From Flavobacterium rivuli WB 3.3-2 = DSM 21788 (GTDB taxonomy: Bacteria; Bacteroidota; Bacteroidia; Flavobacteriales; Flavobacteriaceae), in assembly GCF_000378485.1 (NCBI RefSeq), contig NZ_KB899970.1, positions 248,001-312,000 on the forward strand: a DNA stretch of 64,000 nucleotides, written 5' to 3'. Position 1 is the stretch's first letter. Every line of letters begins with the position of its first letter. Positions 1 through 64,000 of this stretch are shown here, in pieces. The notes below the pieces were generated by a model, which saw only the letters and a program-made list of their open reading frames with translations, did not search any database and was not told where the DNA came from. The translations under genes and the position numbers were made by a program.

Positions 1-1
1 T

Positions 2-904
2 GCGGCACTGGTAATAAGTTTTATAGGTTTTGAAAGCCTGCGTATAGACGACCCTTACAAATACGACAAGCCATTTAAAGTATTACTGCGCACAGATGCT
101 ATTTCTTTGCAGGAAGTGGTTATTACCAAGGGAGGTCCTTTTTCGCGCAAGCAGATGCTGCGGGTTTTCAGGGAGCAGTTTTTAGGAAAGTCTAAAGCAG
201 GTTCATCCTGTAAAATTGAGAATGAAGACGATATAAACCTTTATTATGATACTGCTACTAATACACTAAATGCAAGGGCTTATAAGCCACTGCGCATTAC
301 AAATAAAAGGCTGGAGTATACCGTAAATTTCGACCTTAAGGGATTTTCGGTTGGGTATAATACCACAAGCCTGGACAATCTTTATTTAAACCGCAGTTAT
401 TTTGAAGGAACAACCTTTTTTACAGATACATCTAAAAAAGGCAGTGCCGATAAAAAACGTAAAGAGGCTTACCTTGGGTCGGCGGTGCATTTCATGAAAA
501 CCGTTGCGGCTAATGACTGGCAAGAGCAAAAGTTTGATTTGTATGTAGATAGCTGGCGGGATAATCCTGATAAATATTTTGAAATTACCGATAGCCTTAA
601 TTTTAAAAAAGTAACACTTGTTGATTTACCAAACAGTGTGAAAAAAGCAAGGGCAGAAAGGGAAAAATATAGTGTTAATGTGCTTAAGAAAAAAGGGGAA
701 CAGGCTAAAGGAAAAAACAGCGATGTGCGTTTTGCGATTTTATATAATAAAAAAGAACAATCAGGCATTACTATGAACAATGGCCATTTTTATATTGACC
801 AAAACGGACTTTTTTTTCCTATAGATGAACTTATGTTTGCAGGCCACATGGGCGAACTTAAGGCCGGCGACCTTTTACCGGCCGACTATAAATACACGCC
901 TTAG
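2..904 (+). CDS. carboxypeptidase-like regulatory domain protein, C-terminal part (partial)
   Basis: The reading frame is open from the left edge of the window, so the N-terminus is missing. A TTG at 107 could serve as a start, but the frame continues upstream with sensible residues (VISFIGFESL), so it is treated as internal. The visible part begins with the last strands of what looks like a CarboxypepD_reg-like beta-sandwich, typical of flavobacterial envelope proteins. About 270 residues of a family-specific region follow, with LRITNKRLEYTV and AANDWQEQKF. No TonB plug or barrel is seen. An envelope or periplasmic location is inferred from the family; the function is unknown. It is transcribed in the same direction as the CoA-binding gene 70 bases downstream. 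Confidence 0.7.
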   Translation, partial: AALVISFIGFESLRIDDPYKYDKPFKVLLRTDAISLQEVVITKGGPFSRKQMLRVFREQFLGKSKAGSSCKIENEDDINLYYDTATNTLNARAYKPLRITNKRLEYTVNFDLKGFSVGYNTTSLDNLYLNRSYFEGTTFFTDTSKKGSADKKRKEAYLGSAVHFMKTVAANDWQEQKFDLYVDSWRDNPDKYFEITDSLNFKKVTLVDLPNSVKKARAEREKYSVNVLKKKGEQAKGKNSDVRFAILYNKKEQSGITMNNGHFYIDQNGLFFPIDELMFAGHMGELKAGDLLPADYKYTP

Positions 905-927
905 TGTGTTATTGTTAGCCTAAAATG

Positions 928-958
928 TTGGTATATGGGTACGGTTTTGGTATATTTA
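928..958 (+). promoter_or_regulatory. Bacteroidetes-type promoter for the CoA-binding gene
   Basis: TTG at 928-930, a 20-base spacer, then TATATTTA at 951-958. This fits the flavobacterial TTG/TAnnTTTG arrangement with one change in the last base. The predicted transcript would start about 10 bases before the ATG at 975. Confidence 0.45.
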
Positions 959-974
959 TGTAAACTAAAAAACT

Positions 975-1340
975 ATGAAAACTAAAAAAACACTGGTTAT
1001 GGGTGCTTCTACAGAGCCCGGCCGTTATTCATACAAAGCTGTAAAAATGTTGCAACGCTTTGGTCACCCCGTTGTGGCGCTCGGAAAGAAAGAAGATAAT
1101 CTTGACGGTATTAAAATAGAAAAAGGGCAGGTGCCGTTTGATGATGTAGATACCGTTACACTATACCTTAACCCAATGAACCAAAAGCAGTATTACGACT
1201 ACATTGTAGGGCTAAAACCCGAACGCGTAATATTTAATCCCGGTACAGAGAACCCTGATCTTTATAAGCTTTTAAAAGATAATAATATTGATATAGAAGT
1301 GGGCTGTACACTGGTTATGCTCTCGATAAATCAGTATTAA
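975..1340 (+). CDS. CoA-binding domain protein (YccU-like)
   Basis: A 121-residue single-domain protein with a Rossmann-type CoA_binding fold. The glycine-rich turn MGASTEPGRYS at residues 9-19 and the segment VIFNPGTENP around residue 85 match small stand-alone CoA-binding proteins of the YccU group. These are cytosolic, and their precise role is not established. The ATG at 975 follows an A-rich leader and a good promoter. It converges with the symporter gene; the 240 bases between them hold a large inverted-repeat element. Confidence 0.85.
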   Translation: MKTKKTLVMGASTEPGRYSYKAVKMLQRFGHPVVALGKKEDNLDGIKIEKGQVPFDDVDTVTLYLNPMNQKQYYDYIVGLKPERVIFNPGTENPDLYKLLKDNNIDIEVGCTLVMLSINQY

Positions 1341-1379
1341 TATCATTTAGCCTACAACTTTTAATATGATTTTGAAATT

Positions 1380-1560
1380 TACCACAAAGTGCAAAAGGTT
1401 ATCACGAAGATCACAAGGCTTTATAGAATTTTAGGCTTGTTCCAAGCTACGGTGTGCACTAAGCGTTGTGTCCTTCAATCCTGTTAAGGATTGGTATCTT
1501 TGTATAAAATTCAAATATTCGCTTTGTGCACTTAGTGATAACCCTTTGCACTTTGTGGTA
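1380..1560. repeat. inverted-repeat element, about 180 bp (MITE/REP-like)
   Basis: Arms at 1380-1405 and 1535-1560 are reverse complements with one mismatch over 26 bases, and weaker pairing extends inward to about 1419 and 1521. The centre holds a smaller hairpin, caatcc/ggattg, near 1477-1494. The arms are built from CACAAAGTGCA-type words. It lies between two convergent genes, so it could also act as a bidirectional terminator. No ORF lies inside. Degenerate repeats of this word type are, from memory, common between flavobacterial genes; copy number cannot be judged here. Confidence 0.7.
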
Positions 1561-1581
1561 AAAATTACATTACATAAAAAA

Positions 1582-3093
1582 TTACTCTGAACGAGTAATA
1601 GATGTAAGCTGTTGCTTTTTACTTATGGTAAGTACTAACAGAAAGGTAATTAACCCGTTTACAATTATAAGCTCGTTATCAAAAACATATCCGCTCAACC
1701 ATTCTTTAGAGTAAGTAGCTATAAAATAAGTAAGGGCAGGAGAGAGTACGCATATAAAAGGAACAAGCTTGTCTTTTACGGCAAGTTTTTTCATGAATAG
1801 ACCAAACGAATACAGCCCTAATAGTGGGCCATACGTATATGATGCTATCCTGAAGATCATGCTTACTACCGATTTATCGTTAAGTGAATTAAATATAATT
1901 ATTACCACAAACATTAATAGCGAAAAAGCAACGTGTACCAAATGCCTGTTCTTTACATTGTTTTTGTTGGCAAGATTTTCGGCTTTATCCATGCCTAAAA
2001 AGTCTACGCAAAATGAGGTAGTAAGTGCTGTAAGGGCAGAATCGGTAGTGGCAAAGGTGGCGGCGGTTAAGCCTAAAAGGAATATTACTGCCGGCACTAT
2101 GGTAAGGTAGTTAAAGGCAATTTCGGGGAAGAGTAAATCGGTGCGCGGCTTGCCCATTTCGGTAGGTACAGCAATGCCGTTTTTATTGGCATAGATGTAA
2201 AGCAAGGCTCCTACACCCAAAAAGAACAGGTTGATAATTACAAATATGCCTGTAAAGGTAAACATGTTTTTTTGTGCTTCGCCAATGTTCTTGCAGCTCA
2301 GGTTTTTTTGCATAAGGTCCTGGTCCAGCCCTACCATAGCAATGGTTACAAACATACCACCCAGTATTTGTTTTACAAAATGGAACTTGCTGGATATAAA
2401 GTCTTCAAAGAAAAATATTTTAGAATAGTTACTGTTCTTTACAGTTTCAAAAGCCTGGGGCAGGTTTAAATCAAGGCTGTCACAAATAAAGTAAATGGTG
2501 AAAAATACTGATGATACCAGGAACACTGTCTGCAAAGTATCGGTTATAATGATGGTTTTAAGTCCGCCCTTATACGTGTACGCAAATATGAGCAATAATG
2601 AAATTAATACGGTTGCCCAAAACGGTACACCAAAATCATCAAATACATAACGCTGCAATACAATTACCACAAGGTATAGCCTGAAAGCCGACCCAATGGT
2701 ACGGCTTATTAAAAATATCCCTGCCGATGTTTTGTAGCTGTAGTATCCCAGCCTGCCTTCAATATATCCGTAAATGGAGGTAAGGTTAAGCCGATAATAC
2801 AGGGGTAGTAATACTTTGGCAATAATTATAAAGCCTAACGCATTTCCTAAGATGAACTGAAAATATTTAAACTGCTCACCGCTGGGTGCGCCCACTTCGC
2901 CGGGAACTGAGATAAAAGTAACGCCAGATAAGGCTGTGCCTATCATCCCGAAGGCAACAAGGTACCATTTAGAATTTTTATTGGCCTTAAAAAACGTATC
3001 GTTGCTGCTGTCTTTTTTGCTCACAACACGCGATATGATTATAAGTATGCCAAAGTAAATTATTATTATAGCAAGTATAGTGGTAGAAGTCAT
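1582..3093 (-). CDS. sodium:solute symporter (SSS family)
   Basis: An integral inner-membrane carrier of the SSS/SLC5 type that would couple Na+ entry to uptake of an organic solute; the substrate cannot be named. Starting at 3093 gives 503 residues and about 13 hydrophobic segments. The family region near GMIGTALSGVTFISVPGEVG (around residues 49-68) lies in TM2, and GLDQDLMQKNLSC follows later. The frame is open to an ATG at 3129, but a strong promoter (-7 element at 3111-3118) lies inside that extension. The ATG at 3093, which starts MTSTTILAIIIIYFG as in relatives, is therefore preferred. The last gene before the recR side of the locus. Confidence 0.88.
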   Translation of the reverse strand: MTSTTILAIIIIYFGILIIISRVVSKKDSSNDTFFKANKNSKWYLVAFGMIGTALSGVTFISVPGEVGAPSGEQFKYFQFILGNALGFIIIAKVLLPLYYRLNLTSIYGYIEGRLGYYSYKTSAGIFLISRTIGSAFRLYLVVIVLQRYVFDDFGVPFWATVLISLLLIFAYTYKGGLKTIIITDTLQTVFLVSSVFFTIYFICDSLDLNLPQAFETVKNSNYSKIFFFEDFISSKFHFVKQILGGMFVTIAMVGLDQDLMQKNLSCKNIGEAQKNMFTFTGIFVIINLFFLGVGALLYIYANKNGIAVPTEMGKPRTDLLFPEIAFNYLTIVPAVIFLLGLTAATFATTDSALTALTTSFCVDFLGMDKAENLANKNNVKNRHLVHVAFSLLMFVVIIIFNSLNDKSVVSMIFRIASYTYGPLLGLYSFGLFMKKLAVKDKLVPFICVLSPALTYFIATYSKEWLSGYVFDNELIIVNGLITFLLVLTISKKQQLTSITRSE

Positions 3094-3110
3094 AATAAAG
3101 GTTTGTTGTA

Positions 3111-3140
3111 CAAAGCTACTATAAGCCATGAATTACACAA
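3111..3140 (-). promoter_or_regulatory. promoter of the symporter gene
   Basis: On the minus strand: TTG (3140-3138), exactly 19 bases, then TAGCTTTG (3118-3111), a perfect TAnnTTTG element. The transcript should begin near 3104, which leaves only the ATG at 3093 usable as start codon. Confidence 0.65.
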
Positions 3141-3214
3141 ATTAAACGAATTTTAATTTCATAAATTAGTGTTTAGTGCGGTAACGGCATCAGTAAATTA
3201 ACACACAGTTTTTG

Positions 3215-3222
3215 TACCTTTG
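3215..3222 (+). promoter_or_regulatory. -7 element of the recR promoter
   Basis: TACCTTTG matches TAnnTTTG perfectly and lies 8-15 bases before the recR ATG at 3230. No clear TTG is seen at the -33 position. The element overlaps the upstream TTG codon at 3212, which argues against that start. The transcript would be nearly leaderless. Confidence 0.5.
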
Positions 3223-3229
3223 CCATACT

Positions 3230-3850
3230 ATGGAAATGTCTTCTAAACTACTGGAAAAAGCGGTAGCCGAAATATCGCAACTGCCGGGAATAGGCAAGCG
3301 CACGGCACTGCGGTTAGCGCTGCATTTGCTTAAGCAACCCGAAGAACATACACGCCTCTTAACAGAATCGCTGCAAAAAATGCGTGAAGATATACGGTTT
3401 TGCAACAGCTGCCATAATATAAGCGATACTGATGTGTGCCTTATTTGTGCCAATACAAGCCGAGACAGGACAGTAATATGCGTGGTAGAAGATATACGCG
3501 ATGTAATGGCAATAGAAAACACGAGCCTTTTTAAGGGTATTTACCATGTGCTTGGTGGTAAAATATCGCCCATAGATGGTGTAGGCCCAAGCCAGCTTAA
3601 TATTGTTACCCTTATAGATAAAGTAAAGGCAGGTGGCGTTAAAGAACTTATTTTCGCGTTAAGCTCTACAATGGAGGGTGATACTACTAATTTTTACATA
3701 TACAGGCAAATAAAAGATTATAACATTATAACATCGGCTATTGCCAGAGGTATTGCTGTGGGCGACGAACTGGAATTTGCCGACGAGGTAACTCTGGGCA
3801 GGAGCATCATTCACAGGGTGCCATTTGAAAATTCTATCAGAAGCCTGTAA
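3230..3850 (+). CDS. recR: recombination protein RecR
   Basis: A 206-residue DNA-binding clamp-like protein of RecFOR recombinational repair. It has the helix-hairpin-helix region ([18 protein letters not shown], residues 17-34) and a four-cysteine zinc finger ([10 protein letters not shown] and VCLICAN, residues 57-76). A Toprim domain starts at [14 protein letters not shown] and includes [15 protein letters not shown]. Length is normal. The start [12 protein letters not shown] is chosen because homologues begin this way and the promoter overlaps the earlier TTG at 3212. It marks the left boundary of the polysaccharide locus. Confidence 0.95.
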
Positions 3851-3880
3851 GAATTTAATATTTTACGAATAATATAACAT

Positions 3881-3946
3881 ATTGGTAAAATAGTAGTTTG
3901 TTAAATAGTGACTATATTTGTCACCAATTCGTACAAACTACTATTT
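3881..3946 (+). promoter_or_regulatory. promoter/operator with nested inverted repeats, head of polysaccharide locus
   Basis: Perfect 14-base inverted repeat arms lie at 3888-3901 and 3933-3946 (aaatagtagtttgt / acaaactactattt). Between them a second inverted repeat, gtgac/gtcac (3908-3924), frames the -7 element TATATTTG at 3913-3920. attggt (3881) and accaat (3923) form a third pair. No good TTG lies at the -33 position. The layout suggests a regulator-dependent promoter driving the locus from 3967; this is inference. Confidence 0.55.
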
Positions 3947-3966
3947 AGCAATCAACCACAATTTTA

Positions 3967-4968
3967 ATGCAGGCTAACTCTTCTATCAAAATTCTCATAA
4001 CCGGCGGCGCAGGATTTATAGGCTCAGCCCTTTGCGATAATTTTATAGATAAAGGTTACAGCGTTGTGTGCCTTGATAACCTTGCTACCGGGCATAAAAA
4101 AAATATAGAGCACCACTTGCAAAATCCTCTTTTTACATTTATAGAAGGGGATATTCGCAATATAGCCGATTGCCAAAAGGCAGTTACAGGCGCTCATTAT
4201 GTTTTGCATGAGGCAGCATTAGGATCTGTACCGCGATCACTTACAGACCCTGTTACAACTAACGATGTTAATGTAAGTGGGTTTTTAAACATGCTTGTTG
4301 CAAGCCGCGATGCCGGGGTTAGAAGGTTTGTGTATGCCGCGAGTTCATCTACTTACGGAGACAGCGAAGCACTGCCAAAGGTAGAAGACAAAATAGGCAA
4401 GCCACTATCGCCATACGCCATTACAAAATATGTAAACGAGCTGTATGCCGAAATTTTTAGTAAAACATACGGTATAGAAACTATAGGGTTACGCTACTTT
4501 AATGTTTTTGGGCGCAGGCAGGACCCTAACGGGGCTTATGCTGCCGTGATACCTAAATTTGTATCGCAGCTTATAAATCATGAAAGCCCGCTTGTAAACG
4601 GCGATGGCAATTTTTCGCGCGATTTTACGTATATAGATAATGTAGTGCACATGAACGAGCTTGCACTATTTACAAATAATCCGGAGGCTGTTAACACGGT
4701 GTACAATACCGCTTATGGTGATCGTACTACCCTTAATGATCTTTTAGGTTATCTTAAAAAATACCTTTCTGCTTACGACCCTGCTATTGCAAATATTGCA
4801 ATAACACATGGGCCTAACCGCAAAGGAGATATACCACACTCTTTAGCAAGTGTAAACAAAGCAAAACAGTTGCTGGGCTATGCTCCGCAATTTTCTATGG
4901 AGCAGGGCCTCAAAGAGGCAACAGGATGGTATTGGGATAATTTAAAAACCACACCCTCTACATACTAA
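3967..4968 (+). CDS. wbpP: UDP-N-acetylglucosamine 4-epimerase, WbpP/TviC type
   Basis: A 333-residue extended SDR. The NAD-binding motif GGAGFIGS is at residues 13-20, the serine patch YAASSSTYGD near 122, and the catalytic YxxxK (YAITK) near residue 150. The segment GRRQDPNGAYAAVIPKF is characteristic of the WbpP/TviC group, which interconverts UDP-GlcNAc/UDP-GalNAc or their uronic acids. It lies 7 bases before a WbpO/TviB-type dehydrogenase. The pair is expected to make UDP-GalNAcA in the cytosol. It is the first gene of the locus, behind the inverted-repeat promoter. Exact substrate preference is inferred from pairing. Confidence 0.85.
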   Translation: MQANSSIKILITGGAGFIGSALCDNFIDKGYSVVCLDNLATGHKKNIEHHLQNPLFTFIEGDIRNIADCQKAVTGAHYVLHEAALGSVPRSLTDPVTTNDVNVSGFLNMLVASRDAGVRRFVYAASSSTYGDSEALPKVEDKIGKPLSPYAITKYVNELYAEIFSKTYGIETIGLRYFNVFGRRQDPNGAYAAVIPKFVSQLINHESPLVNGDGNFSRDFTYIDNVVHMNELALFTNNPEAVNTVYNTAYGDRTTLNDLLGYLKKYLSAYDPAIANIAITHGPNRKGDIPHSLASVNKAKQLLGYAPQFSMEQGLKEATGWYWDNLKTTPSTY

Positions 4969-4975
4969 TTAAAGA

Positions 4976-6247
4976 ATGAAAATAGCAATTATAGGTTTAG
5001 GTTATGTAGGTTTGCCGCTGGCGGTATTAATGTCTAAAAAATATCCAACGATAGGTTTTGATATTAAGGAAGGCCGCATTGCCGAGCTTAACCAGGGAGA
5101 AGACGTAACCCGGGAGATAGAAAGCGATGTTTTAAAGCAGGCACTGGCAAATTACAACACTACCGATAACGGATTGCTTTGCACCGATAATCCTGATGAA
5201 CTTGCCGATTGTAATTATTATATAGTTACCGTACCCACACCTGTAGATAAAAATAACAGGCCTAACCTTAAAGCACTGTACCGCGCAAGCGAAGTAGTAG
5301 GTAAGGTACTTAAAAAAGGCGATATTGTTATATACGAATCTACCGTTTATCCCGGTGTTACCGAAGATGAATGTGTGCCGGTATTGGAAAAAGTAAGCGG
5401 ACTAACTTTTAACGTCGATTTTTTTGCAGGCTATTCTCCAGAGAGGATAAACCCCGGAGATAAAGAGCATACAGTAGAGAAAATAGTTAAAGTAACGGCA
5501 GGCTCTACACCGGAGGCAGCTACAATGGTAGACGACCTTTATAAATCGGTTATTACAGCCGGTACCCATAAGGCGCCGTCTATTAAAGTGGCCGAAGCGG
5601 CAAAGGTTATAGAAAATTCGCAACGCGATATTAATATTGCTTTTGTAAATGAGCTTTCAAAAATATTTAACCTTTTAGATATAGATACACAGGCGGTTTT
5701 AGAAGCTGCAGGTACAAAATGGAATTTTCTTCCGTTTAAACCGGGGCTTGTGGGTGGCCACTGCATAGGGGTAGACCCATATTACCTGGCACAAAAAGCG
5801 CAGGAGGCAGGCTATCATCCAGAGATTATCCTTGCCGGCAGGAGGCTTAACGACAGCATGGGCGACTATGTTGCGTCTCAGGTGGTTAAGCTCATGATAA
5901 AGAGATGTGTAATTGTAAATGGCGCTAAACTGCTTATGTTAGGGGTTACATTTAAGGAGAACTGTACCGATGTGCGTAACACAAAAATTGTAGACGTCAT
6001 AAAGGCACTAAATGATTATGGCATTGCTGTAACGGTATACGACCCGTGGGCTAATCCTGCTGAAGTAAAGCATGAGTATGGCCTCGAAACAACGGATAAG
6101 CTGCCGAAAGAAACTTATGACGCTATTGTTCTGGGCGTAGCCCATGCTGCATTTTTAGATATGGATTTGTCATTATTGCAAAAGCCGGATAGTGTTATTT
6201 ACGATGTTAAGGGCGTCTTAGGGAAAAAAGCACACGCGCAGTTATAA
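4976..6247 (+). CDS. wbpO: nucleotide-sugar dehydrogenase, WbpO/TviB type
   Basis: A 423-residue member of the UDP-glucose/GDP-mannose dehydrogenase family. The N-terminal NAD-binding turn [10 protein letters not shown] is at residues 7-16. The catalytic cysteine is in [12 protein letters not shown] near residue 263, and the C-terminal UDP-binding domain contains [13 protein letters not shown]. These features match the group oxidising UDP-GlcNAc or UDP-GalNAc to the uronic acid by two NAD-dependent steps. It is co-transcribed with the 4-epimerase and clearly differs from the second dehydrogenase at 6398, so it is not a duplicate. Confidence 0.87.
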
Positions 6248-6258
6248 AAACAGCATGA

Positions 6259-6274
6259 ATTATAACGTTATAAT
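6259..6274. promoter_or_regulatory. 16-bp perfect palindrome upstream of ugd
   Basis: attataacgttataat reads the same on both strands. It lies just after the dehydrogenase stop and about 55 bases before the ugd promoter. It could be an operator or a weak transcript-end hairpin, or chance in AT-rich DNA. Confidence 0.25.
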
Positions 6275-6315
6275 GTTAAAAACATGAAAATTATTCTGTA
6301 ACGCTGCTGTGTTTA

Positions 6316-6348
6316 TTGATTATTTTTTGGAAAAAAAATGTATTTTTG
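6316..6348 (+). promoter_or_regulatory. promoter of ugd
   Basis: TTG at 6316-6318, 22 bases, then TATTTTTG at 6341-6348 (TAnnTTTG). The predicted leader is about 40 bases. This separates ugd and the following genes from the first two genes. Confidence 0.45.
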
Positions 6349-6397
6349 CACATCATAAAATTTTATTAAATTTTTTTATATATCAACCAATAATAAC

Positions 6398-7795
6398 ATG
6401 GGAAATAAAATTACGAATATCTGTTGTATAGGTGCAGGATATGTGGGAGGCCCCACGATGGCAGTAATTGCTGCAAAGTGTCCACACATAAAAGTGACCA
6501 TTGTTGATTTAAATGTTGCTCGTATAGCGGCATGGAATGATGAAAATTTAGACAACCTTCCGGTTTATGAGCCGGGCCTTGCAGAAATTGTTTCTCAGGC
6601 AAGGGGGCGCAACCTTTTCTTTACTACAGAGGTAGAAAAAGCTATAGATGAGGCCCAGATGATATTTATATCTGTAAATACACCAACAAAAACTTACGGT
6701 TTAGGTAAAGGTAAAGCAGCCGACCTTAAATATATAGAGCTTTGTGCAAGGCAAATCGCTGCAGTTTCTAAAAATGATAAAATTGTAGTTGAAAAATCTA
6801 CACTTCCTGTACGTACTGCAGAGGCTGTAAGGAGTATTCTTGATAACACAGGTAACGGTGTTAAATTCCAGATACTTTCTAACCCTGAATTCCTTGCAGA
6901 AGGTACAGCGGTAGAAGATCTTCTTAGCCCTGACAGGGTACTTATAGGTGGTGATACCGACGAAGAAGGACAGGCTGCTATTAAAGCACTTGCCGATGTA
7001 TATGCAGAGTGGATACCAAGAGAGCGCATACTTACTACAAACGTATGGTCATCTGAGCTTTCTAAGCTTACTGCAAATGCATTCCTTGCACAAAGGGTTT
7101 CGTCTATCAATGCAATGTCTGAACTTTGCGAGAAAACAGGCGCCGATGTTAATGAGGTGGCACGTGCCATAGGTATGGATAGCCGTATAGGCCCTAAATT
7201 CCTTAAAGCATCTGTAGGTTTTGGTGGTTCATGTTTCCAAAAGGATATCCTTAACCTTGTTTACATTGCTAAGTCTTATGGGCTTAACGAAGTGGCAGAT
7301 TATTGGGAACAGGTTGTTATTATGAACGATCACCAAAAAGTACGTTTTGCAGCTAAGATCGTTAAAACATTGTATAATACAGTTTCCGGTAAAAAAATCG
7401 CTTTCTTAGGTTGGGCGTTTAAAAAAGACACTAACGATACAAGAGAGTCTGCAGCTATACAGGTGGCAGATGAGCTATTGTACGAGCAGGCTAACATAGC
7501 AGTATTTGACCCTAAAGTTGAGGAAGATAAAATACAAGCCGACCTTAATTATTTAGACACAAGGACTAAAGAAGAGAATGCAAAATTAGCTACAGCTTTT
7601 CAGGATCCTTATGAGGCTTGTAAAGATGCTCATGCTATTGCTGTACTTACAGAGTGGGATGAGTTTAAAGAATATGACTGGCAACGTATTTATGACAATA
7701 TGAAAAAACCTGCTTTTGTGTTTGACGGCAGGGCTATATTAGATGGTAAAAAACTTACAGATATAGGTTTTGTTTTCCATGTAATAGGAAAATAA
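6398..7795 (+). CDS. ugd: UDP-glucose 6-dehydrogenase
   Basis: A 465-residue enzyme, close in length and motifs to the eukaryote-like UGDH group. It has the NAD-binding turn [11 protein letters not shown] (residues 11-21), the substrate segment [12 protein letters not shown], and the catalytic cysteine in [11 protein letters not shown] near residue 279. [14 protein letters not shown] sits in the C-terminal domain. It oxidises UDP-glucose to UDP-glucuronate, which can be used directly or passed to the UDP-glucuronate decarboxylase at 31431 to make UDP-xylose. Its base composition is a little less AT-rich than the flippase and polymerase genes. It has its own promoter. Confidence 0.93.
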
Positions 7796-7836
7796 TTAAT
7801 TGTAAGGTGTTTATACTGAAGTGGTAATTTATTAAG

Positions 7837-8898
7837 ATGAAAAAAATACTTATTACCGGCGGTGCCGGGTTTATAGGTTCTCATGTTGTGAGGCGGTTTG
7901 TAACCCAATATCCTGATTATGAAATTTATAATCTGGACGCCTTAACTTATGCCGGTAATCTTGAAAATATAAAAGATATACAGGATAGTACTAATTACAC
8001 TTTTTTAAAAGGCGATATTACAGATAAGGCACTGGTGGATGGGCTTTTTTCTGAATATCGTTTTGATGGGGTTATACACCTTGCGGCAGAGTCGCATGTA
8101 GACCGCTCTATTACAAACCCGCTTGCTTTTGTAACTACAAATGTTATAGGTACCATGAACCTGCTTAATGCTTTTAAAAGCTTATGGGCGGGCAACTGGG
8201 AAGGCAAAAGGTTTTATCATATAAGTACCGATGAGGTTTATGGAACGTTAGGTGCCGAAGGTTTGTTTACAGAAACTACCCCTTATGCACCTAATTCTCC
8301 CTACTCGGCATCTAAGGCATCGTCAGATCATTTTGTGCGTGCTTATGGAGAAACGTATGGGCTGCCTTATGTTATTACAAACTGTTCTAACAATTATGGT
8401 CCCAATCATTTTCCGGAAAAATTAATTCCGCTTTTTATAAACAATATTATAGAAAATAAATCGCTGCCTGTATATGGTAACGGTAAATATACCCGCGACT
8501 GGCTTTTTGTAAAAGACCACGCTGTAGCTATAGATATTGCTTTTCATAAAGGTAAAGATTTTGAAACATACAATATTGGCGGTTTTAATGAGTGGCAAAA
8601 TATAGACCTTGTAAAGCTGTTGTGCAGTATTATGGACAAAAAGCTAAACAGGGAAAGTGGCAGCAGCGAGAAACTGATAACATATGTGACTGACAGGCCC
8701 GGACATGATTTAAGATATGCCATAGATGCATCAAAAATTAAAAATGAACTGGGGTGGGAACCCTCTGTAACTTTTGAGCAGGGACTGGATATAACGGTAG
8801 ACTGGTTTTTGCAAAATGAAGACTGGCTTAAAAATGTTACATCCGGCGATTATACAAGATATTACGAAATGCAGTATACTGATAAGCAAAGCAAATAA
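7837..8898 (+). CDS. rfbB: dTDP-glucose 4,6-dehydratase
   Basis: A 353-residue SDR of normal length. It has [11 protein letters not shown] (residues 8-18), the active-site STDEVYGTLG, YSASKASSDH with the catalytic YxxxK near 156, and CSNNYGP. It converts dTDP-glucose to dTDP-4-keto-6-deoxyglucose. It is followed 10 bases later by rfbA. No rfbC (epimerase) or rfbD (reductase) occurs in the window, so the product may be rhamnose only if those genes lie elsewhere; otherwise a 4-keto sugar is diverted to an amino sugar. Confidence 0.95.
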   Translation: MKKILITGGAGFIGSHVVRRFVTQYPDYEIYNLDALTYAGNLENIKDIQDSTNYTFLKGDITDKALVDGLFSEYRFDGVIHLAAESHVDRSITNPLAFVTTNVIGTMNLLNAFKSLWAGNWEGKRFYHISTDEVYGTLGAEGLFTETTPYAPNSPYSASKASSDHFVRAYGETYGLPYVITNCSNNYGPNHFPEKLIPLFINNIIENKSLPVYGNGKYTRDWLFVKDHAVAIDIAFHKGKDFETYNIGGFNEWQNIDLVKLLCSIMDKKLNRESGSSEKLITYVTDRPGHDLRYAIDASKIKNELGWEPSVTFEQGLDITVDWFLQNEDWLKNVTSGDYTRYYEMQYTDKQSK

Positions 8899-8908
8899 GT
8901 AAAGGTTA

Positions 8909-9775
8909 ATGAAAGGAATAATATTAGCCGGAGGCTCTGGCACAAGGCTACACCCACTTACACTATCTGTAAGTAAACAGCTAATGCCTATCTATGATAA
9001 GCCTATGATATATTATCCTTTGTCTACCTTAATGATGGCGGGCATAAGGGAAATATTAATTATTTCTACCCCTAAAGACCTGCCGTTGTTTAAAGACCTG
9101 CTTGGCGATGGTGTAAAATATGGCTGCAGGTTTGAGTATGCCGTGCAGGAACACCCTAACGGGCTTGCCGAAGCTTTTATTATAGGTGCACCGTTTATTG
9201 GCAACGATAAAGTGGCCCTTATACTGGGCGATAATATTTTTTACGGCAGTGGCCTTGCAAAATTATTACAAAGCAACAGCAATCCCGATGGCGGGGTAAT
9301 ATATGCATATCACGTGCATGACCCGGAGCGATATGGTGTTGTTGATTTTGATAAGGATGGCAACGCAGTATCTATAGAAGAAAAGCCCGAAAAACCAAAA
9401 TCGAGCTATGCCGTTCCCGGTATTTATTTTTATGATAACGAGGTGGTGGCTATTGCTAAAGATATTAAACCAAGCCACAGGGGTGAACTTGAAATTACAG
9501 ATATTAACAAAACCTATCTTGAAAGAGGCAGGCTTAAAGTTAGTATTTTAGACAGGGGCACAGCCTGGCTGGATACCGGTACTTTTCAGTCGCTTATGCA
9601 GGCAGCCCAGTTTGTAGAAGTTATAGAAGAACGCCAGGGCCTTAAAATAGGCGCTATAGAAGGTGTTGCTTTTGAAATGGGATATATAAACGAAACCCAG
9701 TTTAGGGCGCTTTGCCAGCCGCTGCTAAAAAGTGGTTACGGCGCTAAGTTATTATCTCTTATAGAGACTAAATAG
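8909..9775 (+). CDS. rfbA: glucose-1-phosphate thymidylyltransferase
   Basis: A 288-residue nucleotidyltransferase with the signature [11 protein letters not shown] (residues 8-18), [27 protein letters not shown] and [10 protein letters not shown]. It makes dTDP-glucose from dTTP and glucose-1-phosphate, feeding rfbB directly upstream. Length and all key segments are normal. The gene pair is transcribed together and is followed 73 bases later by the GDP-mannose gene. Confidence 0.95.
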
Positions 9776-9848
9776 CGCAAAATTAAAATATAAAGTACAA
9801 GAAGAATATAAAGAAATTTGTTAGAACAACTTACTAAATCTGATAAGA

Positions 9849-10844
9849 ATGAGTAAAATTACACATGTTATCCTTACAGGAGGCGTTGGGAGCCGTTTAT
9901 GGCCTCTGTCAAGAAAAAGCCAGCCTAAACAATACCTTCCGCTTTTTGAGGGTAAATCACTTTTTGAAATGACTGCCGATCGTAACAGTGCTGTTGCAGA
10001 AAAACTTATTGTGGTGGGCAGCAGGGATAATTGCCACCTTAGCAGGAGCATACTTGAAAATTCAGGCGTTCAGTATTTAGATATCGTAGAGGCAGTGCCA
10101 AGAAATACTGCTGCTGCAATAGCATTTGCTGCATTTGCATCAGAGCCGGATGATATTCTTATCATTACACCTTCAGATCACGTTATTGATGGCGAAAGTA
10201 CTTATGCCCAGGCAATAAGCGATGCTGTTGAGAAAGCAAGACAAGGTTTTATAGTAACCTTTGGCGTGCACCCTACAAAGCCTGAAACCGGGTATGGGTA
10301 TATAGAGCACAAAGGAGATGAGGTAGTATCTTTTCGCGAAAAGCCTAACCTTGTAACAGCTCAGGATTTTATAGACAGAGGTAACTTTTTATGGAACAGT
10401 GGTATGTTTTGCTTTAAGGCAAGCGTTTTGCTGGAAGAATTAAAAGCGTACCAGCCGGAGGTTTATGAAAAATCATTAATTGCCTGGAATGCCGCACAGG
10501 ATGGCAGGCTTGACGAGGCTTTATCTATGGATATACCGTCTATAAGTATTGACTATGCAGTAATGGAGCGAAGCAAAAAAATTAAAGTGGTACCTGCTAT
10601 TTTTAGCTGGTCAGATCTTGGATCTTTCGATTCGGTTTATGATTATCTAAAACTTAAAGGCCATAGTGTAGATGATTCTGGCAACATGGTAATAGGTAAC
10701 GATAATTATACGGCTTTCCTTGGGTTAGAAAATACCATATTTGTATATACAGATACAGCTAACCTTATATTGCACAAAGAGCACTCTCAGGAAGTGAAAA
10801 ACGTATACAATCACCTTGAGAAAAATAAACCGCACTTATTATAA
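9849..10844 (+). CDS. manC: mannose-1-phosphate guanylyltransferase
   Basis: A 331-residue single-domain enzyme with GGVGSRLWPLSR (residues 11-22), PKQYLPLF, VPRNTAAAIAFAA, TPSDHVI and FREKPN. It forms GDP-mannose from GTP and mannose-1-phosphate. It lacks the C-terminal phosphomannose isomerase domain found in the long bifunctional ManC/AlgA proteins. Its product is the substrate of the gmd/fcl pair at 14106-16190. An 80-base hairpin-like structure follows the stop. Confidence 0.92.
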   Translation: MSKITHVILTGGVGSRLWPLSRKSQPKQYLPLFEGKSLFEMTADRNSAVAEKLIVVGSRDNCHLSRSILENSGVQYLDIVEAVPRNTAAAIAFAAFASEPDDILIITPSDHVIDGESTYAQAISDAVEKARQGFIVTFGVHPTKPETGYGYIEHKGDEVVSFREKPNLVTAQDFIDRGNFLWNSGMFCFKASVLLEELKAYQPEVYEKSLIAWNAAQDGRLDEALSMDIPSISIDYAVMERSKKIKVVPAIFSWSDLGSFDSVYDYLKLKGHSVDDSGNMVIGNDNYTAFLGLENTIFVYTDTANLILHKEHSQEVKNVYNHLEKNKPHLL

Positions 10845-10855
10845 TATTTAATAAC

Positions 10856-10935
10856 AAGCCTGCCCCAAAGGGTGTTGCAGTTTACAGCTTTAGCTTTAAG
10901 GTAAATTGTAAATTATACACTTTTTTGGCAGGCTT
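10856..10935 (+). terminator. long-range stem-loop after manC, possible terminator
   Basis: aagcctgcc (10856-10864) pairs perfectly with ggcaggctt (10927-10935), and flanking AT pairs extend it. The 62-base loop contains a smaller tttac/gtaaa pair. The loop is long for a classical terminator and the downstream tract is only moderately T-rich, so this could instead be a small repeat or structured RNA. Confidence 0.3.
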
Positions 10936-11025
10936 ATTATATTACATCATTTTCTTATTTTTACGTAAGGATGCTGTTCTTTGTAATATTAATTGTAATT
11001 TTTGTGCAAATTAATAAATCAGTAA

Positions 11026-12492
11026 TTGTTGAGCCTTTTTAAACTTGAACCCGGGTATTTTAACTCAGTAAAATGGGGAAGCTATTCAATAGCTATAAGT
11101 TTTATAAGGCAAATAGTAATAGTTTCTGTTTTTATAGCTACCGTAGGAAAGCATGATTATGCTTTTTGGCTGGTGCTATCGGCCATTGTTTTAATGATAC
11201 GCGCCATAAATTTAGGGCAGCTGCATTATACGTCTAATCTGGTAAATCTTAACTACCATATTAAACAGGATATAAGTAAGGAGCTGCTATCCGGGCAGGG
11301 CGCTAATATATTGTTTATGTTGGCCCAGATACTTTTAAGTATCGTTATTGCCTATCCGCCTGTGCTATCATTTTTTTCAAACTTCGATATTACATATATT
11401 ACAAGCATACATGCACAGTATAGTTTTGTTTTACTGGTTTTTTCGAGGGTTATCTTACAATATATATCACTTTATTTGCTAAGGCTTTTTGAGCCAATAG
11501 GTAAAATACAGGTTTCTATTAAGTACCAGGTTATAGGCGAGACACTTGATTTTTTAGTTATTGTAGCGGCAATATATTTTACCAAAAGTATATTTTACAC
11601 CTCATTAGCTTTATTTTTTTTTTCTATTCTTTTTTCGGGCTACATATATTATTACGTAAAAAAAAATGTACCCTTTGCAATTCCGTTTTTAAAAGGAGTA
11701 AACTTCAGGGATTCCCTTTTAGTTATACGACAGTCGGCTACGCTTACATTTAGTTTTATTGTAGAGAAAATTTATGAGGTGGGGCTTAATTTGGTAATTG
11801 TACGGGCCTTTGCGACATCTGCATTGCCACAGTTTGATACTAACAGAAAAATGTCTAACGCTTTTTACAGAGTGTCAAATGTTTTGGTAACACCTATACT
11901 ACCCTCTATTCAAAAAGAATTTACCCTAAAAAATGAAAACTACATTTTAGATAAAATGACCGTTTTTTGGCGGTTTAGTAATGCGATGCTGCTATTATGC
12001 GTTACCGCCGGAATGCCTTTTTTTTTAGATATTTATACAAAATGGACAAGCAATAAGATAGACTTTAATTTAAACCTGATATGCTATTTATTTATGGCTA
12101 TAGCATACCAAAATTACAGTATGATATTTATTGAGTTTTTTAAAAAAACAAACCTGTCTAAACAAATGCTTGTTACTAACGTGGTTAAGGTTAGTGCCAC
12201 CATATTAAGTATTTTGGTTTTTGGCTATTATAATAACGTTGGGGGTATGGGTATTGCTTTGCTGTTAGGCGAAGTTATTGCCCTTGCTTACGCATTAATA
12301 ATTATTATAGCTATTTTTAAGAGCAGGCATGCCGTAACTGTATTTTTAACTAATTTGCTTCCTGTAGTATTACTATCGCTAACACTTTTAGTGTATACTT
12401 TTTCTTTAAACTATTTATTGTTTTTAATTTGTAATAGTTTTGTACTATTGTATATTTTATGGCCTTTAAGGGGTAAAATATTTAATAGGTAA
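11026..12492 (+). CDS. wzx: polysaccharide flippase (Wzx-like, MOP superfamily), first copy
   Basis: A 488-residue polytopic membrane protein with about 12-14 hydrophobic helices, very rich in I, L, F and Y, as expected of Wzx-type carriers. These move undecaprenyl-linked repeat units across the inner membrane. No short motif defines the family; the call rests on topology, length and position before a polymerase. There is no nearby ATG, so translation must start at TTG (11026, or the adjacent TTG at 11029). It is followed 4 bases later by the Wzy-like gene. Markedly more AT-rich than the sugar genes, which is common for wzx. Confidence 0.72.
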   Translation: MLSLFKLEPGYFNSVKWGSYSIAISFIRQIVIVSVFIATVGKHDYAFWLVLSAIVLMIRAINLGQLHYTSNLVNLNYHIKQDISKELLSGQGANILFMLAQILLSIVIAYPPVLSFFSNFDITYITSIHAQYSFVLLVFSRVILQYISLYLLRLFEPIGKIQVSIKYQVIGETLDFLVIVAAIYFTKSIFYTSLALFFFSILFSGYIYYYVKKNVPFAIPFLKGVNFRDSLLVIRQSATLTFSFIVEKIYEVGLNLVIVRAFATSALPQFDTNRKMSNAFYRVSNVLVTPILPSIQKEFTLKNENYILDKMTVFWRFSNAMLLLCVTAGMPFFLDIYTKWTSNKIDFNLNLICYLFMAIAYQNYSMIFIEFFKKTNLSKQMLVTNVVKVSATILSILVFGYYNNVGGMGIALLLGEVIALAYALIIIIAIFKSRHAVTVFLTNLLPVVLLSLTLLVYTFSLNYLLFLICNSFVLLYILWPLRGKIFNR

Positions 12493-12496
12493 AAAA

Positions 12497-13819
12497 ATGG
12501 TTATATTTTGTTTTTTGTGGTTTACAGCACTGTATTTCTTAGCCTTTAAAATATCGAAAGACAGCGACTTACTTTCGCCTGTAAAATTTATATCTATTAA
12601 ATATGCATTGCTAAATTTACCATTTATATTACTTATATGTTTTACTCCACAGCGTTTTAAAACGCCCATTCTAACAGTGTGCAAGGTAACTTTAAATGAT
12701 GCTTTTTTGCAATATACAAAAGTACAAACGGTGGCTTTTTTTTCGTTACTATTAGGTATCTATGTGTATAATAGATGGAAAAAAATAAAGCCGGGATGGG
12801 TAGAAGACACCACGGTATATAACTATAAAACACTTAAGCTTATTGCCATATTATTTTTTGCAACTGGCCTTGGGGCATATTCAGTTTTTATTTATCGCAT
12901 AGGTGGTTTGTATTACCTGCTCACTAATTTAGATAACAGGATACAAATGCAAAGCGGGCAATACATTTTACAGCTTTTAAACTTTTTTTTTATAGCAATA
13001 CTGCTTTTTATGCTTTGTATAAAACTTGAGAATAAAAAATGGGATAAGATTATATTTGTTGCAGCCCTTGTAACTGTATGTTTTATCTTTTCGAGTTTTG
13101 GAGCGCGTAAAAATACTTTATTGCTGCTCATAATGGTAGTAGTATCATACCATTATACCATAAAAAAAATTTCTTTTTCAACTCTAAACAGGCCATTAAT
13201 AGGGTTTATGGCAATACTGTTATCAGTATATATACTCGTCATTCCGGTAGTTCGCAAAAAAGAAGAATTTTCTAAACTGCATACAGAGAATGCAGACCAT
13301 TACTTTAATATTTACAAGCTAATATACAATGTATCGTATACATATATTGATGTATTTGCCGCTAATTATTTTAATGAAGAAAATGCATGGCACCTTAGCG
13401 GCATTACAGATCCGGCAAAAGTTTTTTTAACTAAAGGAGATAAATCCGGAGTACCACCGATAGACGAAGGTGCTTACTTTTGGAATATTGTAAAACATCA
13501 AAAGGATTACAGGCCATCTACACCAAGAGGAGAATTATCTGCTGGTTCATGGCCTATAGAAAATTTTGGTTTTGGGTATGCAAATTTTTTAATGCCAGGA
13601 ATTATAATTGCATTTTTTTTACAAGGACTTTGTTTTTCATTCTTTTACAGCCTCCTTAAAAATGAAATATATAACCCTGTATTGCTATATGGTTATGTGC
13701 TTGTAATTTTTAGTTTTAACTTTAGTAATTTAAGGCTTGTTCAGGTAATAACAACTTTGCCACTGGCATTGTTATGTTATACTATATTATATTTTCTAAG
13801 GCAGAAGAGGAACAAGTAA
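12497..13819 (+). CDS. wzy: oligosaccharide repeat-unit polymerase (Wzy-like), first copy
   Basis: A 440-residue membrane protein with roughly 10-12 hydrophobic helices. A large extracytoplasmic loop in the second half contains GDKSGVPPIDEGAYFWN and STPRGELSAGSWPIENFGFG. This layout is typical of Wzy, which joins repeat units at the periplasmic face. It is directly downstream of the first flippase. The family is identified by topology and context, not by conserved catalytic residues. The C-terminus YFLRQKRNK is basic and cytosolic. Transcription probably ends here, since a new promoter lies at 14005. Confidence 0.72.
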   Translation: MVIFCFLWFTALYFLAFKISKDSDLLSPVKFISIKYALLNLPFILLICFTPQRFKTPILTVCKVTLNDAFLQYTKVQTVAFFSLLLGIYVYNRWKKIKPGWVEDTTVYNYKTLKLIAILFFATGLGAYSVFIYRIGGLYYLLTNLDNRIQMQSGQYILQLLNFFFIAILLFMLCIKLENKKWDKIIFVAALVTVCFIFSSFGARKNTLLLLIMVVVSYHYTIKKISFSTLNRPLIGFMAILLSVYILVIPVVRKKEEFSKLHTENADHYFNIYKLIYNVSYTYIDVFAANYFNEENAWHLSGITDPAKVFLTKGDKSGVPPIDEGAYFWNIVKHQKDYRPSTPRGELSAGSWPIENFGFGYANFLMPGIIIAFFLQGLCFSFFYSLLKNEIYNPVLLYGYVLVIFSFNFSNLRLVQVITTLPLALLCYTILYFLRQKRNK

Positions 13820-14004
13820 TATATTGCTTTTTAGATTAATAGTAACTTAACTATTATATAAAAACCACATATAAAAATGCGTTGTTATTAGAACTGTTTT
13901 ATTGCTGATATTTTAAAATATGCGTTCGAAATCGTTATATATTTAGTAGTATTAAGGTTATCATAATGTTATGTGAATTAATTTTAACATAATAATTGCA
14001 ACAG

Positions 14005-14034
14005 TTGCTCATTGCGGAAATTTGACTATATTTG
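14005..14034 (+). promoter_or_regulatory. promoter of the fcl-gmd unit
   Basis: TTG at 14005-14007, exactly 19 bases, TATATTTG at 14027-14034: a perfect Bacteroidetes promoter. The bases GAC just before the -7 element are shared with the promoter at 3913. The expected leader is about 65 bases. The rest of the 13820-14105 gap holds only AT-rich sequence with weak inverted repeats (ttatgt/acataa). Confidence 0.65.
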
Positions 14035-14105
14035 CGATGAATCAAAAAGGCGCGTCTTTAAAGGATTTTACGCCGTTTCAAATGATATAAAATACAATTA
14101 TATAC

Positions 14106-15062
14106 ATGAACAAAGATCTTAAAATTTATATTGCAGGACATAAAGGAATGGTGGGTAGCGCTATCTGGAGGTCCCTTACTGCTAAAGGGTATGAAAATTT
14201 AATTGGCTCGTCCAGTAAAGATCTTGATTTAAGGGAACAACAGGCTGTAAGAGATTTTATGGCTAAAGAAAAACCCGATGTAATTATAGATGCAGCTGCA
14301 AAAGTGGGCGGTATACTTGCAAATAATAATTTTCCGTACCAGTTTTTAATGGAAAATTTGTTAATCCAGAATAATCTTATCGATGCTGCTTTGCAAACAG
14401 GTGTAGAAAAGTTTATCTTTTTAGGCAGCTCATGTATTTATCCAAAGTTAGCGCCACAGCCGTTAAAAGAAGATTACCTGCTTACAGATACCCTTGAGCC
14501 TACAAACGAGTGGTATGCAATTGCAAAAATAACAGGTGTTAAAGCTTGTCAGGCTATAAGAAAACAGTTTGATAAAGACTATGTAAGCCTTATGCCTACA
14601 AATCTTTATGGCACACATGATAATTTTGACCTTAACAGCTCGCATGTATTGCCGGCTATGATAAGGAAGTTTCATGAGGCCAAAGAAAATAACCAGGCGC
14701 CCGTAACTCTTTGGGGTAGTGGCACGCCAATGAGGGAGTTTTTATTTGTAGATGATATGGCTAACGCGGTAACTTTTGCGGTAGAGAACAAACTTCCGGA
14801 TTATTTGTACAATGTGGGTACAGGCCATGACCTTACTATTAAAGACCTTGCCGAAACTATTGCTAAAATAGTAGGTCACACAGGCGAAATTATTTGGGAT
14901 AGCACAAAGCCCGATGGTACGCCACGTAAGTTAATGGACGTTTCTAAAATGCACGACCTTGGCTGGAAACATCAGGTAGAGCTTGAAGAAGGTGTTAAGA
15001 AAACATACCAGTGGTTTCTTGAGAATATAGATAATGTAAAAAAAATAATTTTAACTGAATAA
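14106..15062 (+). CDS. fcl: GDP-L-fucose synthase
   Basis: A 318-residue SDR with NADP-binding GHKGMVGSAIWR (residues 11-22), SSCIYPKLAPQPL, the catalytic YAIAK near residue 139, and NLYGTHDNFD. It performs the 3,5-epimerisation and 4-reduction of GDP-4-keto-6-deoxymannose to GDP-L-fucose. It lies 9 bases before gmd, with the pathway order reversed, which is common. Together with manC this gives the complete branch from mannose-1-phosphate to GDP-fucose. Confidence 0.94.
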   Translation: MNKDLKIYIAGHKGMVGSAIWRSLTAKGYENLIGSSSKDLDLREQQAVRDFMAKEKPDVIIDAAAKVGGILANNNFPYQFLMENLLIQNNLIDAALQTGVEKFIFLGSSCIYPKLAPQPLKEDYLLTDTLEPTNEWYAIAKITGVKACQAIRKQFDKDYVSLMPTNLYGTHDNFDLNSSHVLPAMIRKFHEAKENNQAPVTLWGSGTPMREFLFVDDMANAVTFAVENKLPDYLYNVGTGHDLTIKDLAETIAKIVGHTGEIIWDSTKPDGTPRKLMDVSKMHDLGWKHQVELEEGVKKTYQWFLENIDNVKKIILTE

Positions 15063-15071
15063 CTTTAATAC

Positions 15072-16190
15072 ATGAAAACAGCTTTAATTACGGGGGTAAC
15101 AGGACAAGATGGGTCGTATCTGGCTGAGTTGCTATTAGAAAAGGGTTATACGGTACACGGTATTAAAAGGAGGTCTTCTTCTTTTAATACTCAACGCATA
15201 GACCACTTATACATAGACCAGCACGAGCGCCATGTAAACTTTAAATTACACTATGGTGATTTAACAGATTCTACAAATCTTATACGAATTATCCAGGAAG
15301 TTCAACCAGATGAAATTTATAATCTGGGTGCAATGTCTCATGTAAAAGTGTCTTTTGATTCTCCGGAATATGTTGCTAATGTAGATGGTATAGGTACTTT
15401 GAGAGTGCTTGAAGCTGTAAGGATACTGGGTCTTGAAAAGAAAACCAGGATTTACCAGGCATCTACGTCGGAATTATACGGTGGATTGGCAGAGAATAAA
15501 AACGAAAAAGGTTTTTATGATGAAAACTCTCCGTTTTACCCGCGCTCTCCTTATGGTGTGGCAAAAATATACGGTTTCTGGATTACCAAAAATTACCGTG
15601 AAGCGTATGATATGTATGCCTGCAACGGTATTTTATTTAACCATGAATCTCCAAGAAGGGGTGAAACTTTTGTAACAAGAAAAATTACAATGGCTACCGC
15701 AGCTATTGCACTTGGTAAACAGGATTGCCTTTACCTGGGCAATTTAGATTCTCAGCGCGACTGGGGTCATGCAAAAGATTATGTAGAAGCTATGTGGCGA
15801 ATTTTACAGCAGGATGTAGCTGAAGATTATGTAATTGCAACAGGTGTTACTACATATATTCGCGATTTTGTTAGAATGTCTTTTGCAGAGGTAGGCTTAA
15901 CATTACGTTTTGAGGGCGAAGCCGAAAATGAAGTAGGTATTGTAGATAGTATTAACGAACAAGTGTTTACTGCGGCAACAGGCCTGGCAGTACATGAAGG
16001 GCTGTTAGGGAAAACTATAGTTAAAGTTGATCCTGCTTATTACCGTCCTACAGAAGTTGACCTGCTTATAGGCGACCCTACAAAATCAAAAACTCAACTG
16101 GGCTGGGAGCCTAAATATGACCTTGCAGCGCTATGCAAAGAGATGGTTGCAAGCGATGTTGCCATATTTAAAAAAGATAATAGAATTTAA
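15072..16190 (+). CDS. gmd: GDP-mannose 4,6-dehydratase
   Basis: A 372-residue SDR with [19 protein letters not shown] (residues 8-26), [35 protein letters not shown] carrying the catalytic Tyr/Lys, and [16 protein letters not shown]. It converts GDP-mannose to GDP-4-keto-6-deoxymannose for fcl immediately upstream. Length and motifs are normal. Confidence 0.95.
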
Positions 16191-16255
16191 GAGAAAACTA
16201 ATGATTTAGAAAGTATCTAATATTTTTATCTGTAAATTTTAAACTGTTACTAAAG

Positions 16256-17572
16256 TTGAGATATTTATTTAATTTCCTGCCAAACAAAAATTACAGTTTT
16301 AAAAAAGGCCTTGATGCAGGTAAGCAAATAAGTCAGGTTTTATTAGGACAGGTTTCATCTCAGGTAATAGGTTTTGCAATAAGCTTTTTAGTTGTTAGAA
16401 ATTTGTCCAAACCTGACTACAGTATATTTACTGTATTGATGTCTATACAAGGAATGATGAACGTTTTATCTTCGTCAGGTATCACAATCGGATTTCAAAA
16501 AATTGCTGGTACTGTGTGGTCAGACAATGCTGCATTATCACGTCTGGTCAAAACAGCACGTGATATCCGTACAAAAGTGTTTTTTATCGCTTTAGTCTTT
16601 ACTAATTGTTATGGATATTTTATTTTTTACAAGCAGGGTGTGCCCTTTTTTGAATCTTTTTTTTATCTCATAGCAATCTCGTTCGCTGTTTTTCCTGATG
16701 TTCAAAAGAGTTTCACGCGCATTATTCTACTTTTAAAGAAGAGAATTGGTGCGGTGCAAATTACTGAGTTTATTGCTCAGGTAATAAGGCTAATATTAAT
16801 TGTAGGTTGTATTACTTTTCTACGAAAGTATTTTGATATAAAAGTGGTATTGGGAGCATCTATTATAGCTGCATGGGTTGCAAATATATATATAAACAAA
16901 AGAAGTGAAGATTTTACAGATGTTCGTGATGTAAGTGTTAGTGAGGAATATAAGGCCACATTAATTGAATATATGAAATTAAACTGGCATAATGCCATGT
17001 TTTACACTTTTAAGGGGCAGATATCGATTTTTTTAATTGGTGTTTATGGTAGTGGCGAAAATTTAGCAAGCTTAGGAGCAATTACCAGGTATAGTATGGT
17101 ATTTACAATTGTATCATCTTTAATTGTAAGCATAGTAATACCTGCATTTGCAAGACAGCAAAATAAAGATAAATTAATTAAGTTTTATTTTATAGCACTT
17201 ATAGGGTTTATAGTTTTTGCCCTATTTACTTTATTGTTGGCATATTTACTGGATGATTTTTTACTGTCTATATTAGGGCAAGGTTACAGGGGGTATAATA
17301 CAGAATTGTTTCTTGTCTTCGTTTCAGGTTTAGTAGGTGTACTAACAGGTTTATTACAAGGATTAAATTATTCTAAAGGATGGATGAAATTTAATACTTA
17401 TCTATCAATTCCATTAGATGTTTTTACGCTAATTCTGGGCTTGGTCTTATTTGATATTACTTCGATAAAAGGGGTGTTGTGTATGTCTACACTAACATCA
17501 TCAATAGGTGTGCTGCTAATTGTTGCTAATTCCATCCATGGATTTAGAAGTTTAAAAGTAAATGTAACATGA
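16256..17572 (+). CDS. polysaccharide flippase (Wzx/MOP-like), second copy
   Basis: A 438-residue polytopic membrane protein with about 12 hydrophobic helices. An N-terminal cytosolic segment (KKGLDAGKQISQVLLGQ) leads into helix 1, as in MOP-superfamily exporters. It is unrelated in detail to the flippase at 11026. The start is a TTG at 16256; no in-frame ATG lies nearby. Its last four bases overlap the start of the next glycosyltransferase (ATGA), so the two are translationally coupled. This begins the AT-richest stretch of the locus, a sign that this part may have been acquired separately. Confidence 0.7.
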   Translation: MRYLFNFLPNKNYSFKKGLDAGKQISQVLLGQVSSQVIGFAISFLVVRNLSKPDYSIFTVLMSIQGMMNVLSSSGITIGFQKIAGTVWSDNAALSRLVKTARDIRTKVFFIALVFTNCYGYFIFYKQGVPFFESFFYLIAISFAVFPDVQKSFTRIILLLKKRIGAVQITEFIAQVIRLILIVGCITFLRKYFDIKVVLGASIIAAWVANIYINKRSEDFTDVRDVSVSEEYKATLIEYMKLNWHNAMFYTFKGQISIFLIGVYGSGENLASLGAITRYSMVFTIVSSLIVSIVIPAFARQQNKDKLIKFYFIALIGFIVFALFTLLLAYLLDDFLLSILGQGYRGYNTELFLVFVSGLVGVLTGLLQGLNYSKGWMKFNTYLSIPLDVFTLILGLVLFDITSIKGVLCMSTLTSSIGVLLIVANSIHGFRSLKVNVT

Positions 17573-18711
17573 AAATAGGATTATTTACACCAGGAATAAT
17601 TTCACTTAAGTTAGGTGCTGTTAAGAATCGTATTGAATTAGCGGAATCGCTAAAGAATTACGGATGGGAAACCCATTTGATGGGAAGAGTTGAAATAGGA
17701 TTGGCTGCGAATAATTACGATATTAGAGCTTACCGGGAATCGCTTAAAGATTATCTTGTAAAAAAGGCTGATTTTTATGACGTTGTCTTATATGAATATG
17801 ACACTTTACCTTATGACAGGAGTTTGTTTTCAAAAAAAACATTATTTATTGCCCGTCCTGCATTACTACATTATAATTACGAAACTATAAAGATCAAATA
17901 CGATTCAAAAACTTTAATAAAGCATTTTCTTAAAAAATTAATTTCGTTAGATCTTAATGCGGTGTCTAAAGAACAACGAATATCTAACGAATATGGAGAG
18001 GTTTCGTTAAGGAATGCTGATGTTATTCAGGTTCAGAGTGTACGTGACAAAGAGCTTCTTGTAACTAAAGGATATAGTAAAAATAAAATATTAATTGTAC
18101 CTAACGGAATATCTGACGAACGTTATAAATTGTTTGATGAAGTAACTTTCGATAATCGGGGCGACGATTTGACAATAGCTTTTATAGGTACGTTCGACTT
18201 CAGGAAAGGAGCTATGGACTTTAAGTTTATCATAGATTATATTAAAAAAGAGTTCCCTAAAGCAAAATTTGTATTATTAGGTACGAAAGGGTTGTTCTCT
18301 ACCGTAGAAGATGTTTTACGCTTTTTACCAAAAAAATACTGGAATGATATTTCGGTATATCCCAGATTTGAGCCTTTAGAACTCCCTAAATATTTGTCGG
18401 GCTGTCATATTGGTATATTTCCTTCATATTTTGAGAGTTTTGGTTTTGGAGCTTTAGAAATGATGGCTGCAGGATTACCTGTAGTTTCTTATGCTGTTTC
18501 GGGGCCATCAGATTATGCAATTCCTGAATTATTAGTGCCTATTGGTAATAAGCATAGCCTTGCAAAAAAAGTGGTTGATTTGTTTAAGGACAAGAAAAAA
18601 TTAGCACTGTTATCAAATGAATCCAAGATTATATCTAAAAAATATAATTGGAATGATATAGCAAAAAAGGTCTCTGAAGAATATAAAACAATTATCGAAG
18701 CGCGTTTATAA
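17569..18711 (+). CDS. glycosyltransferase family 4
   Basis: A 380-residue GT-B fold enzyme. The nucleotide-sugar-binding C-terminal half contains the retaining GT4 motif ESFGFGALE (E-x7-E) near residue 285, within PSYFESFGFGALEMMAAGLP. The linker region IAFIGTFDFRKGA marks the start of the second Rossmann domain. It probably adds one sugar to the lipid-linked repeat unit at the inner face of the inner membrane; donor and acceptor are unknown. It overlaps the flippase by 4 bases. Confidence 0.85.
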   Translation: MKIGLFTPGIISLKLGAVKNRIELAESLKNYGWETHLMGRVEIGLAANNYDIRAYRESLKDYLVKKADFYDVVLYEYDTLPYDRSLFSKKTLFIARPALLHYNYETIKIKYDSKTLIKHFLKKLISLDLNAVSKEQRISNEYGEVSLRNADVIQVQSVRDKELLVTKGYSKNKILIVPNGISDERYKLFDEVTFDNRGDDLTIAFIGTFDFRKGAMDFKFIIDYIKKEFPKAKFVLLGTKGLFSTVEDVLRFLPKKYWNDISVYPRFEPLELPKYLSGCHIGIFPSYFESFGFGALEMMAAGLPVVSYAVSGPSDYAIPELLVPIGNKHSLAKKVVDLFKDKKKLALLSNESKIISKKYNWNDIAKKVSEEYKTIIEARL

Positions 18712-18802
18712 ATTTGTTATTATATTTAAAGACAGAGCATATAAAAAAATAATATATAGCGGTTTTGTATCGTGTACATATAGATGTGTATAGAATTATA
18801 AC

Positions 18803-19375
18803 ATGAATAAAATAATACAAAAGGGTGCATTCGTATTTCGTTATCGCTATTTTAACAAGGTGGTAAAATATCAACGAAATTTTTTTTTAAAATTTCAGGG
18901 TATGCAAATAGGTAAAAAAACGTATGTGCCGAAGTGCTCTATAACATGGCCACATCAGGTTTCTCTAGGTGATGATTGCAGGCTGGAACATGACATTTAT
19001 TTTCATTACGATGGTATTTGGAAAGAGGGTCCATCTATAATTATTGGTAACAATGTATTTGTGGGGTTTGGTTGCGAATTCAATATTACTAAAAAGATTA
19101 CTATAGGCGATGACTGTTTGATAGCATCAGGGTCTAAATTTGTAGATCATAACCATGGCACATCGCTAACTGAATTAATTAGGATACAAAAGTCTCCCGA
19201 AAAAGAAATTGTAATAGGCAATAACGTATGGATTGGTGCAAATGTTGTTGTTTTAAAGGGTGTTACAATTTTTGATGGAGCCATAATAGCTGCAGGAGCA
19301 GTATTAAATAAAAATGTACCGGCAAATGAAATTTGGGGAGGTATACCTGCCAAAAAAATAGGAGATAGAAAGTAA
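18803..19375 (+). CDS. left-handed beta-helix acetyltransferase
   Basis: A 190-residue protein with hexapeptide repeats (IIIGNNVFVGFGC, ITIGDDCLIASGS, IVIGNNVWIGANVVV) that fold as a left-handed beta-helix. The likely catalytic histidine is in FVDHNHG near residue 115, as in maltose/galactoside O-acetyltransferases. It ends with the usual GGIPAKKIG. It is expected to O-acetylate a sugar of the glycan using acetyl-CoA in the cytosol. It sits 1 base before the next glycosyltransferase. Confidence 0.85.
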   Translation: MNKIIQKGAFVFRYRYFNKVVKYQRNFFLKFQGMQIGKKTYVPKCSITWPHQVSLGDDCRLEHDIYFHYDGIWKEGPSIIIGNNVFVGFGCEFNITKKITIGDDCLIASGSKFVDHNHGTSLTELIRIQKSPEKEIVIGNNVWIGANVVVLKGVTIFDGAIIAAGAVLNKNVPANEIWGGIPAKKIGDRK

Positions 19376-19376
19376 T

Positions 19377-20489
19377 ATGAAAATAATTTTCCTTTGTGGT
19401 TCATTACAGCCTGGCCAGGATGGTGTGGGAGATTATACTATGTTATTAGCGGCAGAACTCGTTAAGCAGGGTCATATAGCCAAAATTATTGCTATTAATG
19501 ACAGGCGCATTACTAATGATGAAAGCGAGGATAATAAAAACACAATGTTTTACAGGTTATCATCTTCTACCCCCTGGAAAAGCAGAGTATTAAAAATTAA
19601 AGAAATTGTAGCAGAATTTAATCCTGACTGGTTTAGCCTCCAGTTTGTGCCTTATGCTTATAATAACAAGGGTTTGCCTTTTAATCTTCCCTATTTACTA
19701 AAACCCGTGTTTAAAGGCTATAAGGTTCATATAATGCATCATGAACTTTGGGTTGAGGACAAAAATAATAAAGGCCTTCTGTTGGCTTTTCTACAGAGAA
19801 AAATTATTGGCCTTATGCACAAAATATTAAAGCCAAAAATATCGCATACACATGTACCGGTTTATGCACACAGATTGCAGGAGTTAGGTGTAAAAGCTAT
19901 GCCACTACCTGTTTTATCTAATATTCCGGTTATAGATGTATCTGTTGCGAATGAAGATGGTTTTTTTAATGTTGGCTTTTTTAGCCAGGTAACATATCGT
20001 GAGGAAATTATTGAATTTTTAAAAGAACTCTCGTTAACTTGCAATAAAAGCAATTTAAAATTAAATATTAGAATTATTGGGGGAAATAGTAACAGGGCAA
20101 AGATATTTATAGACCAGATTACTAATGTTAAAGATATAAATTGTACTATAAGGCACACAGGTTTTTTAGATGTTAAAGGTGTATCTGCAGAGTTGTTAAA
20201 CTGTAATTTAGGTATTACGCCTGTGCCAGGGCACTTGTTAGGGAAAAGTGGAAGTGTAGCAGCATTTCTTAACCATGGCGTTCCCGTTGCGGCACCATTT
20301 ATAAAAGACGGTTATCAAGATGAGGGTATAGGCTTTTTTGATGAAAAATTAATCAGTAGCGTTGTTGTAAAACCACAAATAGAAAATATAGAGGAGGCAA
20401 AGAAAAATGCCTTTTGTGCACATACCGTTATCGACATTCCTGTGATTGCCCAAAAATTTATTAATGATTTATTAAGATATAATAAGTAA
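19377..20489 (+). CDS. putative GT-B glycosyltransferase (divergent)
   Basis: A 370-residue protein with an N-terminal glycogen-synthase-like opening (CGSLQPGQDGVGDYTMLLAAEL) that resembles GT4 acceptor domains. The C-terminal half has NVGFFSQVTYREE and GITPVPGHLLGKSGSVAAFL, but the usual E-x7-E motif is not recognisable. It may be a divergent GT4 enzyme or a GT-B-fold protein with another role. Start and stop are clean, and the TAA of the preceding gene is followed by one base and the ATG. Confidence 0.65.
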   Translation: MKIIFLCGSLQPGQDGVGDYTMLLAAELVKQGHIAKIIAINDRRITNDESEDNKNTMFYRLSSSTPWKSRVLKIKEIVAEFNPDWFSLQFVPYAYNNKGLPFNLPYLLKPVFKGYKVHIMHHELWVEDKNNKGLLLAFLQRKIIGLMHKILKPKISHTHVPVYAHRLQELGVKAMPLPVLSNIPVIDVSVANEDGFFNVGFFSQVTYREEIIEFLKELSLTCNKSNLKLNIRIIGGNSNRAKIFIDQITNVKDINCTIRHTGFLDVKGVSAELLNCNLGITPVPGHLLGKSGSVAAFLNHGVPVAAPFIKDGYQDEGIGFFDEKLISSVVVKPQIENIEEAKKNAFCAHTVIDIPVIAQKFINDLLRYNK

Positions 20490-20540
20490 GTTATCCTGCT
20501 GTAACATTTTTGGTATTTCAGGCATTTATGTAAATTTATA

Positions 20541-20557
20541 ATTAGCCATGTGCTAAT
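20541..20557 (+). terminator. small hairpin in the 20490-20687 gap, weak terminator candidate
   Basis: attagc-catgt-gctaat is a perfect six-pair stem followed by an AT-rich run. It overlaps a possible -7 element TATATTTA (20560-20567). The 198-base gap may mark a transcript boundary before the gene at 20688. Confidence 0.22.
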
Positions 20558-20687
20558 ATTATATTTATACACGCCTCTTCAAAATGATTTTCGATTCATA
20601 ATGGTAGAGTAAGTAAGGTTTTTCCCGGATAATTAAATGGTAGTGTGGGAATTGATTGTTTTACAAAAATTTAATTTTTAATATATA

Positions 20688-21713
20688 ATGAAAATTCTTT
20701 TTTTATCATACAGATTCTATCCTGAAATAGGGGGTATAGAAGTTAACTCAGAGATTTTAGCAGATTATTTTTCCAGATTTGGGGCAGAGGTTCATATGGT
20801 AACAACATCTTCTATTAAAGATGATGACAAAAGAATATTTAATTATAAAATAATACGAAATCCTGGCAGGACAGCTCTTATCAAACAATATCTGTGGGCA
20901 GATGTTATTTTTGAAAATAACCCATCTTTAACTTTATCATGGTTTAATTTATTTTTTAATAAACCTATTGTTATAGCTATAAATACATGGATTAGCCGCA
21001 TGGATGGCAATATGACATTACCAGATAAATTAAAACTTTTATGGGTAAAAAAAGCCAGTGCTGTTATTGCAGTGAGTAATGCAATTAAAGAAAAGAGTTT
21101 TGATAAATCGATAGTTATCGGAAATCCTTACAGGGATGATTTATTTGTTGACTACAAAACAGACAGCAGTAAAGACTTTGCTTTCTTAGGCAGGTTAGTC
21201 TCTGATAAAGGTGCTGATATGGCAATAAATCTTTTGCATAAACTTAATACTGACGATAGCATTAACAAACGTAAATTTACGTTAACGATTATAGGTGATG
21301 GGCCGGAGATAGAAAACCTTCAAAATGCTGTTAATAACTATAACCTGAATAATTATGTTACCTTTGCCGGTATGCTTAAAGGTAAAGAATTAGTAGATTG
21401 CCTTAATAATCATAAATACATGTTAGCTCCATCACGATGGAGAGAGCCTTTTGGTAACATAGCTTTAGAAGGTATTGCCTGCGGATGCCTCCCTATTGTT
21501 TCTGATGGTGGTGGTTTACCGGATGCTGTTGGAAATGCCGGAGTTGTATTTGAAAGGAATAGCGATGAGTCATTGTTTAATAAAACAAAAGAATTATTAT
21601 CAAATCCCGACCTTGAAAAGCAACTTAGGTTAAATTTTCAAAGCCACCTTAAAAACCATATACCCGAATTTGTAGCAGAAAAATATTTCGAAGTATTAAA
21701 AAAAGTAATTTAA
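20688..21713 (+). CDS. glycosyltransferase family 4
   Basis: A 341-residue GT-B enzyme. It opens with FLSYRFYPEIGGIEVNSEIL, typical of GT4 proteins. The C-terminal half has AFLGRLVSDKGADMA and the E-x7-E motif in REPFGNIALEGIACG near residues 252-260, then SDGGGLPDAV. It probably transfers one sugar in repeat-unit assembly. The next gene starts one base after its stop codon. Confidence 0.88.
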   Translation: MKILFLSYRFYPEIGGIEVNSEILADYFSRFGAEVHMVTTSSIKDDDKRIFNYKIIRNPGRTALIKQYLWADVIFENNPSLTLSWFNLFFNKPIVIAINTWISRMDGNMTLPDKLKLLWVKKASAVIAVSNAIKEKSFDKSIVIGNPYRDDLFVDYKTDSSKDFAFLGRLVSDKGADMAINLLHKLNTDDSINKRKFTLTIIGDGPEIENLQNAVNNYNLNNYVTFAGMLKGKELVDCLNNHKYMLAPSRWREPFGNIALEGIACGCLPIVSDGGGLPDAVGNAGVVFERNSDESLFNKTKELLSNPDLEKQLRLNFQSHLKNHIPEFVAEKYFEVLKKVI

Positions 21714-21714
21714 G

Positions 21715-22980
21715 ATGGATCATAATGACAAAATAATACTTTCTCACCCATTAGGTAATCAAAATGTTAGGGCTGCATTGAAAGGATTTAATGATACAGG
21801 GCAGCTTGCTGCATTTAATACCTCCATTGCCTGCTTTCCTGATACACTTTTAGATTCTTTAAGCAATTTAAAGCCACTTAAAGAAATTAAAAAAAGAAAG
21901 TTTGATGCGGCTCTAAGTTCTATTACACATGTTAGTCCTGTAAAAGAAGTAGGAAGATTATTATCGTTAAAGGCAGGTTTTAAAAGCCTTACTAAACATG
22001 AAGCAGGAGTTTTTAGCATTGATAAAGTTTCTCATGATGTAGATAATTTTACGGCAAAAATGCTGTTAAAAAATAAAATAGGGGCAAATGCTGTTTATGC
22101 CTATGAAGATGCTGCGTTAGAAACCTTTAAAATGGCTGGATCTATAGGTATCCCCGCTTTATATGATTTGCCAATCGGATATTGGCGTGCAGCGAGGCGT
22201 CTTATGCAATCAGAGGTAGAAACACGTCCGGAATGGGCATCAACTATGTTGGGGTTTAAAGATTCCCAAGAGAAATTGCAGCGTAAGGACGACGAAATAT
22301 TTCATGCTAAGCATATTTTTGTTGCAAGTTCGTTCACGGCTAAAACATTGTTAGATTATCCTGGCGTATTGCCCAAAATTTCGGTAATACCTTATGGTTT
22401 TCCACCCGTTTATAAGATTAAAACATATAATGATACAAACAAACCTTTAAAAGTTTTGTTTGTGGGGGGGTTATCCCAACGAAAAGGCATTGCAAATTTG
22501 TTTGAGGCCGTTAACCATTTTGGGGTTAAAAATATAGAGCTTACAGTAGTGGGCAGAAGAGCTGTAACAGATTGCAGTGCCCTGGAGGCAGAACTTGCAA
22601 AATGTAATTATATACCAAGCCTTCCCCACAACGAAATTTTGGCACTGATGCAAACTCAGGATGTTTTTGTGTTTCCGTCTCTTTTTGAAGGGTTTGGTTT
22701 AGTTATCACAGAAGCAATGTCTCAGGGATTGCCTGTTATAACAACAGATAGGACTGTGGGGCCGGATATTATAACACACTCAGAGAATGGGTGGATTATT
22801 AATGCAGGATCTACAAATTCGCTAATAGAGTGTTTAGAAAACATTTTAAGTGATAGATCTCTTTTAAAAAAATGCGGTGTAGAGGCTACAAATACCGCTT
22901 CTTTAAGATCATGGGATAATTATGGTTTAGAGTTAGCTCAGGGTGTTCACGCCGTTCTTAATAACAATTTTAATCGTTAA
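21715..22980 (+). CDS. glycosyltransferase family 4
   Basis: A 421-residue protein. The N-terminal domain (HPLGNQNVRAALKGFNDTG) belongs to a GT4 subgroup that lacks the usual glycine-rich opening. The C-terminal domain is classical: FVGGLSQRKGIANLFEA, then FPSLFEGFGLVITEAMSQG with E-x7-E near residue 325, and TVGPDII. Donor and acceptor are unknown. It forms a tight unit with the genes before and after (1- and 3-base spacing). Confidence 0.87.
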   Translation: MDHNDKIILSHPLGNQNVRAALKGFNDTGQLAAFNTSIACFPDTLLDSLSNLKPLKEIKKRKFDAALSSITHVSPVKEVGRLLSLKAGFKSLTKHEAGVFSIDKVSHDVDNFTAKMLLKNKIGANAVYAYEDAALETFKMAGSIGIPALYDLPIGYWRAARRLMQSEVETRPEWASTMLGFKDSQEKLQRKDDEIFHAKHIFVASSFTAKTLLDYPGVLPKISVIPYGFPPVYKIKTYNDTNKPLKVLFVGGLSQRKGIANLFEAVNHFGVKNIELTVVGRRAVTDCSALEAELAKCNYIPSLPHNEILALMQTQDVFVFPSLFEGFGLVITEAMSQGLPVITTDRTVGPDIITHSENGWIINAGSTNSLIECLENILSDRSLLKKCGVEATNTASLRSWDNYGLELAQGVHAVLNNNFNR

Positions 22981-22983
22981 AAG

Positions 22984-24312
22984 TTGATTAGTGCAAATAA
23001 ACATACAATAACGCATAAGAGATCTTTGGCAAATAGTAGTAAGATTAAATTAATAAAAGATATAGCATTAATAAAAAAAGCTATATGGGCATATTTTTTA
23101 TTACTAATATTTGAAGGGGCTCTTAGAAAATGGATCTTACCGGGCTTGTCCGGCCCATTGCTTATTGTACGTGACCCTGTTGCGTTGTTTATTATTGTTA
23201 AAGCTTTTCAAACCGCGTTATGGAAACCTAATTTTTATACAATGGTTATTTGGAGCATAACCCTGCTGGGTTTTACTACAGCGTTAATGTTTGGGCATGG
23301 CAGTATTTATGTTGCTTTGTATGGAATGCGCATTACACTTTTACACTTTCCGTTAATATTTATAATAGGCAAATTTTTTAGTAGGGATGATGTTGTTAAC
23401 GTAGGAAATGCTCTGCTTAAAATTAACATATTCATGACAGTGCTGGTGGCTGTCCAGTTTTATAGCCCTCAAAGTGCATGGGTAAATCGCGGCATAGGCG
23501 GAGACGAGGCTGGTAGTGGCTTCTCTGGTGCATTAGATTTCTACAGGGTACCCGGTGTGTTTTCATTTACAAACGGCCTGTCACTTTTCTATGGTATTGC
23601 GGCAGCATATATCTGTTATTTTTGGGTGGAAGAAAACTCTAAAGTATCAAAGAAACTGTTGATAGCTTCTACAATAGCTCTTTTAGCAGCGATACCCTTA
23701 AGTATAAGCAGGTCTGTTCTTTTTGGAGTTGTTTTGTCCTTAATATTCATGTTAATAGTTTCGGGTAAAAATACCAAGCTTATTAAAAATCTGATTACAG
23801 GTGTAATAGGTGCTGTTGTATTCTTTTTTGTGCTCAGTATGTTTTCCTTTTTTCAAACAGCTACAGCTGCTTTTGAAAATCGCTTTACAGTTGCTAATGA
23901 TGCCGAAGGAGGATTAGAAGGAGTATTGATTGACCGTTTTTTAGGTGGATTATATGGTGCTGTTATGGATGAAAATTCCTCTTTTATAGGTATGGGAATT
24001 GGCTTAGGCACAAACGCAGGAGCAAAGATATTGGGCAGAACCGGATTTTTGATATCTGAAGGAGAGTGGGGAAGATTAATTGGCGAAATGGGATTTTTTA
24101 TGGGAATGATAATAATATTGATACGCATTTCTATAACAGCAAACTTAGTTATAAAAGGTTGGAAATCTATAAATCACAAAAATATATTGCCCTGGATGCT
24201 GTTAAGTAATGGTATACTTTTAATAGTTCAAGGTCAATGGGCACAACCTACCGCATTAGGATTTAGTATATTAATTGCAGGTCTTATAACTGCATCGTTG
24301 ACTAAAAAATGA
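22984..24312 (+). CDS. O-antigen ligase/polymerase-like membrane protein, second Wzy candidate
   Basis: A 442-residue membrane protein with about 10-12 hydrophobic helices, starting at a TTG 3 bases after the previous stop. Two regions resemble the Wzy_C/WaaL group: the segment FEGALRKWILPGLSGPLL and a long central loop followed by AIPLSISRSVLFGVV. Such proteins either polymerise repeat units or ligate glycans to lipid A-core or proteins. Because a Wzy-like protein already exists at 12497, this may serve a second glycan or be the ligase; the sequence does not decide. Confidence 0.7.
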   Translation: MISANKHTITHKRSLANSSKIKLIKDIALIKKAIWAYFLLLIFEGALRKWILPGLSGPLLIVRDPVALFIIVKAFQTALWKPNFYTMVIWSITLLGFTTALMFGHGSIYVALYGMRITLLHFPLIFIIGKFFSRDDVVNVGNALLKINIFMTVLVAVQFYSPQSAWVNRGIGGDEAGSGFSGALDFYRVPGVFSFTNGLSLFYGIAAAYICYFWVEENSKVSKKLLIASTIALLAAIPLSISRSVLFGVVLSLIFMLIVSGKNTKLIKNLITGVIGAVVFFFVLSMFSFFQTATAAFENRFTVANDAEGGLEGVLIDRFLGGLYGAVMDENSSFIGMGIGLGTNAGAKILGRTGFLISEGEWGRLIGEMGFFMGMIIILIRISITANLVIKGWKSINHKNILPWMLLSNGILLIVQGQWAQPTALGFSILIAGLITASLTKK

Positions 24313-24420
24313 AAACATTTACTTTCATTACATAAATTCTTAATTACTATACATATCATAACATTACCTCTGGCGGAGTACGAGCCAATATAAAGTAACC
24401 GCCTTTAAAATATTAATTGC

Positions 24421-25560
24421 ATGCAAAACACAAAAAAAATAGTATTAATAGGTAACTACAAGCCAGACGGGCAGGAAAGCATGGAACGTTTTACGCAAAT
24501 GCTTAAATCTGGTTTTGAAAAAGAAAATATACCTGTTGATATTTGGTATCCAACAGTTTTTTTTGGTAAGCTATCAAAATCTACTTTATCTGGTTTTGGT
24601 AAATGGCTTGGATATCTGGATAAATGGTTGCTGTTTTCAATATTGCTCAGATTAAAAAGGAGTAGCAGTAAAAATGTGATGTACCATATTTGCGACCATT
24701 CTAACGCTGCCTATATACCACATCTTCCTAAAAGGCGTACAAGCATTACCTGTCATGACGTTCTTGCTATAAGGGGGGCACTTGGCTTTAAAGATGCTTA
24801 TTGCCCTGCATCGTCTACAGGTGTAATATTACAAAAATGGATATTAAAAAATTTGCTTAGTGCAGATAAAATAGTAGCAGTATCTCAATTTACACTTAAT
24901 CAGCTAATAGCACTTAATAAAGGAGTATCAAAACCAGGATGGACAGTTGTTCATAATGGTTTTAATGCAGGTTTTAAAAAGCTGGAAAGTAGTGAGTGGC
25001 AGAGTATACTGAAAAATAACGGACAGGAAAGTTTAATAAATAATCCGTATATAATTCATGTAGGGAGTAACCTGCAGCGTAAAAACCGAAAAATGCTGCT
25101 GAACATGGTAGCATCGCTTGGCGAGAAATGGAATGGACTTATATGCTTTACAGGGCAGCCCATGAATGCTGATTTACAGCAGCATGCCTTAGAGTTAGGT
25201 TTAAAAGATAGAATTGTAGAAATAAAAAAGCCGCCACATTTATATCTCGAAGCACTTATTAACGGGGCTCAGGCTTTTGTTTTTCCTTCTTTTTCAGAAG
25301 GATTTGGGTGGCCGGTAATCGAGGCTCAGGCATGTGGTACGCCCGTTATAGCAAGTAGTCTTGAACCAATGCCGGAGGTAGGTGGTAATGGAGCTTTGTA
25401 TGTAGATCCATATAATCCAAATGCTTATGCTGAAGCTTTATTAGCTGTTTCTAAAAAAGAGTTAACACAAGAGCTTTTGCAAAACGGGATAGAAAATGCA
25501 AAACGCTTTAATACAGATTTAATGAATAAAAAGTATCTTGATTTGATATTTTTAAAATAA
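24421..25560 (+). CDS. glycosyltransferase family 4 (mannosyltransferase-like)
   Basis: A 379-residue GT-B enzyme. Its acceptor domain contains YHICDHSNAAYIPHLP and SITCHDVLAIRGALGF. The donor domain has HVGSNLQRKNRKML and the E-x7-E motif in FSEGFGWPVIEAQACG near residue 293. The CHD segment resembles GT4 mannosyltransferases of the WbaZ/MtfB type, so a GDP-mannose donor (made by manC) is plausible but unproven. A 108-base AT-rich gap precedes it. Confidence 0.87.
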   Translation: MQNTKKIVLIGNYKPDGQESMERFTQMLKSGFEKENIPVDIWYPTVFFGKLSKSTLSGFGKWLGYLDKWLLFSILLRLKRSSSKNVMYHICDHSNAAYIPHLPKRRTSITCHDVLAIRGALGFKDAYCPASSTGVILQKWILKNLLSADKIVAVSQFTLNQLIALNKGVSKPGWTVVHNGFNAGFKKLESSEWQSILKNNGQESLINNPYIIHVGSNLQRKNRKMLLNMVASLGEKWNGLICFTGQPMNADLQQHALELGLKDRIVEIKKPPHLYLEALINGAQAFVFPSFSEGFGWPVIEAQACGTPVIASSLEPMPEVGGNGALYVDPYNPNAYAEALLAVSKKELTQELLQNGIENAKRFNTDLMNKKYLDLIFLK

Positions 25561-25566
25561 TAATTT

Positions 25567-26235
25567 ATGCGTAAAATAATACAGTTATTTATTTGTATTA
25601 GCCCTATGTTTTTAAAAAGGAGGCTGCTTAAGCTTTTTTATGGGTATAATGTACATCCTACAGCAACAATAGGGCTGTCGTGGATATATCCTAAAAAACT
25701 TACTATGGCTGCGGGTAGCCGCATCGGGCATTTTAATGTAGCCTTGCACCTTGACGAAATAGTTTTAAACGAAAAAGCATCTATAGGCCGTAGTAACTGG
25801 ATAACCGGTTTTGCTACGGGTACTGCCTCTAAGCATTTTGCACATCAACCGGATAGGCAGTCACTTTTATATATAGGAGAACAAAGTTCAATAACAAAAA
25901 ATCATCATTTAGACTGCACAAGCCCAATCACGATAGGCAAATATGTAACTATTGCAGGATATCAGTCGCAATTTATTACACACTCTATAAACGTTTATGA
26001 CAACCGGCAGGATAGTAAGCCTATTACCATAGGCGATTATTGTTTTGTAGGAACAAATGTGGTAATTTTGGGCGGTACAAATTTGCCGGGATACTCTGTT
26101 TTAGGGGCTAAATCATTACTGAACAAGTCGTATACAGACGAATGGAAACTGTATGGCGGTAACCCGGCAAAACCTTTAACAGATATATCTAAGGAGGCTA
26201 AATATTTTAGCAGGCCAACAGGTTTTGTTAATTAA
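25567..26235 (+). CDS. left-handed beta-helix acyltransferase
   Basis: A 222-residue protein with hexapeptide repeats (VHPTATIGLSWI, ITIGKYVTIAGYQSQ, ITIGDYCFVGTNVVILG) and a histidine-containing segment (ITHSINVYD) near residue 140 that occupies the acetyl-transfer site in relatives. The N-terminus is hydrophobic and basic, suggesting membrane association. It is expected to O-acetylate a sugar or nucleotide sugar. It lies 6 bases after a GT4 gene and belongs to its unit. Confidence 0.8.
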   Translation: MRKIIQLFICISPMFLKRRLLKLFYGYNVHPTATIGLSWIYPKKLTMAAGSRIGHFNVALHLDEIVLNEKASIGRSNWITGFATGTASKHFAHQPDRQSLLYIGEQSSITKNHHLDCTSPITIGKYVTIAGYQSQFITHSINVYDNRQDSKPITIGDYCFVGTNVVILGGTNLPGYSVLGAKSLLNKSYTDEWKLYGGNPAKPLTDISKEAKYFSRPTGFVN

Positions 26236-26277
26236 CAATAGTGCTGTAAATAATACTAACCGGTAATACAAGATAAC

Positions 26278-27435
26278 TTGAAAATTCTTCGAATAATAAC
26301 GTCAATGAATCCTGAAGGCGGTGGTCCATGCCAAGGTATACGCAACAGCATCCCTGCTTTGCAAAAACTGGGGGTTACTAACGAAGTTGTGAGTTTTGAT
26401 GATCCCGGTGCTGATTTTCTTAAGCACGATTCTTTTAAAATACACGCAATAGGCCAGCCTAAAGGCCCGTGGCTGCACCAGCCGGAATTGATACCATGGC
26501 TTTTAGAAAATTTGCCGCATTATGATGCCGCTATAATACATGGTTTATGGCTTTACCATGGCTATGCTGTAAATAAGGCTATGAAAGCGCTTTCCGGAAA
26601 AAATATACGCCTGCCCAAAGTATATGTTATGCCGCATGGTATGCTCGATCCCTATTTTCAAAAAGCACCGGGCAGAAAATTAAAGGCTCTTAGAAATGTC
26701 CTGTACTGGAAATTTATAGAATCGAAGGTAATCAACAATGCCGATGGTGTTTTGTTTACTTGCCAGGAAGAATTACTGCTGGCAAGGCAAACATTTAGCC
26801 CATACAGGCCTAAAAAAGAGCTTAATGTGGGATATGGCATACAGGCTCCACCTGCATATACTACTGCAATGGATGATGCATTTAAGGCGGCTTGCCCGCA
26901 ATTATCCGGTTCATATATTTTGTTTTTAAGCCGTATACACGATAAAAAAGGTGTAGATATTTTAATTAATGCTTATATAGCCCTAAATAAAGACAACAAG
27001 TTGCCCACACTGGTTATAGCCGGGCCCGGTCTTGATACTCCTTATGGAAAAGAAATGGCAGAGCTTGCGCAGGGCAATACTATTATATTTGCAGGAATGC
27101 TAACCGGTAATGCTAAATGGGGTGCATTTTATGGCAGCGAAGCATTTATTTTGCCAAGCCACCAGGAAAATTTTGGCATTGCTGTAGTAGAGGCTATGGC
27201 TTGTGCCAAGGCTGTTATTATTAGCAACCAGGTAAATATATGGCGGGAAATTAAAGAAGGCAATGGTGGCATAGTGGAAGATGACACACAGCAGGGTGCT
27301 AATAAAATGCTTAAACAATGGCTAAATATGAGCAACGAGCAAAAAATAGAAATGGGGCTTAATGCCCAAAAGATTTACGAAACAAAATTTTCCAGCGAAA
27401 AGGCAGCGGTACAATTGCTAAACCGGATTAAATAA
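26278..27435 (+). CDS. glycosyltransferase family 4
   Basis: A 385-residue GT-B enzyme. The opening RIITSMNPEGGGPCQGIRN and HGLWLYHGYAV are typical of a GT4 subgroup often found in exopolysaccharide loci beside WcaF. The donor domain has FLSRIHDKKGVDIL and HQENFGIAVVEAMACAKA with E-x7-E near residue 298. The start is a TTG at 26278, with no in-frame ATG until M10. The downstream WcaF-like acetyltransferase is 24 bases away. Confidence 0.87.
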   Translation: MKILRIITSMNPEGGGPCQGIRNSIPALQKLGVTNEVVSFDDPGADFLKHDSFKIHAIGQPKGPWLHQPELIPWLLENLPHYDAAIIHGLWLYHGYAVNKAMKALSGKNIRLPKVYVMPHGMLDPYFQKAPGRKLKALRNVLYWKFIESKVINNADGVLFTCQEELLLARQTFSPYRPKKELNVGYGIQAPPAYTTAMDDAFKAACPQLSGSYILFLSRIHDKKGVDILINAYIALNKDNKLPTLVIAGPGLDTPYGKEMAELAQGNTIIFAGMLTGNAKWGAFYGSEAFILPSHQENFGIAVVEAMACAKAVIISNQVNIWREIKEGNGGIVEDDTQQGANKMLKQWLNMSNEQKIEMGLNAQKIYETKFSSEKAAVQLLNRIK

Positions 27436-27459
27436 TAATTTTCATTACAAAAAAATAGT

Positions 27460-28032
27460 ATGTTTGGTCACGATATAAATAATCCAGATGCTTATGTAAA
27501 GCCCGTTTTTTCTACAAAAGATAAGGTTAAGCGTTTAATATGGCAAATTACCTGGGCGGTTTTATGCAGGTATACCCCGGCGCCGCTGCATAAATGGAGA
27601 GTTTTTGTGCTAAGGATGTTTGGGGCAAAAATAGGTAAAAGTAATTTTATATACCCAAGTTGTACTATATGGGCTCCATGGCTGCTTGAAACCGAAGAAG
27701 TTGCTACTATAGGGCCGGGTGTAGAGGTTTATAACCCCGGAGGTGTATACTTAGGTCATCATTCTATATTATCTCAGGATGCTTATATTTGTGGCGCAAC
27801 TCACAATTATAACAGTATTGATTTTAATTATATTATGAAACCAATAGTTATAAAACCGTATGCCTGGATATGTGCAAAGGCCATTGTACTGCCCGGCGTA
27901 ACCTGTAATACAGGGAGTGTGCTTGCGGCAGCGGCTATAACATCAAAAGATTTAGATGAGTGGGGAGTTTATGCAGGAAACCCTTCAAAAAAAATAAGGG
28001 AAAGAATAAATTTTTTAAAAGACAGTAATTAG
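27460..28032 (+). CDS. wcaF: WcaF-like acetyltransferase
   Basis: A 190-residue hexapeptide-repeat protein resembling the putative colanic-acid acetyltransferase WcaF. It has RVFVLRMFGAKIGK, IYPSCTIWAPW, the histidine in CGATHNYNS near residue 112, PIVIKPYAWICAKAIVLPG and YAGNPSKKIRERI. It probably O-acetylates a fucose or other sugar of the repeat unit in the cytosol. It is followed 5 bases later by the GMC oxidoreductase. Confidence 0.86.
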   Translation: MFGHDINNPDAYVKPVFSTKDKVKRLIWQITWAVLCRYTPAPLHKWRVFVLRMFGAKIGKSNFIYPSCTIWAPWLLETEEVATIGPGVEVYNPGGVYLGHHSILSQDAYICGATHNYNSIDFNYIMKPIVIKPYAWICAKAIVLPGVTCNTGSVLAAAAITSKDLDEWGVYAGNPSKKIRERINFLKDSN

Positions 28033-28037
28033 ATTTT

Positions 28038-29666
28038 ATGGAAGATAAAGTTTTTAACCTCTGTGTTATAGGTACCGGCCCGGCTGGTATTATTACTGCT
28101 CTTGAATATGCTAAGCTTAATCCTGCTAAAAGCATACTTTTAGTGGAGTTTGGAAAAAAAGATACCGTAAAGAACATACTTGACGACTCTATAGAGATAA
28201 CTAATACAGCTAACCATCACCCGCCTTATGAATGTACAAATAAAGGGTTTGGTGGTACCGGACTTACATGGGGTGGAAGGTGTGTAATGTATGATGAAGT
28301 AGATTTTATAGACAGGCCAGTTGTAAAAAATGGATGTACATGGGATGTAAACCTTTTTAATGAGGTTAAAGTATATTTAGAAAAAACAGCAGCTTATTTT
28401 GAGTGTGGCGATGCTAAATTTAACCTGAATGATATTGATGAGTTTAAAGATACTCATGTAGCCGAAGGTTTTAAAGAAAATACTGTTACAGACAAGGTAA
28501 TTGAAAGGTGGAGTATGCCAACAAGGTTTGGGGCAAGATATATAGATGAAATAAACGCATTACCAAATGTAACCCTTTTAGAGGGTTTTGAGGCAAAAAC
28601 GTTTACAGATCCAGACGATGAAGGCAATGTGCAGGCTTTACAAATCCGTGACTGGAATGGTAATGTAAAAACCATACAGGCAGAAAAATTTGTTATTTCG
28701 GCAGGTACCCAGGAAAGTACACGTATATTGCTTAGAAACAAAAACCTTTTCAGACTTCTTGATAACGTTCCTGATGCCCTTGGAAAATACTATCAGGGAC
28801 ATTTAAGTGGCAAAATAGCATCGGTAGTATTTAATGGCGACCCAAAAAAAACAGATTACGGCTTTCTTAGAGATAAAGACGGTGTTTATTTAAGAAGGAG
28901 GTTTCAGTTTACCACTGATTTTTTAGTGAAAAATAACCTTCTTAATACAGCCATTTGGTTAGATAACCCGCTTTATCATAACCCCAAACATAAAAGTGGT
29001 GCTATGTCCTTTATGTATATGGCCATGATTACACCTATTATAGGTAAAAAACTTGCGCCGCCTGCTATTGCAGATTCTATTACAAAAGGTAAGGTAGAAG
29101 GTATAGGGAGCCATGTTTTTAATATTATTAAAGACCTGCCGTTTTCTATAATCAAGCCCGTTTCTATATTTTATAAACGTTACCTTTTAAAGCGAAAATT
29201 ACCGGGGGTGTTTTTATACAGTCCACAAAATAAGTATGCATTGCATTTTCATTCTGAACAGGTACCTTTTGATAAAAACACAATGACACTTTCTCCTGAT
29301 GGTGAAAAGCTAATAATTGATTATTCTTTAACAGATGATGATATCAATTCTGTTATAGCTTTGCACAAAGAATTAGACAGGTCGTTGCAGGCAACGGGTG
29401 CCGGCAGGTTAGAGTTTTGGTTTCCTGAAAAAGAACTTTACAGCGAAATTAAAAAAATGTCGCGTGATGGTATTCATCAGTCTGGTACAACAAGAATTGC
29501 AAATAATGAGCATGAGGGTGTTGTAAACAGGGATTTAAAGTTGTTTGGGACTAAAAATGTATATGTATGCAGCAGTTCTGTTTTCCCAACATCAGGGCAG
29601 GCAAACCCTACATTTTTTCTTGGGGCGTTTGCAACAAGGCTTGCACATCATTTAACACAAAATTAA
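28038..29666 (+). CDS. GMC-family FAD-dependent oxidoreductase
   Basis: A 542-residue flavoprotein. The N-terminal FAD-binding motif is VIGTGPAGIITALEYAK (residues 10-26), followed by GTGLTWGGR. The C-terminal GMC domain contains the active-site histidine in HQSGTTRIA and VCSSSVFPTSGQANPTFFLG. There is no signal peptide or Tat motif, so it should act in the cytosol. GMC enzymes oxidise sugars or alcohols; here the substrate may be a sugar of this glycan, oxidised to a keto or acid form. It is coupled (1-base gap) to an aldo/keto reductase, suggesting an oxidation-reduction pair. Confidence 0.85.
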   Translation: MEDKVFNLCVIGTGPAGIITALEYAKLNPAKSILLVEFGKKDTVKNILDDSIEITNTANHHPPYECTNKGFGGTGLTWGGRCVMYDEVDFIDRPVVKNGCTWDVNLFNEVKVYLEKTAAYFECGDAKFNLNDIDEFKDTHVAEGFKENTVTDKVIERWSMPTRFGARYIDEINALPNVTLLEGFEAKTFTDPDDEGNVQALQIRDWNGNVKTIQAEKFVISAGTQESTRILLRNKNLFRLLDNVPDALGKYYQGHLSGKIASVVFNGDPKKTDYGFLRDKDGVYLRRRFQFTTDFLVKNNLLNTAIWLDNPLYHNPKHKSGAMSFMYMAMITPIIGKKLAPPAIADSITKGKVEGIGSHVFNIIKDLPFSIIKPVSIFYKRYLLKRKLPGVFLYSPQNKYALHFHSEQVPFDKNTMTLSPDGEKLIIDYSLTDDDINSVIALHKELDRSLQATGAGRLEFWFPEKELYSEIKKMSRDGIHQSGTTRIANNEHEGVVNRDLKLFGTKNVYVCSSSVFPTSGQANPTFFLGAFATRLAHHLTQN

Positions 29667-29667
29667 A

Positions 29668-30531
29668 ATGAAAAAAGTAGAACTGGTTAAAGGTATTGAG
29701 TCTTCTGTGTTGGGCTTTGGCTGTGCACCCATATTAGGGTCAGTAGGTGGTGCAAAAGCAGGCAGGGCATTATCCTGCGCTTTAGATAATGGCATAAACC
29801 ATTTTGATATTGCCCGTTCTTACGGATATGGCGAGGCAGAAAAATTTGTAGGCAAAGCGCTAAAAGGGAAAAGGGATGAGGTTATTATAGCAAGTAAATT
29901 TGGTATTAAAGCAAATTTTAAGGCAAAATTACTTAGTCCTGTAAAACCTTTAATACGCTATGCATTAAGCAAAAAAAAGCAGTCTGCAGTTGAGGTTAAG
30001 CCTGAGGAGATAAATACAAAGCCTGCGGATGATAAAAATCCTGCCATTGCAGACAGGTTTCACTACAGAATAGATATTAACGCAGCCGAAATGCGTAAAA
30101 GCCTTGAAGAAAGCCTTTCTGCACTGGGTACAGACTACCTTGATTATTTTTTTGTACATGAACCTTACCAGAGTATAAAGAATCCTGATGAATTGTTTGA
30201 AGCAGCACATTTGTTAAAAAAGGAAGGAAAAATAAGGGCTTTCGGGCTGGCATTTATGCAGAATCAGCAACACCTTCATGATACTTATATTAATAGGTTT
30301 GATTTACTTCAGTTTAATAATTCGCCGGGATTGCTTACTTATAAAGATACGGTTAATGATAGAGGTGAGCAACCTAATATATTTTTCTCTCCTATCAATA
30401 ATGGAGGTACTAACATGCTTACACCTGCAGAAAAACTAACAACTTTAAATGCCGATTTTCCTAACAGTGTAATTCTTTGCTCTATGTTTAATGAAAAGCA
30501 CCTGGTAAGTAACGCAGCACTATTTAGATAA
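29668..30531 (+). CDS. aldo/keto reductase
   Basis: A 287-residue member of the AKR superfamily. Catalytic tetrad residues are visible: Asp in HFDIARSYG, Tyr in the same segment, Lys in IIASKFG and His in YFFVHEPYQ. It is shorter than the usual 310-330 residues at the C-terminus and carries an extra charged insert near residues 92-130 (KKKQSAVEVKPEEINTKPAD). It would reduce a carbonyl with NADPH. Being joined to the GMC oxidoreductase, it could reduce the keto sugar that enzyme makes; this is inference. Confidence 0.82.
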   Translation: MKKVELVKGIESSVLGFGCAPILGSVGGAKAGRALSCALDNGINHFDIARSYGYGEAEKFVGKALKGKRDEVIIASKFGIKANFKAKLLSPVKPLIRYALSKKKQSAVEVKPEEINTKPADDKNPAIADRFHYRIDINAAEMRKSLEESLSALGTDYLDYFFVHEPYQSIKNPDELFEAAHLLKKEGKIRAFGLAFMQNQQHLHDTYINRFDLLQFNNSPGLLTYKDTVNDRGEQPNIFFSPINNGGTNMLTPAEKLTTLNADFPNSVILCSMFNEKHLVSNAALFR

Positions 30532-30584
30532 TAACGCTCAGGTAAAGTTTTAAAAACCAACTTTATATAACAGTATATAAAATT

Positions 30585-31397
30585 ATGATCTCGGTAATTA
30601 TTTTAACTAAAAATGAAGAGCAGGATTTGCCTATGTGTCTTGATGCGCTGCATTGGACAGATGATATTCATATTTTAGATTCCGGCAGTGAAGATACAAC
30701 GCTTGATATTGCAGCAAAATATAACGCAAAGATAAGTTACAATGCTTTTAAAAGTTTTGGAGATCAGCGTAATTTTGCTTTAGATAATATTGATGCAAAA
30801 TACGACTGGATTCTTTTTCTTGATGCAGATGAAGTAGCAACTCCTCCGTTTGTGGCAGCCATAAGTAAAGCTATAGAAACCGCACCACAGGAGGTTGCCG
30901 GTTTTTACTGCTGCTGGAAAATGATGCTTGAAGATACCTGGTTAAAGCGATCGGATAGCTTTCCTAAATGGCAGTTTAGAATGCTTAGAAAAGGGCGTGC
31001 GCGTTTTACCGATTTTGGGCATGGACAAAAAGAGGGTGAAATAGATGGCGTACTGGAGTACATAAAAGAGCCCTACCTGCATTATAGCTTTTCTAAAGGA
31101 TGGACACAATGGATAGCAAGGCATAATAAATATTCGTCGGATGAAGCAGTAGCGAGGTTTAATGATGCCCCACCTTTTAAAAATATATTTTCGAGTAATA
31201 CCAGTGTCCGCAATCCGGCGCTTAAGTCATGGTTAACAAAAACGCCTGGGTGGCCTTTGTTAAGGTTTACATACGCCTATTTTATTAAGCTTGGGTTTCT
31301 TGAAGGAACTCCCGGGTTTATAATAAGCGCAAATATGGCGTATTATGAATTTTTGATACAAATTAAAATCCGCGAGTTAAAGCGTAAAAAAATTTAA
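30585..31397 (+). CDS. glycosyltransferase family 2 (WaaE/KdtX-like)
   Basis: A 270-residue GT-A enzyme. It has the opening VIILTKNEEQDLPMCL (residues 4-19), the DSGSEDTT loop, and the metal-binding DAD in FLDADEV near residue 80. FRMLRKGRARFTDFGHGQ matches the WaaE/KdtX group, many of which act on the LPS core. It is the only family 2 enzyme in the locus, the rest being GT4. Its C-terminus (KIRELKRKKI) is strongly basic, consistent with membrane contact. Confidence 0.87.
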   Translation: MISVIILTKNEEQDLPMCLDALHWTDDIHILDSGSEDTTLDIAAKYNAKISYNAFKSFGDQRNFALDNIDAKYDWILFLDADEVATPPFVAAISKAIETAPQEVAGFYCCWKMMLEDTWLKRSDSFPKWQFRMLRKGRARFTDFGHGQKEGEIDGVLEYIKEPYLHYSFSKGWTQWIARHNKYSSDEAVARFNDAPPFKNIFSSNTSVRNPALKSWLTKTPGWPLLRFTYAYFIKLGFLEGTPGFIISANMAYYEFLIQIKIRELKRKKI

Positions 31398-31430
31398 ATA
31401 AACTAACAGCAATAAAGTAAATATATCTAT

Positions 31431-32375
31431 ATGAAAAAAAGAATACTTGTTACAGGAGGGGCCGGTTTTATTGGCTCGCATTTATGCACACGACTTTTAA
31501 ATGAAGGTAATGAGGTAATTTCTCTTGATAATTACTTTACAGGGTCTAAAAAGAACATTGTTCATTTATTAGACAACCCTTATTTTGAAATGATAAGGCA
31601 TGATGTAACAGAACCCTTTTTTATTGAAGTGGATGAAATTTATAATCTTGCCTGCCCTGCAAGCCCTGTGCATTATCAGTACAACCCTATAAAAACGATG
31701 AAAACATCTGTAATGGGGGCTATAAATATGCTTGGCCTTGCAAAAAGGGTTAATGCAAAAGTTTTTCAGGCAAGTACCAGCGAAGTTTACGGAGATCCGG
31801 CAGAACATCCGCAAAGAGAATCATATTGGGGTAATGTAAACCCTATAGGTATACGTTCGTGCTATGATGAGGGTAAACGCGCTGCCGAAACATTGTTTAT
31901 GGATTACCACAATCAAAACGATGTAGATGTTAAGATAGTAAGGATATTTAATACTTATGGCCCTAATATGAATCCTGAAGATGGCCGCGTGGTGTCTAAC
32001 TTTATTGTTCAGGCACTTAAGGGTGAAGATATTACTATTTTTGGAGATGGGCAGCAAACAAGGTCATTTCAGTATGTAGATGATTTAGTTGAAGGCTTTG
32101 TAAGGCTTATGGCTACTCCTAAAGGATTTACAGGTCCTGTAAACATAGGTAACCCTTATGAATTTACAATGCTTGAGTTGGCTCAAAATGTTATAGAGCT
32201 TACAAACTCGTCGTCTAAGTTAACTTTTATGCCGTTGCCACAAGACGATCCTAAGCAAAGGCAGCCGGATATTTCTCTTGCTAAAAAAGAACTTGACTGG
32301 GAACCTAAGGTACAGTTAAGAGAAGGCCTTACAAAAACTATAGAATACTTCGATGCTTTACTAAAAGAAGCTTAA
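31431..32375 (+). CDS. UDP-glucuronate decarboxylase (UDP-xylose synthase)
   Basis: A 314-residue SDR with [15 protein letters not shown] (residues 9-23), [34 protein letters not shown], and the catalytic YDEGKR near residue 143. [19 protein letters not shown] follows. These segments are diagnostic for UXS-type decarboxylases, which turn UDP-glucuronate into UDP-xylose (or its 4-keto intermediate). The substrate comes from ugd at 6398. This indicates xylose or a derived pentose in the glycan. Confidence 0.92.
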
Positions 32376-32422
32376 TTACAAGTTTTTGCAGCAAATTTAA
32401 AAATAAAAGAATAATTGTTATT

Positions 32423-33448
32423 ATGAGTAAAATACTTGTAACAGGAGGAACCGGATATATAGGTTCTCATACAGTGGTAGAATTGTATAATGCCGGATTT
32501 GAGGTGCTTATTGTAGATAATTTTTCTAATTCAGATCCCGGTGTTTTAAACCAGATAGAAACTATTACAGGTAAAAGGCCTGAATGTGAAGAACTGGATC
32601 TTTGTGATGAAGCAAAGGTAAAAGAGTATATGGATGCTCATAAAGACATTACTGGTATTATTCACTTTGCTGCGTATAAAGCAGTAGGAGAGTCTGTAAG
32701 GGAGCCTATGAAATATTACAAAAACAATCTTTATTCGTTAATTAATTTAATTGAGAATATAGATGGTAAGATAAATTTTGTGTTTTCATCTTCTTGTACT
32801 GTATACGGTCAGCCTGAGGTTTTACCCGTTACAGAAGATGCCCCTGTGCAAAAGGCAGAGTCGCCTTATGGTAATACAAAACAAATTGCAGAAGAGATAT
32901 TGACAGATACCTGTGCTGTAACCCCTGATTTAAAAGTAATATCATTACGTTATTTTAATCCTGTTGGAGCGCATGAATCTGGCCTTATAGGCGAACTGCC
33001 TATCGGGGTGCCAAATTGCCTTGTGCCGTTTATAACCCAGTCTGCCATTGGTAAGCGCGGTCCCATTGTTGTACACGGAAACGATTATAACACGCCGGAC
33101 GGAAGCGCCCTAAGAGATTATATACACGTTGTAGATTTGGCAAAAGCCCATGTTTCTGCCTTAAACAGGTTGCAGGGTAATGAAGGTAAAAGCAACTATG
33201 AAGTATTTAATTTAGGTACTGGTAAAGGTACATCTGTATTAGAAGTGATAGATGCTTTTGAGAAAAGTACCGGAGAGAAGCTTAATTATAGTGTTGGCCC
33301 AAGAAGATCTGGCGATGTAGAAAAAGTTTGGGGCGATGTAACAAAATCATCTAAAGAACTTAAATGGACAGCAGGACTTGGAATAGAGGAAATGATGAGC
33401 TCTGCCTGGAAATGGGAAAAATATATAAAAGAAAATCCATTTAATTAG
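32423..33448 (+). CDS. galE: UDP-glucose 4-epimerase
   Basis: A 341-residue SDR of normal length with GGTGYIGSHTVVELY (residues 8-22), HFAAYKAVGESV, SSSCTVYGQP, the catalytic YGNTK near residue 151, and LRYFNPVGAHESG. It interconverts UDP-glucose and UDP-galactose, giving a galactose donor. It lies in the middle of the + strand run, 5 bases before the VanZ-family gene. Confidence 0.93.
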   Translation: MSKILVTGGTGYIGSHTVVELYNAGFEVLIVDNFSNSDPGVLNQIETITGKRPECEELDLCDEAKVKEYMDAHKDITGIIHFAAYKAVGESVREPMKYYKNNLYSLINLIENIDGKINFVFSSSCTVYGQPEVLPVTEDAPVQKAESPYGNTKQIAEEILTDTCAVTPDLKVISLRYFNPVGAHESGLIGELPIGVPNCLVPFITQSAIGKRGPIVVHGNDYNTPDGSALRDYIHVVDLAKAHVSALNRLQGNEGKSNYEVFNLGTGKGTSVLEVIDAFEKSTGEKLNYSVGPRRSGDVEKVWGDVTKSSKELKWTAGLGIEEMMSSAWKWEKYIKENPFN

Positions 33449-33453
33449 AAACA

Positions 33454-33894
33454 ATGAGACGCAGCATTGGTAAGGGAGTTGCAAAAACAATAGCATTAAT
33501 GTATGTGTTTGCAGTTCTTTATTTAACTATGATGTCGGCAAATCGTTACACCGGGATATTTGATGAGCATAACATAAATTTAATTCCTTTCTCGAATAAA
33601 TGGATTTACTTTAGTAATTTCTTTACGCTTCAAACCAATGCAAAGTTGTTTGTAATCAAAGAAACGATTGGAAATTTTTTTTTACTTATGCCTTTTGCCT
33701 GGTCTTACTGTGTTTTTTTTGGTAAAATTAAACAACCTACAATGGTTGTTTTAATTGTTTTTTTAGCGCTTACTATAGAGAACCTGCAATACTGGTTGCA
33801 TATAGGTACTTTTGATATTGATGATATAATTTTGAATATTGCAGGCGGACTTTTTGGAGCTTTTTTGTTTTACAGGATGCATAAAAGAAATTAA
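33454..33894 (+). CDS. VanZ-family membrane protein
   Basis: A 146-residue protein with four hydrophobic helices and the VanZ-type features INLIPF (after helix 1), ETIGNFFLLMPF, and ENLQYWLHIGTFDIDDIILNI split across the third and fourth helices. The biochemical role of VanZ-like proteins outside glycopeptide resistance is not known; they are often seen in flavobacterial polysaccharide loci. It is coupled to its neighbours with 5-base gaps. Confidence 0.85.
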   Translation: MRRSIGKGVAKTIALMYVFAVLYLTMMSANRYTGIFDEHNINLIPFSNKWIYFSNFFTLQTNAKLFVIKETIGNFFLLMPFAWSYCVFFGKIKQPTMVVLIVFLALTIENLQYWLHIGTFDIDDIILNIAGGLFGAFLFYRMHKRN

Positions 33895-33899
33895 GATAA

Positions 33900-35129
33900 A
33901 TGAGGATTTTAATATTTGGTATAAACTATAGCCCGGAGTTAACAGGTATAGGTAAATATACCGGTGAGATGGGTAGCTGGTTTGCACAACAGGGACATAA
34001 CGTACATGTAGTAACGGCAGTGCCATATTACCCGGAGTGGGAGGTACATGAAAAATACAAGGGCAAATACTGGATTACAGAAGATATAGATGGGGCCACC
34101 GTGCACAGGATACCTTTGTATGTGCCTAAAAATGTTACCTCTGCAAAAAGGATAATTCACGAATTCTCATTTGTTTTAGGTATTGTACCGGTATGGTTTA
34201 AACTTTTGTTTACAAAAAAGTTCGATGTAGTGTTTTGCGCTGCACCGCCATTTCACTTAGGGATATTGCCTTTGCTATACTCTAAGTTAAAAGGTGTACC
34301 TATGATAACCCACGTTCAGGATTTGCAGGTAGATGCTGCTAAAGAACTGGGTATGATAAAAAATAAAACATTCCTTAACCTCATGTTTTCTATAGAACGT
34401 TTTATACTTAAAAAAAGTAAAAAGGTTTCTACCATAAGTTTAGGCATGCAGCTTAAAATAAGCGGTAAGGGTGTCAATACAAATCAGCAGATATTGTTCC
34501 CTAACTGGGTAGACGAAAACAATATTATGCCGTTGCCTAAAGAACAATCGTTACGCCAGCAATTTGGCTTAAAAGACAGTGACAAGGTTATTTTGTATTC
34601 TGGTAACCTTGGGGAAAAACAAGGTCTTGAAGTTATTATAGATGTAGCATTAAAATACAAAGACCGTAGCGATGTTTACTTTTTAATAGTAGGATCTGGC
34701 GGAGGTAAAGAGAAATTGGAGCAGTCTGCAAAAGATGCCGGGCTTACCCAGGTAATGTTCTTTCCATTGCAGCCTTACAATAAGCTTTCGGCATTGCTTG
34801 CTACCGCCGATGTGCATTTAGTGCTGCAAAAAAAATCAGCGGCAGATCTTGTTATGCCAAGTAAACTAACAGGTATACTTGCCGCGGGAGGGTTTGCTAT
34901 TGTAACTGCAGAGCCTGGTACATCTTTGTATACGGTAGTTAATCAATACAATATGGGGCTGATTATAGAGCCGGAGTCTACAGAGGCATTGTGCAACGGT
35001 ATAGAATATGCAATAAACAACGATATAAGCACTTACAAATTAAATGCAAGAAAGTATGCAGAGGCTTATTTAAGCAAAGAAAATATACTTCGCGATTTTG
35101 AGCAACAATTAGTGGATATTAATAAATAG
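33900..35129 (+). CDS. WcaI-like glycosyltransferase (family 4)
   Basis: A 409-residue GT-B enzyme with the WcaI-type opening FGINYSPELTGIGKYTGEM (residues 6-24), VTAVPYYPEW and IHEFSFVLG. The donor domain has ILYSGNLGEKQGLEV and ends with PSKLTGILAAGGFAI in place of the usual E-x7-E. In colanic acid loci WcaI is a proposed fucosyltransferase. GDP-fucose is made in this locus, so a similar role is possible. It is the last gene before a 217-base gap. Confidence 0.86.
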   Translation: MRILIFGINYSPELTGIGKYTGEMGSWFAQQGHNVHVVTAVPYYPEWEVHEKYKGKYWITEDIDGATVHRIPLYVPKNVTSAKRIIHEFSFVLGIVPVWFKLLFTKKFDVVFCAAPPFHLGILPLLYSKLKGVPMITHVQDLQVDAAKELGMIKNKTFLNLMFSIERFILKKSKKVSTISLGMQLKISGKGVNTNQQILFPNWVDENNIMPLPKEQSLRQQFGLKDSDKVILYSGNLGEKQGLEVIIDVALKYKDRSDVYFLIVGSGGGKEKLEQSAKDAGLTQVMFFPLQPYNKLSALLATADVHLVLQKKSAADLVMPSKLTGILAAGGFAIVTAEPGTSLYTVVNQYNMGLIIEPESTEALCNGIEYAINNDISTYKLNARKYAEAYLSKENILRDFEQQLVDINK

Positions 35130-35346
35130 TGATGTTTTAATCATGACAAATGTTAAAAAAAATAAATTAAAAGTAGGGGTAGTTTAAATTTAATTGATGA
35201 CCTTTACATCATTATTGTAAATGATTTATTTATGCAACAACAATACATGCATTGCTAATATCTAAAAATAACGAATAAATAAGTAAGGATTCTCCTTGCA
35301 AAGATTGACTGAATTATATTTATCATTTTTTTGTTATTATTATAAA

Positions 35347-36732
35347 ATGCAACAATACCTTAATAAAATTTCTTTAGTCAGGCTAATAGCAGATTTATCT
35401 GTTGTAGCACTCACTTTTATTGTATGTGTATATTGTGTACAGCCTACAACTTTTGCTGATCATTTCAGGTCAAAATTTTTCCTGTTATTTATATTGTTGC
35501 TGGTTTGGTTCTTTAGTGGTACCTCTAATAAATTATATAACGAGCACAGAATAAGACCGGGATTTTCGCTGGAAATATATAAAACAGTAAAGAGCATTGT
35601 TATACTTGCTCTTGCTATTGTGGTATTTTCATTCTTTTCGCAGCATTTTTTGCCTACAAACTTTGTATTTATATACTCTGGTGCACTTATAGTATGTTTT
35701 GGTACAGAGAAATATATTATACACAGGTTGGTTCTTTTTTTGCGAAGGCAGGGTTACAACCTAAGGCATGTAATTATATTAGGGCACGGTAATACGGCTA
35801 ATCAGTTTCATGAGCTTATAACTAATAATCCACACCTTGGCTACGATGTTATTGGGTATTTTGATGATGAAGAGAAAGATGCAGTTATAGGGCCATACCT
35901 TGGCAAAATAAATGATTTAGGTCCATTTTTAAAGACCCGGCCCATAAATGAGGTTATCGTGGCAACTCCGGGTATAACCATTGGCGAGATTGAAGAAATA
36001 ACATATGTTGTAGATAAAGCAGGTGTAAGGGTAAGGATAATTCCTGATTTCCACTTTCAGTTTTACAACCGTTATGAGTTTAAGCAATTTGGTAATATAC
36101 CTACAGTTTCATTACGCAAAGAACCTCTTGAAGAAACCCATAATAAATTTACAAAGCGAACATTTGATATCGTTTTTAGCGCCTTAGTATTAGTGTGTAT
36201 ATGCTCATGGCTATATCCTTTAATAGCGGTTCTTATCAAAATGAATTCTAAAGGGCCGGTGCTGTTTAAACAAAAAAGGCTTGGCAGGGACCGTAAAGAA
36301 TTTTGGTGTTATAAGTTTAGGAGTATGTATGTAAATGCCGTTTCAGATAAGCAGGCGGCATCTAAGGGCGACTCCCGTGTTACACCTATAGGGCGTGTAT
36401 TAAGAAAGACAAGCCTTGATGAGTTTCCTCAGTTTTGGAATGTGCTTAAAGGCGATATGTCTATAGTTGGGCCAAGGCCACACATGAGTATACAAAATGA
36501 ACAATATCAGGAAATTATAAACAATTACCTTGTAAGGCAGCTTATTAAGCCGGGTATTACGGGTTGGGCTCAGGTAAATGGTTACAGGGGCGAAATTGAA
36601 AATGAGTTTGATATTAAAAACCGTGTAACTTATGATATATGGTATCTTGAAAACTGGAGTTTTTTCCTTGATATAAAAATTGTATACTTAACAGTGTGGA
36701 ATATATTTAAGGGCGAGGACAAGGCTTATTAA
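35347..36732 (+). CDS. wcaJ: undecaprenyl-phosphate glucose/hexose phosphotransferase, WcaJ-like
   Basis: A 461-residue polytopic phosphoglycosyl transferase. About four N-terminal helices are followed by a CoA_binding_3-like Rossmann domain (ILGHGNTANQFHEL). The C-terminal catalytic domain contains KRTFDIVFSALVL, YKFRSM, the DE dyad in LDEFPQFWNVLKGDMS, and VGPRPHMS. It starts glycan assembly by moving hexose-1-phosphate onto undecaprenyl phosphate. The frame extends back to TTG at 35296, but the ATG at 35347 (MQQYLNKISL) fits homologues better. A second, small initiating transferase lies at 39519. Confidence 0.9.
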   Translation: MQQYLNKISLVRLIADLSVVALTFIVCVYCVQPTTFADHFRSKFFLLFILLLVWFFSGTSNKLYNEHRIRPGFSLEIYKTVKSIVILALAIVVFSFFSQHFLPTNFVFIYSGALIVCFGTEKYIIHRLVLFLRRQGYNLRHVIILGHGNTANQFHELITNNPHLGYDVIGYFDDEEKDAVIGPYLGKINDLGPFLKTRPINEVIVATPGITIGEIEEITYVVDKAGVRVRIIPDFHFQFYNRYEFKQFGNIPTVSLRKEPLEETHNKFTKRTFDIVFSALVLVCICSWLYPLIAVLIKMNSKGPVLFKQKRLGRDRKEFWCYKFRSMYVNAVSDKQAASKGDSRVTPIGRVLRKTSLDEFPQFWNVLKGDMSIVGPRPHMSIQNEQYQEIINNYLVRQLIKPGITGWAQVNGYRGEIENEFDIKNRVTYDIWYLENWSFFLDIKIVYLTVWNIFKGEDKAY

Positions 36733-36779
36733 TATAGTCATTGCCTGGATTCACTGCATTTTTTGCTAAATTAGCTGTT

Positions 36780-37916
36780 ATGGAAAACCCAATGATATGG
36801 CTTTCGTCACCACACCCAAGTGGTAATGAGCAAAAATATATCGATGAAGCTTTTAATTTAAGGCGTTTATTCGCTTTTGGAGAAAACATAAATGGTTTTG
36901 AAAATGACCTTGAAAATTATCTTGGCCAGGGTGTTTATGTAGCAGCTTTCAATTCGGGCACTTCGGCAATACACATGGCGCTTATACTTTTAGGTGTAAC
37001 TAATGGCGATGAAGTTATATGCCAGTCGCTAACATTTGCCGCATCTGCAAACCCCATACTATATCTTGGAGCAAAACCGGTATTTGTAGGCAGCGAACCA
37101 CAAACCTGGAACATGTGCCCCGATGCTCTTGAGGCGGCAATAAAAGACAGGATAGCGAAGGGTAAAAAACCAAAAGCTATAATTGCAGTGCACCTTTATG
37201 GTATGCCTTATAAGGCAGACGAGATAAATACAATTGCAAAAATATACGGTCTTCCGGTAATAGAAGATAGTGCCGAAGCTTTGGGTAGTACCTATAAAGG
37301 CATTAAATGTGGTACACTGGGAGATATTTCAATATTGTCTTTTAACGGCAATAAGATTATAACCACAGCTTCGGGCGGAGGATTGGTAAGCAAAGACCCC
37401 AAGGTTAAAGAGCGGGCCATATTTTTAGCATCGCAGGCAAAAGACCCGGCACCACATTACCAACATTCGCAGGTGGGTTACAACTATCGCATAAGCAATA
37501 TAAATGCGGGTATAGGCCGCGGGCAAATAGAGGTTTTGCAGGATTATATTAACTTAAGGCGAAACAACCATATTTTTTATAGTGAACTGTTTAGTGGTGA
37601 GCGTTATATTAAGCTACTAACAGAACCTGATACTGATTTTTACAGTAATTATTGGCTTACCACTTTAACAATGAATGACAGCAATAAAACCAGCGAGGCT
37701 TTAAGGTTATTTTTGGCTAATATGAATATAGAAACGCGCCCTGTATGGAAGCCCCTGCATTTACAGCCGGTTTTTGAAAGTTGCGATTATTATGGCGACA
37801 ATTGCGCAGAGGATGTTTTTAATACCGGCCTTTGTATGCCATCCGGATCTAACCTTACAGATGAGGAGAAGCAGAGAATTACCCATGCCTTTACAGCGTG
37901 GAAAAATACCGTTTAA
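36780..37916 (+). CDS. DegT/DnrJ/EryC1-family sugar aminotransferase
   Basis: A 378-residue PLP enzyme. The opening MIWLSSPHPSGNEQKYI is typical of PglE/EpsN-like sugar aminotransferases. It has FNSGTSAIHMAL, VIEDSAEALGS (PLP-ring aspartate) and the PLP lysine in FNGNKIITTASGG near residue 205. It would aminate a 4-keto-6-deoxy nucleotide sugar, made either by the dehydratase at 40999 (UDP-GlcNAc route) or by rfbB. The start ATG 36780 is chosen over the TTG at 36741; ATG 36792 is also possible. It leads the module with the deacetylase and formyltransferase. Confidence 0.9.
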   Translation: MENPMIWLSSPHPSGNEQKYIDEAFNLRRLFAFGENINGFENDLENYLGQGVYVAAFNSGTSAIHMALILLGVTNGDEVICQSLTFAASANPILYLGAKPVFVGSEPQTWNMCPDALEAAIKDRIAKGKKPKAIIAVHLYGMPYKADEINTIAKIYGLPVIEDSAEALGSTYKGIKCGTLGDISILSFNGNKIITTASGGGLVSKDPKVKERAIFLASQAKDPAPHYQHSQVGYNYRISNINAGIGRGQIEVLQDYINLRRNNHIFYSELFSGERYIKLLTEPDTDFYSNYWLTTLTMNDSNKTSEALRLFLANMNIETRPVWKPLHLQPVFESCDYYGDNCAEDVFNTGLCMPSGSNLTDEEKQRITHAFTAWKNTV

Positions 37917-37987
37917 GGAAAACCTCTTTTTAGCTATAAAATAATTGCTTACTTTCATCACATAACAGCATTTTACGGGTATATACA

Positions 37988-38677
37988 ATGGTAAAAAAAA
38001 CATACTTAACGGTAACGGCACATCCAGATGATGAGATTTTAGGTTTTGGAGCCAGTGCTTTTACGTTGTCTCAGCAAGGGCATACTGTTTATAATTGTAT
38101 ACTATCCGGCAATGCAGAAGCAAGATTACACAGGCCGGAAGATAAAGTGCTGTATGAAAATACCTGTACGGCACAACAAATAGTAGGGGCACAGCCACCG
38201 GTATTGGGTAGTTTTCCTAACATAAAATTTAATACAATACCTCATATAGAGTTGGTACAGTTTATAGAGGCGGTAATTAAACAGGTACAGCCTGACTATA
38301 TTTTTACGCATCACCCGTCAGACCTTAATGATGATCACCTGCATACATCAAGGGCATGCCAGGCGGCGGCAAGGCTTTTTCAGCGTCAATCAAATATAAA
38401 ACCATTACAGGGATTGTATTTTATGGAGATACCTTCTTCTACAGATTGGGCTTTTCCGTCTAATAATGCCCCTTTTCAGCCAAATACTTTTATAGAAGTG
38501 GGCGAGGCAGGTGTTGCAAAAAAAATAAAGGCACTATCTGCTTACAAGGGTGTAATGAGAGAATATCCGCACCCCAGGTCGGTTCAGGTTTTACAGGGGC
38601 TTGCAGCTCTTAGGGGTGGGCAGTCAGGATTGTTATATGCCGAAGCATTTCAGGCAGCATTTCAAATATTAAAGTAA
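37988..38677 (+). CDS. PIG-L/LmbE-family N-deacetylase
   Basis: A 229-residue zinc hydrolase of the LmbE fold. It has the metal and catalytic motif TAHPDDEILGFGAS (residues 8-21) and the second metal site HHPSDLNDDHLHTSRA near residue 117. All expected His and Asp residues are present. Such enzymes remove acetyl groups from N-acetylamino sugars. Its stop codon overlaps the ATG of the formyltransferase gene by one base, which implies they act together: deacetylation followed by another N-acylation is the simplest reading. Confidence 0.87.
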   Translation: MVKKTYLTVTAHPDDEILGFGASAFTLSQQGHTVYNCILSGNAEARLHRPEDKVLYENTCTAQQIVGAQPPVLGSFPNIKFNTIPHIELVQFIEAVIKQVQPDYIFTHHPSDLNDDHLHTSRACQAAARLFQRQSNIKPLQGLYFMEIPSSTDWAFPSNNAPFQPNTFIEVGEAGVAKKIKALSAYKGVMREYPHPRSVQVLQGLAALRGGQSGLLYAEAFQAAFQILK

Positions 38678-39513
38678 TGAATTTTGCATTTGTAACCTGT
38701 GTTCAGATAGGCTTAAGCTGTATGGAAGAGCTATATGCGGTTAATGGTACCCTTAAGCTTATAATTACCCTGCACGACGAGAAAGCTAAAAATAAATCAG
38801 GGCGCATATATGTAGACGATTTTGCAGAGTTGCACAGTATTCCTGTAATTAAGGTTAATCATATTAACGATGTTGCTGCTGTACAGGCAATAAAAGAGTA
38901 TGCTATAGATTGGCTTTTTATAATAGGTTGGTCGCAAATAGCATCTTTAGAGGTTATAAATGCACCAAAATATGGAGCTATAGGGGCGCATCCTACGCTG
39001 TTGCCGCAAGGCAGGGGAAGGGCTGCCATTCCGTGGGCTATTATTAAGGGGCTTGATAAAACCGGGGTTACTTTTTTTAAGCTTGATGAAAATGTTGATA
39101 CAGGTTTAATACTTGCACAGCAGGAAATACCTTTATCTGCTACAGAAACGGCTACCGTTTTGTATGAAAAAGTAAATGATGCCCATAAAGAATTAATAAG
39201 TAAGCTTTATTTTGATTTAAAGTCAGGTAACGCAAAAGGTATTGTTCAGGATGAAAGCTTGGCTACCTATTGGGAAGGCCGTACTCCTAAAGATGGCGAG
39301 ATAACATTAGATATGGATGTATATCAAGCAGACAGGTTAGTGCGGGCTACTACTAAGCCGTATCCTGGGGCTTATGTTGTAGATAAAGCAAAAAAAATAA
39401 TTATTTGGGAGGGGCTTGCAAGTATTCGTAAACAAATGTTGCCTAATACCTTGGAATTAATACTTACCGGCGGATATTATTATGCTACCAACTTTGAAAT
39501 TTTTGATAATTAA
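38677..39513 (+). CDS. formyltransferase-family protein (sugar N-formyltransferase candidate)
   Basis: A 278-residue protein with the formyltransferase core AIGAHPTLLPQGRGRAAIPW near residues 104-123 and the loop aspartate in DENVDTGLILAQQ. A C-terminal domain (YWEGRTPKDGEI) like that of ArnA/Fmt-type enzymes follows. The catalytic His and Asp are present, but the usual Asn two residues before the His is Gly (GAH instead of NxH). It may formylate an amino sugar from 10-formyl-tetrahydrofolate; the changed residue leaves this open. It is translationally coupled to the deacetylase. Confidence 0.8.
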   Translation: MNFAFVTCVQIGLSCMEELYAVNGTLKLIITLHDEKAKNKSGRIYVDDFAELHSIPVIKVNHINDVAAVQAIKEYAIDWLFIIGWSQIASLEVINAPKYGAIGAHPTLLPQGRGRAAIPWAIIKGLDKTGVTFFKLDENVDTGLILAQQEIPLSATETATVLYEKVNDAHKELISKLYFDLKSGNAKGIVQDESLATYWEGRTPKDGEITLDMDVYQADRLVRATTKPYPGAYVVDKAKKIIIWEGLASIRKQMLPNTLELILTGGYYYATNFEIFDN

Positions 39514-39518
39514 GCCAC

Positions 39519-40082
39519 ATGGCAAAAAGATTGTTTGATATAGTGGTATCGTTGTTTTCCATGTTACTATTTGGGTGGGTAATAGCCTTGTTCTATATAT
39601 GGGCAAGCATAGATACAGCCCAAAACGGAATGTTTATTCAAATGCGTGTAGGGCAATATGGTAAGCTGTTTAAAATTTATAAATTAAAAACCATGACGCG
39701 CGACACCGAAGGGAAAAGTAAAATATCTGCCTTAGGGCGGTTTTTAAGAAAATATAAGGTAGACGAACTTCCACAGCTATATAATATTTTGAAAGGCGAT
39801 ATGAGCTTTGTGGGCCCCAGGCCGGATATACCGGGATATTATGATAAATTAACGGGAGAGGAGCGGCAATTGCTTAACCTGAAACCGGGGCTTACCGGGC
39901 CGGCAAACATAAAATACTGGAACGAAGAGCAATTATTACTCCTGCAGCCAAACCCGGATAAATATAATGATGATGTGCTGTTTCCGGATAAGGTAAAAAT
40001 CAATATGCAGTATATGGCAGAACGTACATTTTGGTTTGATATCAAAATTATAATATATACGCTGTTGAGAAAAAATCTTTAA
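39519..40082 (+). CDS. monotopic phosphoglycosyl transferase, PglC-like
   Basis: A 187-residue initiating sugar transferase with one N-terminal re-entrant hydrophobic helix (RLFDIVVSLFSMLLFGWV), IYKLKTMTRDT, the catalytic DE dyad in YKVDELPQLYNILKGDMS and VGPRPDIPG. The length equals that of PglC-type enzymes, which transfer phospho-diNAcBac or related 4-amino sugars to undecaprenyl phosphate. It ends the aminotransferase-deacetylase-formyltransferase module, so its donor is probably the sugar they make. Confidence 0.9.
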   Translation: MAKRLFDIVVSLFSMLLFGWVIALFYIWASIDTAQNGMFIQMRVGQYGKLFKIYKLKTMTRDTEGKSKISALGRFLRKYKVDELPQLYNILKGDMSFVGPRPDIPGYYDKLTGEERQLLNLKPGLTGPANIKYWNEEQLLLLQPNPDKYNDDVLFPDKVKINMQYMAERTFWFDIKIIIYTLLRKNL

Positions 40083-40210
40083 ATGTTAAATTAATATTAT
40101 AACAGATTTGTATTGTAAAAAAGAAACAAAGTAATGTTTCGTTATATTGATATTTACTTTTTTTGAATATGTAAATTATAATTTTGCGGATAATTCACGA
40201 TTTTTAATTT

Positions 40211-40218
40211 TACCTTTG
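40211..40218 (+). promoter_or_regulatory. -7 element upstream of cmk
   Basis: TACCTTTG matches TAnnTTTG and lies 48 bases before the cmk start. A second match, TAATTTTG, is at 40179-40186. Neither has a TTG at the ideal distance. A promoter here would separate cmk and the following genes from the module upstream. Confidence 0.35.
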
Positions 40219-40265
40219 ATGCTTATAGTCATGCTTAAATTATTACTGTTACAATATTAAAAGAT

Positions 40266-40952
40266 TTGGATAAAAAGATAACCATCGCGATAGACGGTTT
40301 TTCGTCGACAGGTAAAAGTACGCTAGCTAAGCAACTTGCAAAAAAACTTAACTACATTTATGTAGATACCGGTGCAATGTATCGTGCGGTAACATTGTAT
40401 GCATTACAAAATGGCTTTGTTACAAAAGGGCATGTAAATGAACATGCACTCATAGCGAATTTGCCTAATGTTACCCTTAAGTTCTTTTTTAATACGAACC
40501 TTGCTCATAGCGAAGTTTATTTAAATGGGGTTAATGTTGAAGGACACATACGAACAATGGAAATTTCTAATCTTGTAAGTAAAATAGCCACTATTCATGA
40601 CGTGAGGCTAAAACTTGTAGAACAACAGCGTTTTATGGGTAAAGATAAGGGGGTTGTTATGGATGGCCGGGACATAGGCACGGTTGTATTTCCTGATGCA
40701 GAGCTTAAACTTTTCATGACATCTGGTGCTAATGTTAGGGCGCAACGCCGCTATGACGAACTGCTTGCGCAGGGACATGATGTAACATATAACGAGGTGC
40801 TTAAAAATATCGAAGAGCGTGATGATATAGATACACACAGGGAAGACTCTCCCTTAAGAAAGGCAGATGATGCAATAGAGATTGACAATTCTGACCTTAC
40901 CATCGAAGAGCAATTTGACAAAATTTTGCAATTGGTAAAAAAAGTGCTTTAG
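40266..40952 (+). CDS. cmk: cytidylate kinase
   Basis: A 228-residue NMP kinase with the P-loop DGFSSTGKSTLAKQLA (residues 10-25), YVDTGAMYRAVTLYAL, MDGRDIGTVVFPDA and IEERDDIDTHREDSPL. It phosphorylates CMP and dCMP. It is a single-copy housekeeping gene in most bacteria, yet it lies deep inside the polysaccharide locus. It starts with TTG after a 183-base gap holding two -7-like elements. Product and length are ordinary. Confidence 0.94.
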   Translation: MDKKITIAIDGFSSTGKSTLAKQLAKKLNYIYVDTGAMYRAVTLYALQNGFVTKGHVNEHALIANLPNVTLKFFFNTNLAHSEVYLNGVNVEGHIRTMEISNLVSKIATIHDVRLKLVEQQRFMGKDKGVVMDGRDIGTVVFPDAELKLFMTSGANVRAQRRYDELLAQGHDVTYNEVLKNIEERDDIDTHREDSPLRKADDAIEIDNSDLTIEEQFDKILQLVKKVL

Positions 40953-40998
40953 CTGCAGTATTATTTGGTTTTTTAGAGCAGTTAAATTTAATAAAAAG

Positions 40999-42123
40999 AT
41001 GAAGCAGGTTAATTATCAATTAGAAGACTTATTAGACAGGAAACCAATATTGCTTGATAGTCAATCTATATCAGCGCAGTTAAAAGATAAAGTAGTTCTT
41101 ATTACAGGGGCTGCAGGGTCTATTGGCAGCGAAATAGTAAGACAGGTAATTGATTTTTCTCCTAAATGTGTTATAATGCTCGATCAGGCAGAAACACCAT
41201 TATATCTGCTTGAATTAGAGGTAGGTGTAATGATGCCTAATGCGAGGTTTTATTCTGAAATTGCAGATGTAAAAGATAAAAATGCTGTAAATGAGGTTTT
41301 TAAAAAGTACAGGCCTAATGTTGTGTACCATGCGGCGGCTTACAAGCATGTGCAAATGATGGAAAAAAATCCGTCTCAGGCAATTATGGTTAATGTATTA
41401 GGTACAAAAAATGTAGCCGATTGTGCTAATCTTTATAATGTAGATACTTTTGTGCTGATATCTACAGATAAGGCTGTTAACCCGGGAAGTATTATGGGAG
41501 CCAGCAAGCTTGTCGCCGAAAAATATGTACAGGCACTACATGAAAAACTTGTACACCAGGAAAAAGAGAGTGCAACAAAGTATCTTATTACGCGTTTTGG
41601 TAATGTTTTAGGTTCTAACGGATCTGTTGTGCCTGTTTTTGCAAAACAAATACAGGACGGAGGCCCTGTTACAGTTACACATCCTGATATTACACGCTTT
41701 TTTATGACTATTAAAGAGGCATGCCAGTTAGTGCTTGAAGCAGGTGCAATGGGCAAAGGTGGCGAAATTTACATTTTTGATATGGGTAAGCAGGTAAAAA
41801 TTATAGATTTAGCCTTAAAGATGATTCGTATGGCGGGTCTTGAGCCTGATAAGGATATTAAAATTAAATATGTAGGATTACGTCCCGGAGAGAAGTTGTA
41901 TGAAGAGCTGGTTACAGATACATCTAAGATGTTGCCTACGCACAACGATAATATAATGATTAGCAGAGAAGAACCGCAAGATTATGATGTTATTAATGTT
42001 AGTATTAATAAAATGATAACCCTTGCGCAACAATTTAATGTTTTTGAAGCTGTGGCCGAAATGAAGAAAATTGTTCCGGAATTTATAAGCCTTAATTCTG
42101 AGTTTAAAGGGTTAGAATTATAA
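40999..42123 (+). CDS. UDP-N-acetylglucosamine 4,6-dehydratase catalytic domain, WbpM/PglF type (no membrane domain)
   Basis: A 374-residue SDR equal to the C-terminal half of the CapD/WbpM/PglF proteins. The NAD-binding motif is TGAAGSIGSEIVRQV near residue 36. The catalytic region STDKAVNPGSIMGASK has Met in place of Tyr (the Ser-Met-Lys triad of WbpM), and FGNVLGSNGSVVP follows. Full-length relatives of about 600 residues carry four N-terminal helices and a second Rossmann domain. Here those are absent, with no remnant in the 46 upstream bases. It should make UDP-2-acetamido-4-keto-2,4,6-trideoxyglucose, the substrate expected by a PglE-like aminotransferase. Confidence 0.86.
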   Translation: MKQVNYQLEDLLDRKPILLDSQSISAQLKDKVVLITGAAGSIGSEIVRQVIDFSPKCVIMLDQAETPLYLLELEVGVMMPNARFYSEIADVKDKNAVNEVFKKYRPNVVYHAAAYKHVQMMEKNPSQAIMVNVLGTKNVADCANLYNVDTFVLISTDKAVNPGSIMGASKLVAEKYVQALHEKLVHQEKESATKYLITRFGNVLGSNGSVVPVFAKQIQDGGPVTVTHPDITRFFMTIKEACQLVLEAGAMGKGGEIYIFDMGKQVKIIDLALKMIRMAGLEPDKDIKIKYVGLRPGEKLYEELVTDTSKMLPTHNDNIMISREEPQDYDVINVSINKMITLAQQFNVFEAVAEMKKIVPEFISLNSEFKGLEL

Positions 42124-42178
42124 GGTTTTTAGGGTTTACAATAATTATATTTTATAATATTTATTAAATTTAAAAAAT

Positions 42179-42186
42179 TATATTTG
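42179..42186 (+). promoter_or_regulatory. -7 element of the wza-wzc promoter
   Basis: TATATTTG lies 66 bases before the wza start, in a gap rich in A and T. No TTG is seen at -33. The same octamer serves the promoters at 3913 and 14027. Confidence 0.4.
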
Positions 42187-42251
42187 CGCATATTTAGTGC
42201 AAATTAATTTCAAATAGGAAAAAGTTTTAATATTAATGATCACATATTACT

Positions 42252-43013
42252 ATGATTAAAAAAATTACCGTATTGTTTTTAATTGCAATAGCGCTTACCT
42301 CTTGTGTTTCCAGAAAAAAAATAGTTTATTTTCAAAATGTTTCTTCATTATCTGATAATAACTACGAACCAAAAGTGCAGCCGGATGACGAGGTGCTAAT
42401 AATAGTAAACGTAACTTCTCCAAATGAGGCTCTTGCAGCTCCTTTTAATCAATCTTCAGTAGTGAACTTAACTCCAGGAGCAGGTGCGGGACAATCAGGT
42501 GAAGGAAGGACATATCGTGTTGATAAAGATGGTTTTATACAGCTTCCACTTGTTGGGTCTATAAAGTTAGGCGGGCTATCAAGACAACAGGCTTTAGAAG
42601 AATTAAATAAAGAAGTTAAAAAGTACATTTCTAATCCTATTATTACATTAAGGGTTACGAATTTTAAATTTACAGTTTTAGGCGAAGTAAAATTGCCGGG
42701 TACCTATACCTATCCGGGTGAGAGGCTAACGCTTCCTGAAGCACTGGGCCTGGCTGGAGATCTCACTGTTTACGGAAAGAGAAACAATGTTTTGGTAATA
42801 AGGGATTTGTCAGGTAAAAAAACATATAATTATATAGATTTAACTAAAGTAGACTTTATGCAGTCTGAGTTCTATTATTTATCTCAAAATGATTTAATTT
42901 ATATAGAACCTAACAAAACAGCCGTAAATTCTTCTGCAACAGGCCGTGACCTTACAATAGCTATTTCGTCACTATCAGTAATAATTGCCATAATTTCCAT
43001 TATAACAAGATAA
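42252..43013 (+). CDS. wza: polysaccharide export lipoprotein, Wza-like
   Basis: A 253-residue outer-membrane export protein. A lipoprotein signal peptide ends in LTSC (cysteine at residue 18). The Poly_export domain (VQPDDEVLIIVNVTSPNEA) and SLBB-like domains (YRVDKDGFIQLPLVGSIKLG; FTVLGEVKLPGTYTYPG) follow. A C-terminal hydrophobic segment (LTIAISSLSVIIAIISI) would cross the outer membrane. Shorter than E. coli Wza, as is usual in Bacteroidota. It forms the exit channel with the Wzc kinase 3 bases downstream. Confidence 0.92.
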   Translation: MIKKITVLFLIAIALTSCVSRKKIVYFQNVSSLSDNNYEPKVQPDDEVLIIVNVTSPNEALAAPFNQSSVVNLTPGAGAGQSGEGRTYRVDKDGFIQLPLVGSIKLGGLSRQQALEELNKEVKKYISNPIITLRVTNFKFTVLGEVKLPGTYTYPGERLTLPEALGLAGDLTVYGKRNNVLVIRDLSGKKTYNYIDLTKVDFMQSEFYYLSQNDLIYIEPNKTAVNSSATGRDLTIAISSLSVIIAIISIITR

Positions 43014-43016
43014 AAC

Positions 43017-45392
43017 ATGAATTTAAAAAATACAGAACCTGAATTTGCTGAACCTAAAAAAGTTAATTATAAGGCTATTATTGGGCAATACTTATATTAT
43101 TGGAAATGGTTTTTGGTAAGCGGTTCATTTTTTTTATTAATTGCATTTGTTTATTTAAGATATGTGTCTCCAATGTACAACATATCGGCAACAATATTAA
43201 TCAAAGATGATAAAAAGGGTGGAATTGCTTCAGAGCTTACTGCCTTTGGAGAACTGGGAATTGTAAAGGGAGCAAAGAGCAACATTAATAATGAAATGCA
43301 GCTACTCCGCACTCGTTCTTTAGCAAAAAAAACAGTTGAACAGTTAAAATTAAATATTAGTTATTTTCAGGAAGGTAGGGTAAATCCTGTCGAGATTTAT
43401 AATGATGTGCCTATCAGGGCCAGTTTCTATAATACTGAAGAGGGTTTTTACAACCAGTCGATGTCGTTTGTTATTAGCTTGCTGTCTCCTAACCAATTTG
43501 AGCTTTCAGATATGAATGAAAAGCTTCTTGGGGTATATAAATTTGGACAGCCGGTAAAGGTTAGTAAAGGTACAATGGTTATAACCAATAATTTTTTTGG
43601 TAACAACAACTTTAAAAAGAACATATATATAGTTAATCTAAGGGATATTGAAAGTGTCGCTTCGGCCTACAAAGGTAAATTACTAATTGCACCCGTAGGT
43701 GAAGAAACGAGTATACTTACTGTATCTGTTATAGACCCTATTAAACAAAGGGGGGTAGATTATATTACTGCGGTTATCAAAAATTATAATCAGGATGCTA
43801 TTGATGATAAAAATGAGTTAGGTAATAAAACTGAAAAATTCATATCGGAAAGGTTAGATTCAATCAAAAAAGATTTGAATGGTGTAGAGTACGATTTAGA
43901 GAAGTTTAAGAGAACTAATAAAATTACAGATTTAGCAATAAATTCTGAAGCCTATGTTGGTATTTCCAATACTTATGCCGGTAATGCTGCTGATAACCAA
44001 ACAAAAATAGGCGTTGTTAACTTGATGCTGAATTATCTTAAAACTGCATCTTCAGATGATGTCATTCCTGTTAATATTGTACCTGAAGGAGATGCAACAT
44101 CTCTTGTTGAGGAATATAATAAATTAATTTTCACAAAATCTAAATATAAGGAAGATGGTACAGCGATACATCCGATAAGGATCAGTCTCGATCAGCAGAT
44201 AGAGGGTATGCGACAAAGTATTATTGCAAGTCTTAATAATATGAAGAGATCTCTCGAGCTTTCTCAAAAAGACATACAGCGCCAGGAAAATATATTTCAA
44301 GGTAAGATAGGTATGGTTCCTAAGCAGGAACGGGATGTTAGGGGAATTAACAGACAGCAGAACATTAAAGAGGCGCTCTATCTTTATCTGTTACAGAAAA
44401 AGGAAGAAAACTCTATCAATTTAGCTGTTACGGCGCCAAATTCTAAAATTATAGATGAGGCTTATGCTAACCCGGGACCGATATCGCCTAAGAAAAATGT
44501 TATTTATTTAGGGGCATTTATCTTTGGTTTGTTATTGCCCTTTGGCGTAATATATACTATAAACTTGCTGGATAGTAAAATACATGGTGCTGATGATCTG
44601 GCTGATTTATCATTGCCTTATTTGGGGGATGTTCCCCGTTCTGAAACTAATAGTGAATTAGTAAATACTCATAGCCGATCTGCAACTGCTGAGGCTTTAA
44701 GGATAATAAGGACTAATTTAGAATTTATGCTTTCGGGTGTGCCGGAAGGTATTGCGAAAACTATTTTTGTTACCTCTACAGTGCCTAAAGAAGGTAAGAC
44801 ATTTATATCTGCAAACTTAGCTGCAACGGTTGCTCTGGGGGGTAAAAGAGTACTACTTATGGCTATGGATATTAGAAATCCTAAATTAGACGAATATATT
44901 AATATTCCATCTAAAGGGCTTACTAATTATTTGTCTTCTCCAAATGCAAGTATTGAAGATTACATAATTAAGCATGAAGGATTTGAAAACTTTTATATTT
45001 TGCCTCCGGGATTAATACCGCCAAATCCTGCCGAGCTATTGATGAACAAGAAAGTTGACGATTTATTTACTAAATTAAAAAAGGAGTATGATTATATTGT
45101 TGTAGATACTGCTCCTGTTAGTTTAGTTACCGATACAATTATAATAGCTAAGAACGCTGATTGCTTTGTATATGTAACGCGTGATAATCATTTAGAAAAG
45201 AAAATGTTATCAATACCTGAAACACTTTACAGAGAAGGCAAATTACCTAACATGGCAATTTTGTTAAACGATACCGGTACTGATAAAGGTTATGGTTACG
45301 GATATGGCTATGGTTACGGATATGGCTATGGCTATGGACCTGACATAAAAAAACCAAAAACATGGAAAGAAAAACTTTTTAACAAAAAGTAA
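43017..45392 (+). CDS. wzc: polysaccharide co-polymerase and tyrosine autokinase, Wzc-like
   Basis: A 791-residue inner-membrane protein. The N-terminal Wzz domain lies between a first helix (residues 28-45) and a second (around 495-515), with long coiled-coil parts in the periplasm. The cytosolic BY-kinase domain has Walker A STVPKEGKTF near residue 585, Walker A' LLMAMDIRNPK and Walker B YIVVDTAPVS. The C-terminus carries about eight consecutive Tyr-Gly pairs, the likely autophosphorylation cluster, then a basic tail. It controls chain length and export with Wza, and is opposed by the phosphatase gene that converges on it. Confidence 0.94.
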   Translation: MNLKNTEPEFAEPKKVNYKAIIGQYLYYWKWFLVSGSFFLLIAFVYLRYVSPMYNISATILIKDDKKGGIASELTAFGELGIVKGAKSNINNEMQLLRTRSLAKKTVEQLKLNISYFQEGRVNPVEIYNDVPIRASFYNTEEGFYNQSMSFVISLLSPNQFELSDMNEKLLGVYKFGQPVKVSKGTMVITNNFFGNNNFKKNIYIVNLRDIESVASAYKGKLLIAPVGEETSILTVSVIDPIKQRGVDYITAVIKNYNQDAIDDKNELGNKTEKFISERLDSIKKDLNGVEYDLEKFKRTNKITDLAINSEAYVGISNTYAGNAADNQTKIGVVNLMLNYLKTASSDDVIPVNIVPEGDATSLVEEYNKLIFTKSKYKEDGTAIHPIRISLDQQIEGMRQSIIASLNNMKRSLELSQKDIQRQENIFQGKIGMVPKQERDVRGINRQQNIKEALYLYLLQKKEENSINLAVTAPNSKIIDEAYANPGPISPKKNVIYLGAFIFGLLLPFGVIYTINLLDSKIHGADDLADLSLPYLGDVPRSETNSELVNTHSRSATAEALRIIRTNLEFMLSGVPEGIAKTIFVTSTVPKEGKTFISANLAATVALGGKRVLLMAMDIRNPKLDEYINIPSKGLTNYLSSPNASIEDYIIKHEGFENFYILPPGLIPPNPAELLMNKKVDDLFTKLKKEYDYIVVDTAPVSLVTDTIIIAKNADCFVYVTRDNHLEKKMLSIPETLYREGKLPNMAILLNDTGTDKGYGYGYGYGYGYGYGYGPDIKKPKTWKEKLFNKK
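45288..45338 (+). repeat. Tyr-Gly coding tandem repeat at the wzc 3' end
   Basis: Two perfect copies of the 18-base unit ggttacggatatggctat occupy 45294-45311 and 45312-45329, flanked by partial units. They encode alternating Gly-Tyr. Copy number could vary by slippage without shifting the frame. Confidence 0.85.
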
Positions 45393-45407
45393 TTGCTTTA
45401 ACAACAA

Positions 45408-45444
45408 AAAAATTCCCTCTTTATAAACTAAAGAGGGAATTTTT
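45408..45444. terminator. bidirectional terminator between wzc and the phosphatase
   Basis: aaaaattccctcttta (45408-45423) pairs perfectly with taaagagggaattttt (45429-45444) around a 5-base loop, with A and T tracts on the two sides for both directions. It includes the stop codon and last codons of the minus-strand phosphatase gene. Confidence 0.85.
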
Positions 45445-46158
45445 ATTTAATGCTTTTACTAAAGGTTCTGTGTTTTTAAACAATACCGGATTTTTAAAAG
45501 CTTCTATGTGTCGCTCGTGGTGCACGTCAGATCCTGTAAAATCTATCATGTTGTTGTCGAGTAACTTTTTGCAAATTTCTAATACAGGTTTTCCATAATA
45601 GCCGGTTACTGATAGAAGGTTTATCTGGAAAAGGCAGCCTACTCTTTTAAGTTTTTCATATTCTTCAAATTTAAAATGGTAAAATAAATACCGCTCAGGG
45701 TGCGCAAGTATAGGTTTATAGCCTGCCAGTTGCAGTTCGTAAAGTATGTCATATAGCTGTATAGGAGCATTTAAGTAAGACATCTCTACTAAAACATAAT
45801 TGTCTTTTATCGTGAGTAAAGGCTCGTTTTTAATAAGTTTTAAAAAAACGTCGTCCATTAAATATTCTGCAGCAGCCTTAAAGGGGTTGTCTATATTATT
45901 ATCGTCTAATAATTTTTTTGTTGTGGCTTCTTTTGCAGTAATACCATTGTGCGTATTATTCCAAACTCCGGTAAGTACATGCGGAGTGGTTATAAACTGC
46001 GAAAAACCATAGTTTTTCAGGCTTGTAACAAGGCCTATAGTATTATCGTCATCTTTAGAGCCATCATCTATACCCGGTAGCAAATGAGAGTGAATATCTA
46101 CATAATCATCTGGTATAAGATCGACGAGGCGTTTCTTTGGCTTGCTGAAAATAAACAA
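45421..46158 (-). CDS. PHP-family protein-tyrosine phosphatase, CpsB/YwqE-like
   Basis: A 245-residue metal-dependent phosphatase of the PHP fold. Metal-binding motifs are DIHSHLLPGIDDGS (residues 21-34), FITTPHVL, ILAHPERY and GSDVHHERH. It is expected to dephosphorylate the tyrosine cluster of Wzc, allowing the kinase cycle that drives chain export. It starts with TTG at 46158 and ends inside the terminator stem shared with wzc. It is the last gene of a minus-strand run with the DUF4105 and PorV-like genes, so its expression need not follow the locus. Confidence 0.9.
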   Translation of the reverse strand: MFIFSKPKKRLVDLIPDDYVDIHSHLLPGIDDGSKDDDNTIGLVTSLKNYGFSQFITTPHVLTGVWNNTHNGITAKEATTKKLLDDNNIDNPFKAAAEYLMDDVFLKLIKNEPLLTIKDNYVLVEMSYLNAPIQLYDILYELQLAGYKPILAHPERYLFYHFKFEEYEKLKRVGCLFQINLLSVTGYYGKPVLEICKKLLDNNMIDFTGSDVHHERHIEAFKNPVLFKNTEPLVKALNKNSLFSL

Positions 46159-46215
46159 AGTAAAATATATTTATGGTTGCTGGTAAAAATACCGATTTTT
46201 ATAAAGTGCCCGGTT

Positions 46216-47361
46216 TTATTTTTTAATTAATTGCACAGGCAAAATATTAAATCGTGACATTATTGTTCTTAGTAATAATATCGTTATTAGTGCTATAAGA
46301 GGCAGTACTATTATTAGATGTGGTTTGTTAAGCATAAATACAATATATACTGCCAAACATAAAAAACATAGATATACCACTACCTTTTTTGCTTTTATAT
46401 TGTTCGTAAATATAAAGTACAAAAGAATTAAAAATAATGGGTTAATAAGCAATACATTGTAGTTGTGAGAAATTTCTGTATGGTAAGAATATAAGCCTAC
46501 AAACGTAAAGAATACTCCAAAAAGTCCGAAAATAGCCAGGAGCGACCTCTGTATAACTTTATTGCGCGAAGCTATCATTAATAAAAGGCATACTGCTGCA
46601 TAGGTATAGTAATTGTTCCATAAAGAAGTTTGCTCCTGCGCTGTACTTTTAATAACCGTTACAGTTGGCTGAGATAAAGGCTGTGAATTAATTTTTGTAT
46701 TGTTAACACCTTCTAATAATTGCTGCGGCAGAAAGAGCCTTTCCATTGGCCTGTCAGTTCGGTATCCAAAAATAAGGCTTATACCAAGGTTTTCATAGAA
46801 ACTATTGTGCAGGTACTCGATAACAATTTTTCGATACGTTTTACCCTCGTCTTTATTTTTCATAGATATTTTGCCTGGTACCTGTGCATTGAGTACATCG
46901 GCTACCATTGTGGTGCAATTACGCTCAAAATATTTGTAGGTATAAAAACGTTTGTCAGATAGTAAGGTCGTGCTTAAATCGGTTGCGATTGCCTGTTTTT
47001 GCTCAGCAGATAAGTTAAGTTGCTGCTCATAAAGATCCCGGTTGTAGTACTGGTAGGTATAAACAAAATCCTGATAAGAGCTTGTTGAAACAAAGTATTG
47101 CAAATCTCCTTTTATAAACCTCAGGTAAAAGTTTGGCGTGTCGAAATCAAAAGTACCATAGTTATATACTACATCTACGCCATGTAAAGGGTCGTGAACA
47201 CGCAGGGCCGTATGCCCAAAAACAGAATAAAGTTCTTCACCGGGCCCACAGGTAAGAAGGCTAATAGTTGCACTTTCGGATAATGGTACCTGTGCAAAAG
47301 ATTTAAAGGAAGAAAATAGAATTATAAAAAATGAAGCCAGTAAAACAGTTGTGCTGCGCAT
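46216..47361 (-). CDS. DUF4105 membrane protein
   Basis: A 381-residue protein with a signal peptide (about residues 1-23, ending KSFAQ) and an extracytoplasmic DUF4105 domain with CGPGEELYSVFGHTALRV and NCTTMVADVLNA. Four or five C-terminal helices follow (from about residue 255). The His and Cys residues in GHTALRV and RNCTTM resemble the NlpC/P60-like papain fold suggested for this family, but no activity is established. Common in Flavobacteriia. It lies 15 bases after the PorV-like gene. Confidence 0.85.
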   Translation of the reverse strand: MRSTTVLLASFFIILFSSFKSFAQVPLSESATISLLTCGPGEELYSVFGHTALRVHDPLHGVDVVYNYGTFDFDTPNFYLRFIKGDLQYFVSTSSYQDFVYTYQYYNRDLYEQQLNLSAEQKQAIATDLSTTLLSDKRFYTYKYFERNCTTMVADVLNAQVPGKISMKNKDEGKTYRKIVIEYLHNSFYENLGISLIFGYRTDRPMERLFLPQQLLEGVNNTKINSQPLSQPTVTVIKSTAQEQTSLWNNYYTYAAVCLLLMIASRNKVIQRSLLAIFGLFGVFFTFVGLYSYHTEISHNYNVLLINPLFLILLYFIFTNNIKAKKVVVYLCFLCLAVYIVFMLNKPHLIIVLPLIALITILLLRTIMSRFNILPVQLIKK

Positions 47362-47376
47362 TGGGGATACAGATTA

Positions 47377-48450
47377 TTATCTGCTAAAGATACTTAAATC
47401 TACTTTAAGAGAAAATATATTTGAGTAAAGCGCTACGCTTTGGTTGCCTATATCTGTAAGGGCATAATCTACCTGTATACCCCTGTAGCTAAAGCCAAGG
47501 CCTATGTTAGGCTGAAAAGTAAGGTTTTGGGTATTGTCCAGTTGTGTCTCGTTCTGAAAATTACCTACACCGGCCCTTAAAAAAACAATATCAAGATATC
47601 CGGCCTCAAAACCTACAGCAGGGTCTATGCTTACAAAATCAAGGTTTACAATATCATTTGTTTTAGCAAACTGCATGTTTAGGTTAGCTGCAGCTTTAAG
47701 GCTCATTTCGTTATGAAAAACAAATTTTTTAGAAACCCCAAGTTGTGCTTTAGGTAATGTTATTTCTGTAGTTTCGGGCAGTTCCTGGTTTTGACCGGCA
47801 ACAGCACCGCTTACGGTTGCAAATTCTTCTTCATCAATATTCCAAACATTATAAGTAGTGGTAATATCGCGAAGCATAAGCCCCCACTTCCATTCGTTTT
47901 GTGTTTGGTACTGAAAGCCAACATCGAATCCAAAGCCGTATGAGTTTGCAAATTTGCCTATTATACGACGGATAACCTTAGCATTAATGCCATAAGTAAA
48001 ACCGTCTAACGGCAGGCTGCGTGCGTAAGATAGTGTAACGCCATAATCTGCAGCCGAAAAAAGGCTTATCCGATTATAGTCTATATTTCCCTGGTCGTCT
48101 ATAAGTTGGGTGGTGTTAAGAATGTCATCTACCCCAAAACGAATAACAGAAATACCAAGTGCACTTCGGTCGTCTATAGGCATAGCAAAAGCGGCATAGT
48201 CGTACTGGGCAATATTTGCAAAATAGCTGGCGTGCATTAAAGCCATTTGCTTGGTTTTTACCTGCATAAGGCCTGCGGGGTTCCAGTAGCCACTGTTTAC
48301 ATCGCCGGTTCCTGCGGTAACAGCATTGCTCATACCCAGTGCTGCTGCATCTACACCTATACTCATAAACTCATTAGAGTATTTTCTAACGGCCTGGCTA
48401 TAAGCAAGAATAGGTGTTGTAAGTAAGAGTGTTAAAAGTAACTTTTTCAA
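47377..48450 (-). CDS. PorV/PorQ-family outer-membrane protein
   Basis: A FadL-like beta-barrel of 357 residues with a signal peptide (KKLLLTLLLTTPILAYSQ) and the family opening MSIGVDAAALGMSNAVTAGTG. The YWNPAGLM segment and many amphipathic strands follow. PorV and PorQ act in type IX secretion; this protein is a paralogue in the family whose own role is unclear. The frame extends to TTG 48468, but a -7-like element (CATATTTG) overlaps that codon. The TTG at 48450 gives a normal signal peptide and is preferred. First gene of the minus-strand run ending in the phosphatase. Confidence 0.85.
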   Translation of the reverse strand: MKKLLLTLLLTTPILAYSQAVRKYSNEFMSIGVDAAALGMSNAVTAGTGDVNSGYWNPAGLMQVKTKQMALMHASYFANIAQYDYAAFAMPIDDRSALGISVIRFGVDDILNTTQLIDDQGNIDYNRISLFSAADYGVTLSYARSLPLDGFTYGINAKVIRRIIGKFANSYGFGFDVGFQYQTQNEWKWGLMLRDITTTYNVWNIDEEEFATVSGAVAGQNQELPETTEITLPKAQLGVSKKFVFHNEMSLKAAANLNMQFAKTNDIVNLDFVSIDPAVGFEAGYLDIVFLRAGVGNFQNETQLDNTQNLTFQPNIGLGFSYRGIQVDYALTDIGNQSVALYSNIFSLKVDLSIFSR

Positions 48451-48521
48451 TGCGGCTATTTTGTGCAAATATGATATAAAATTCTCAATTACTAAACTCC
48501 AATTCTATTAACTTATTGTAT

Positions 48522-48529
48522 TAACTTTG
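48522..48529 (+). promoter_or_regulatory. -7 element of the pssA-like gene
   Basis: TAACTTTG matches TAnnTTTG and lies 22 bases before the ATG at 48551; the -33 position has TTC rather than TTG. It is divergent from the PorV-like gene's own -7-like element. Confidence 0.4.
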
Positions 48530-48550
48530 TAGTAAAAATAAATAACTGCT

Positions 48551-49294
48551 ATGTCCTTTAAAAAACATGTGCCTAACATTATAACCCTGCTTAACCTTTC
48601 ATGTGGCCTTGTTGCCCTTGTGTATGCATTTAATACATATTGGCCTATGGCTTTTTTATGGGTTTGCCTTGGTATATTTTTCGATTTTTGGGATGGTTTT
48701 TTTGCACGCATACTAAAAGTGCCAAGTGCATTAGGGTTACAGTTAGACTCGCTTGCAGATATGGTTACCAGTGGCGTTGTACCGGGCATGGTAATGTTCC
48801 AGATGTTGGTGGGCATTGCAGATAACCAGGAGGAAGCAAATCTTTCGGCAGATAATTTTTACTTAGGCATACTGCCTTATTTTGGTTTTATAATAACACT
48901 TGCATCCTGCTACAGGCTGGCTAAATTTAATATAGATACCCGCCAGACAGATTCGTTCATTGGCCTGCCTACACCGGCTAATGCTCTATTTATAATGAGC
49001 CTGCCGGTTATATTAGCACACAGCGATGGCGACAGTTTTGTATTTAGTTTTTTGAGTAATCCTTACGTACTTATAGGCATAAGCCTGCTTAGCGCTTTTA
49101 TGCTAAATGCAGAGATACCTTTGTTCTCACTTAAAATAAAATACTTTAACTGGGAAACCAATAAGCTGCAGTTTGTGTTCCTTATTATTTCTATCTTATT
49201 ATTGTTCGTATTGCAATACCTTGCCATACCGGTTATTATATTGTTTTATGTAGCGCTATCTGCTGTAAATAATAAATTTTGGGCTAAGGCATAA
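48551..49294 (+). CDS. pssA: CDP-alcohol phosphatidyltransferase (phosphatidylserine synthase-like)
   Basis: A 247-residue integral membrane enzyme with about eight helices. The CDP-alcohol phosphotransferase signature D-G-x2-A-R-x8-G-x3-D-x3-D is complete in FWDGFFARILKVPSALG and LDSLADMV (residues 46-71). Flavobacteria make phosphatidylethanolamine through phosphatidylserine, and this short form fits serine as the acceptor. It runs divergently from the PorV-like gene and is followed 2 bases later by the GH25 gene. Confidence 0.88.
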   Translation: MSFKKHVPNIITLLNLSCGLVALVYAFNTYWPMAFLWVCLGIFFDFWDGFFARILKVPSALGLQLDSLADMVTSGVVPGMVMFQMLVGIADNQEEANLSADNFYLGILPYFGFIITLASCYRLAKFNIDTRQTDSFIGLPTPANALFIMSLPVILAHSDGDSFVFSFLSNPYVLIGISLLSAFMLNAEIPLFSLKIKYFNWETNKLQFVFLIISILLLFVLQYLAIPVIILFYVALSAVNNKFWAKA

Positions 49295-49296
49295 AT

Positions 49297-50205
49297 ATGA
49301 AGCGCACGCCGCCACCTAAAAAAAAGCCGTCTCCCATTCATGCTGCTGCCACCGTTCATAGAAAAGGGGTTCGCAAAAGTGTGAAAAAAAAGGCACCGTC
49401 TAAAATTACCCCCGGCAAAATACTTAAGTATTCTTTCCTGTTGCTGCTATCGGCATTTATTCTTGCAGCCGGTTACCAGTACCGCCATGGTTTTTTATAC
49501 TATTTGGGTTTTAAAACCAATAAGCATATTGAGAACCTTACTAAGGAAGAGCGCAAAATTGCCGATGTTCGTAACTACGAAATCATAAGCCGCCATAAGG
49601 ATAAAATTTTTGGGTTAGATATATCTCACTATCAGGGCTACGTGAAATGGGATAGTATAGAACGCATTAAGGGAGAATTTCCACTCGATTTTATGTTTAT
49701 TCGCTCTACTACGGGGGTAGATGATGATACCCGCTTTAAAGATAACTGGATAAAGGCTAAACAAAGTGGTTTTTTACGTGGTGCCTACCATTACTACCGG
49801 CCTGATGAAAACTCTGTAAAACAGGCAGAAAACTTTATTAATATGGTTAAGCTTAGTAAAGGCGACCTTCCGCCCGTTCTGGATATAGAAAGGATATCGG
49901 GCAGGCAAAGCCTGGACAGCCTAAAGAGCGGACTTAAGCGCTGGCTTACGGTTGTTGAAAATCATTACGGGGTTAAACCTATTATTTATAGCGGCGAAAG
50001 TTTTTATACTGACTTTCTGAAAGAAGAATTTGAAGGCTATAACCTATGGATAGCTAACTACAGTTTTTTTGAAGATAAAATTCGGGACGAATGGCTTTTT
50101 TGGCAATTTACAGATAAAGGTGCTGTTAAAGGTATAGATGGCAATGTAGATGTTAATATTTATAACGGAACATTACCGGAGCTAAACGAACTACTGATTA
50201 AATAA
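49297..50205 (+). CDS. GH25 family lysozyme-like protein, membrane-anchored
   Basis: A 302-residue protein. A strongly basic Pro/Lys-rich N-terminus (residues 1-45) precedes one transmembrane helix (KYSFLLLLSAFILAAGYQY). The glycoside hydrolase 25 domain follows, with GLDISHYQGYVKWD near residue 105, FIRSTTGVD, GAYHYYRPDE and the catalytic PPVLDIE near residue 198. It should cut the MurNAc-GlcNAc bond of peptidoglycan from the periplasmic side. The anchor suggests a role in the cell's own wall rather than secretion against competitors. Confidence 0.9.
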   Translation: MKRTPPPKKKPSPIHAAATVHRKGVRKSVKKKAPSKITPGKILKYSFLLLLSAFILAAGYQYRHGFLYYLGFKTNKHIENLTKEERKIADVRNYEIISRHKDKIFGLDISHYQGYVKWDSIERIKGEFPLDFMFIRSTTGVDDDTRFKDNWIKAKQSGFLRGAYHYYRPDENSVKQAENFINMVKLSKGDLPPVLDIERISGRQSLDSLKSGLKRWLTVVENHYGVKPIIYSGESFYTDFLKEEFEGYNLWIANYSFFEDKIRDEWLFWQFTDKGAVKGIDGNVDVNIYNGTLPELNELLIK

Positions 50206-50210
50206 ATATC

Positions 50211-52097
50211 ATGCTGCAAAATGCCTTTAAATCATCTTTCAGGTACGATATAATTGTACTCAGGGCAATAGCAATAATTGGGGTAGTGCTATACCACTTT
50301 AAAGTGAATTTTTTTGAAGGCGGGTTTGCCGGGGTAGATGTGTTTTTTGTAATATCTGGATATTTAATGAGCCGCGTTATTCTTGGCCAGATTAATAAAG
50401 GAACATTTTCTTTTGGTAACTACTTCGAAAAACGGTTGTACAGGATTGTGCCTGCCTTGCTTTTTATGGTTGCAACAGTTGCTGTAATTTGTTTTTTTAC
50501 CTACCTGCCTTATGATTATAAAGCAAACCTGCAAAATGCCGAATCCAGCATTCTTTTCCTTTCGAATATTTTTTATTGGCACAATTCTCCCTCTTATTTT
50601 GATGCTTCGGCAGATACTAATTTGTTTTTACATACATGGTCGCTATCGGTGGAATGGCAATTTTATCTTGTGTACCCCTTTATTTTGTTACTGTTTGATA
50701 AACTGTTTAAAAACAGGAGCACATTTAGTACTGCATTTATAATCTTCACAATTATATTTTTTGCCGGCTCTGTAGCTACATCTAACTTTTACAACAGTAG
50801 TTTTTCCTTTTACATGCTGCCTACCCGTGCCTGGGAAATGCTCTTGGGTGGGGTTGCGTTTTTTGCCGAGGGTAAAATTAAAAATAGTACAGGGCAAAAA
50901 ACTTTAGCCATTACAGGATACTTGCTTATTTTATCCGGCTTTTTTATACTGAACGAATCCTTGCTTTGGCCGGGATTTTATACGCTAATACCAGTAACGG
51001 GGGCTTTTTTTGTTATTATAGCTAACTACAGTAATTTTATGCTTGTCAGGCAAAGCAGCCTTCAGTTTATTGGCAAAATATCCTACTCGCTGTACCTGTG
51101 GCACTGGCCGGTTTATGTTATATCTCAATACTACGGGTTAGGTACCGGAGTGGTGGCGGTTGTGGTATATAGCATCCTCTCGGGTGGTTTAGCGTATGTG
51201 TCTTACAAATATGTAGAATCTGTACAGTTTAACCGTAAAAGGGTAGTAGTGCTGGGTGTAGCTGTATTGTTTACAGGTGTTTTTGCAGCAGATTATTTTA
51301 ATGCAAATAGATTACTTTATAGTAATAAAACACTTTTAATTGCTAATAATATCGGGATAAAGCAAAAGCACTTTTATAATCAGTACCGTAAAGACACCTG
51401 CTTTGCAGAGTCTATGCGTATTTATAAAAATAAACCCTGCCTGTGTTTTGAAGCCGGTAAGAAAAACATACTGCTTATTGGTGATAGCCATTTAGCGCAA
51501 CTTTCGCAATCGTTGCGGGAAGGTTTAGCTAAAGACAATTTGCATTTTTTACAGGCAACGGCTCCGGCTACACTGCCCACTATAAAAAGCTATTACAATA
51601 AAAAAAATAATCTTCGCGAACTGATGGATTTTACCTATCACGATTTTATACCAAAAAATGCAGGCAGGATAGATGGAGTTATAATTAGCGCAAACTGGGC
51701 CGGCCAGCGGGTAGTGGACCGGGACAGCATTTTATATGGTATTAAAGAAGCCGTAGTTTATATAAAGCGGTACAATATACCCGTGGTAATAATTGGCCAG
51801 ACAGAGCGTTACTCTGTGCCATACCCCACGGTAGCTGCCCGTAGCTATAAGTATGGTTCCAATAACCATCAGTTTTATTTAGATGGCTATACATTAAAGA
51901 TAAATAGTTTTTTAAAGGATAATTTAAAAGGTGTTTATGTTAATGTTCTCAATGAACATTCTGTACCACCATTATCTCATAAAAATGTGACCTATATGCG
52001 CGATAAAGATCATGTTACTAAATATGGTGCCGACTTAATTGTGGCAAAAATTAAGAAAGATGCGGCCTGGAAAAGATTTATTACTGACTTACAATAG
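50211..52097 (+). CDS. acyltransferase family 3 with SGNH domain (OafA-like), copy 1
   Basis: A 628-residue protein. The N-terminal Acyl_transf_3 domain has about 10 helices and carries LRAIAIIGVVLYHFK (catalytic His), GVDVFFVISGYLMSR and SLSVEWQFYLVYP. A periplasmic SGNH hydrolase-like domain begins near residue 415 with NILLIGDSHLAQLSQSL and ends with the Asp/His pair in DKDHVTKYGADL. Such enzymes O-acetylate surface polysaccharide or peptidoglycan. It starts 5 bases after the GH25 gene. A close paralogue is at 55866. Confidence 0.92.
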   Translation: MLQNAFKSSFRYDIIVLRAIAIIGVVLYHFKVNFFEGGFAGVDVFFVISGYLMSRVILGQINKGTFSFGNYFEKRLYRIVPALLFMVATVAVICFFTYLPYDYKANLQNAESSILFLSNIFYWHNSPSYFDASADTNLFLHTWSLSVEWQFYLVYPFILLLFDKLFKNRSTFSTAFIIFTIIFFAGSVATSNFYNSSFSFYMLPTRAWEMLLGGVAFFAEGKIKNSTGQKTLAITGYLLILSGFFILNESLLWPGFYTLIPVTGAFFVIIANYSNFMLVRQSSLQFIGKISYSLYLWHWPVYVISQYYGLGTGVVAVVVYSILSGGLAYVSYKYVESVQFNRKRVVVLGVAVLFTGVFAADYFNANRLLYSNKTLLIANNIGIKQKHFYNQYRKDTCFAESMRIYKNKPCLCFEAGKKNILLIGDSHLAQLSQSLREGLAKDNLHFLQATAPATLPTIKSYYNKKNNLRELMDFTYHDFIPKNAGRIDGVIISANWAGQRVVDRDSILYGIKEAVVYIKRYNIPVVIIGQTERYSVPYPTVAARSYKYGSNNHQFYLDGYTLKINSFLKDNLKGVYVNVLNEHSVPPLSHKNVTYMRDKDHVTKYGADLIVAKIKKDAAWKRFITDLQ

Positions 52098-52105
52098 AAC
52101 GATTA

Positions 52106-55100
52106 TTACTCAAATTTCCATATACCCCAGGCCGCGGGGGTAAGCTCTGCTTCAGAGGGTATGTCAGATATTATGCTTGTAGCTTTATTGCTCCAGTATG
52201 TCCGTGCTATTGTTTGTTCGCCATCTCCCCTCAATATGCCCAAGTCACCTTTTATGGTCATACCTGCTTTTGGGCTTAATTTTAAAACAGACAGCGGTAT
52301 AGAAATTTCATAATCGCCATCTTTAGAGGCCGCGAATTGTATTTGCGAACTAACGTTTTCTACTTTATCAAACGTTATGGTGCGCTGCGGAGAAGAAAAT
52401 GGTACTCTGTCTGCCTGTTTTGTTCCGGCAACTACCTGCTTATATAACAGGGCATAAGGTTTGTTATTTATAATAGTAACTAAAAATCGTATATCGCCTT
52501 CGGTTGCCTGCGTTCTTTTAGCATTGGCATTAGGGTTAGTACCTATCATAATATCCAGTGCTCCGCCGGTTTTAAAAGGTGCGTAGTCAAACTCGCCTGT
52601 GTTTTTAAGTAATTTACTATCGCCGGTACGAAATGCAAAATACATTTTTCCGGAATTTACAGCTACCGCTGCTGTTATGTTATAAGGTTTATTGCTGGAA
52701 TTAAAATTTGCTTTTACGCCTCTTTTATCAATGTCTGCCCAGCTCGCAGTTCCCCATTCCTCTGGATTTCCGTCTACTTTAATTTCTTTGTTAGTAGCAA
52801 TCTTAAGTATAGTGCTGCTTGTTGTAGAGCTTAAGGTTTTAGCATTATTAAGGTAGTCGTTACTCTTGTTAATGTCTTTTTGGCTAATTGTAATTGGTAT
52901 AGATTGTAGTCTCTCAATAGTTTGTAAACCATTTATTTGAACTAAGCTACTGCGGGCTCCGTCCTGTAGATATACATTGCCATCATTGGTCTGTACAATT
53001 GTAGGCCAAAAGTTCTCTTCAGATAATGTGAGGCTGTCAAGATCCATACCACGTACAGGTTTTTCAATGTTCCATTTCATACCTGCCCGCATGGGTTTAA
53101 ACAATGTGGTAACAAAAAGTCCGTCGGCAGTAAATATATAAACCATACCATGATTGCTGTTAACAGCCCATAATGCATCCCTGCCATCTTTTTGATTAGT
53201 ATTAAAAAGGCCACCCAGCAAACGGGTAGTGCCTATAAGCTCTCCCGAAAAATCGGGTAGGGGTGCATAATGAGATGCATGCAGGCCCGGCCACATATTA
53301 GGGTAGCTCCATAAAGGTTTGCCATCCTTAGCTCCTGATATGGAATATTTGCTGTAGTTGCCAATTCCTTGTGTAGTTATCATCCATCCGTCTTTGGCAG
53401 TAAGTATCTGGTCACCGCCGGATGATGCTTTACCCGATACATCTTTAACAAGAACTGTAAACGTGTCAATTTTATATATGGGGTTGTTTTCTTTGGTATA
53501 TTCGGTAGGCTTAAACTGTACAGCCTGCTTATTGAGAGATAAACAAAAAGAAAGATCGTTTTGTACGGTTACTCCTGTAGCTTTACCTGTTGTTATCGTT
53601 ACTTCATCAGGCTGCACCTGTGCATCGGCATTAAGGTCGATCCACATAAAAAAGCTGTCAATTTTATCCGGTTTTTTAGTTTTTTTATTTAGTGAACTTT
53701 CAGGCCAAGCCGGCAGGAAATTGTCCTGTAATAAAACATCCCAAAAAAGGGCGTCCCCCATAGCTACATAAGGATAAAGTTGACCATTTCTTTCTGTAAA
53801 TAAAAAGGCAATGTTAGTACCGGCAGTAGGCTCAGAATTATAGCAATTTGTGAAAAATCTTTTTTCGTTATGGTAAATCGCCGTTTCAGGAGAGGCTATC
53901 CTCTTTGGTAATTTAAATATATCAGTGTTCCTGTATAATATATTGGTAATTATATTTTCGCCAGTCTTCCAGTCAATTTTAAATTCCATTGTTCCTTTTT
54001 CCCGATTGGCATAATAAAATTTATTTTTATCCTTATAATCTACGGTTCCACCGCCGCCGTATTTAGATGGCCCATAAAAAGCGGTTATCAAATCGCCATT
54101 TAAAGACCATACACTTACCCTTTTTGGTAGATAGTCATTTTCTGCTACCCAAAGCTGCTGCTTCGAGTCTATGGTTATTCCGGCAGGATTATTCATGTGT
54201 AATGGGTCATATTTTCCTGCTATAGACTTACCTGCTTTCCCAATGGCGCGAATAAATGTTCCGGTTTCATTAAATATTTTCACCTGATTGCTGTTACCGC
54301 CGTCGCTTATATAAATATGTTCTTTAGTATCTAAAGCTATGCCTGTAGGTGTCTCTAAATTTTTAGTAATAATTGCTTTTGGAGCTTTTATAACAGGTGC
54401 GTTAATATCGTCGTAGCGTAAAAGCTTTTTAGCACTGATTACAAACAATTGACCTTTAGAGTTAAATGTAAGCCCTTTGGGCGAATCAATATTTATTTTT
54501 TTTATTACAGTGCCGTTTTCAAGATCAATTACTATTAGTTGGTTTTGTAAACTTACAACACCTTTATTATTGTAAACTGCCAGCCCGTTTATTTCACTTT
54601 CTATGTTTAAATTTACATCTCTGTTGCCTAATGTATATTTTAATATTTCTTTATCCTTCTTTGTATTAATACCAGTTATACGTAATTCAGATGTTTTTCT
54701 CTCTTTATCCTGGTACCATACAGAGGCGGCGTAGGCAAACATATTTTTATCTGCTTTATCGCCTGTGTCTCTTGCTAAATAAGGAGCACCGGTCCATATA
54801 CCCCCAAGCCATTTTTTGCCTCCCAGTTTTTTCCCGTCAAGGTTTGTCCAGATAAGGGCATCCGGACCTTCGGTTACATAAGATCCAAGATAAACTGCGG
54901 GTTCTCCTGTGGGAGACTGGTTTGCTGGTACAAATAATGCTGCCTGGGGTGGAGAATGGTTTGCCATCCATCCGCCCGTACCGGTAGGAGTATGCCATGC
55001 AGGTGTACCAGCATTGTATAAAGAAAACTCATAAGTAGGGGTTATCTTAGAGTGAACTATACCCCGCATAATATAATTTCCCGGTTGTACAAATTTGCCG

Positions 55101-55426
55101 GGTATGGTATATAAACCGTGGGCTGCAGCATCTATATCTCTGCCAAGATCATCAAGCCCGTCCCAGTACACCTTATTTTCGCCGGATTCAAACCACACTT
55201 CTGATATAAGGTTGCGCACCCGCTCGCCGTCCTTGTTGTCTATAACAAAAGTTACGTAACCGCCCCGTTTTAAAGTAAAGGGTATTGCTATCTGCGATTT
55301 ATCCCTTACCTTATCTTTTTCCGCCTGAGCAAATGCAGTATTAGCTATTATAAAGCAATAGCCTATAGCGAAATATAAAATGTTTTTTAGAAGTTTATTG
55401 TAAGTAAAAATTTTAAAATGTGTCAT
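52106..55426 (-). CDS. large secreted protein: FlgD-like domain, beta-propeller and CBM9-like domain
   Basis: A 1106-residue exported protein with a signal peptide ending near residue 34 (NTAFAQA). First comes a FlgD-like Ig domain (FTLKRGGYVTFVIDNKDG; VYWDGLDDLGRDI). Long NHL-type propeller repeats follow (GIALDTKEHIYISDGGNSN; GITIDSKQQLWVAENDY). The C-terminal domain opening EIKVDGNPEEWG resembles CBM9/DOMON-like carbohydrate or haem-binding modules. No Por secretion tail is recognisable at the C-terminus (AAWGIWKFE). It probably acts in the periplasm or at the surface on glycans; enzyme activity is not evident. It stands alone, opposite to the acyltransferases on both sides. Confidence 0.75.
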   Translation of the reverse strand: MTHFKIFTYNKLLKNILYFAIGYCFIIANTAFAQAEKDKVRDKSQIAIPFTLKRGGYVTFVIDNKDGERVRNLISEVWFESGENKVYWDGLDDLGRDIDAAAHGLYTIPGKFVQPGNYIMRGIVHSKITPTYEFSLYNAGTPAWHTPTGTGGWMANHSPPQAALFVPANQSPTGEPAVYLGSYVTEGPDALIWTNLDGKKLGGKKWLGGIWTGAPYLARDTGDKADKNMFAYAASVWYQDKERKTSELRITGINTKKDKEILKYTLGNRDVNLNIESEINGLAVYNNKGVVSLQNQLIVIDLENGTVIKKINIDSPKGLTFNSKGQLFVISAKKLLRYDDINAPVIKAPKAIITKNLETPTGIALDTKEHIYISDGGNSNQVKIFNETGTFIRAIGKAGKSIAGKYDPLHMNNPAGITIDSKQQLWVAENDYLPKRVSVWSLNGDLITAFYGPSKYGGGGTVDYKDKNKFYYANREKGTMEFKIDWKTGENIITNILYRNTDIFKLPKRIASPETAIYHNEKRFFTNCYNSEPTAGTNIAFLFTERNGQLYPYVAMGDALFWDVLLQDNFLPAWPESSLNKKTKKPDKIDSFFMWIDLNADAQVQPDEVTITTGKATGVTVQNDLSFCLSLNKQAVQFKPTEYTKENNPIYKIDTFTVLVKDVSGKASSGGDQILTAKDGWMITTQGIGNYSKYSISGAKDGKPLWSYPNMWPGLHASHYAPLPDFSGELIGTTRLLGGLFNTNQKDGRDALWAVNSNHGMVYIFTADGLFVTTLFKPMRAGMKWNIEKPVRGMDLDSLTLSEENFWPTIVQTNDGNVYLQDGARSSLVQINGLQTIERLQSIPITISQKDINKSNDYLNNAKTLSSTTSSTILKIATNKEIKVDGNPEEWGTASWADIDKRGVKANFNSSNKPYNITAAVAVNSGKMYFAFRTGDSKLLKNTGEFDYAPFKTGGALDIMIGTNPNANAKRTQATEGDIRFLVTIINNKPYALLYKQVVAGTKQADRVPFSSPQRTITFDKVENVSSQIQFAASKDGDYEISIPLSVLKLSPKAGMTIKGDLGILRGDGEQTIARTYWSNKATSIISDIPSEAELTPAAWGIWKFE

Positions 55427-55865
55427 AAATTGTCTGGCGGCTATATGTTTAAAGAAAACACTAATACATGTAATTGGTGTAAAATATAAAACGAATAAAA
55501 GGATGATAAATTACGTTTTATTTAGTTGATAAATCCTATAAATTAACGGTTTAAAGAATAAATTATCATTAAATGTGTGTTTTTATAATGTTAAATGTGT
55601 TGATTGAAAATAGTAGCAATAATTTTGATAATATGTTAAGAAAAATCTCTAGCTTTTGTATATTTGGCTCGCAATAAATCGATTAATTTATCATTATTTG
55701 ATAGGCATTAATGAGGAGAATTATATAAAGATAAATTTGTTAACCAGTTTGGCTTTATGCTTTAAATTATAGTGTAATTATATTCAGACATATATTATTT
55801 AATTCTTTTTTTAATTCCATAGTAAATTTTAAGCCTTGAAATTAATATAATTCATAATAAACACT
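55427..55865. other. 439-base gene-free gap upstream of acyltransferase copy 2
   Basis: Very AT-rich, with no ORF worth reporting on either strand. The only clear signal is a -7 element at 55659. The left part should hold the promoter of the minus-strand propeller gene, but no good TAnnTTTG was found there. The right part (55667-55865) would be an unusually long leader for the acyltransferase. Confidence 0.6.
55659..55666 (+). promoter_or_regulatory. -7 element, possible promoter of acyltransferase copy 2
   Basis: TATATTTG with TTA about 20 bases upstream. It lies 200 bases before the ATG at 55866, so either the leader is long or a closer, non-consensus promoter is used. Confidence 0.35.
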
Positions 55866-57746
55866 ATGTTACAAAGTAATTCTAAAACTTCTTTTAGGTA
55901 TGATATTAATGCACTCAGGGCAATTGCAATAATTGGAGTTGTATTTTATCATTTTAAATTTAAATTTTTTACGGGAGGCTTTTCCGGGGTAGATGTTTTT
56001 TTTGTCATCTCTGGCTATTTAATGAGTCGTGTTGTAATCAATCAGATTGATAAAGGTAGTTTTTCATTTGTTAATTATTTTGAAAAGCGGCTTTTTAGAA
56101 TTGTTCCTGCTTTGCTTACTCTTATTGCTATAGTTGTAACGATTTGCTTTTTCATTTATCTCCCGGACGATTTTGTAATAAATCTTAAAAATGCGGCTTC
56201 CAGTATTTTGTTTCTGTCAAACATTTATTATTGGCGTAATCCTGCTTCTTATTTCAATCCAAGTGTTGAAGAAAATTTATTTTTACATACATGGTCACTT
56301 TCTGTTGAATGGCAATTTTATTTAATTTATCCTTTTATCCTGCTTTTTTTAAACAGAGTATTTAAAAAGAAATTGATATTCAAGACTATGTTTATAGCAC
56401 TTACTGTGATTTTATTTGCAGTTTCTATTGTAGCGTCTATATATAAAAGTAACTTTTCTTTCTATATGTTGCCTACCCGTTCATGGGAAATGCTTTTTGG
56501 TGGTATCGCGTTTTTTTTAGAAAGCAATGTAAGAAACATAAAGTGGCGCAAAATCATAGCGCTTGTTGGCTACTTTCTTATTTTTGTAGGCTTCTTTACT
56601 TTTACGGAGTTATTTGTTTGGCCAGGTTATTTTACATTAGTTCCTGTAATAGGTACTTTTTTTGTTATCATAGCTAATTATAATGACTTTATTATTGTAA
56701 AGCTTAAAAGTTTTCAGTTTGTTGGTAAAATTTCGTATTCATTATACTTATGGCATTGGCCGATATATGCAATTGCGCAATATTATGGTTTTGGAACAGG
56801 AATAATAGCATCTGCTGTGTATTGCGTGCTTTCTCTAATTGGAGGATATTTATCTTATAAATATATAGAGTCTATACAGTTTGAACGTAAAAGAACAATA
56901 TTTGCCAGTATAGTAATATTATGTGTAGGGGTGGTTTCTTTGGCGCATTTTAATGTAAATAGACTGCTTTATGATGATAAAACAATAGTAATTGCAGAAA
57001 ATGCACAAACTAAGCAGACTCCTTTTTATATTCAATATGGAAGCACTTGTTTTGTGTCGTCCTATAAGTCTCTTGACGAAAAAGAATGTATGTGTTTTGC
57101 CAATGGAAAAAAAAACATCTTACTTATTGGCGATAGCCATTTAGCACAATTATCGCAGTCCTTACGTGAAAATTTTGCTCGCGATAACATTAATTTCTTA
57201 CAGGCCACCGCTCCCGGTACTTTGCCTACGGTAAAAAATTATTATGATAAAAAAAATAATTTAAGGGAATTGATGGATTATATTTACAAAGATTTCATTC
57301 CAAAAAATGCAAGCAAGATAGATGGTGTTATTATAACTGCAAATTGGACACGGCAAAAAGAGGTTCAGCAGGATAGTATTCTTTACGGTATAAAAGAATC
57401 TATTGCATATCTTAAACATTACAATATACCAGCTGTAGTAATAGGTCAGACTGAAAGCTATAGCGTTTCTTATCCTACTATTGCAGCCAGAAACAACCAA
57501 TACGGTGTGGATGTCAAATTTTACTTAATTGATTATGGATTACAACTTAATAGTTACCTAAAGTCTAATCTCAAAGATATATACATTAACGTGCTTAGGA
57601 ACGATAGTGTTCCTCCGTTGTCTGCAAAAAATGAAACGTACATGCATGATAGAGATCATGTTACCAAATACGGTGCCGACCTCCTAATAGAAAGAATAAT
57701 AAAAGAACCGATTTGGAGAAACTTTGTAAATAAGGTGAATAAATAA
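55866..57746 (+). CDS. acyltransferase family 3 with SGNH domain (OafA-like), copy 2
   Basis: A 626-residue paralogue of the protein at 50211, aligned end to end and identical at well over half of positions by eye. Shared segments include LRAIAIIGVV, GVDVFFVISGYLMSR, NILLIGDSHLAQLSQSL and the C-terminal DHVTKYGADLL. All catalytic positions of both domains are kept. It differs most around residues 375-400. The gene is noticeably more AT-rich than copy 1, so the two have drifted or one was acquired. It is monocistronic and ends at a strong terminator. Confidence 0.92.
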   Translation: MLQSNSKTSFRYDINALRAIAIIGVVFYHFKFKFFTGGFSGVDVFFVISGYLMSRVVINQIDKGSFSFVNYFEKRLFRIVPALLTLIAIVVTICFFIYLPDDFVINLKNAASSILFLSNIYYWRNPASYFNPSVEENLFLHTWSLSVEWQFYLIYPFILLFLNRVFKKKLIFKTMFIALTVILFAVSIVASIYKSNFSFYMLPTRSWEMLFGGIAFFLESNVRNIKWRKIIALVGYFLIFVGFFTFTELFVWPGYFTLVPVIGTFFVIIANYNDFIIVKLKSFQFVGKISYSLYLWHWPIYAIAQYYGFGTGIIASAVYCVLSLIGGYLSYKYIESIQFERKRTIFASIVILCVGVVSLAHFNVNRLLYDDKTIVIAENAQTKQTPFYIQYGSTCFVSSYKSLDEKECMCFANGKKNILLIGDSHLAQLSQSLRENFARDNINFLQATAPGTLPTVKNYYDKKNNLRELMDYIYKDFIPKNASKIDGVIITANWTRQKEVQQDSILYGIKESIAYLKHYNIPAVVIGQTESYSVSYPTIAARNNQYGVDVKFYLIDYGLQLNSYLKSNLKDIYINVLRNDSVPPLSAKNETYMHDRDHVTKYGADLLIERIIKEPIWRNFVNKVNK

Positions 57747-57759
57747 ACCGTTTATTTAC

Positions 57760-57804
57760 TATTATACAAAAAGACAGGCGATTGCCTGTCTTTTTTGTAT
57801 AATA
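57760..57804. terminator. bidirectional terminator between acyltransferase copy 2 and lptB
   Basis: A near-perfect hairpin with GC core agacaggc-gatt-gcctgtct, extended by A/T pairs on each side (tattatacaaaa ... ttttgtataata) to a span of 45 bases. T-runs are present for both directions. Confidence 0.88.
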
Positions 57805-57816
57805 ATGAATGTCAAT

Positions 57817-58605
57817 TTACAATTCTTCCTGTTCCGGTACTTGTGCCGAAGCGCCTTTAGGTAAGTGAAAATCGATTTTCTTTTTACGGAGCTCAAAATT
57901 TTGGCCAAGGTATACTTTACGCACCATTTCGTCCTGAACCAATTCTTCCGGAACACCGGCCTTAAGGATTCCACCTTCAAACATCAGGTAAGTTTTGTCT
58001 GTAATGGCAAGGGTTTCCTGTACGTTATGGTCGGTAATAAGGATGCCTATGTTTTTGTCTTTAAGTTGTGCTACAATACGCTGAATATCCTCTACAGCCA
58101 CAGGGTCTACCCCTGCAAATGGTTCATCAAGAAGAATAAACTTAGGATCTGTAGCAAGGGCGCGGGCAATCTCTGTACGGCGACGCTCACCACCCGATAA
58201 TAAATCGCCGCGGTTGGTGCGTATGTGCTGCAAAGAAAACTCGTCTATAAGGGCTTCCATCTTAGCTTCCTGCTCTTTTTTAGACAAGGTAGTAAGTTGT
58301 AGTACGCTAAGTATATTATCTTCAATACTCAGTTTCCTGAAAACCGATGCTTCCTGGGCAAGGTAACCAATACCGTTCTGGGCACGCTTGTACATAGGGA
58401 AATCTGTAATTTCCATATTGTCAAGGTATATCTTGCCGCTGTTAGGTTTAACGAGTCCTACAATCATGTAGAACGATGTGGTTTTACCGGCACCGTTAGG
58501 GCCCAGCAAACCTACAATTTCGCCCTGGTTAACCTCTACCGATATGCCTTTTACAACGCTACGGCCTTTATATGTCTTGATAAGGTTATCTGCCCTTAAT
58601 TTCAT
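57817..58605 (-). CDS. lptB: LPS export ABC transporter ATPase LptB
   Basis: A 262-residue ATPase with Walker A GPNGAGKTT (residues 34-42), Q-loop YLAQEASVFRKL, signature LLSGGERRRTEIARAL, Walker B FILLDEPFAGVDP and the His switch ITDHNVQ. The pattern (YLAQE, VFRKLS, LSGGERRR) is specific for LptB, which powers LPS extraction from the inner membrane with LptFG. It is the last gene of the kpsF-tatC-CMD-lptB run. The C-terminal extension (about residues 240-262) is slightly longer than in E. coli. Confidence 0.95.
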   Translation of the reverse strand: MKLRADNLIKTYKGRSVVKGISVEVNQGEIVGLLGPNGAGKTTSFYMIVGLVKPNSGKIYLDNMEITDFPMYKRAQNGIGYLAQEASVFRKLSIEDNILSVLQLTTLSKKEQEAKMEALIDEFSLQHIRTNRGDLLSGGERRRTEIARALATDPKFILLDEPFAGVDPVAVEDIQRIVAQLKDKNIGILITDHNVQETLAITDKTYLMFEGGILKAGVPEELVQDEMVRKVYLGQNFELRKKKIDFHLPKGASAQVPEQEEL

Positions 58606-58614
58606 AATACTCTG

Positions 58615-58980
58615 TTATATTGTTGTTTCGCCTGCCTGCTCTTCGAGTGCTTCCCAAAATTCGTAAGCACGGCGCAGGTGAGGTATTACTATGGTGCCGC
58701 CCACAAGGGTTGCAATGCCCAGCGCCTCCATAACCTCGGCTTTGGTAAGGCCTTCTTTGTGGCTGGTTTCAAGATGGTATTTTACACAGTCGTCGCAGCG
58801 CAATACTGCCGATGCCACAAGGCCAAGCAGTTCTTTTGTTTTAACATCAAGCGCACCCTCCATATAGGCATTGGTGTCCAGGTTAAAAATACGCTTAATA
58901 ACTTTGTTGTTGTCTGCCAGTAACTTGTCGTTCATTTTCTGGCGGTAGTCGTTAAATTCCTGTACTATATTATCAGCCAT
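58615..58980 (-). CDS. carboxymuconolactone decarboxylase-family protein (AhpD-like)
   Basis: A 121-residue all-helical CMD-fold protein with the redox pair and histidine in VLRCDDCVKYHLE near residue 57. This is the arrangement of AhpD-type peroxidase partners rather than true lactone decarboxylases. The frame begins at ATG 58989 (three extra residues), but MADNIVQEF at 58980 fits relatives better; both starts overlap the end of tatC. It is co-transcribed with tatC and lptB. A role in thiol redox or peroxide defence is inferred only from the CxxC. Confidence 0.87.
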   Translation of the reverse strand: MADNIVQEFNDYRQKMNDKLLADNNKVIKRIFNLDTNAYMEGALDVKTKELLGLVASAVLRCDDCVKYHLETSHKEGLTKAEVMEALGIATLVGGTIVIPHLRRAYEFWEALEEQAGETTI

Positions 58981-59800
58981 TGGTTTCATCTATTTTAGGT
59001 GTCTTATTCATACGGGCAGCAATAAGTATACTTGCCTCAAATAATATAATAAGTGGTATGGTAACTGTCATCTGGCTCACAACATCGGGTGGGGTAACAA
59101 CAGCGGCTACAATTAGTATAATTACATAAGCATAACGCCTGTATGTTCTCAAAAATGATGCCGATACTATTCCCAGCTTGGCAAGGAAGAATATAATAAT
59201 GGGCATTTCAAATACCAGCCCGCATGATATTACCGTAGTTTTTACAAGGCTAAGGTAGGAGTCAAGGTCAATATTGTTCTCTACCACTTCACTAATCTGG
59301 TAGTTTGCCAAAAAGTTAATGGACAGCGGCATAATAAGGTAATACCCAAAAAGCACCCCCAAAAAGAAAAGAAGCGATGTAGATAGTATAAAAGCAATCG
59401 CATTTTTCTTCTCGTTGTCGTAAAGTGCCGGGCGTATAAACTTCCAGAACTCCCATAAAATAAAAGGAAATGCAAGGATAAGGCCTGCTGTTATAGATGT
59501 CCATATATCTGTAGAGAACTGCCCGTCCATAGTACGGGATTGTATTTTAAAAGGTATCTCTGTAATACAAAAACTTTTATCGAGGTCATACTTATTAGCC
59601 AGTTCGCAAAAAATGCGGTAGGTAAGAAAACTTGATTTTTGTGGTGCAAATATTATTTCTTCAAATATAAATTTGCTAAAAGTAAAAGCTACACATCCGC
59701 CTATTAATATGGCAATGGTACTGCGTACAAGCAGCCAGCGCAGTTCTTCAAGATGATCCATAAACGACATTTCGCTGCCGTCCTTTTTGTTTTTTGCCAT
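58973..59800 (-). CDS. tatC: Sec-independent protein translocase TatC
   Basis: A 275-residue protein with six transmembrane helices and the conserved N-terminus MSFMDHLEELRWLLVRS (residues 11-27). SAFPFILWEFWKFIRPALYDNEKK-like family positions follow, including FILWEFWKFIRPAL, and FEMPIIIFFLAKLGIV lies in the third and fourth helices. It is the signal-recognition core of the Tat pathway. No tatA or tatB lies nearby. The final residues overlap the CMD gene start. Confidence 0.95.
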   Translation of the reverse strand: MAKNKKDGSEMSFMDHLEELRWLLVRSTIAILIGGCVAFTFSKFIFEEIIFAPQKSSFLTYRIFCELANKYDLDKSFCITEIPFKIQSRTMDGQFSTDIWTSITAGLILAFPFILWEFWKFIRPALYDNEKKNAIAFILSTSLLFFLGVLFGYYLIMPLSINFLANYQISEVVENNIDLDSYLSLVKTTVISCGLVFEMPIIIFFLAKLGIVSASFLRTYRRYAYVIILIVAAVVTPPDVVSQMTVTIPLIILFEASILIAARMNKTPKIDETNG

Positions 59801-59801
59801 G

Positions 59802-60767
59802 TTACAGTATCCCTTCTTTAAGTATGTCGTGCAGGTGCAATACGCCCTTATATTCTCCGTCGTCTACCACTACAAGTTGCGTTATAGCGTAGTTTTCCAT
59901 TGTGTTAAAGGCATGGGTTACCATGTCTTTACTGGTTATTGTTTTTGGGTTTTTAGTCATTACATCGGCAGCGGTAACACCGGCTATGTTGTCGCGGTCG
60001 TTAAGCATGCGCCTTATATCGCCATCGGTAATTATGCCTATAACCTTATTATTCTCTACCACTGCGGTAACACCAAGCCTTTTTTCAGATATTTCCATGA
60101 TAGCCTGCTTAACGCTGCTATACGGCCCTACCACAGGTTTATGTGTACCATCGAGCATATCGCCTACGCGTAAAAGTAATCTTTTTCCTAATGCGCCACC
60201 GGGGTGGTATTTAGCAAAATCATTACTTGTAAAGCCGCGCATCTCCATTAGGCAAACGGCAAGGGCATCGCCCAGTACCAGCTGTGCCGTAGTGCTGTTA
60301 GTAGGGGCAAGGTTATCCGGGTCGGCTTCCCTGTCTACATACGCATTAAGTACATAATTAGATTGCTTGCCTAAAAAGGAACTTTTATTTGCTGTAATGC
60401 CAATAAGTATGTTGCCGTCGCGTTTTAATAGCGGAGCCAGTACTTTAATCTCGGGGCTGTTGCCGCTTTTAGAGATGCATATAACCACATCGCCGGGCTG
60501 CACCATACCCAGATCACCATGAATGGCTTCGGCGGCATGTAAAAACAGGGCAGGGGTTCCGGTAGAATTTAGGGTGGCTACAATTTTTGCAGCAATAAGT
60601 GCGCTTTTGCCTATGCCTGTAATTATCAGGCGGCCGGTGCTTTCATAAATAATTTGTGCGGCTTTGGCAAAATCGTCGTCAAGGTACTGCACGAGGGCAG
60701 CAATGCTCTCACTTTCAGAAAGTATGGTTTTTTTGGCAGATGCCAGTATTGCTTCGTTATTGATCAA
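59802..60767 (-). CDS. kpsF: arabinose-5-phosphate isomerase, KpsF/KdsD/GutQ family
   Basis: A 321-residue enzyme: an N-terminal SIS domain (GRLIITGIGKSALIAAKIVATL; ISKSGNSPEI; FAKYHPGGALGKRL) and two CBS domains (from about residue 205, and 270 to the end). It interconverts ribulose-5-phosphate and arabinose-5-phosphate, the first step to Kdo for LPS. It starts with TTG at 60767, divergent from recQ; the stop lies one base before tatC. Its place upstream of lptB joins two LPS functions in one unit. Confidence 0.92.
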   Translation of the reverse strand: MINNEAILASAKKTILSESESIAALVQYLDDDFAKAAQIIYESTGRLIITGIGKSALIAAKIVATLNSTGTPALFLHAAEAIHGDLGMVQPGDVVICISKSGNSPEIKVLAPLLKRDGNILIGITANKSSFLGKQSNYVLNAYVDREADPDNLAPTNSTTAQLVLGDALAVCLMEMRGFTSNDFAKYHPGGALGKRLLLRVGDMLDGTHKPVVGPYSSVKQAIMEISEKRLGVTAVVENNKVIGIITDGDIRRMLNDRDNIAGVTAADVMTKNPKTITSKDMVTHAFNTMENYAITQLVVVDDGEYKGVLHLHDILKEGIL

Positions 60768-60788
60768 GCTTACGAATTGTTTAAAAAG

Positions 60789-60818
60789 TTGCGGGTGTAA
60801 AAGATTTTTGTATCTTTA
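60789..60818 (+). promoter_or_regulatory. recQ promoter
   Basis: TTG at 60789-60791, exactly 19 bases, TATCTTTA at 60811-60818 (TAnnTTTG with one change). Transcription would begin near 60825, some 30 bases before the ATG at 60856, which rules out the longer upstream reading frame. Confidence 0.6.
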
Positions 60819-60855
60819 TGTTCTGCAAATTTATGTAAATTACTATAAAGATATA

Positions 60856-63051
60856 ATGAAATCGACCGAAATTGACTTACATAAAGAGTTAAAAAAATAT
60901 TTTGGTTTTAACAAATTCAAGGGCCTTCAGGAAGGTGTGGTTCAAAGCATCATCTCTGGCAACAACACATTTGTAATAATGCCTACGGGTGGCGGTAAAT
61001 CTCTTTGTTACCAGCTGCCTGCCTTAGTGCTGGAAGGGACAGCCATAGTGGTTTCCCCGCTAATCGCGCTCATGAAAAACCAGGTAGATGCTATACGCAG
61101 CCTGTCATCTGAAGCGGGAATAGCCCATGTACTAAACTCATCGCTTACCAAAACAGAAATTAACCAGGTTAAAAAGGACATTACGTCCGGACTTACCAAA
61201 CTGCTTTACGTTGCCCCCGAGTCGCTTACTAAAGAAGAGTATACCGCGTTTTTAAAAACGGTGCCTGTATCTTTTGTGGCTATAGACGAGGCACACTGTA
61301 TATCGGAGTGGGGACATGATTTCCGTCCGGAGTACCGTAACCTGCGAACCATAATCCGTAATCTTGGCGATGTACCTATTATAGGCCTTACCGCCACGGC
61401 AACACCCAAGGTACAGGAAGATATACTTAAAAACCTCGACATGAGCGATGCCAATACCTTTAAGGCATCGTTTAACAGGCCCAACCTGTATTACGAAATA
61501 CGCCCTAAGGCAAAAACTGTCGAGTCGGATATTATACGTTTTATCCGCCAGCATAAAGGTAAATCGGGCGTTATTTACTGTCTAAGCCGTAAAAAGGTAG
61601 AGGAAATTGCACAGGTATTACAGGTAAACGGCATTAGTGCTGTGCCTTACCATGCAGGGCTCGACGCTAAAACCCGCGCACGCCACCAGGACATGTTCCT
61701 TATGGAAGATGTAGATGTGGTGGTTGCTACCATTGCCTTTGGTATGGGTATAGATAAACCCGATGTTCGTTTTGTAATTCACCATGACATTCCTAAATCG
61801 CTCGAAAGTTATTATCAGGAAACAGGTAGGGCTGGACGCGATGGTGGCGAAGGACACTGTCTTGCCTACTATGCTTATAAGGACATAGAAAAGCTGGAGA
61901 AATTTATGAGTGGCAAGCCTGTAGCCGAACAGGAGATAGGTTTTGCACTATTGCAGGAAGTTGTGGCATACGCCGAAACATCTATGAGCCGCCGTAAGTT
62001 TTTGTTACACTATTTTGGTGAGGAATTTGATGCGGAAACCGGGGATGGCCATGAAATGGACGATAACACCCGTAACCCTAAAAAGAAAAAAGAAGCAAAA
62101 GACGATGTGGTTACCCTGCTTAAAGTGGTTAGGGATACCAAAATGCTCTATAAAAGCAAAGAGATTTTATTTACACTTACCGGTAAGGTAAACGCTGTAA
62201 TTAAAGCCCACCGTACCGATGCACAAACATTTTTTGGAATAGGTAAGGAGTTTGAAGAAAAGCACTGGATGGCTCTTTTGCGCCAGGTGCTTGTAGCAGG
62301 TTACCTCTCTAAAGATATAGAAACGTATGGGGTTATAAAGCTTACACCTGCGGGCGAAGCTTTTATTGCCAACCCTAAGTCGTTCATGATGACCGAAGAC
62401 CACGACTTTAATGAAACTGACGAGGAGGCAACTATTACAGCAGCAAAATCGGCTGGAGTGGCAGATGAAGCGCTTAATGCAATGCTTAAAGACCTGCGTA
62501 AAAAAGTGGCTAAAAAGCTGGGTGTACCACCATTTGTGGTATTTCAGGATCCGTCGCTTGATGATATGGCACTTAAATATCCTGTATCTATAGAGGAGTT
62601 AAGCGGTGTACATGGCGTAGGCGAAGGTAAAGCTAAAAAATATGGTAAAGAGTTTGTAGAGTTGATAGCGCGTTATGTAGAGGATAACGATATTATGCGC
62701 CCTGACGATCTTGTGGTTAAAACTACCGGAGCTAACTCGGCCTTAAAATTATACATCATCCAGAATATAGACAGGAAGCTTTCGCTAAATGATATTGCAA
62801 AAGCTAAAGGCCTTGATATGGATGCCTTGATGAAGGAAATGGAACAGATTGTCTATTCCGGTACAAAGCTTAACATTAAATATTGGATAGACGATATACT
62901 TGACGAAGACCAGCAGGAAGAGATACATGATTTCTACATGGGGTCAGAGTCTGATAGTATTAAAGACGCCCTTAAAGAATTTGATGGCGACTATGATACC
63001 GAAGAACTAAGGTTGATGCGTATAAAGTTTATTAGCGAAGTAGCTAATTAG
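60856..63051 (+). CDS. recQ: ATP-dependent DNA helicase RecQ
   Basis: A 731-residue helicase. It has Walker A MPTGGGKSLCYQLPA (around residue 41), AIDEAHCISEWGHDFRPEY, LTATATPKVQEDI, YCLSRKKVEEIAQVL and ATIAFGMGIDKPDVRFVIHHD, then RQC and HRDC regions. In the zinc-binding segment after TSMSRRKFLLHYFGEEF the four usual cysteines are absent and replaced by polar residues (ETGDGHEMDDN). It unwinds DNA in recombination and fork repair. The frame is open back to 60664, but that part overlaps kpsF and the promoter lies inside it. Confidence 0.95.
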   Translation: MKSTEIDLHKELKKYFGFNKFKGLQEGVVQSIISGNNTFVIMPTGGGKSLCYQLPALVLEGTAIVVSPLIALMKNQVDAIRSLSSEAGIAHVLNSSLTKTEINQVKKDITSGLTKLLYVAPESLTKEEYTAFLKTVPVSFVAIDEAHCISEWGHDFRPEYRNLRTIIRNLGDVPIIGLTATATPKVQEDILKNLDMSDANTFKASFNRPNLYYEIRPKAKTVESDIIRFIRQHKGKSGVIYCLSRKKVEEIAQVLQVNGISAVPYHAGLDAKTRARHQDMFLMEDVDVVVATIAFGMGIDKPDVRFVIHHDIPKSLESYYQETGRAGRDGGEGHCLAYYAYKDIEKLEKFMSGKPVAEQEIGFALLQEVVAYAETSMSRRKFLLHYFGEEFDAETGDGHEMDDNTRNPKKKKEAKDDVVTLLKVVRDTKMLYKSKEILFTLTGKVNAVIKAHRTDAQTFFGIGKEFEEKHWMALLRQVLVAGYLSKDIETYGVIKLTPAGEAFIANPKSFMMTEDHDFNETDEEATITAAKSAGVADEALNAMLKDLRKKVAKKLGVPPFVVFQDPSLDDMALKYPVSIEELSGVHGVGEGKAKKYGKEFVELIARYVEDNDIMRPDDLVVKTTGANSALKLYIIQNIDRKLSLNDIAKAKGLDMDALMKEMEQIVYSGTKLNIKYWIDDILDEDQQEEIHDFYMGSESDSIKDALKEFDGDYDTEELRLMRIKFISEVAN

Positions 63052-63087
63052 CAGTTTTACAGTTTCACTCTCAGTTTACAGTAAAAT

Positions 63088-63129
63088 AAAAATCGCGGTA
63101 ACAGTTTAATAATTGTTACCGTGATTTTT
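63088..63129. terminator. terminator between recQ and the small protein gene
   Basis: aaaaatcgcggtaaca (63088-63103) pairs with tgttaccgtgattttt (63114-63129) with one G-T type mismatch around a 10-base loop. A T-run follows on the + side and an A-run precedes, so it can act for both convergent genes. Confidence 0.82.
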
Positions 63130-63172
63130 TTAATTATTCACGGGCGGTGAAAACTGTGACTGCGACTGAAAA

Positions 63173-63409
63173 CTATTCAAACAACTCCCCCCTGTGCGGT
63201 TTCAAGGCATCCCTTACGGCTATCATGTTTTCATCAGTTACAACCATATAAGCAATGGCATGCATATCGTTAAGGATGGTAAACCCTGTAATATTAAGCG
63301 GAAGTTTTTCCATCACAATAAATTCCTTTAAATGAATTTCATGGTGCTCAGCTGTTTTAGCTGCTGCCGGTCCGCGGAAATCCCAGATCAATTTTATTTT
63401 TCTTGACAT
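63173..63409 (-). CDS. small conserved flavobacterial protein, function unknown
   Basis: A 78-residue protein beginning MSRKIKLIWDFRGPAAAKTA. The start at 63409 is preferred over a longer frame to 63433 because the predicted promoter (-7 at 63438-63431) would start the transcript near 63424. It has His-rich (AEHHEIHLKEF) and acidic ends, a mixed alpha/beta pattern and no signal peptide. I recall similar short proteins in Flavobacteriia, without assigned function. Confidence 0.7.
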   Translation of the reverse strand: MSRKIKLIWDFRGPAAAKTAEHHEIHLKEFIVMEKLPLNITGFTILNDMHAIAYMVVTDENMIAVRDALKPHRGELFE

Positions 63410-63420
63410 AATTTTGTAGT

Positions 63421-63482
63421 TACAAAGCTGCAAAGGTACAAAGTTTGAGTTGCAAAGTAATACAGTCGCAAAGCGGCAAAGT
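63421..63482. repeat. degenerate CAAAG-word array
   Basis: The word CAAAG (often GCAAAG or ACAAAG) recurs about six times in some 60 bases at irregular spacing. On the minus strand these read CTTTG, and one copy, TACCTTTG (63438-63431), is a perfect -7 element for the small gene. Confidence 0.6.
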
Positions 63483-63589
63483 TTAATGTCCTAAATTCCA
63501 TACATAACTGAGCTTCGAAGAAGCATCATGTCTATAGCGAATAAAATTGGCACTCAAAATGGGTTCAAAGAGTAGCATGTTTTATAGGT

Positions 63590-64000
63590 TTAAGGATACA
63601 CCACGCCTGTAGCTTCTTCTGCAAAATTCCATAATTTTTTGGCTTCAGCCTCATCAAGGGCTATAGGTAATAATTCAGCTTTTGCAGGATAGCCACGGAG
63701 TCCGCCATCCTGGTCGGGGCCTATAAAATCATTACCATTTATATCGGTACTAATTGCTGCAAAAAGCGATGGTAAGGCACCCTGCCATGCCGGCATTAGT
63801 GGGCCATATATTTCTACAATACTGTCAAATTCTTCTCCACTAATATTACGGGCAAGATCAGTCTGCGTAACACCGGGGTGCGAGGCAACCGAAAGTATGC
63901 TGTCGCCTGCATTATCTATGCGGCGTTGTAGTTCGTTGGTAAAAAACAGGTTGGCTAATTTACTTTGCGCATATTCGCGGTTGGGGTCATAGTCTTTTTC
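63590..64000 (-). CDS. SDR oxidoreductase, C-terminal part (partial)
   Basis: The frame runs from the stop at 63590 to the right edge of the window, giving 137 residues; the N-terminus is outside. The catalytic YxxxK is present near the edge (REYAQSKLANLFFTNEL). VASHPGVTQTDL and the C-terminal GPDQDGGLRGYPAKAEL follow, typical of retinol-dehydrogenase-like short-chain dehydrogenases. The substrate is unknown. An internal ATG at 63796 is not a plausible start because the active site lies before it. Confidence 0.85.
   Translation of the reverse strand, partial: EKDYDPNREYAQSKLANLFFTNELQRRIDNAGDSILSVASHPGVTQTDLARNISGEEFDSIVEIYGPLMPAWQGALPSLFAAISTDINGNDFIGPDQDGGLRGYPAKAELLPIALDEAEAKKLWNFAEEATGVVYP

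Follow-up and report, generated by a model that had tools for sequence, protein, structure and literature searches.

Comparative analysis of a surface-sugar gene cluster of Flavobacterium rivuli WB 3.3-2 = DSM 21788 suggests that a PIG-L family deacetylase and a formyltransferase (FT) with an altered active site probably act as an acyl-exchange pair, replacing the N2-acetyl group of an early surface-polysaccharide sugar with a formyl group. In this scheme PIG-L would act on a GlcNAc-derived sugar, stripping the N-acetyl group from C2, and the FT would add a formyl group from 10-formyl-tetrahydrofolate to the freed C2 amine. We infer the reaction, its substrate and position and the stage at which it takes place (nucleotide sugar or lipid-linked sugar) from the observed genes, motifs, pairing, distribution and gene order. 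The window, that is the whole stretch of DNA analyzed, comprises 64,000 nt (NZ_KB899970.1, positions 248,001-312,000, forward strand).

The initial annotation had tentatively assigned five genes of the window to the synthesis of a formylated sugar, and all five were found with the properties it gave them; these genes and their neighbors described here lie on the forward strand. The PglE-like PLP aminotransferase (36780..37916; PF01041, 2.6e-90) has as its best PDB matches 1o61 (3.9e-78) and 4ztc (2.3e-77), both of which we take to be Campylobacter jejuni PglE. Its longest open reading frame (36741-37916) begins with TTG, and the ATG at 36780 agrees with the starts of its relatives. The PIG-L deacetylase (37988..38677; PF02585, 7.7e-16) has intact metal motifs, as had been claimed: AHPDDE and THHPSDLNDDH match HPDDE and HPxDxxxDH, the motifs for metal binding and catalysis in PIG-L/LmbE-type enzymes, and they are kept in 81 and 80, respectively, of the 82 PIG-L proteins of the set, including that of the window. 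Base 38677 is common to the PIG-L stop codon and the FT gene (38677..39513), which bears out the one-base overlap reported. A 187-residue phosphoglycosyl transferase (PGT) of the PglC fold follows (39519..40082; PF02397, 4.8e-47). The WbpM/PglF-type 4,6-dehydratase is present after cmk (40999..42123; PF02719, 1.5e-114; PDB 5bju, 'WlaL protein', 7e-87) but is not full length: it consists of the soluble catalytic half alone, with 374 residues versus 627-658 in eight relatives used for comparison (L013, L014, L021, L170, L180-L182 and L184). To these genes we add a second candidate initiating transferase, a full-length WcaJ-type polyprenyl-phosphate sugar phosphotransferase encoded directly upstream of the aminotransferase gene (35296..36732; TIGR03023, 460 bits with a cut-off of 411; PF02397 plus PF13727). 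Downstream of the dehydratase gene lie genes for a Wza-like polysaccharide export protein (42252..43013; PF02563 and SLBB) and a Wzc-like chain-length tyrosine-kinase-like protein (43017..45392; GNVR PF13807 and AAA_31). By eye, look-alike export genes also come after PglF in three same-genus genomes (L180-L182).

Sugar N-formyltransferases have the catalytic triad Asn-x-His ... Asp. The window FT (PF00551 and PF02911; Formyl_trans_N, 85.4 bits with a cut-off of 26.1) is modeled with high confidence as a complete ArnA-type FT fold (AlphaFold pLDDT 94; TM 0.88 to 2bln), and its triad reads Gly103-x-His105 ... Asp141 (codons 38983..38985, 38989..38991 and 39097..39099). Glycine occupies the catalytic Asn column in all 83 FTs of the close set, that of the window included. 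Hence, formyl transfer cannot be assumed for these GxH proteins. His105, Asp141, Pro106, Pro110 and the Arg-Gly-Arg of positions 113-115 are invariant across 28 aligned FTs, although the most distant sequences (L100 and L109) do not keep all of them. Two further Formyl_trans_N proteins of the genome resemble PurN and Fmt, and both are NxH by eye. In a quick tree the Fmt- and ArnA-type rows separate from the GxH rows with a support of 90. Three NxH rows (the second FT of L095, L130 and L131) fall within the GxH part on long branches, and thus a single origin of GxH is not established. A search across the phylum with A1 yielded mostly Fmt, and only its best 30 places were taken as loci.

The GxH FT and PIG-L are closely linked. 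Named genomes gave 158 relatives of the FT, and 79 of the best 80 have a PIG-L gene no more than 1.5 kb away (78 of the 79 loci that were tabulated, and L080 from the raw hits); in the one remaining locus a contig end intervenes. A broader comparison placed PIG-L near 20 of 25 GxH FTs versus none of 24 NxH FTs, a comparison group that is mostly Fmt-like (17 of 24, judged from length and motif) because VioF-type FTs were available from only 2 of 296 genomes. The five GxH FTs with no nearby PIG-L are those of L096, L098, L111, L113 and L099, the last at a record end. Moreover, FT and PIG-L give the strongest co-divergence among six gene pairs (r = 0.85 versus 0.60-0.67). The pair is found across phyla, and in most loci examined it adjoins a small initiating-type phosphotransferase, often together with a PglF/WbpM dehydratase, indicating that the altered residue probably stands first or early in a surface polysaccharide. 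Of the 56 well-flanked loci, only 6 have an aminotransferase gene within 5 kb, although one may be encoded elsewhere in the genome; PIG-L is therefore the probable source of the amine. For 16 of these 56 loci the same 5-kb range contains neither an aminotransferase nor an SDR reductase gene. The SDR called c4 in these neighborhoods matches PF01370 and is presumably WbpV/WbpK-like. The five-gene set was also considered as the unit of conservation. This we reject, as the conserved unit is PIG-L plus FT, usually with the small PGT, and PglE-type genes are partners in only a minority of loci.

In C. jejuni, PglF, PglE, PglD and PglC lead to UDP-N,N'-diacetylbacillosamine. The window shares with this pathway a PglF-like and a PglE-like enzyme as well as a transferase of the PglC fold, but differs in having PIG-L and a GxH FT instead of PglD, a PglF that lacks the membrane half and a PglC-fold protein of a separate clade. 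The reported absence of PglD extends to the genome, in which no protein exceeds the TIGR03570 or PF17836 cut-off. The best TIGR03570 score is 67 bits of the 160.8 needed and covers the second half only; PF17836, the PglD N-terminal domain, reaches 21.7 of 23.4 in open reading frames of 325 and 481 residues. TIGR03570 alone is not decisive, since two PglD-like proteins of other loci fall below its cut-off; with PF17836, PglD is detected in the G279, G477, G560 and G203 operons. That PIG-L and FT stand in the place of PglD was likewise upheld, as the same backbone reads PGT-PglD-PGT2-PglE-PglF in the three same-genus genomes (L180-L182), PGT2 being the clade of the 187-residue protein. In L014 the order is PGT1-FT-PGT2-PglE-PglF. 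Three hexapeptide acetyltransferases of the window (18803-19375, 25567-26235 and 27460-28032) were considered as PglD substitutes and judged less likely: their best matches are WcaF-/WbbJ-type O-acetyltransferase models, all below cut-off, and they match NeuD/PglD over the second half at most. They could still act as C4 N-acyltransferases.

The annotation had left two alternatives for the first sugar, formamido groups or a C2 acetyl group swapped for formyl. The comparative evidence favors the second, given that the pair occurs across phyla, mostly with no nearby aminotransferase, and within legionaminic acid (Leg) loci that have their own C4 acetyltransferase. In the latter (L168, L172 and L174) the FT and PIG-L accompany LegC, a NeuD-family acetyltransferase, NeuB and NeuC; NCBIfam cut-offs were passed by all four proteins of L168 and by the NeuD protein of L174. 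As C4 is thereby provided for, C2 is left for PIG-L and the FT. The same holds for L170, where PglD is encoded alongside the pair (PGT-FT-PIG-L-PglD-PglE-PglF), and L021 also combines a PglD/NeuD-type enzyme with the FT and PIG-L. In the window the pair would operate within a PglE/PglF pathway (4-keto, then 4-amino-4,6-dideoxy sugar) lacking PglD. Because the pair occupies the place of PglD here, the product may be 2-formamido-4-amino-2,4,6-trideoxyhexose, the expected form, or the 2,4-diformamido sugar if the same FT were to formylate the C4 amine also.

Carbon 5 of Leg corresponds to C2 of the hexosamine. 5-N-formyl-legionaminic acid is a real sugar, produced by Halorubrum sp. PV6, and HrrPV6_1050, encoded among Leg genes, has been proposed as a possible FT (PMC6137143). 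The likeness to the proposed exchange lies in this gene context and in an N-formyl group on the former N2-acetyl nitrogen. In contrast, the Halorubrum sugar is a terminal nonulosonic acid, and the available portion of PMC6137143 names no PIG-L or deacetylase, nor HrrPV6_1052. A LegB/LegC/LegI/LegG/LegF pathway was not seen in the part of the window examined: by eye, neither NeuB nor NeuA is among the open reading frames of positions 1-50205, and NeuC-type proteins had no match in the whole window. 2-Formamido-galacturonic acid of P. aeruginosa O4 appears in a reference title in PMC7555982. The PIG-L/FT pair was not described in the papers found by our literature search; those retrieved with N-formyl quinovosamine-type names dealt mostly with Brucella and did not describe it either. 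No polysaccharide structure from organisms with these loci was found.

Known sugar FTs act on amines made by aminotransferases. The FT could accordingly formylate only the C4 amine made by PglE and so replace PglD, with PIG-L merely freeing the C2 amine (giving a 2-amino-4-formamido product) or acting on another sugar. The presence of an aminotransferase and the absence of PglD in the window leave some room for this reading, as do the FT standing where L180-L182 have PglD, its position in L014, and G059, which has a close FT and, by PF17836, no PglD. However, the same FT subfamily occurs in many loci with no nearby aminotransferase, and a PglD/NeuD-type enzyme coexists with FT and PIG-L in L021, L170, L168, L172 and L174. 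Moreover, the genome of G138, also with a close FT, encodes two PglD_N proteins at other places, and in L169 the slot after LegC (the LegH slot) is held by a second FT that is NxH. Formylation at C4 alone is thus unlikely in our view.

It is quite improbable that the FT has lost formyl transfer, catalyzing some other reaction or supporting PIG-L in a structural or regulatory role, so that the final sugar would keep a free C2 amine. The uniform loss of the Asn speaks for such a role, but the modeled fold is complete, and His105, Asp141 and the other residues listed above are invariant in the 28 aligned sequences, though not all of them in the most distant ones. ArnA/ArnC/ArnD offer a further precedent, in which formylation is transient: the FT would protect an amine until the sugar has reached its lipid carrier, after which PIG-L would take the formyl group off. 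The ArnA fold of the FT and the usual proximity of sugar-phosphate transferases are in keeping with this, but most well-flanked loci encode no nearby aminotransferase to make a protectable amine. ArnD-type deformylases belong to a family other than PIG-L, and the deacetylase adjoining the window FT matches PF02585 only; we regard transient formylation as very improbable. Concerning retained activity, a product of 953 bp was obtained for the Halorubrum FT gene in PMC6137143, close to the length of the 314-residue GxH FT of Halorussus (L095), a comparison of length only.

The proposed N2 exchange departs from the systems it most resembles. The window FT shares its fold and its catalytic His and Asp with the ArnA N-terminal domain and with sugar N-formyltransferases such as WbkC and QdtF, but it has Gly for Asn, a PIG-L partner and, in most well-flanked loci of its relatives, no nearby aminotransferase. 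In glycopeptide antibiotic synthesis and in the BshB/MshB pathways, a PIG-L enzyme removes the N-acetyl group of glucosamine, enabling attachment of another group. The group attached in those systems is a long acyl chain or Cys, whereas here it would be formyl, added by a relative of folate enzymes. Tentatively, we raise a more far-reaching version: that the pair is an undescribed, widespread exchange module for the priming sugar, that its FT works without the catalytic Asn, and that in the window it also replaces PglD, giving 2,4-diformamido-2,4,6-trideoxyhexose (doubly formylated bacillosamine) first or early in the glycan. If exchange at N2 does occur, many polysaccharides predicted to begin with N-acetyl-quinovosamine, N-acetyl-fucosamine or diacetylbacillosamine would bear N-formyl there, and PIG-L adjoining a GxH FT would be a simple sequence marker for N2-formyl. 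It would also explain how N-formyl comes to be at the original N2, as in 5-N-formyl-legionaminic acid, a route so far missing, and would offer a test case for formyl transfer by an enzyme that lacks the catalytic Asn.

Two candidates for the initiating transferase are thus encoded in the window. The 187-residue protein belongs to the PglC fold family but to a separate clade (PGT2) with a conserved C-terminal insert. Since members of this clade often adjoin another PGT, and WcaJ is encoded next door here, its annotated role as initiator is uncertain. PGT2 lacks the helix-breaking Pro; loss of function on this ground was rejected, as the aligned WcaJ-type proteins of the window, L014 and L023 (one each) also lack it.

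All five genes named in the initial annotation were found in the window as described. The closest PDB entries by sequence search were 1o61 and 4ztc for the PglE-like aminotransferase, 5bju for the dehydratase and the PglC-type 8e37 and 8g1n for the small transferase; the PIG-L deacetylase carries both metal motifs. The formyltransferase (FT) is closest to ArnA by sequence among PDB proteins and to the ArnA formyltransferase domain in predicted fold (pLDDT 94, TM 0.88). In NxH formyltransferases the Asn is catalytic. The window FT has Gly103 at that place and retains His105 and Asp141 (hereafter, GxH). Ending 8 bases 5' of the longest aminotransferase ORF is a full-length transferase of the WcaJ type (above the TIGR03023 cut-off), so two enzymes of the set are candidates for initiation. 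The two genes 3' of the set encode polysaccharide-export and tyrosine-kinase-type domains. The PglF-type gene (40953-42123), with cmk immediately 5', lacks the N-terminal membrane half found in eight compared relatives (627-658 aa). Near the C-terminus of the Wzc-like protein (43017-45392) are eight GY units (Gly-Tyr alternation, 45288-45338), probably a tyrosine cluster that is phosphorylated.

The FT and PIG-L genes travel together. Within the window's family, nine of 199 genomes, its own counted, contain an FT matching at E <= 1e-30: the window's, two at 66% identity and six at 30-35%. In all eight other loci a PIG-L gene is adjacent to the FT or one gene off. Scanning named genomes yielded 158 FT relatives, and the 80 best were analysed (one, L016, is the same contig as locus L014). 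L080 dropped out of the tabulation, where an overlapping ORF had taken the place of its FT; its raw matches place the end of a PIG-L gene about 100 bases 5' of the FT. In 78 of the 79 tabulated loci among these best 80, PIG-L lies within 1.5 kb of the FT, the sole exception being L051, where the FT ORF starts at base 72 of the contig. Of the 79, 66 also have a small phosphotransferase at most 1.5 kb away, and some of the misses reflect contig ends or merged ORFs. Among 1210 other ORFs counted in the loci, 79 are PIG-L and 78 of these are at most two genes from an FT. Across 81 loci, the correlation between FT and PIG-L distances is r = 0.85; the five other gene pairs give 0.60-0.67 and shuffles no more than 0.23. 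Similar rates of change in the two proteins could contribute to the FT/PIG-L value. By label the hosts span eleven phylum names: Bacteroidota, Bacillota, Pseudomonadota, Cyanobacteriota, Myxococcota, Actinomycetota, Gemmatimonadota, Lentisphaerota, Chlorobiota, Fusobacteriota and Mycoplasmatota. One contig (L064) has two consecutive PIG-L/FT pairs, the second of them truncated where the contig stops.

Glycine occupies the catalytic-Asn place in all 83 FTs (80 loci, L013, L014 and the window), and the two deacetylase motifs are kept in 81 and 80 of 82 PIG-L proteins. In a wider FT set, after removal of six duplicate loci, the catalytic column of the alignment reads Gly in 25 FTs and Asn in 24. 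PIG-L was within 1.5 kb of 20 of the 25 GxH FTs (two of the 25, L005 and L006, repeat the L013 and L014 genes) versus none of the 24 NxH FTs, about 17 of which resemble Fmt, so that this control is more telling for the GxH side than for sugar enzymes. Few of the NxH FTs are actual or possible sugar enzymes: those of L127, L130, L131, L169 and L185, and the second one of L095. The five GxH FTs lacking PIG-L within 1.5 kb are those of L096 (S. meliloti, with a PIG-L about 14 kb off on its plasmid), L098 (where the FT adjoins an ATP-grasp gene), L099 (where the record stops at the FT), L111 and L113. Annotated ATP-binding or ATP-grasp genes adjoin the GxH FTs of L096 and L098, on Sinorhizobium and Palleronia plasmids and without adjacent PIG-L, which hints at another partner for GxH FTs.

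Several loci point to C2 as the site of action of the pair. Among 56 loci with at least 5 kb on each side, 6 have an aminotransferase within 5 kb; the count rises to 8 when the whole locus is considered. An extended SDR (PF01370) is within 5 kb in 36, a PglF-type dehydratase in 35, and neither SDR nor aminotransferase in 16. The SDR plus dehydratase looks like a UDP-QuiNAc or UDP-FucNAc route, a reading for which we take WbpM, WbpV and WbpK as the model. Without a nearby aminotransferase, as in most loci, PIG-L would have to supply the amine that the FT uses.

Nonulosonic acid clusters bear on the same position, since C5 of legionaminic acid is C2 of the hexosamine. L168, from the window's genus, has LegC, a NeuD-family acetyltransferase, NeuB and NeuC above NCBIfam cut-offs, dehydratase, nucleotidyltransferase and cytidylyltransferase genes matching related models below cut-off, and also an FT and PIG-L. 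L172 and L174 have the same gene kinds by similarity (the NeuD protein of L174 is above cut-off). In these three clusters the C4 amine is predicted to have its own acetyltransferase. L173 has NeuB, NeuC, FT, PIG-L and nucleotidyltransferase genes; no LegC-type match was found in its 19 kb. In L169 an NxH FT is in the slot after LegC and a GxH FT again adjoins PIG-L; the product may be a doubly formylated legionaminic acid. Two such clusters have one GxH and one NxH FT each (L169:10583-11473 and L095:9069-9791). In the haloarchaeon Halorubrum sp. PV6, 5-N-formyl-legionaminic acid was found and HrrPV6_1050 was proposed as the formyltransferase, the text of that paper naming no deacetylase (PMC6137143). 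Another haloarchaeon, Halorussus caseinilyticus, has adjacent neuC, PIG-L, neuB, GxH FT and NxH FT genes. Two further loci, L170 (PGT-FT-PIG-L-PglD-PglE-PglF) and L021 (SDR-PIG-L-PGT-FT-PGT-PglD-AT-PglF; PGT, small phosphotransferase; AT, aminotransferase), encode PglD-type proteins having the PglD N-terminal domain; as PglD is there to acetylate C4, C2 would be left to the PIG-L/FT pair.

The window's small transferase falls in a clade, PGT2, that has a C-terminal insert of its own. Among the best-scoring PGT2 matches of a phylum-wide search, the 29 besides the window's own (flanks of only about 1.5 kb) never have FT or PIG-L adjacent, and 18 of them have an aminotransferase-like match, some low-scoring, alongside. 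PGT2 genes (L138-L166) often adjoin a 4-aminotransferase and are sometimes accompanied by a second small transferase. Three genomes of the window's genus (L180-L182) have the order PGT-PglD-PGT2-PglE-PglF followed by two export-type genes; L183 groups PGT, PglD, AT and PGT2 together in a different order, and in L184 PGT2 and PglF occur but PglD and AT do not. The two close-FT genomes, L014 and L013, share the order PIG-L-PGT1-FT-PGT2-AT-PglF, the L013 set lying on the opposite strand. The window aminotransferase is 58-63% identical to those of L180-L182 and 57-59% to those of L013 and L014, and its PGT2 52-57% and 46-49%, respectively; by these identities both are as close to the former as to the latter. 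From these gene orders the pair therefore occupies the PglD slot of the relatives, and the claim that it stands in place of PglD is borne out in the window, L013 and L014.

The reported absence of PglD also held. No protein of the window's genome exceeded the cut-off for TIGR03570, below which PglD-like proteins elsewhere can also score, or for PF17836, the PglD N-terminal domain; genome G059, which has a close FT, likewise had no PF17836 protein over cut-off. PF17836 proteins lie inside the operon in G279, G477, G560 and G203, and G138, also a close-FT genome, has two outside this locus, which counts against simple PglD loss in all three of the window, L013 and L014. Given the lack of PglD and the resemblance of the window genome's other two Formyl_trans_N proteins to PurN and Fmt, the C4 amine may stay free, carry a formyl group added by the same FT or be acylated by another enzyme.

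We propose that PglF would form the 4-keto-6-deoxy sugar, the PglE-like enzyme would aminate C4, PIG-L would remove the C2 acetyl and the FT would place formyl on C2 and perhaps also on C4. WcaJ or PGT2 would hand the sugar-phosphate to the lipid carrier and the adjacent Wza/Wzc-like system would export the glycan. The pair could act on a nucleotide sugar or a lipid-linked sugar, the step order being a proposal in either case. An intermediate later than UDP-GlcNAc is the more likely PIG-L substrate, because UDP-GlcNAc deacetylation would compete with wall synthesis.

The pair is built from known families, and its logic, in which a PIG-L enzyme deacetylates and a further acylation follows, is already seen in the glycopeptide antibiotics. 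What appears new is the exchange of acetyl for formyl, together with its broad spread and the GxH mark; a search of open-licence papers found no description of the pair. Elsewhere among the window's polysaccharide genes are a VanZ-like small membrane protein (33454-33894; NCBIfam matches weak and far under cut-off) and, at 4976-7795 in the same cluster, two different adjacent genes that by eye resemble UDP-sugar dehydrogenases.
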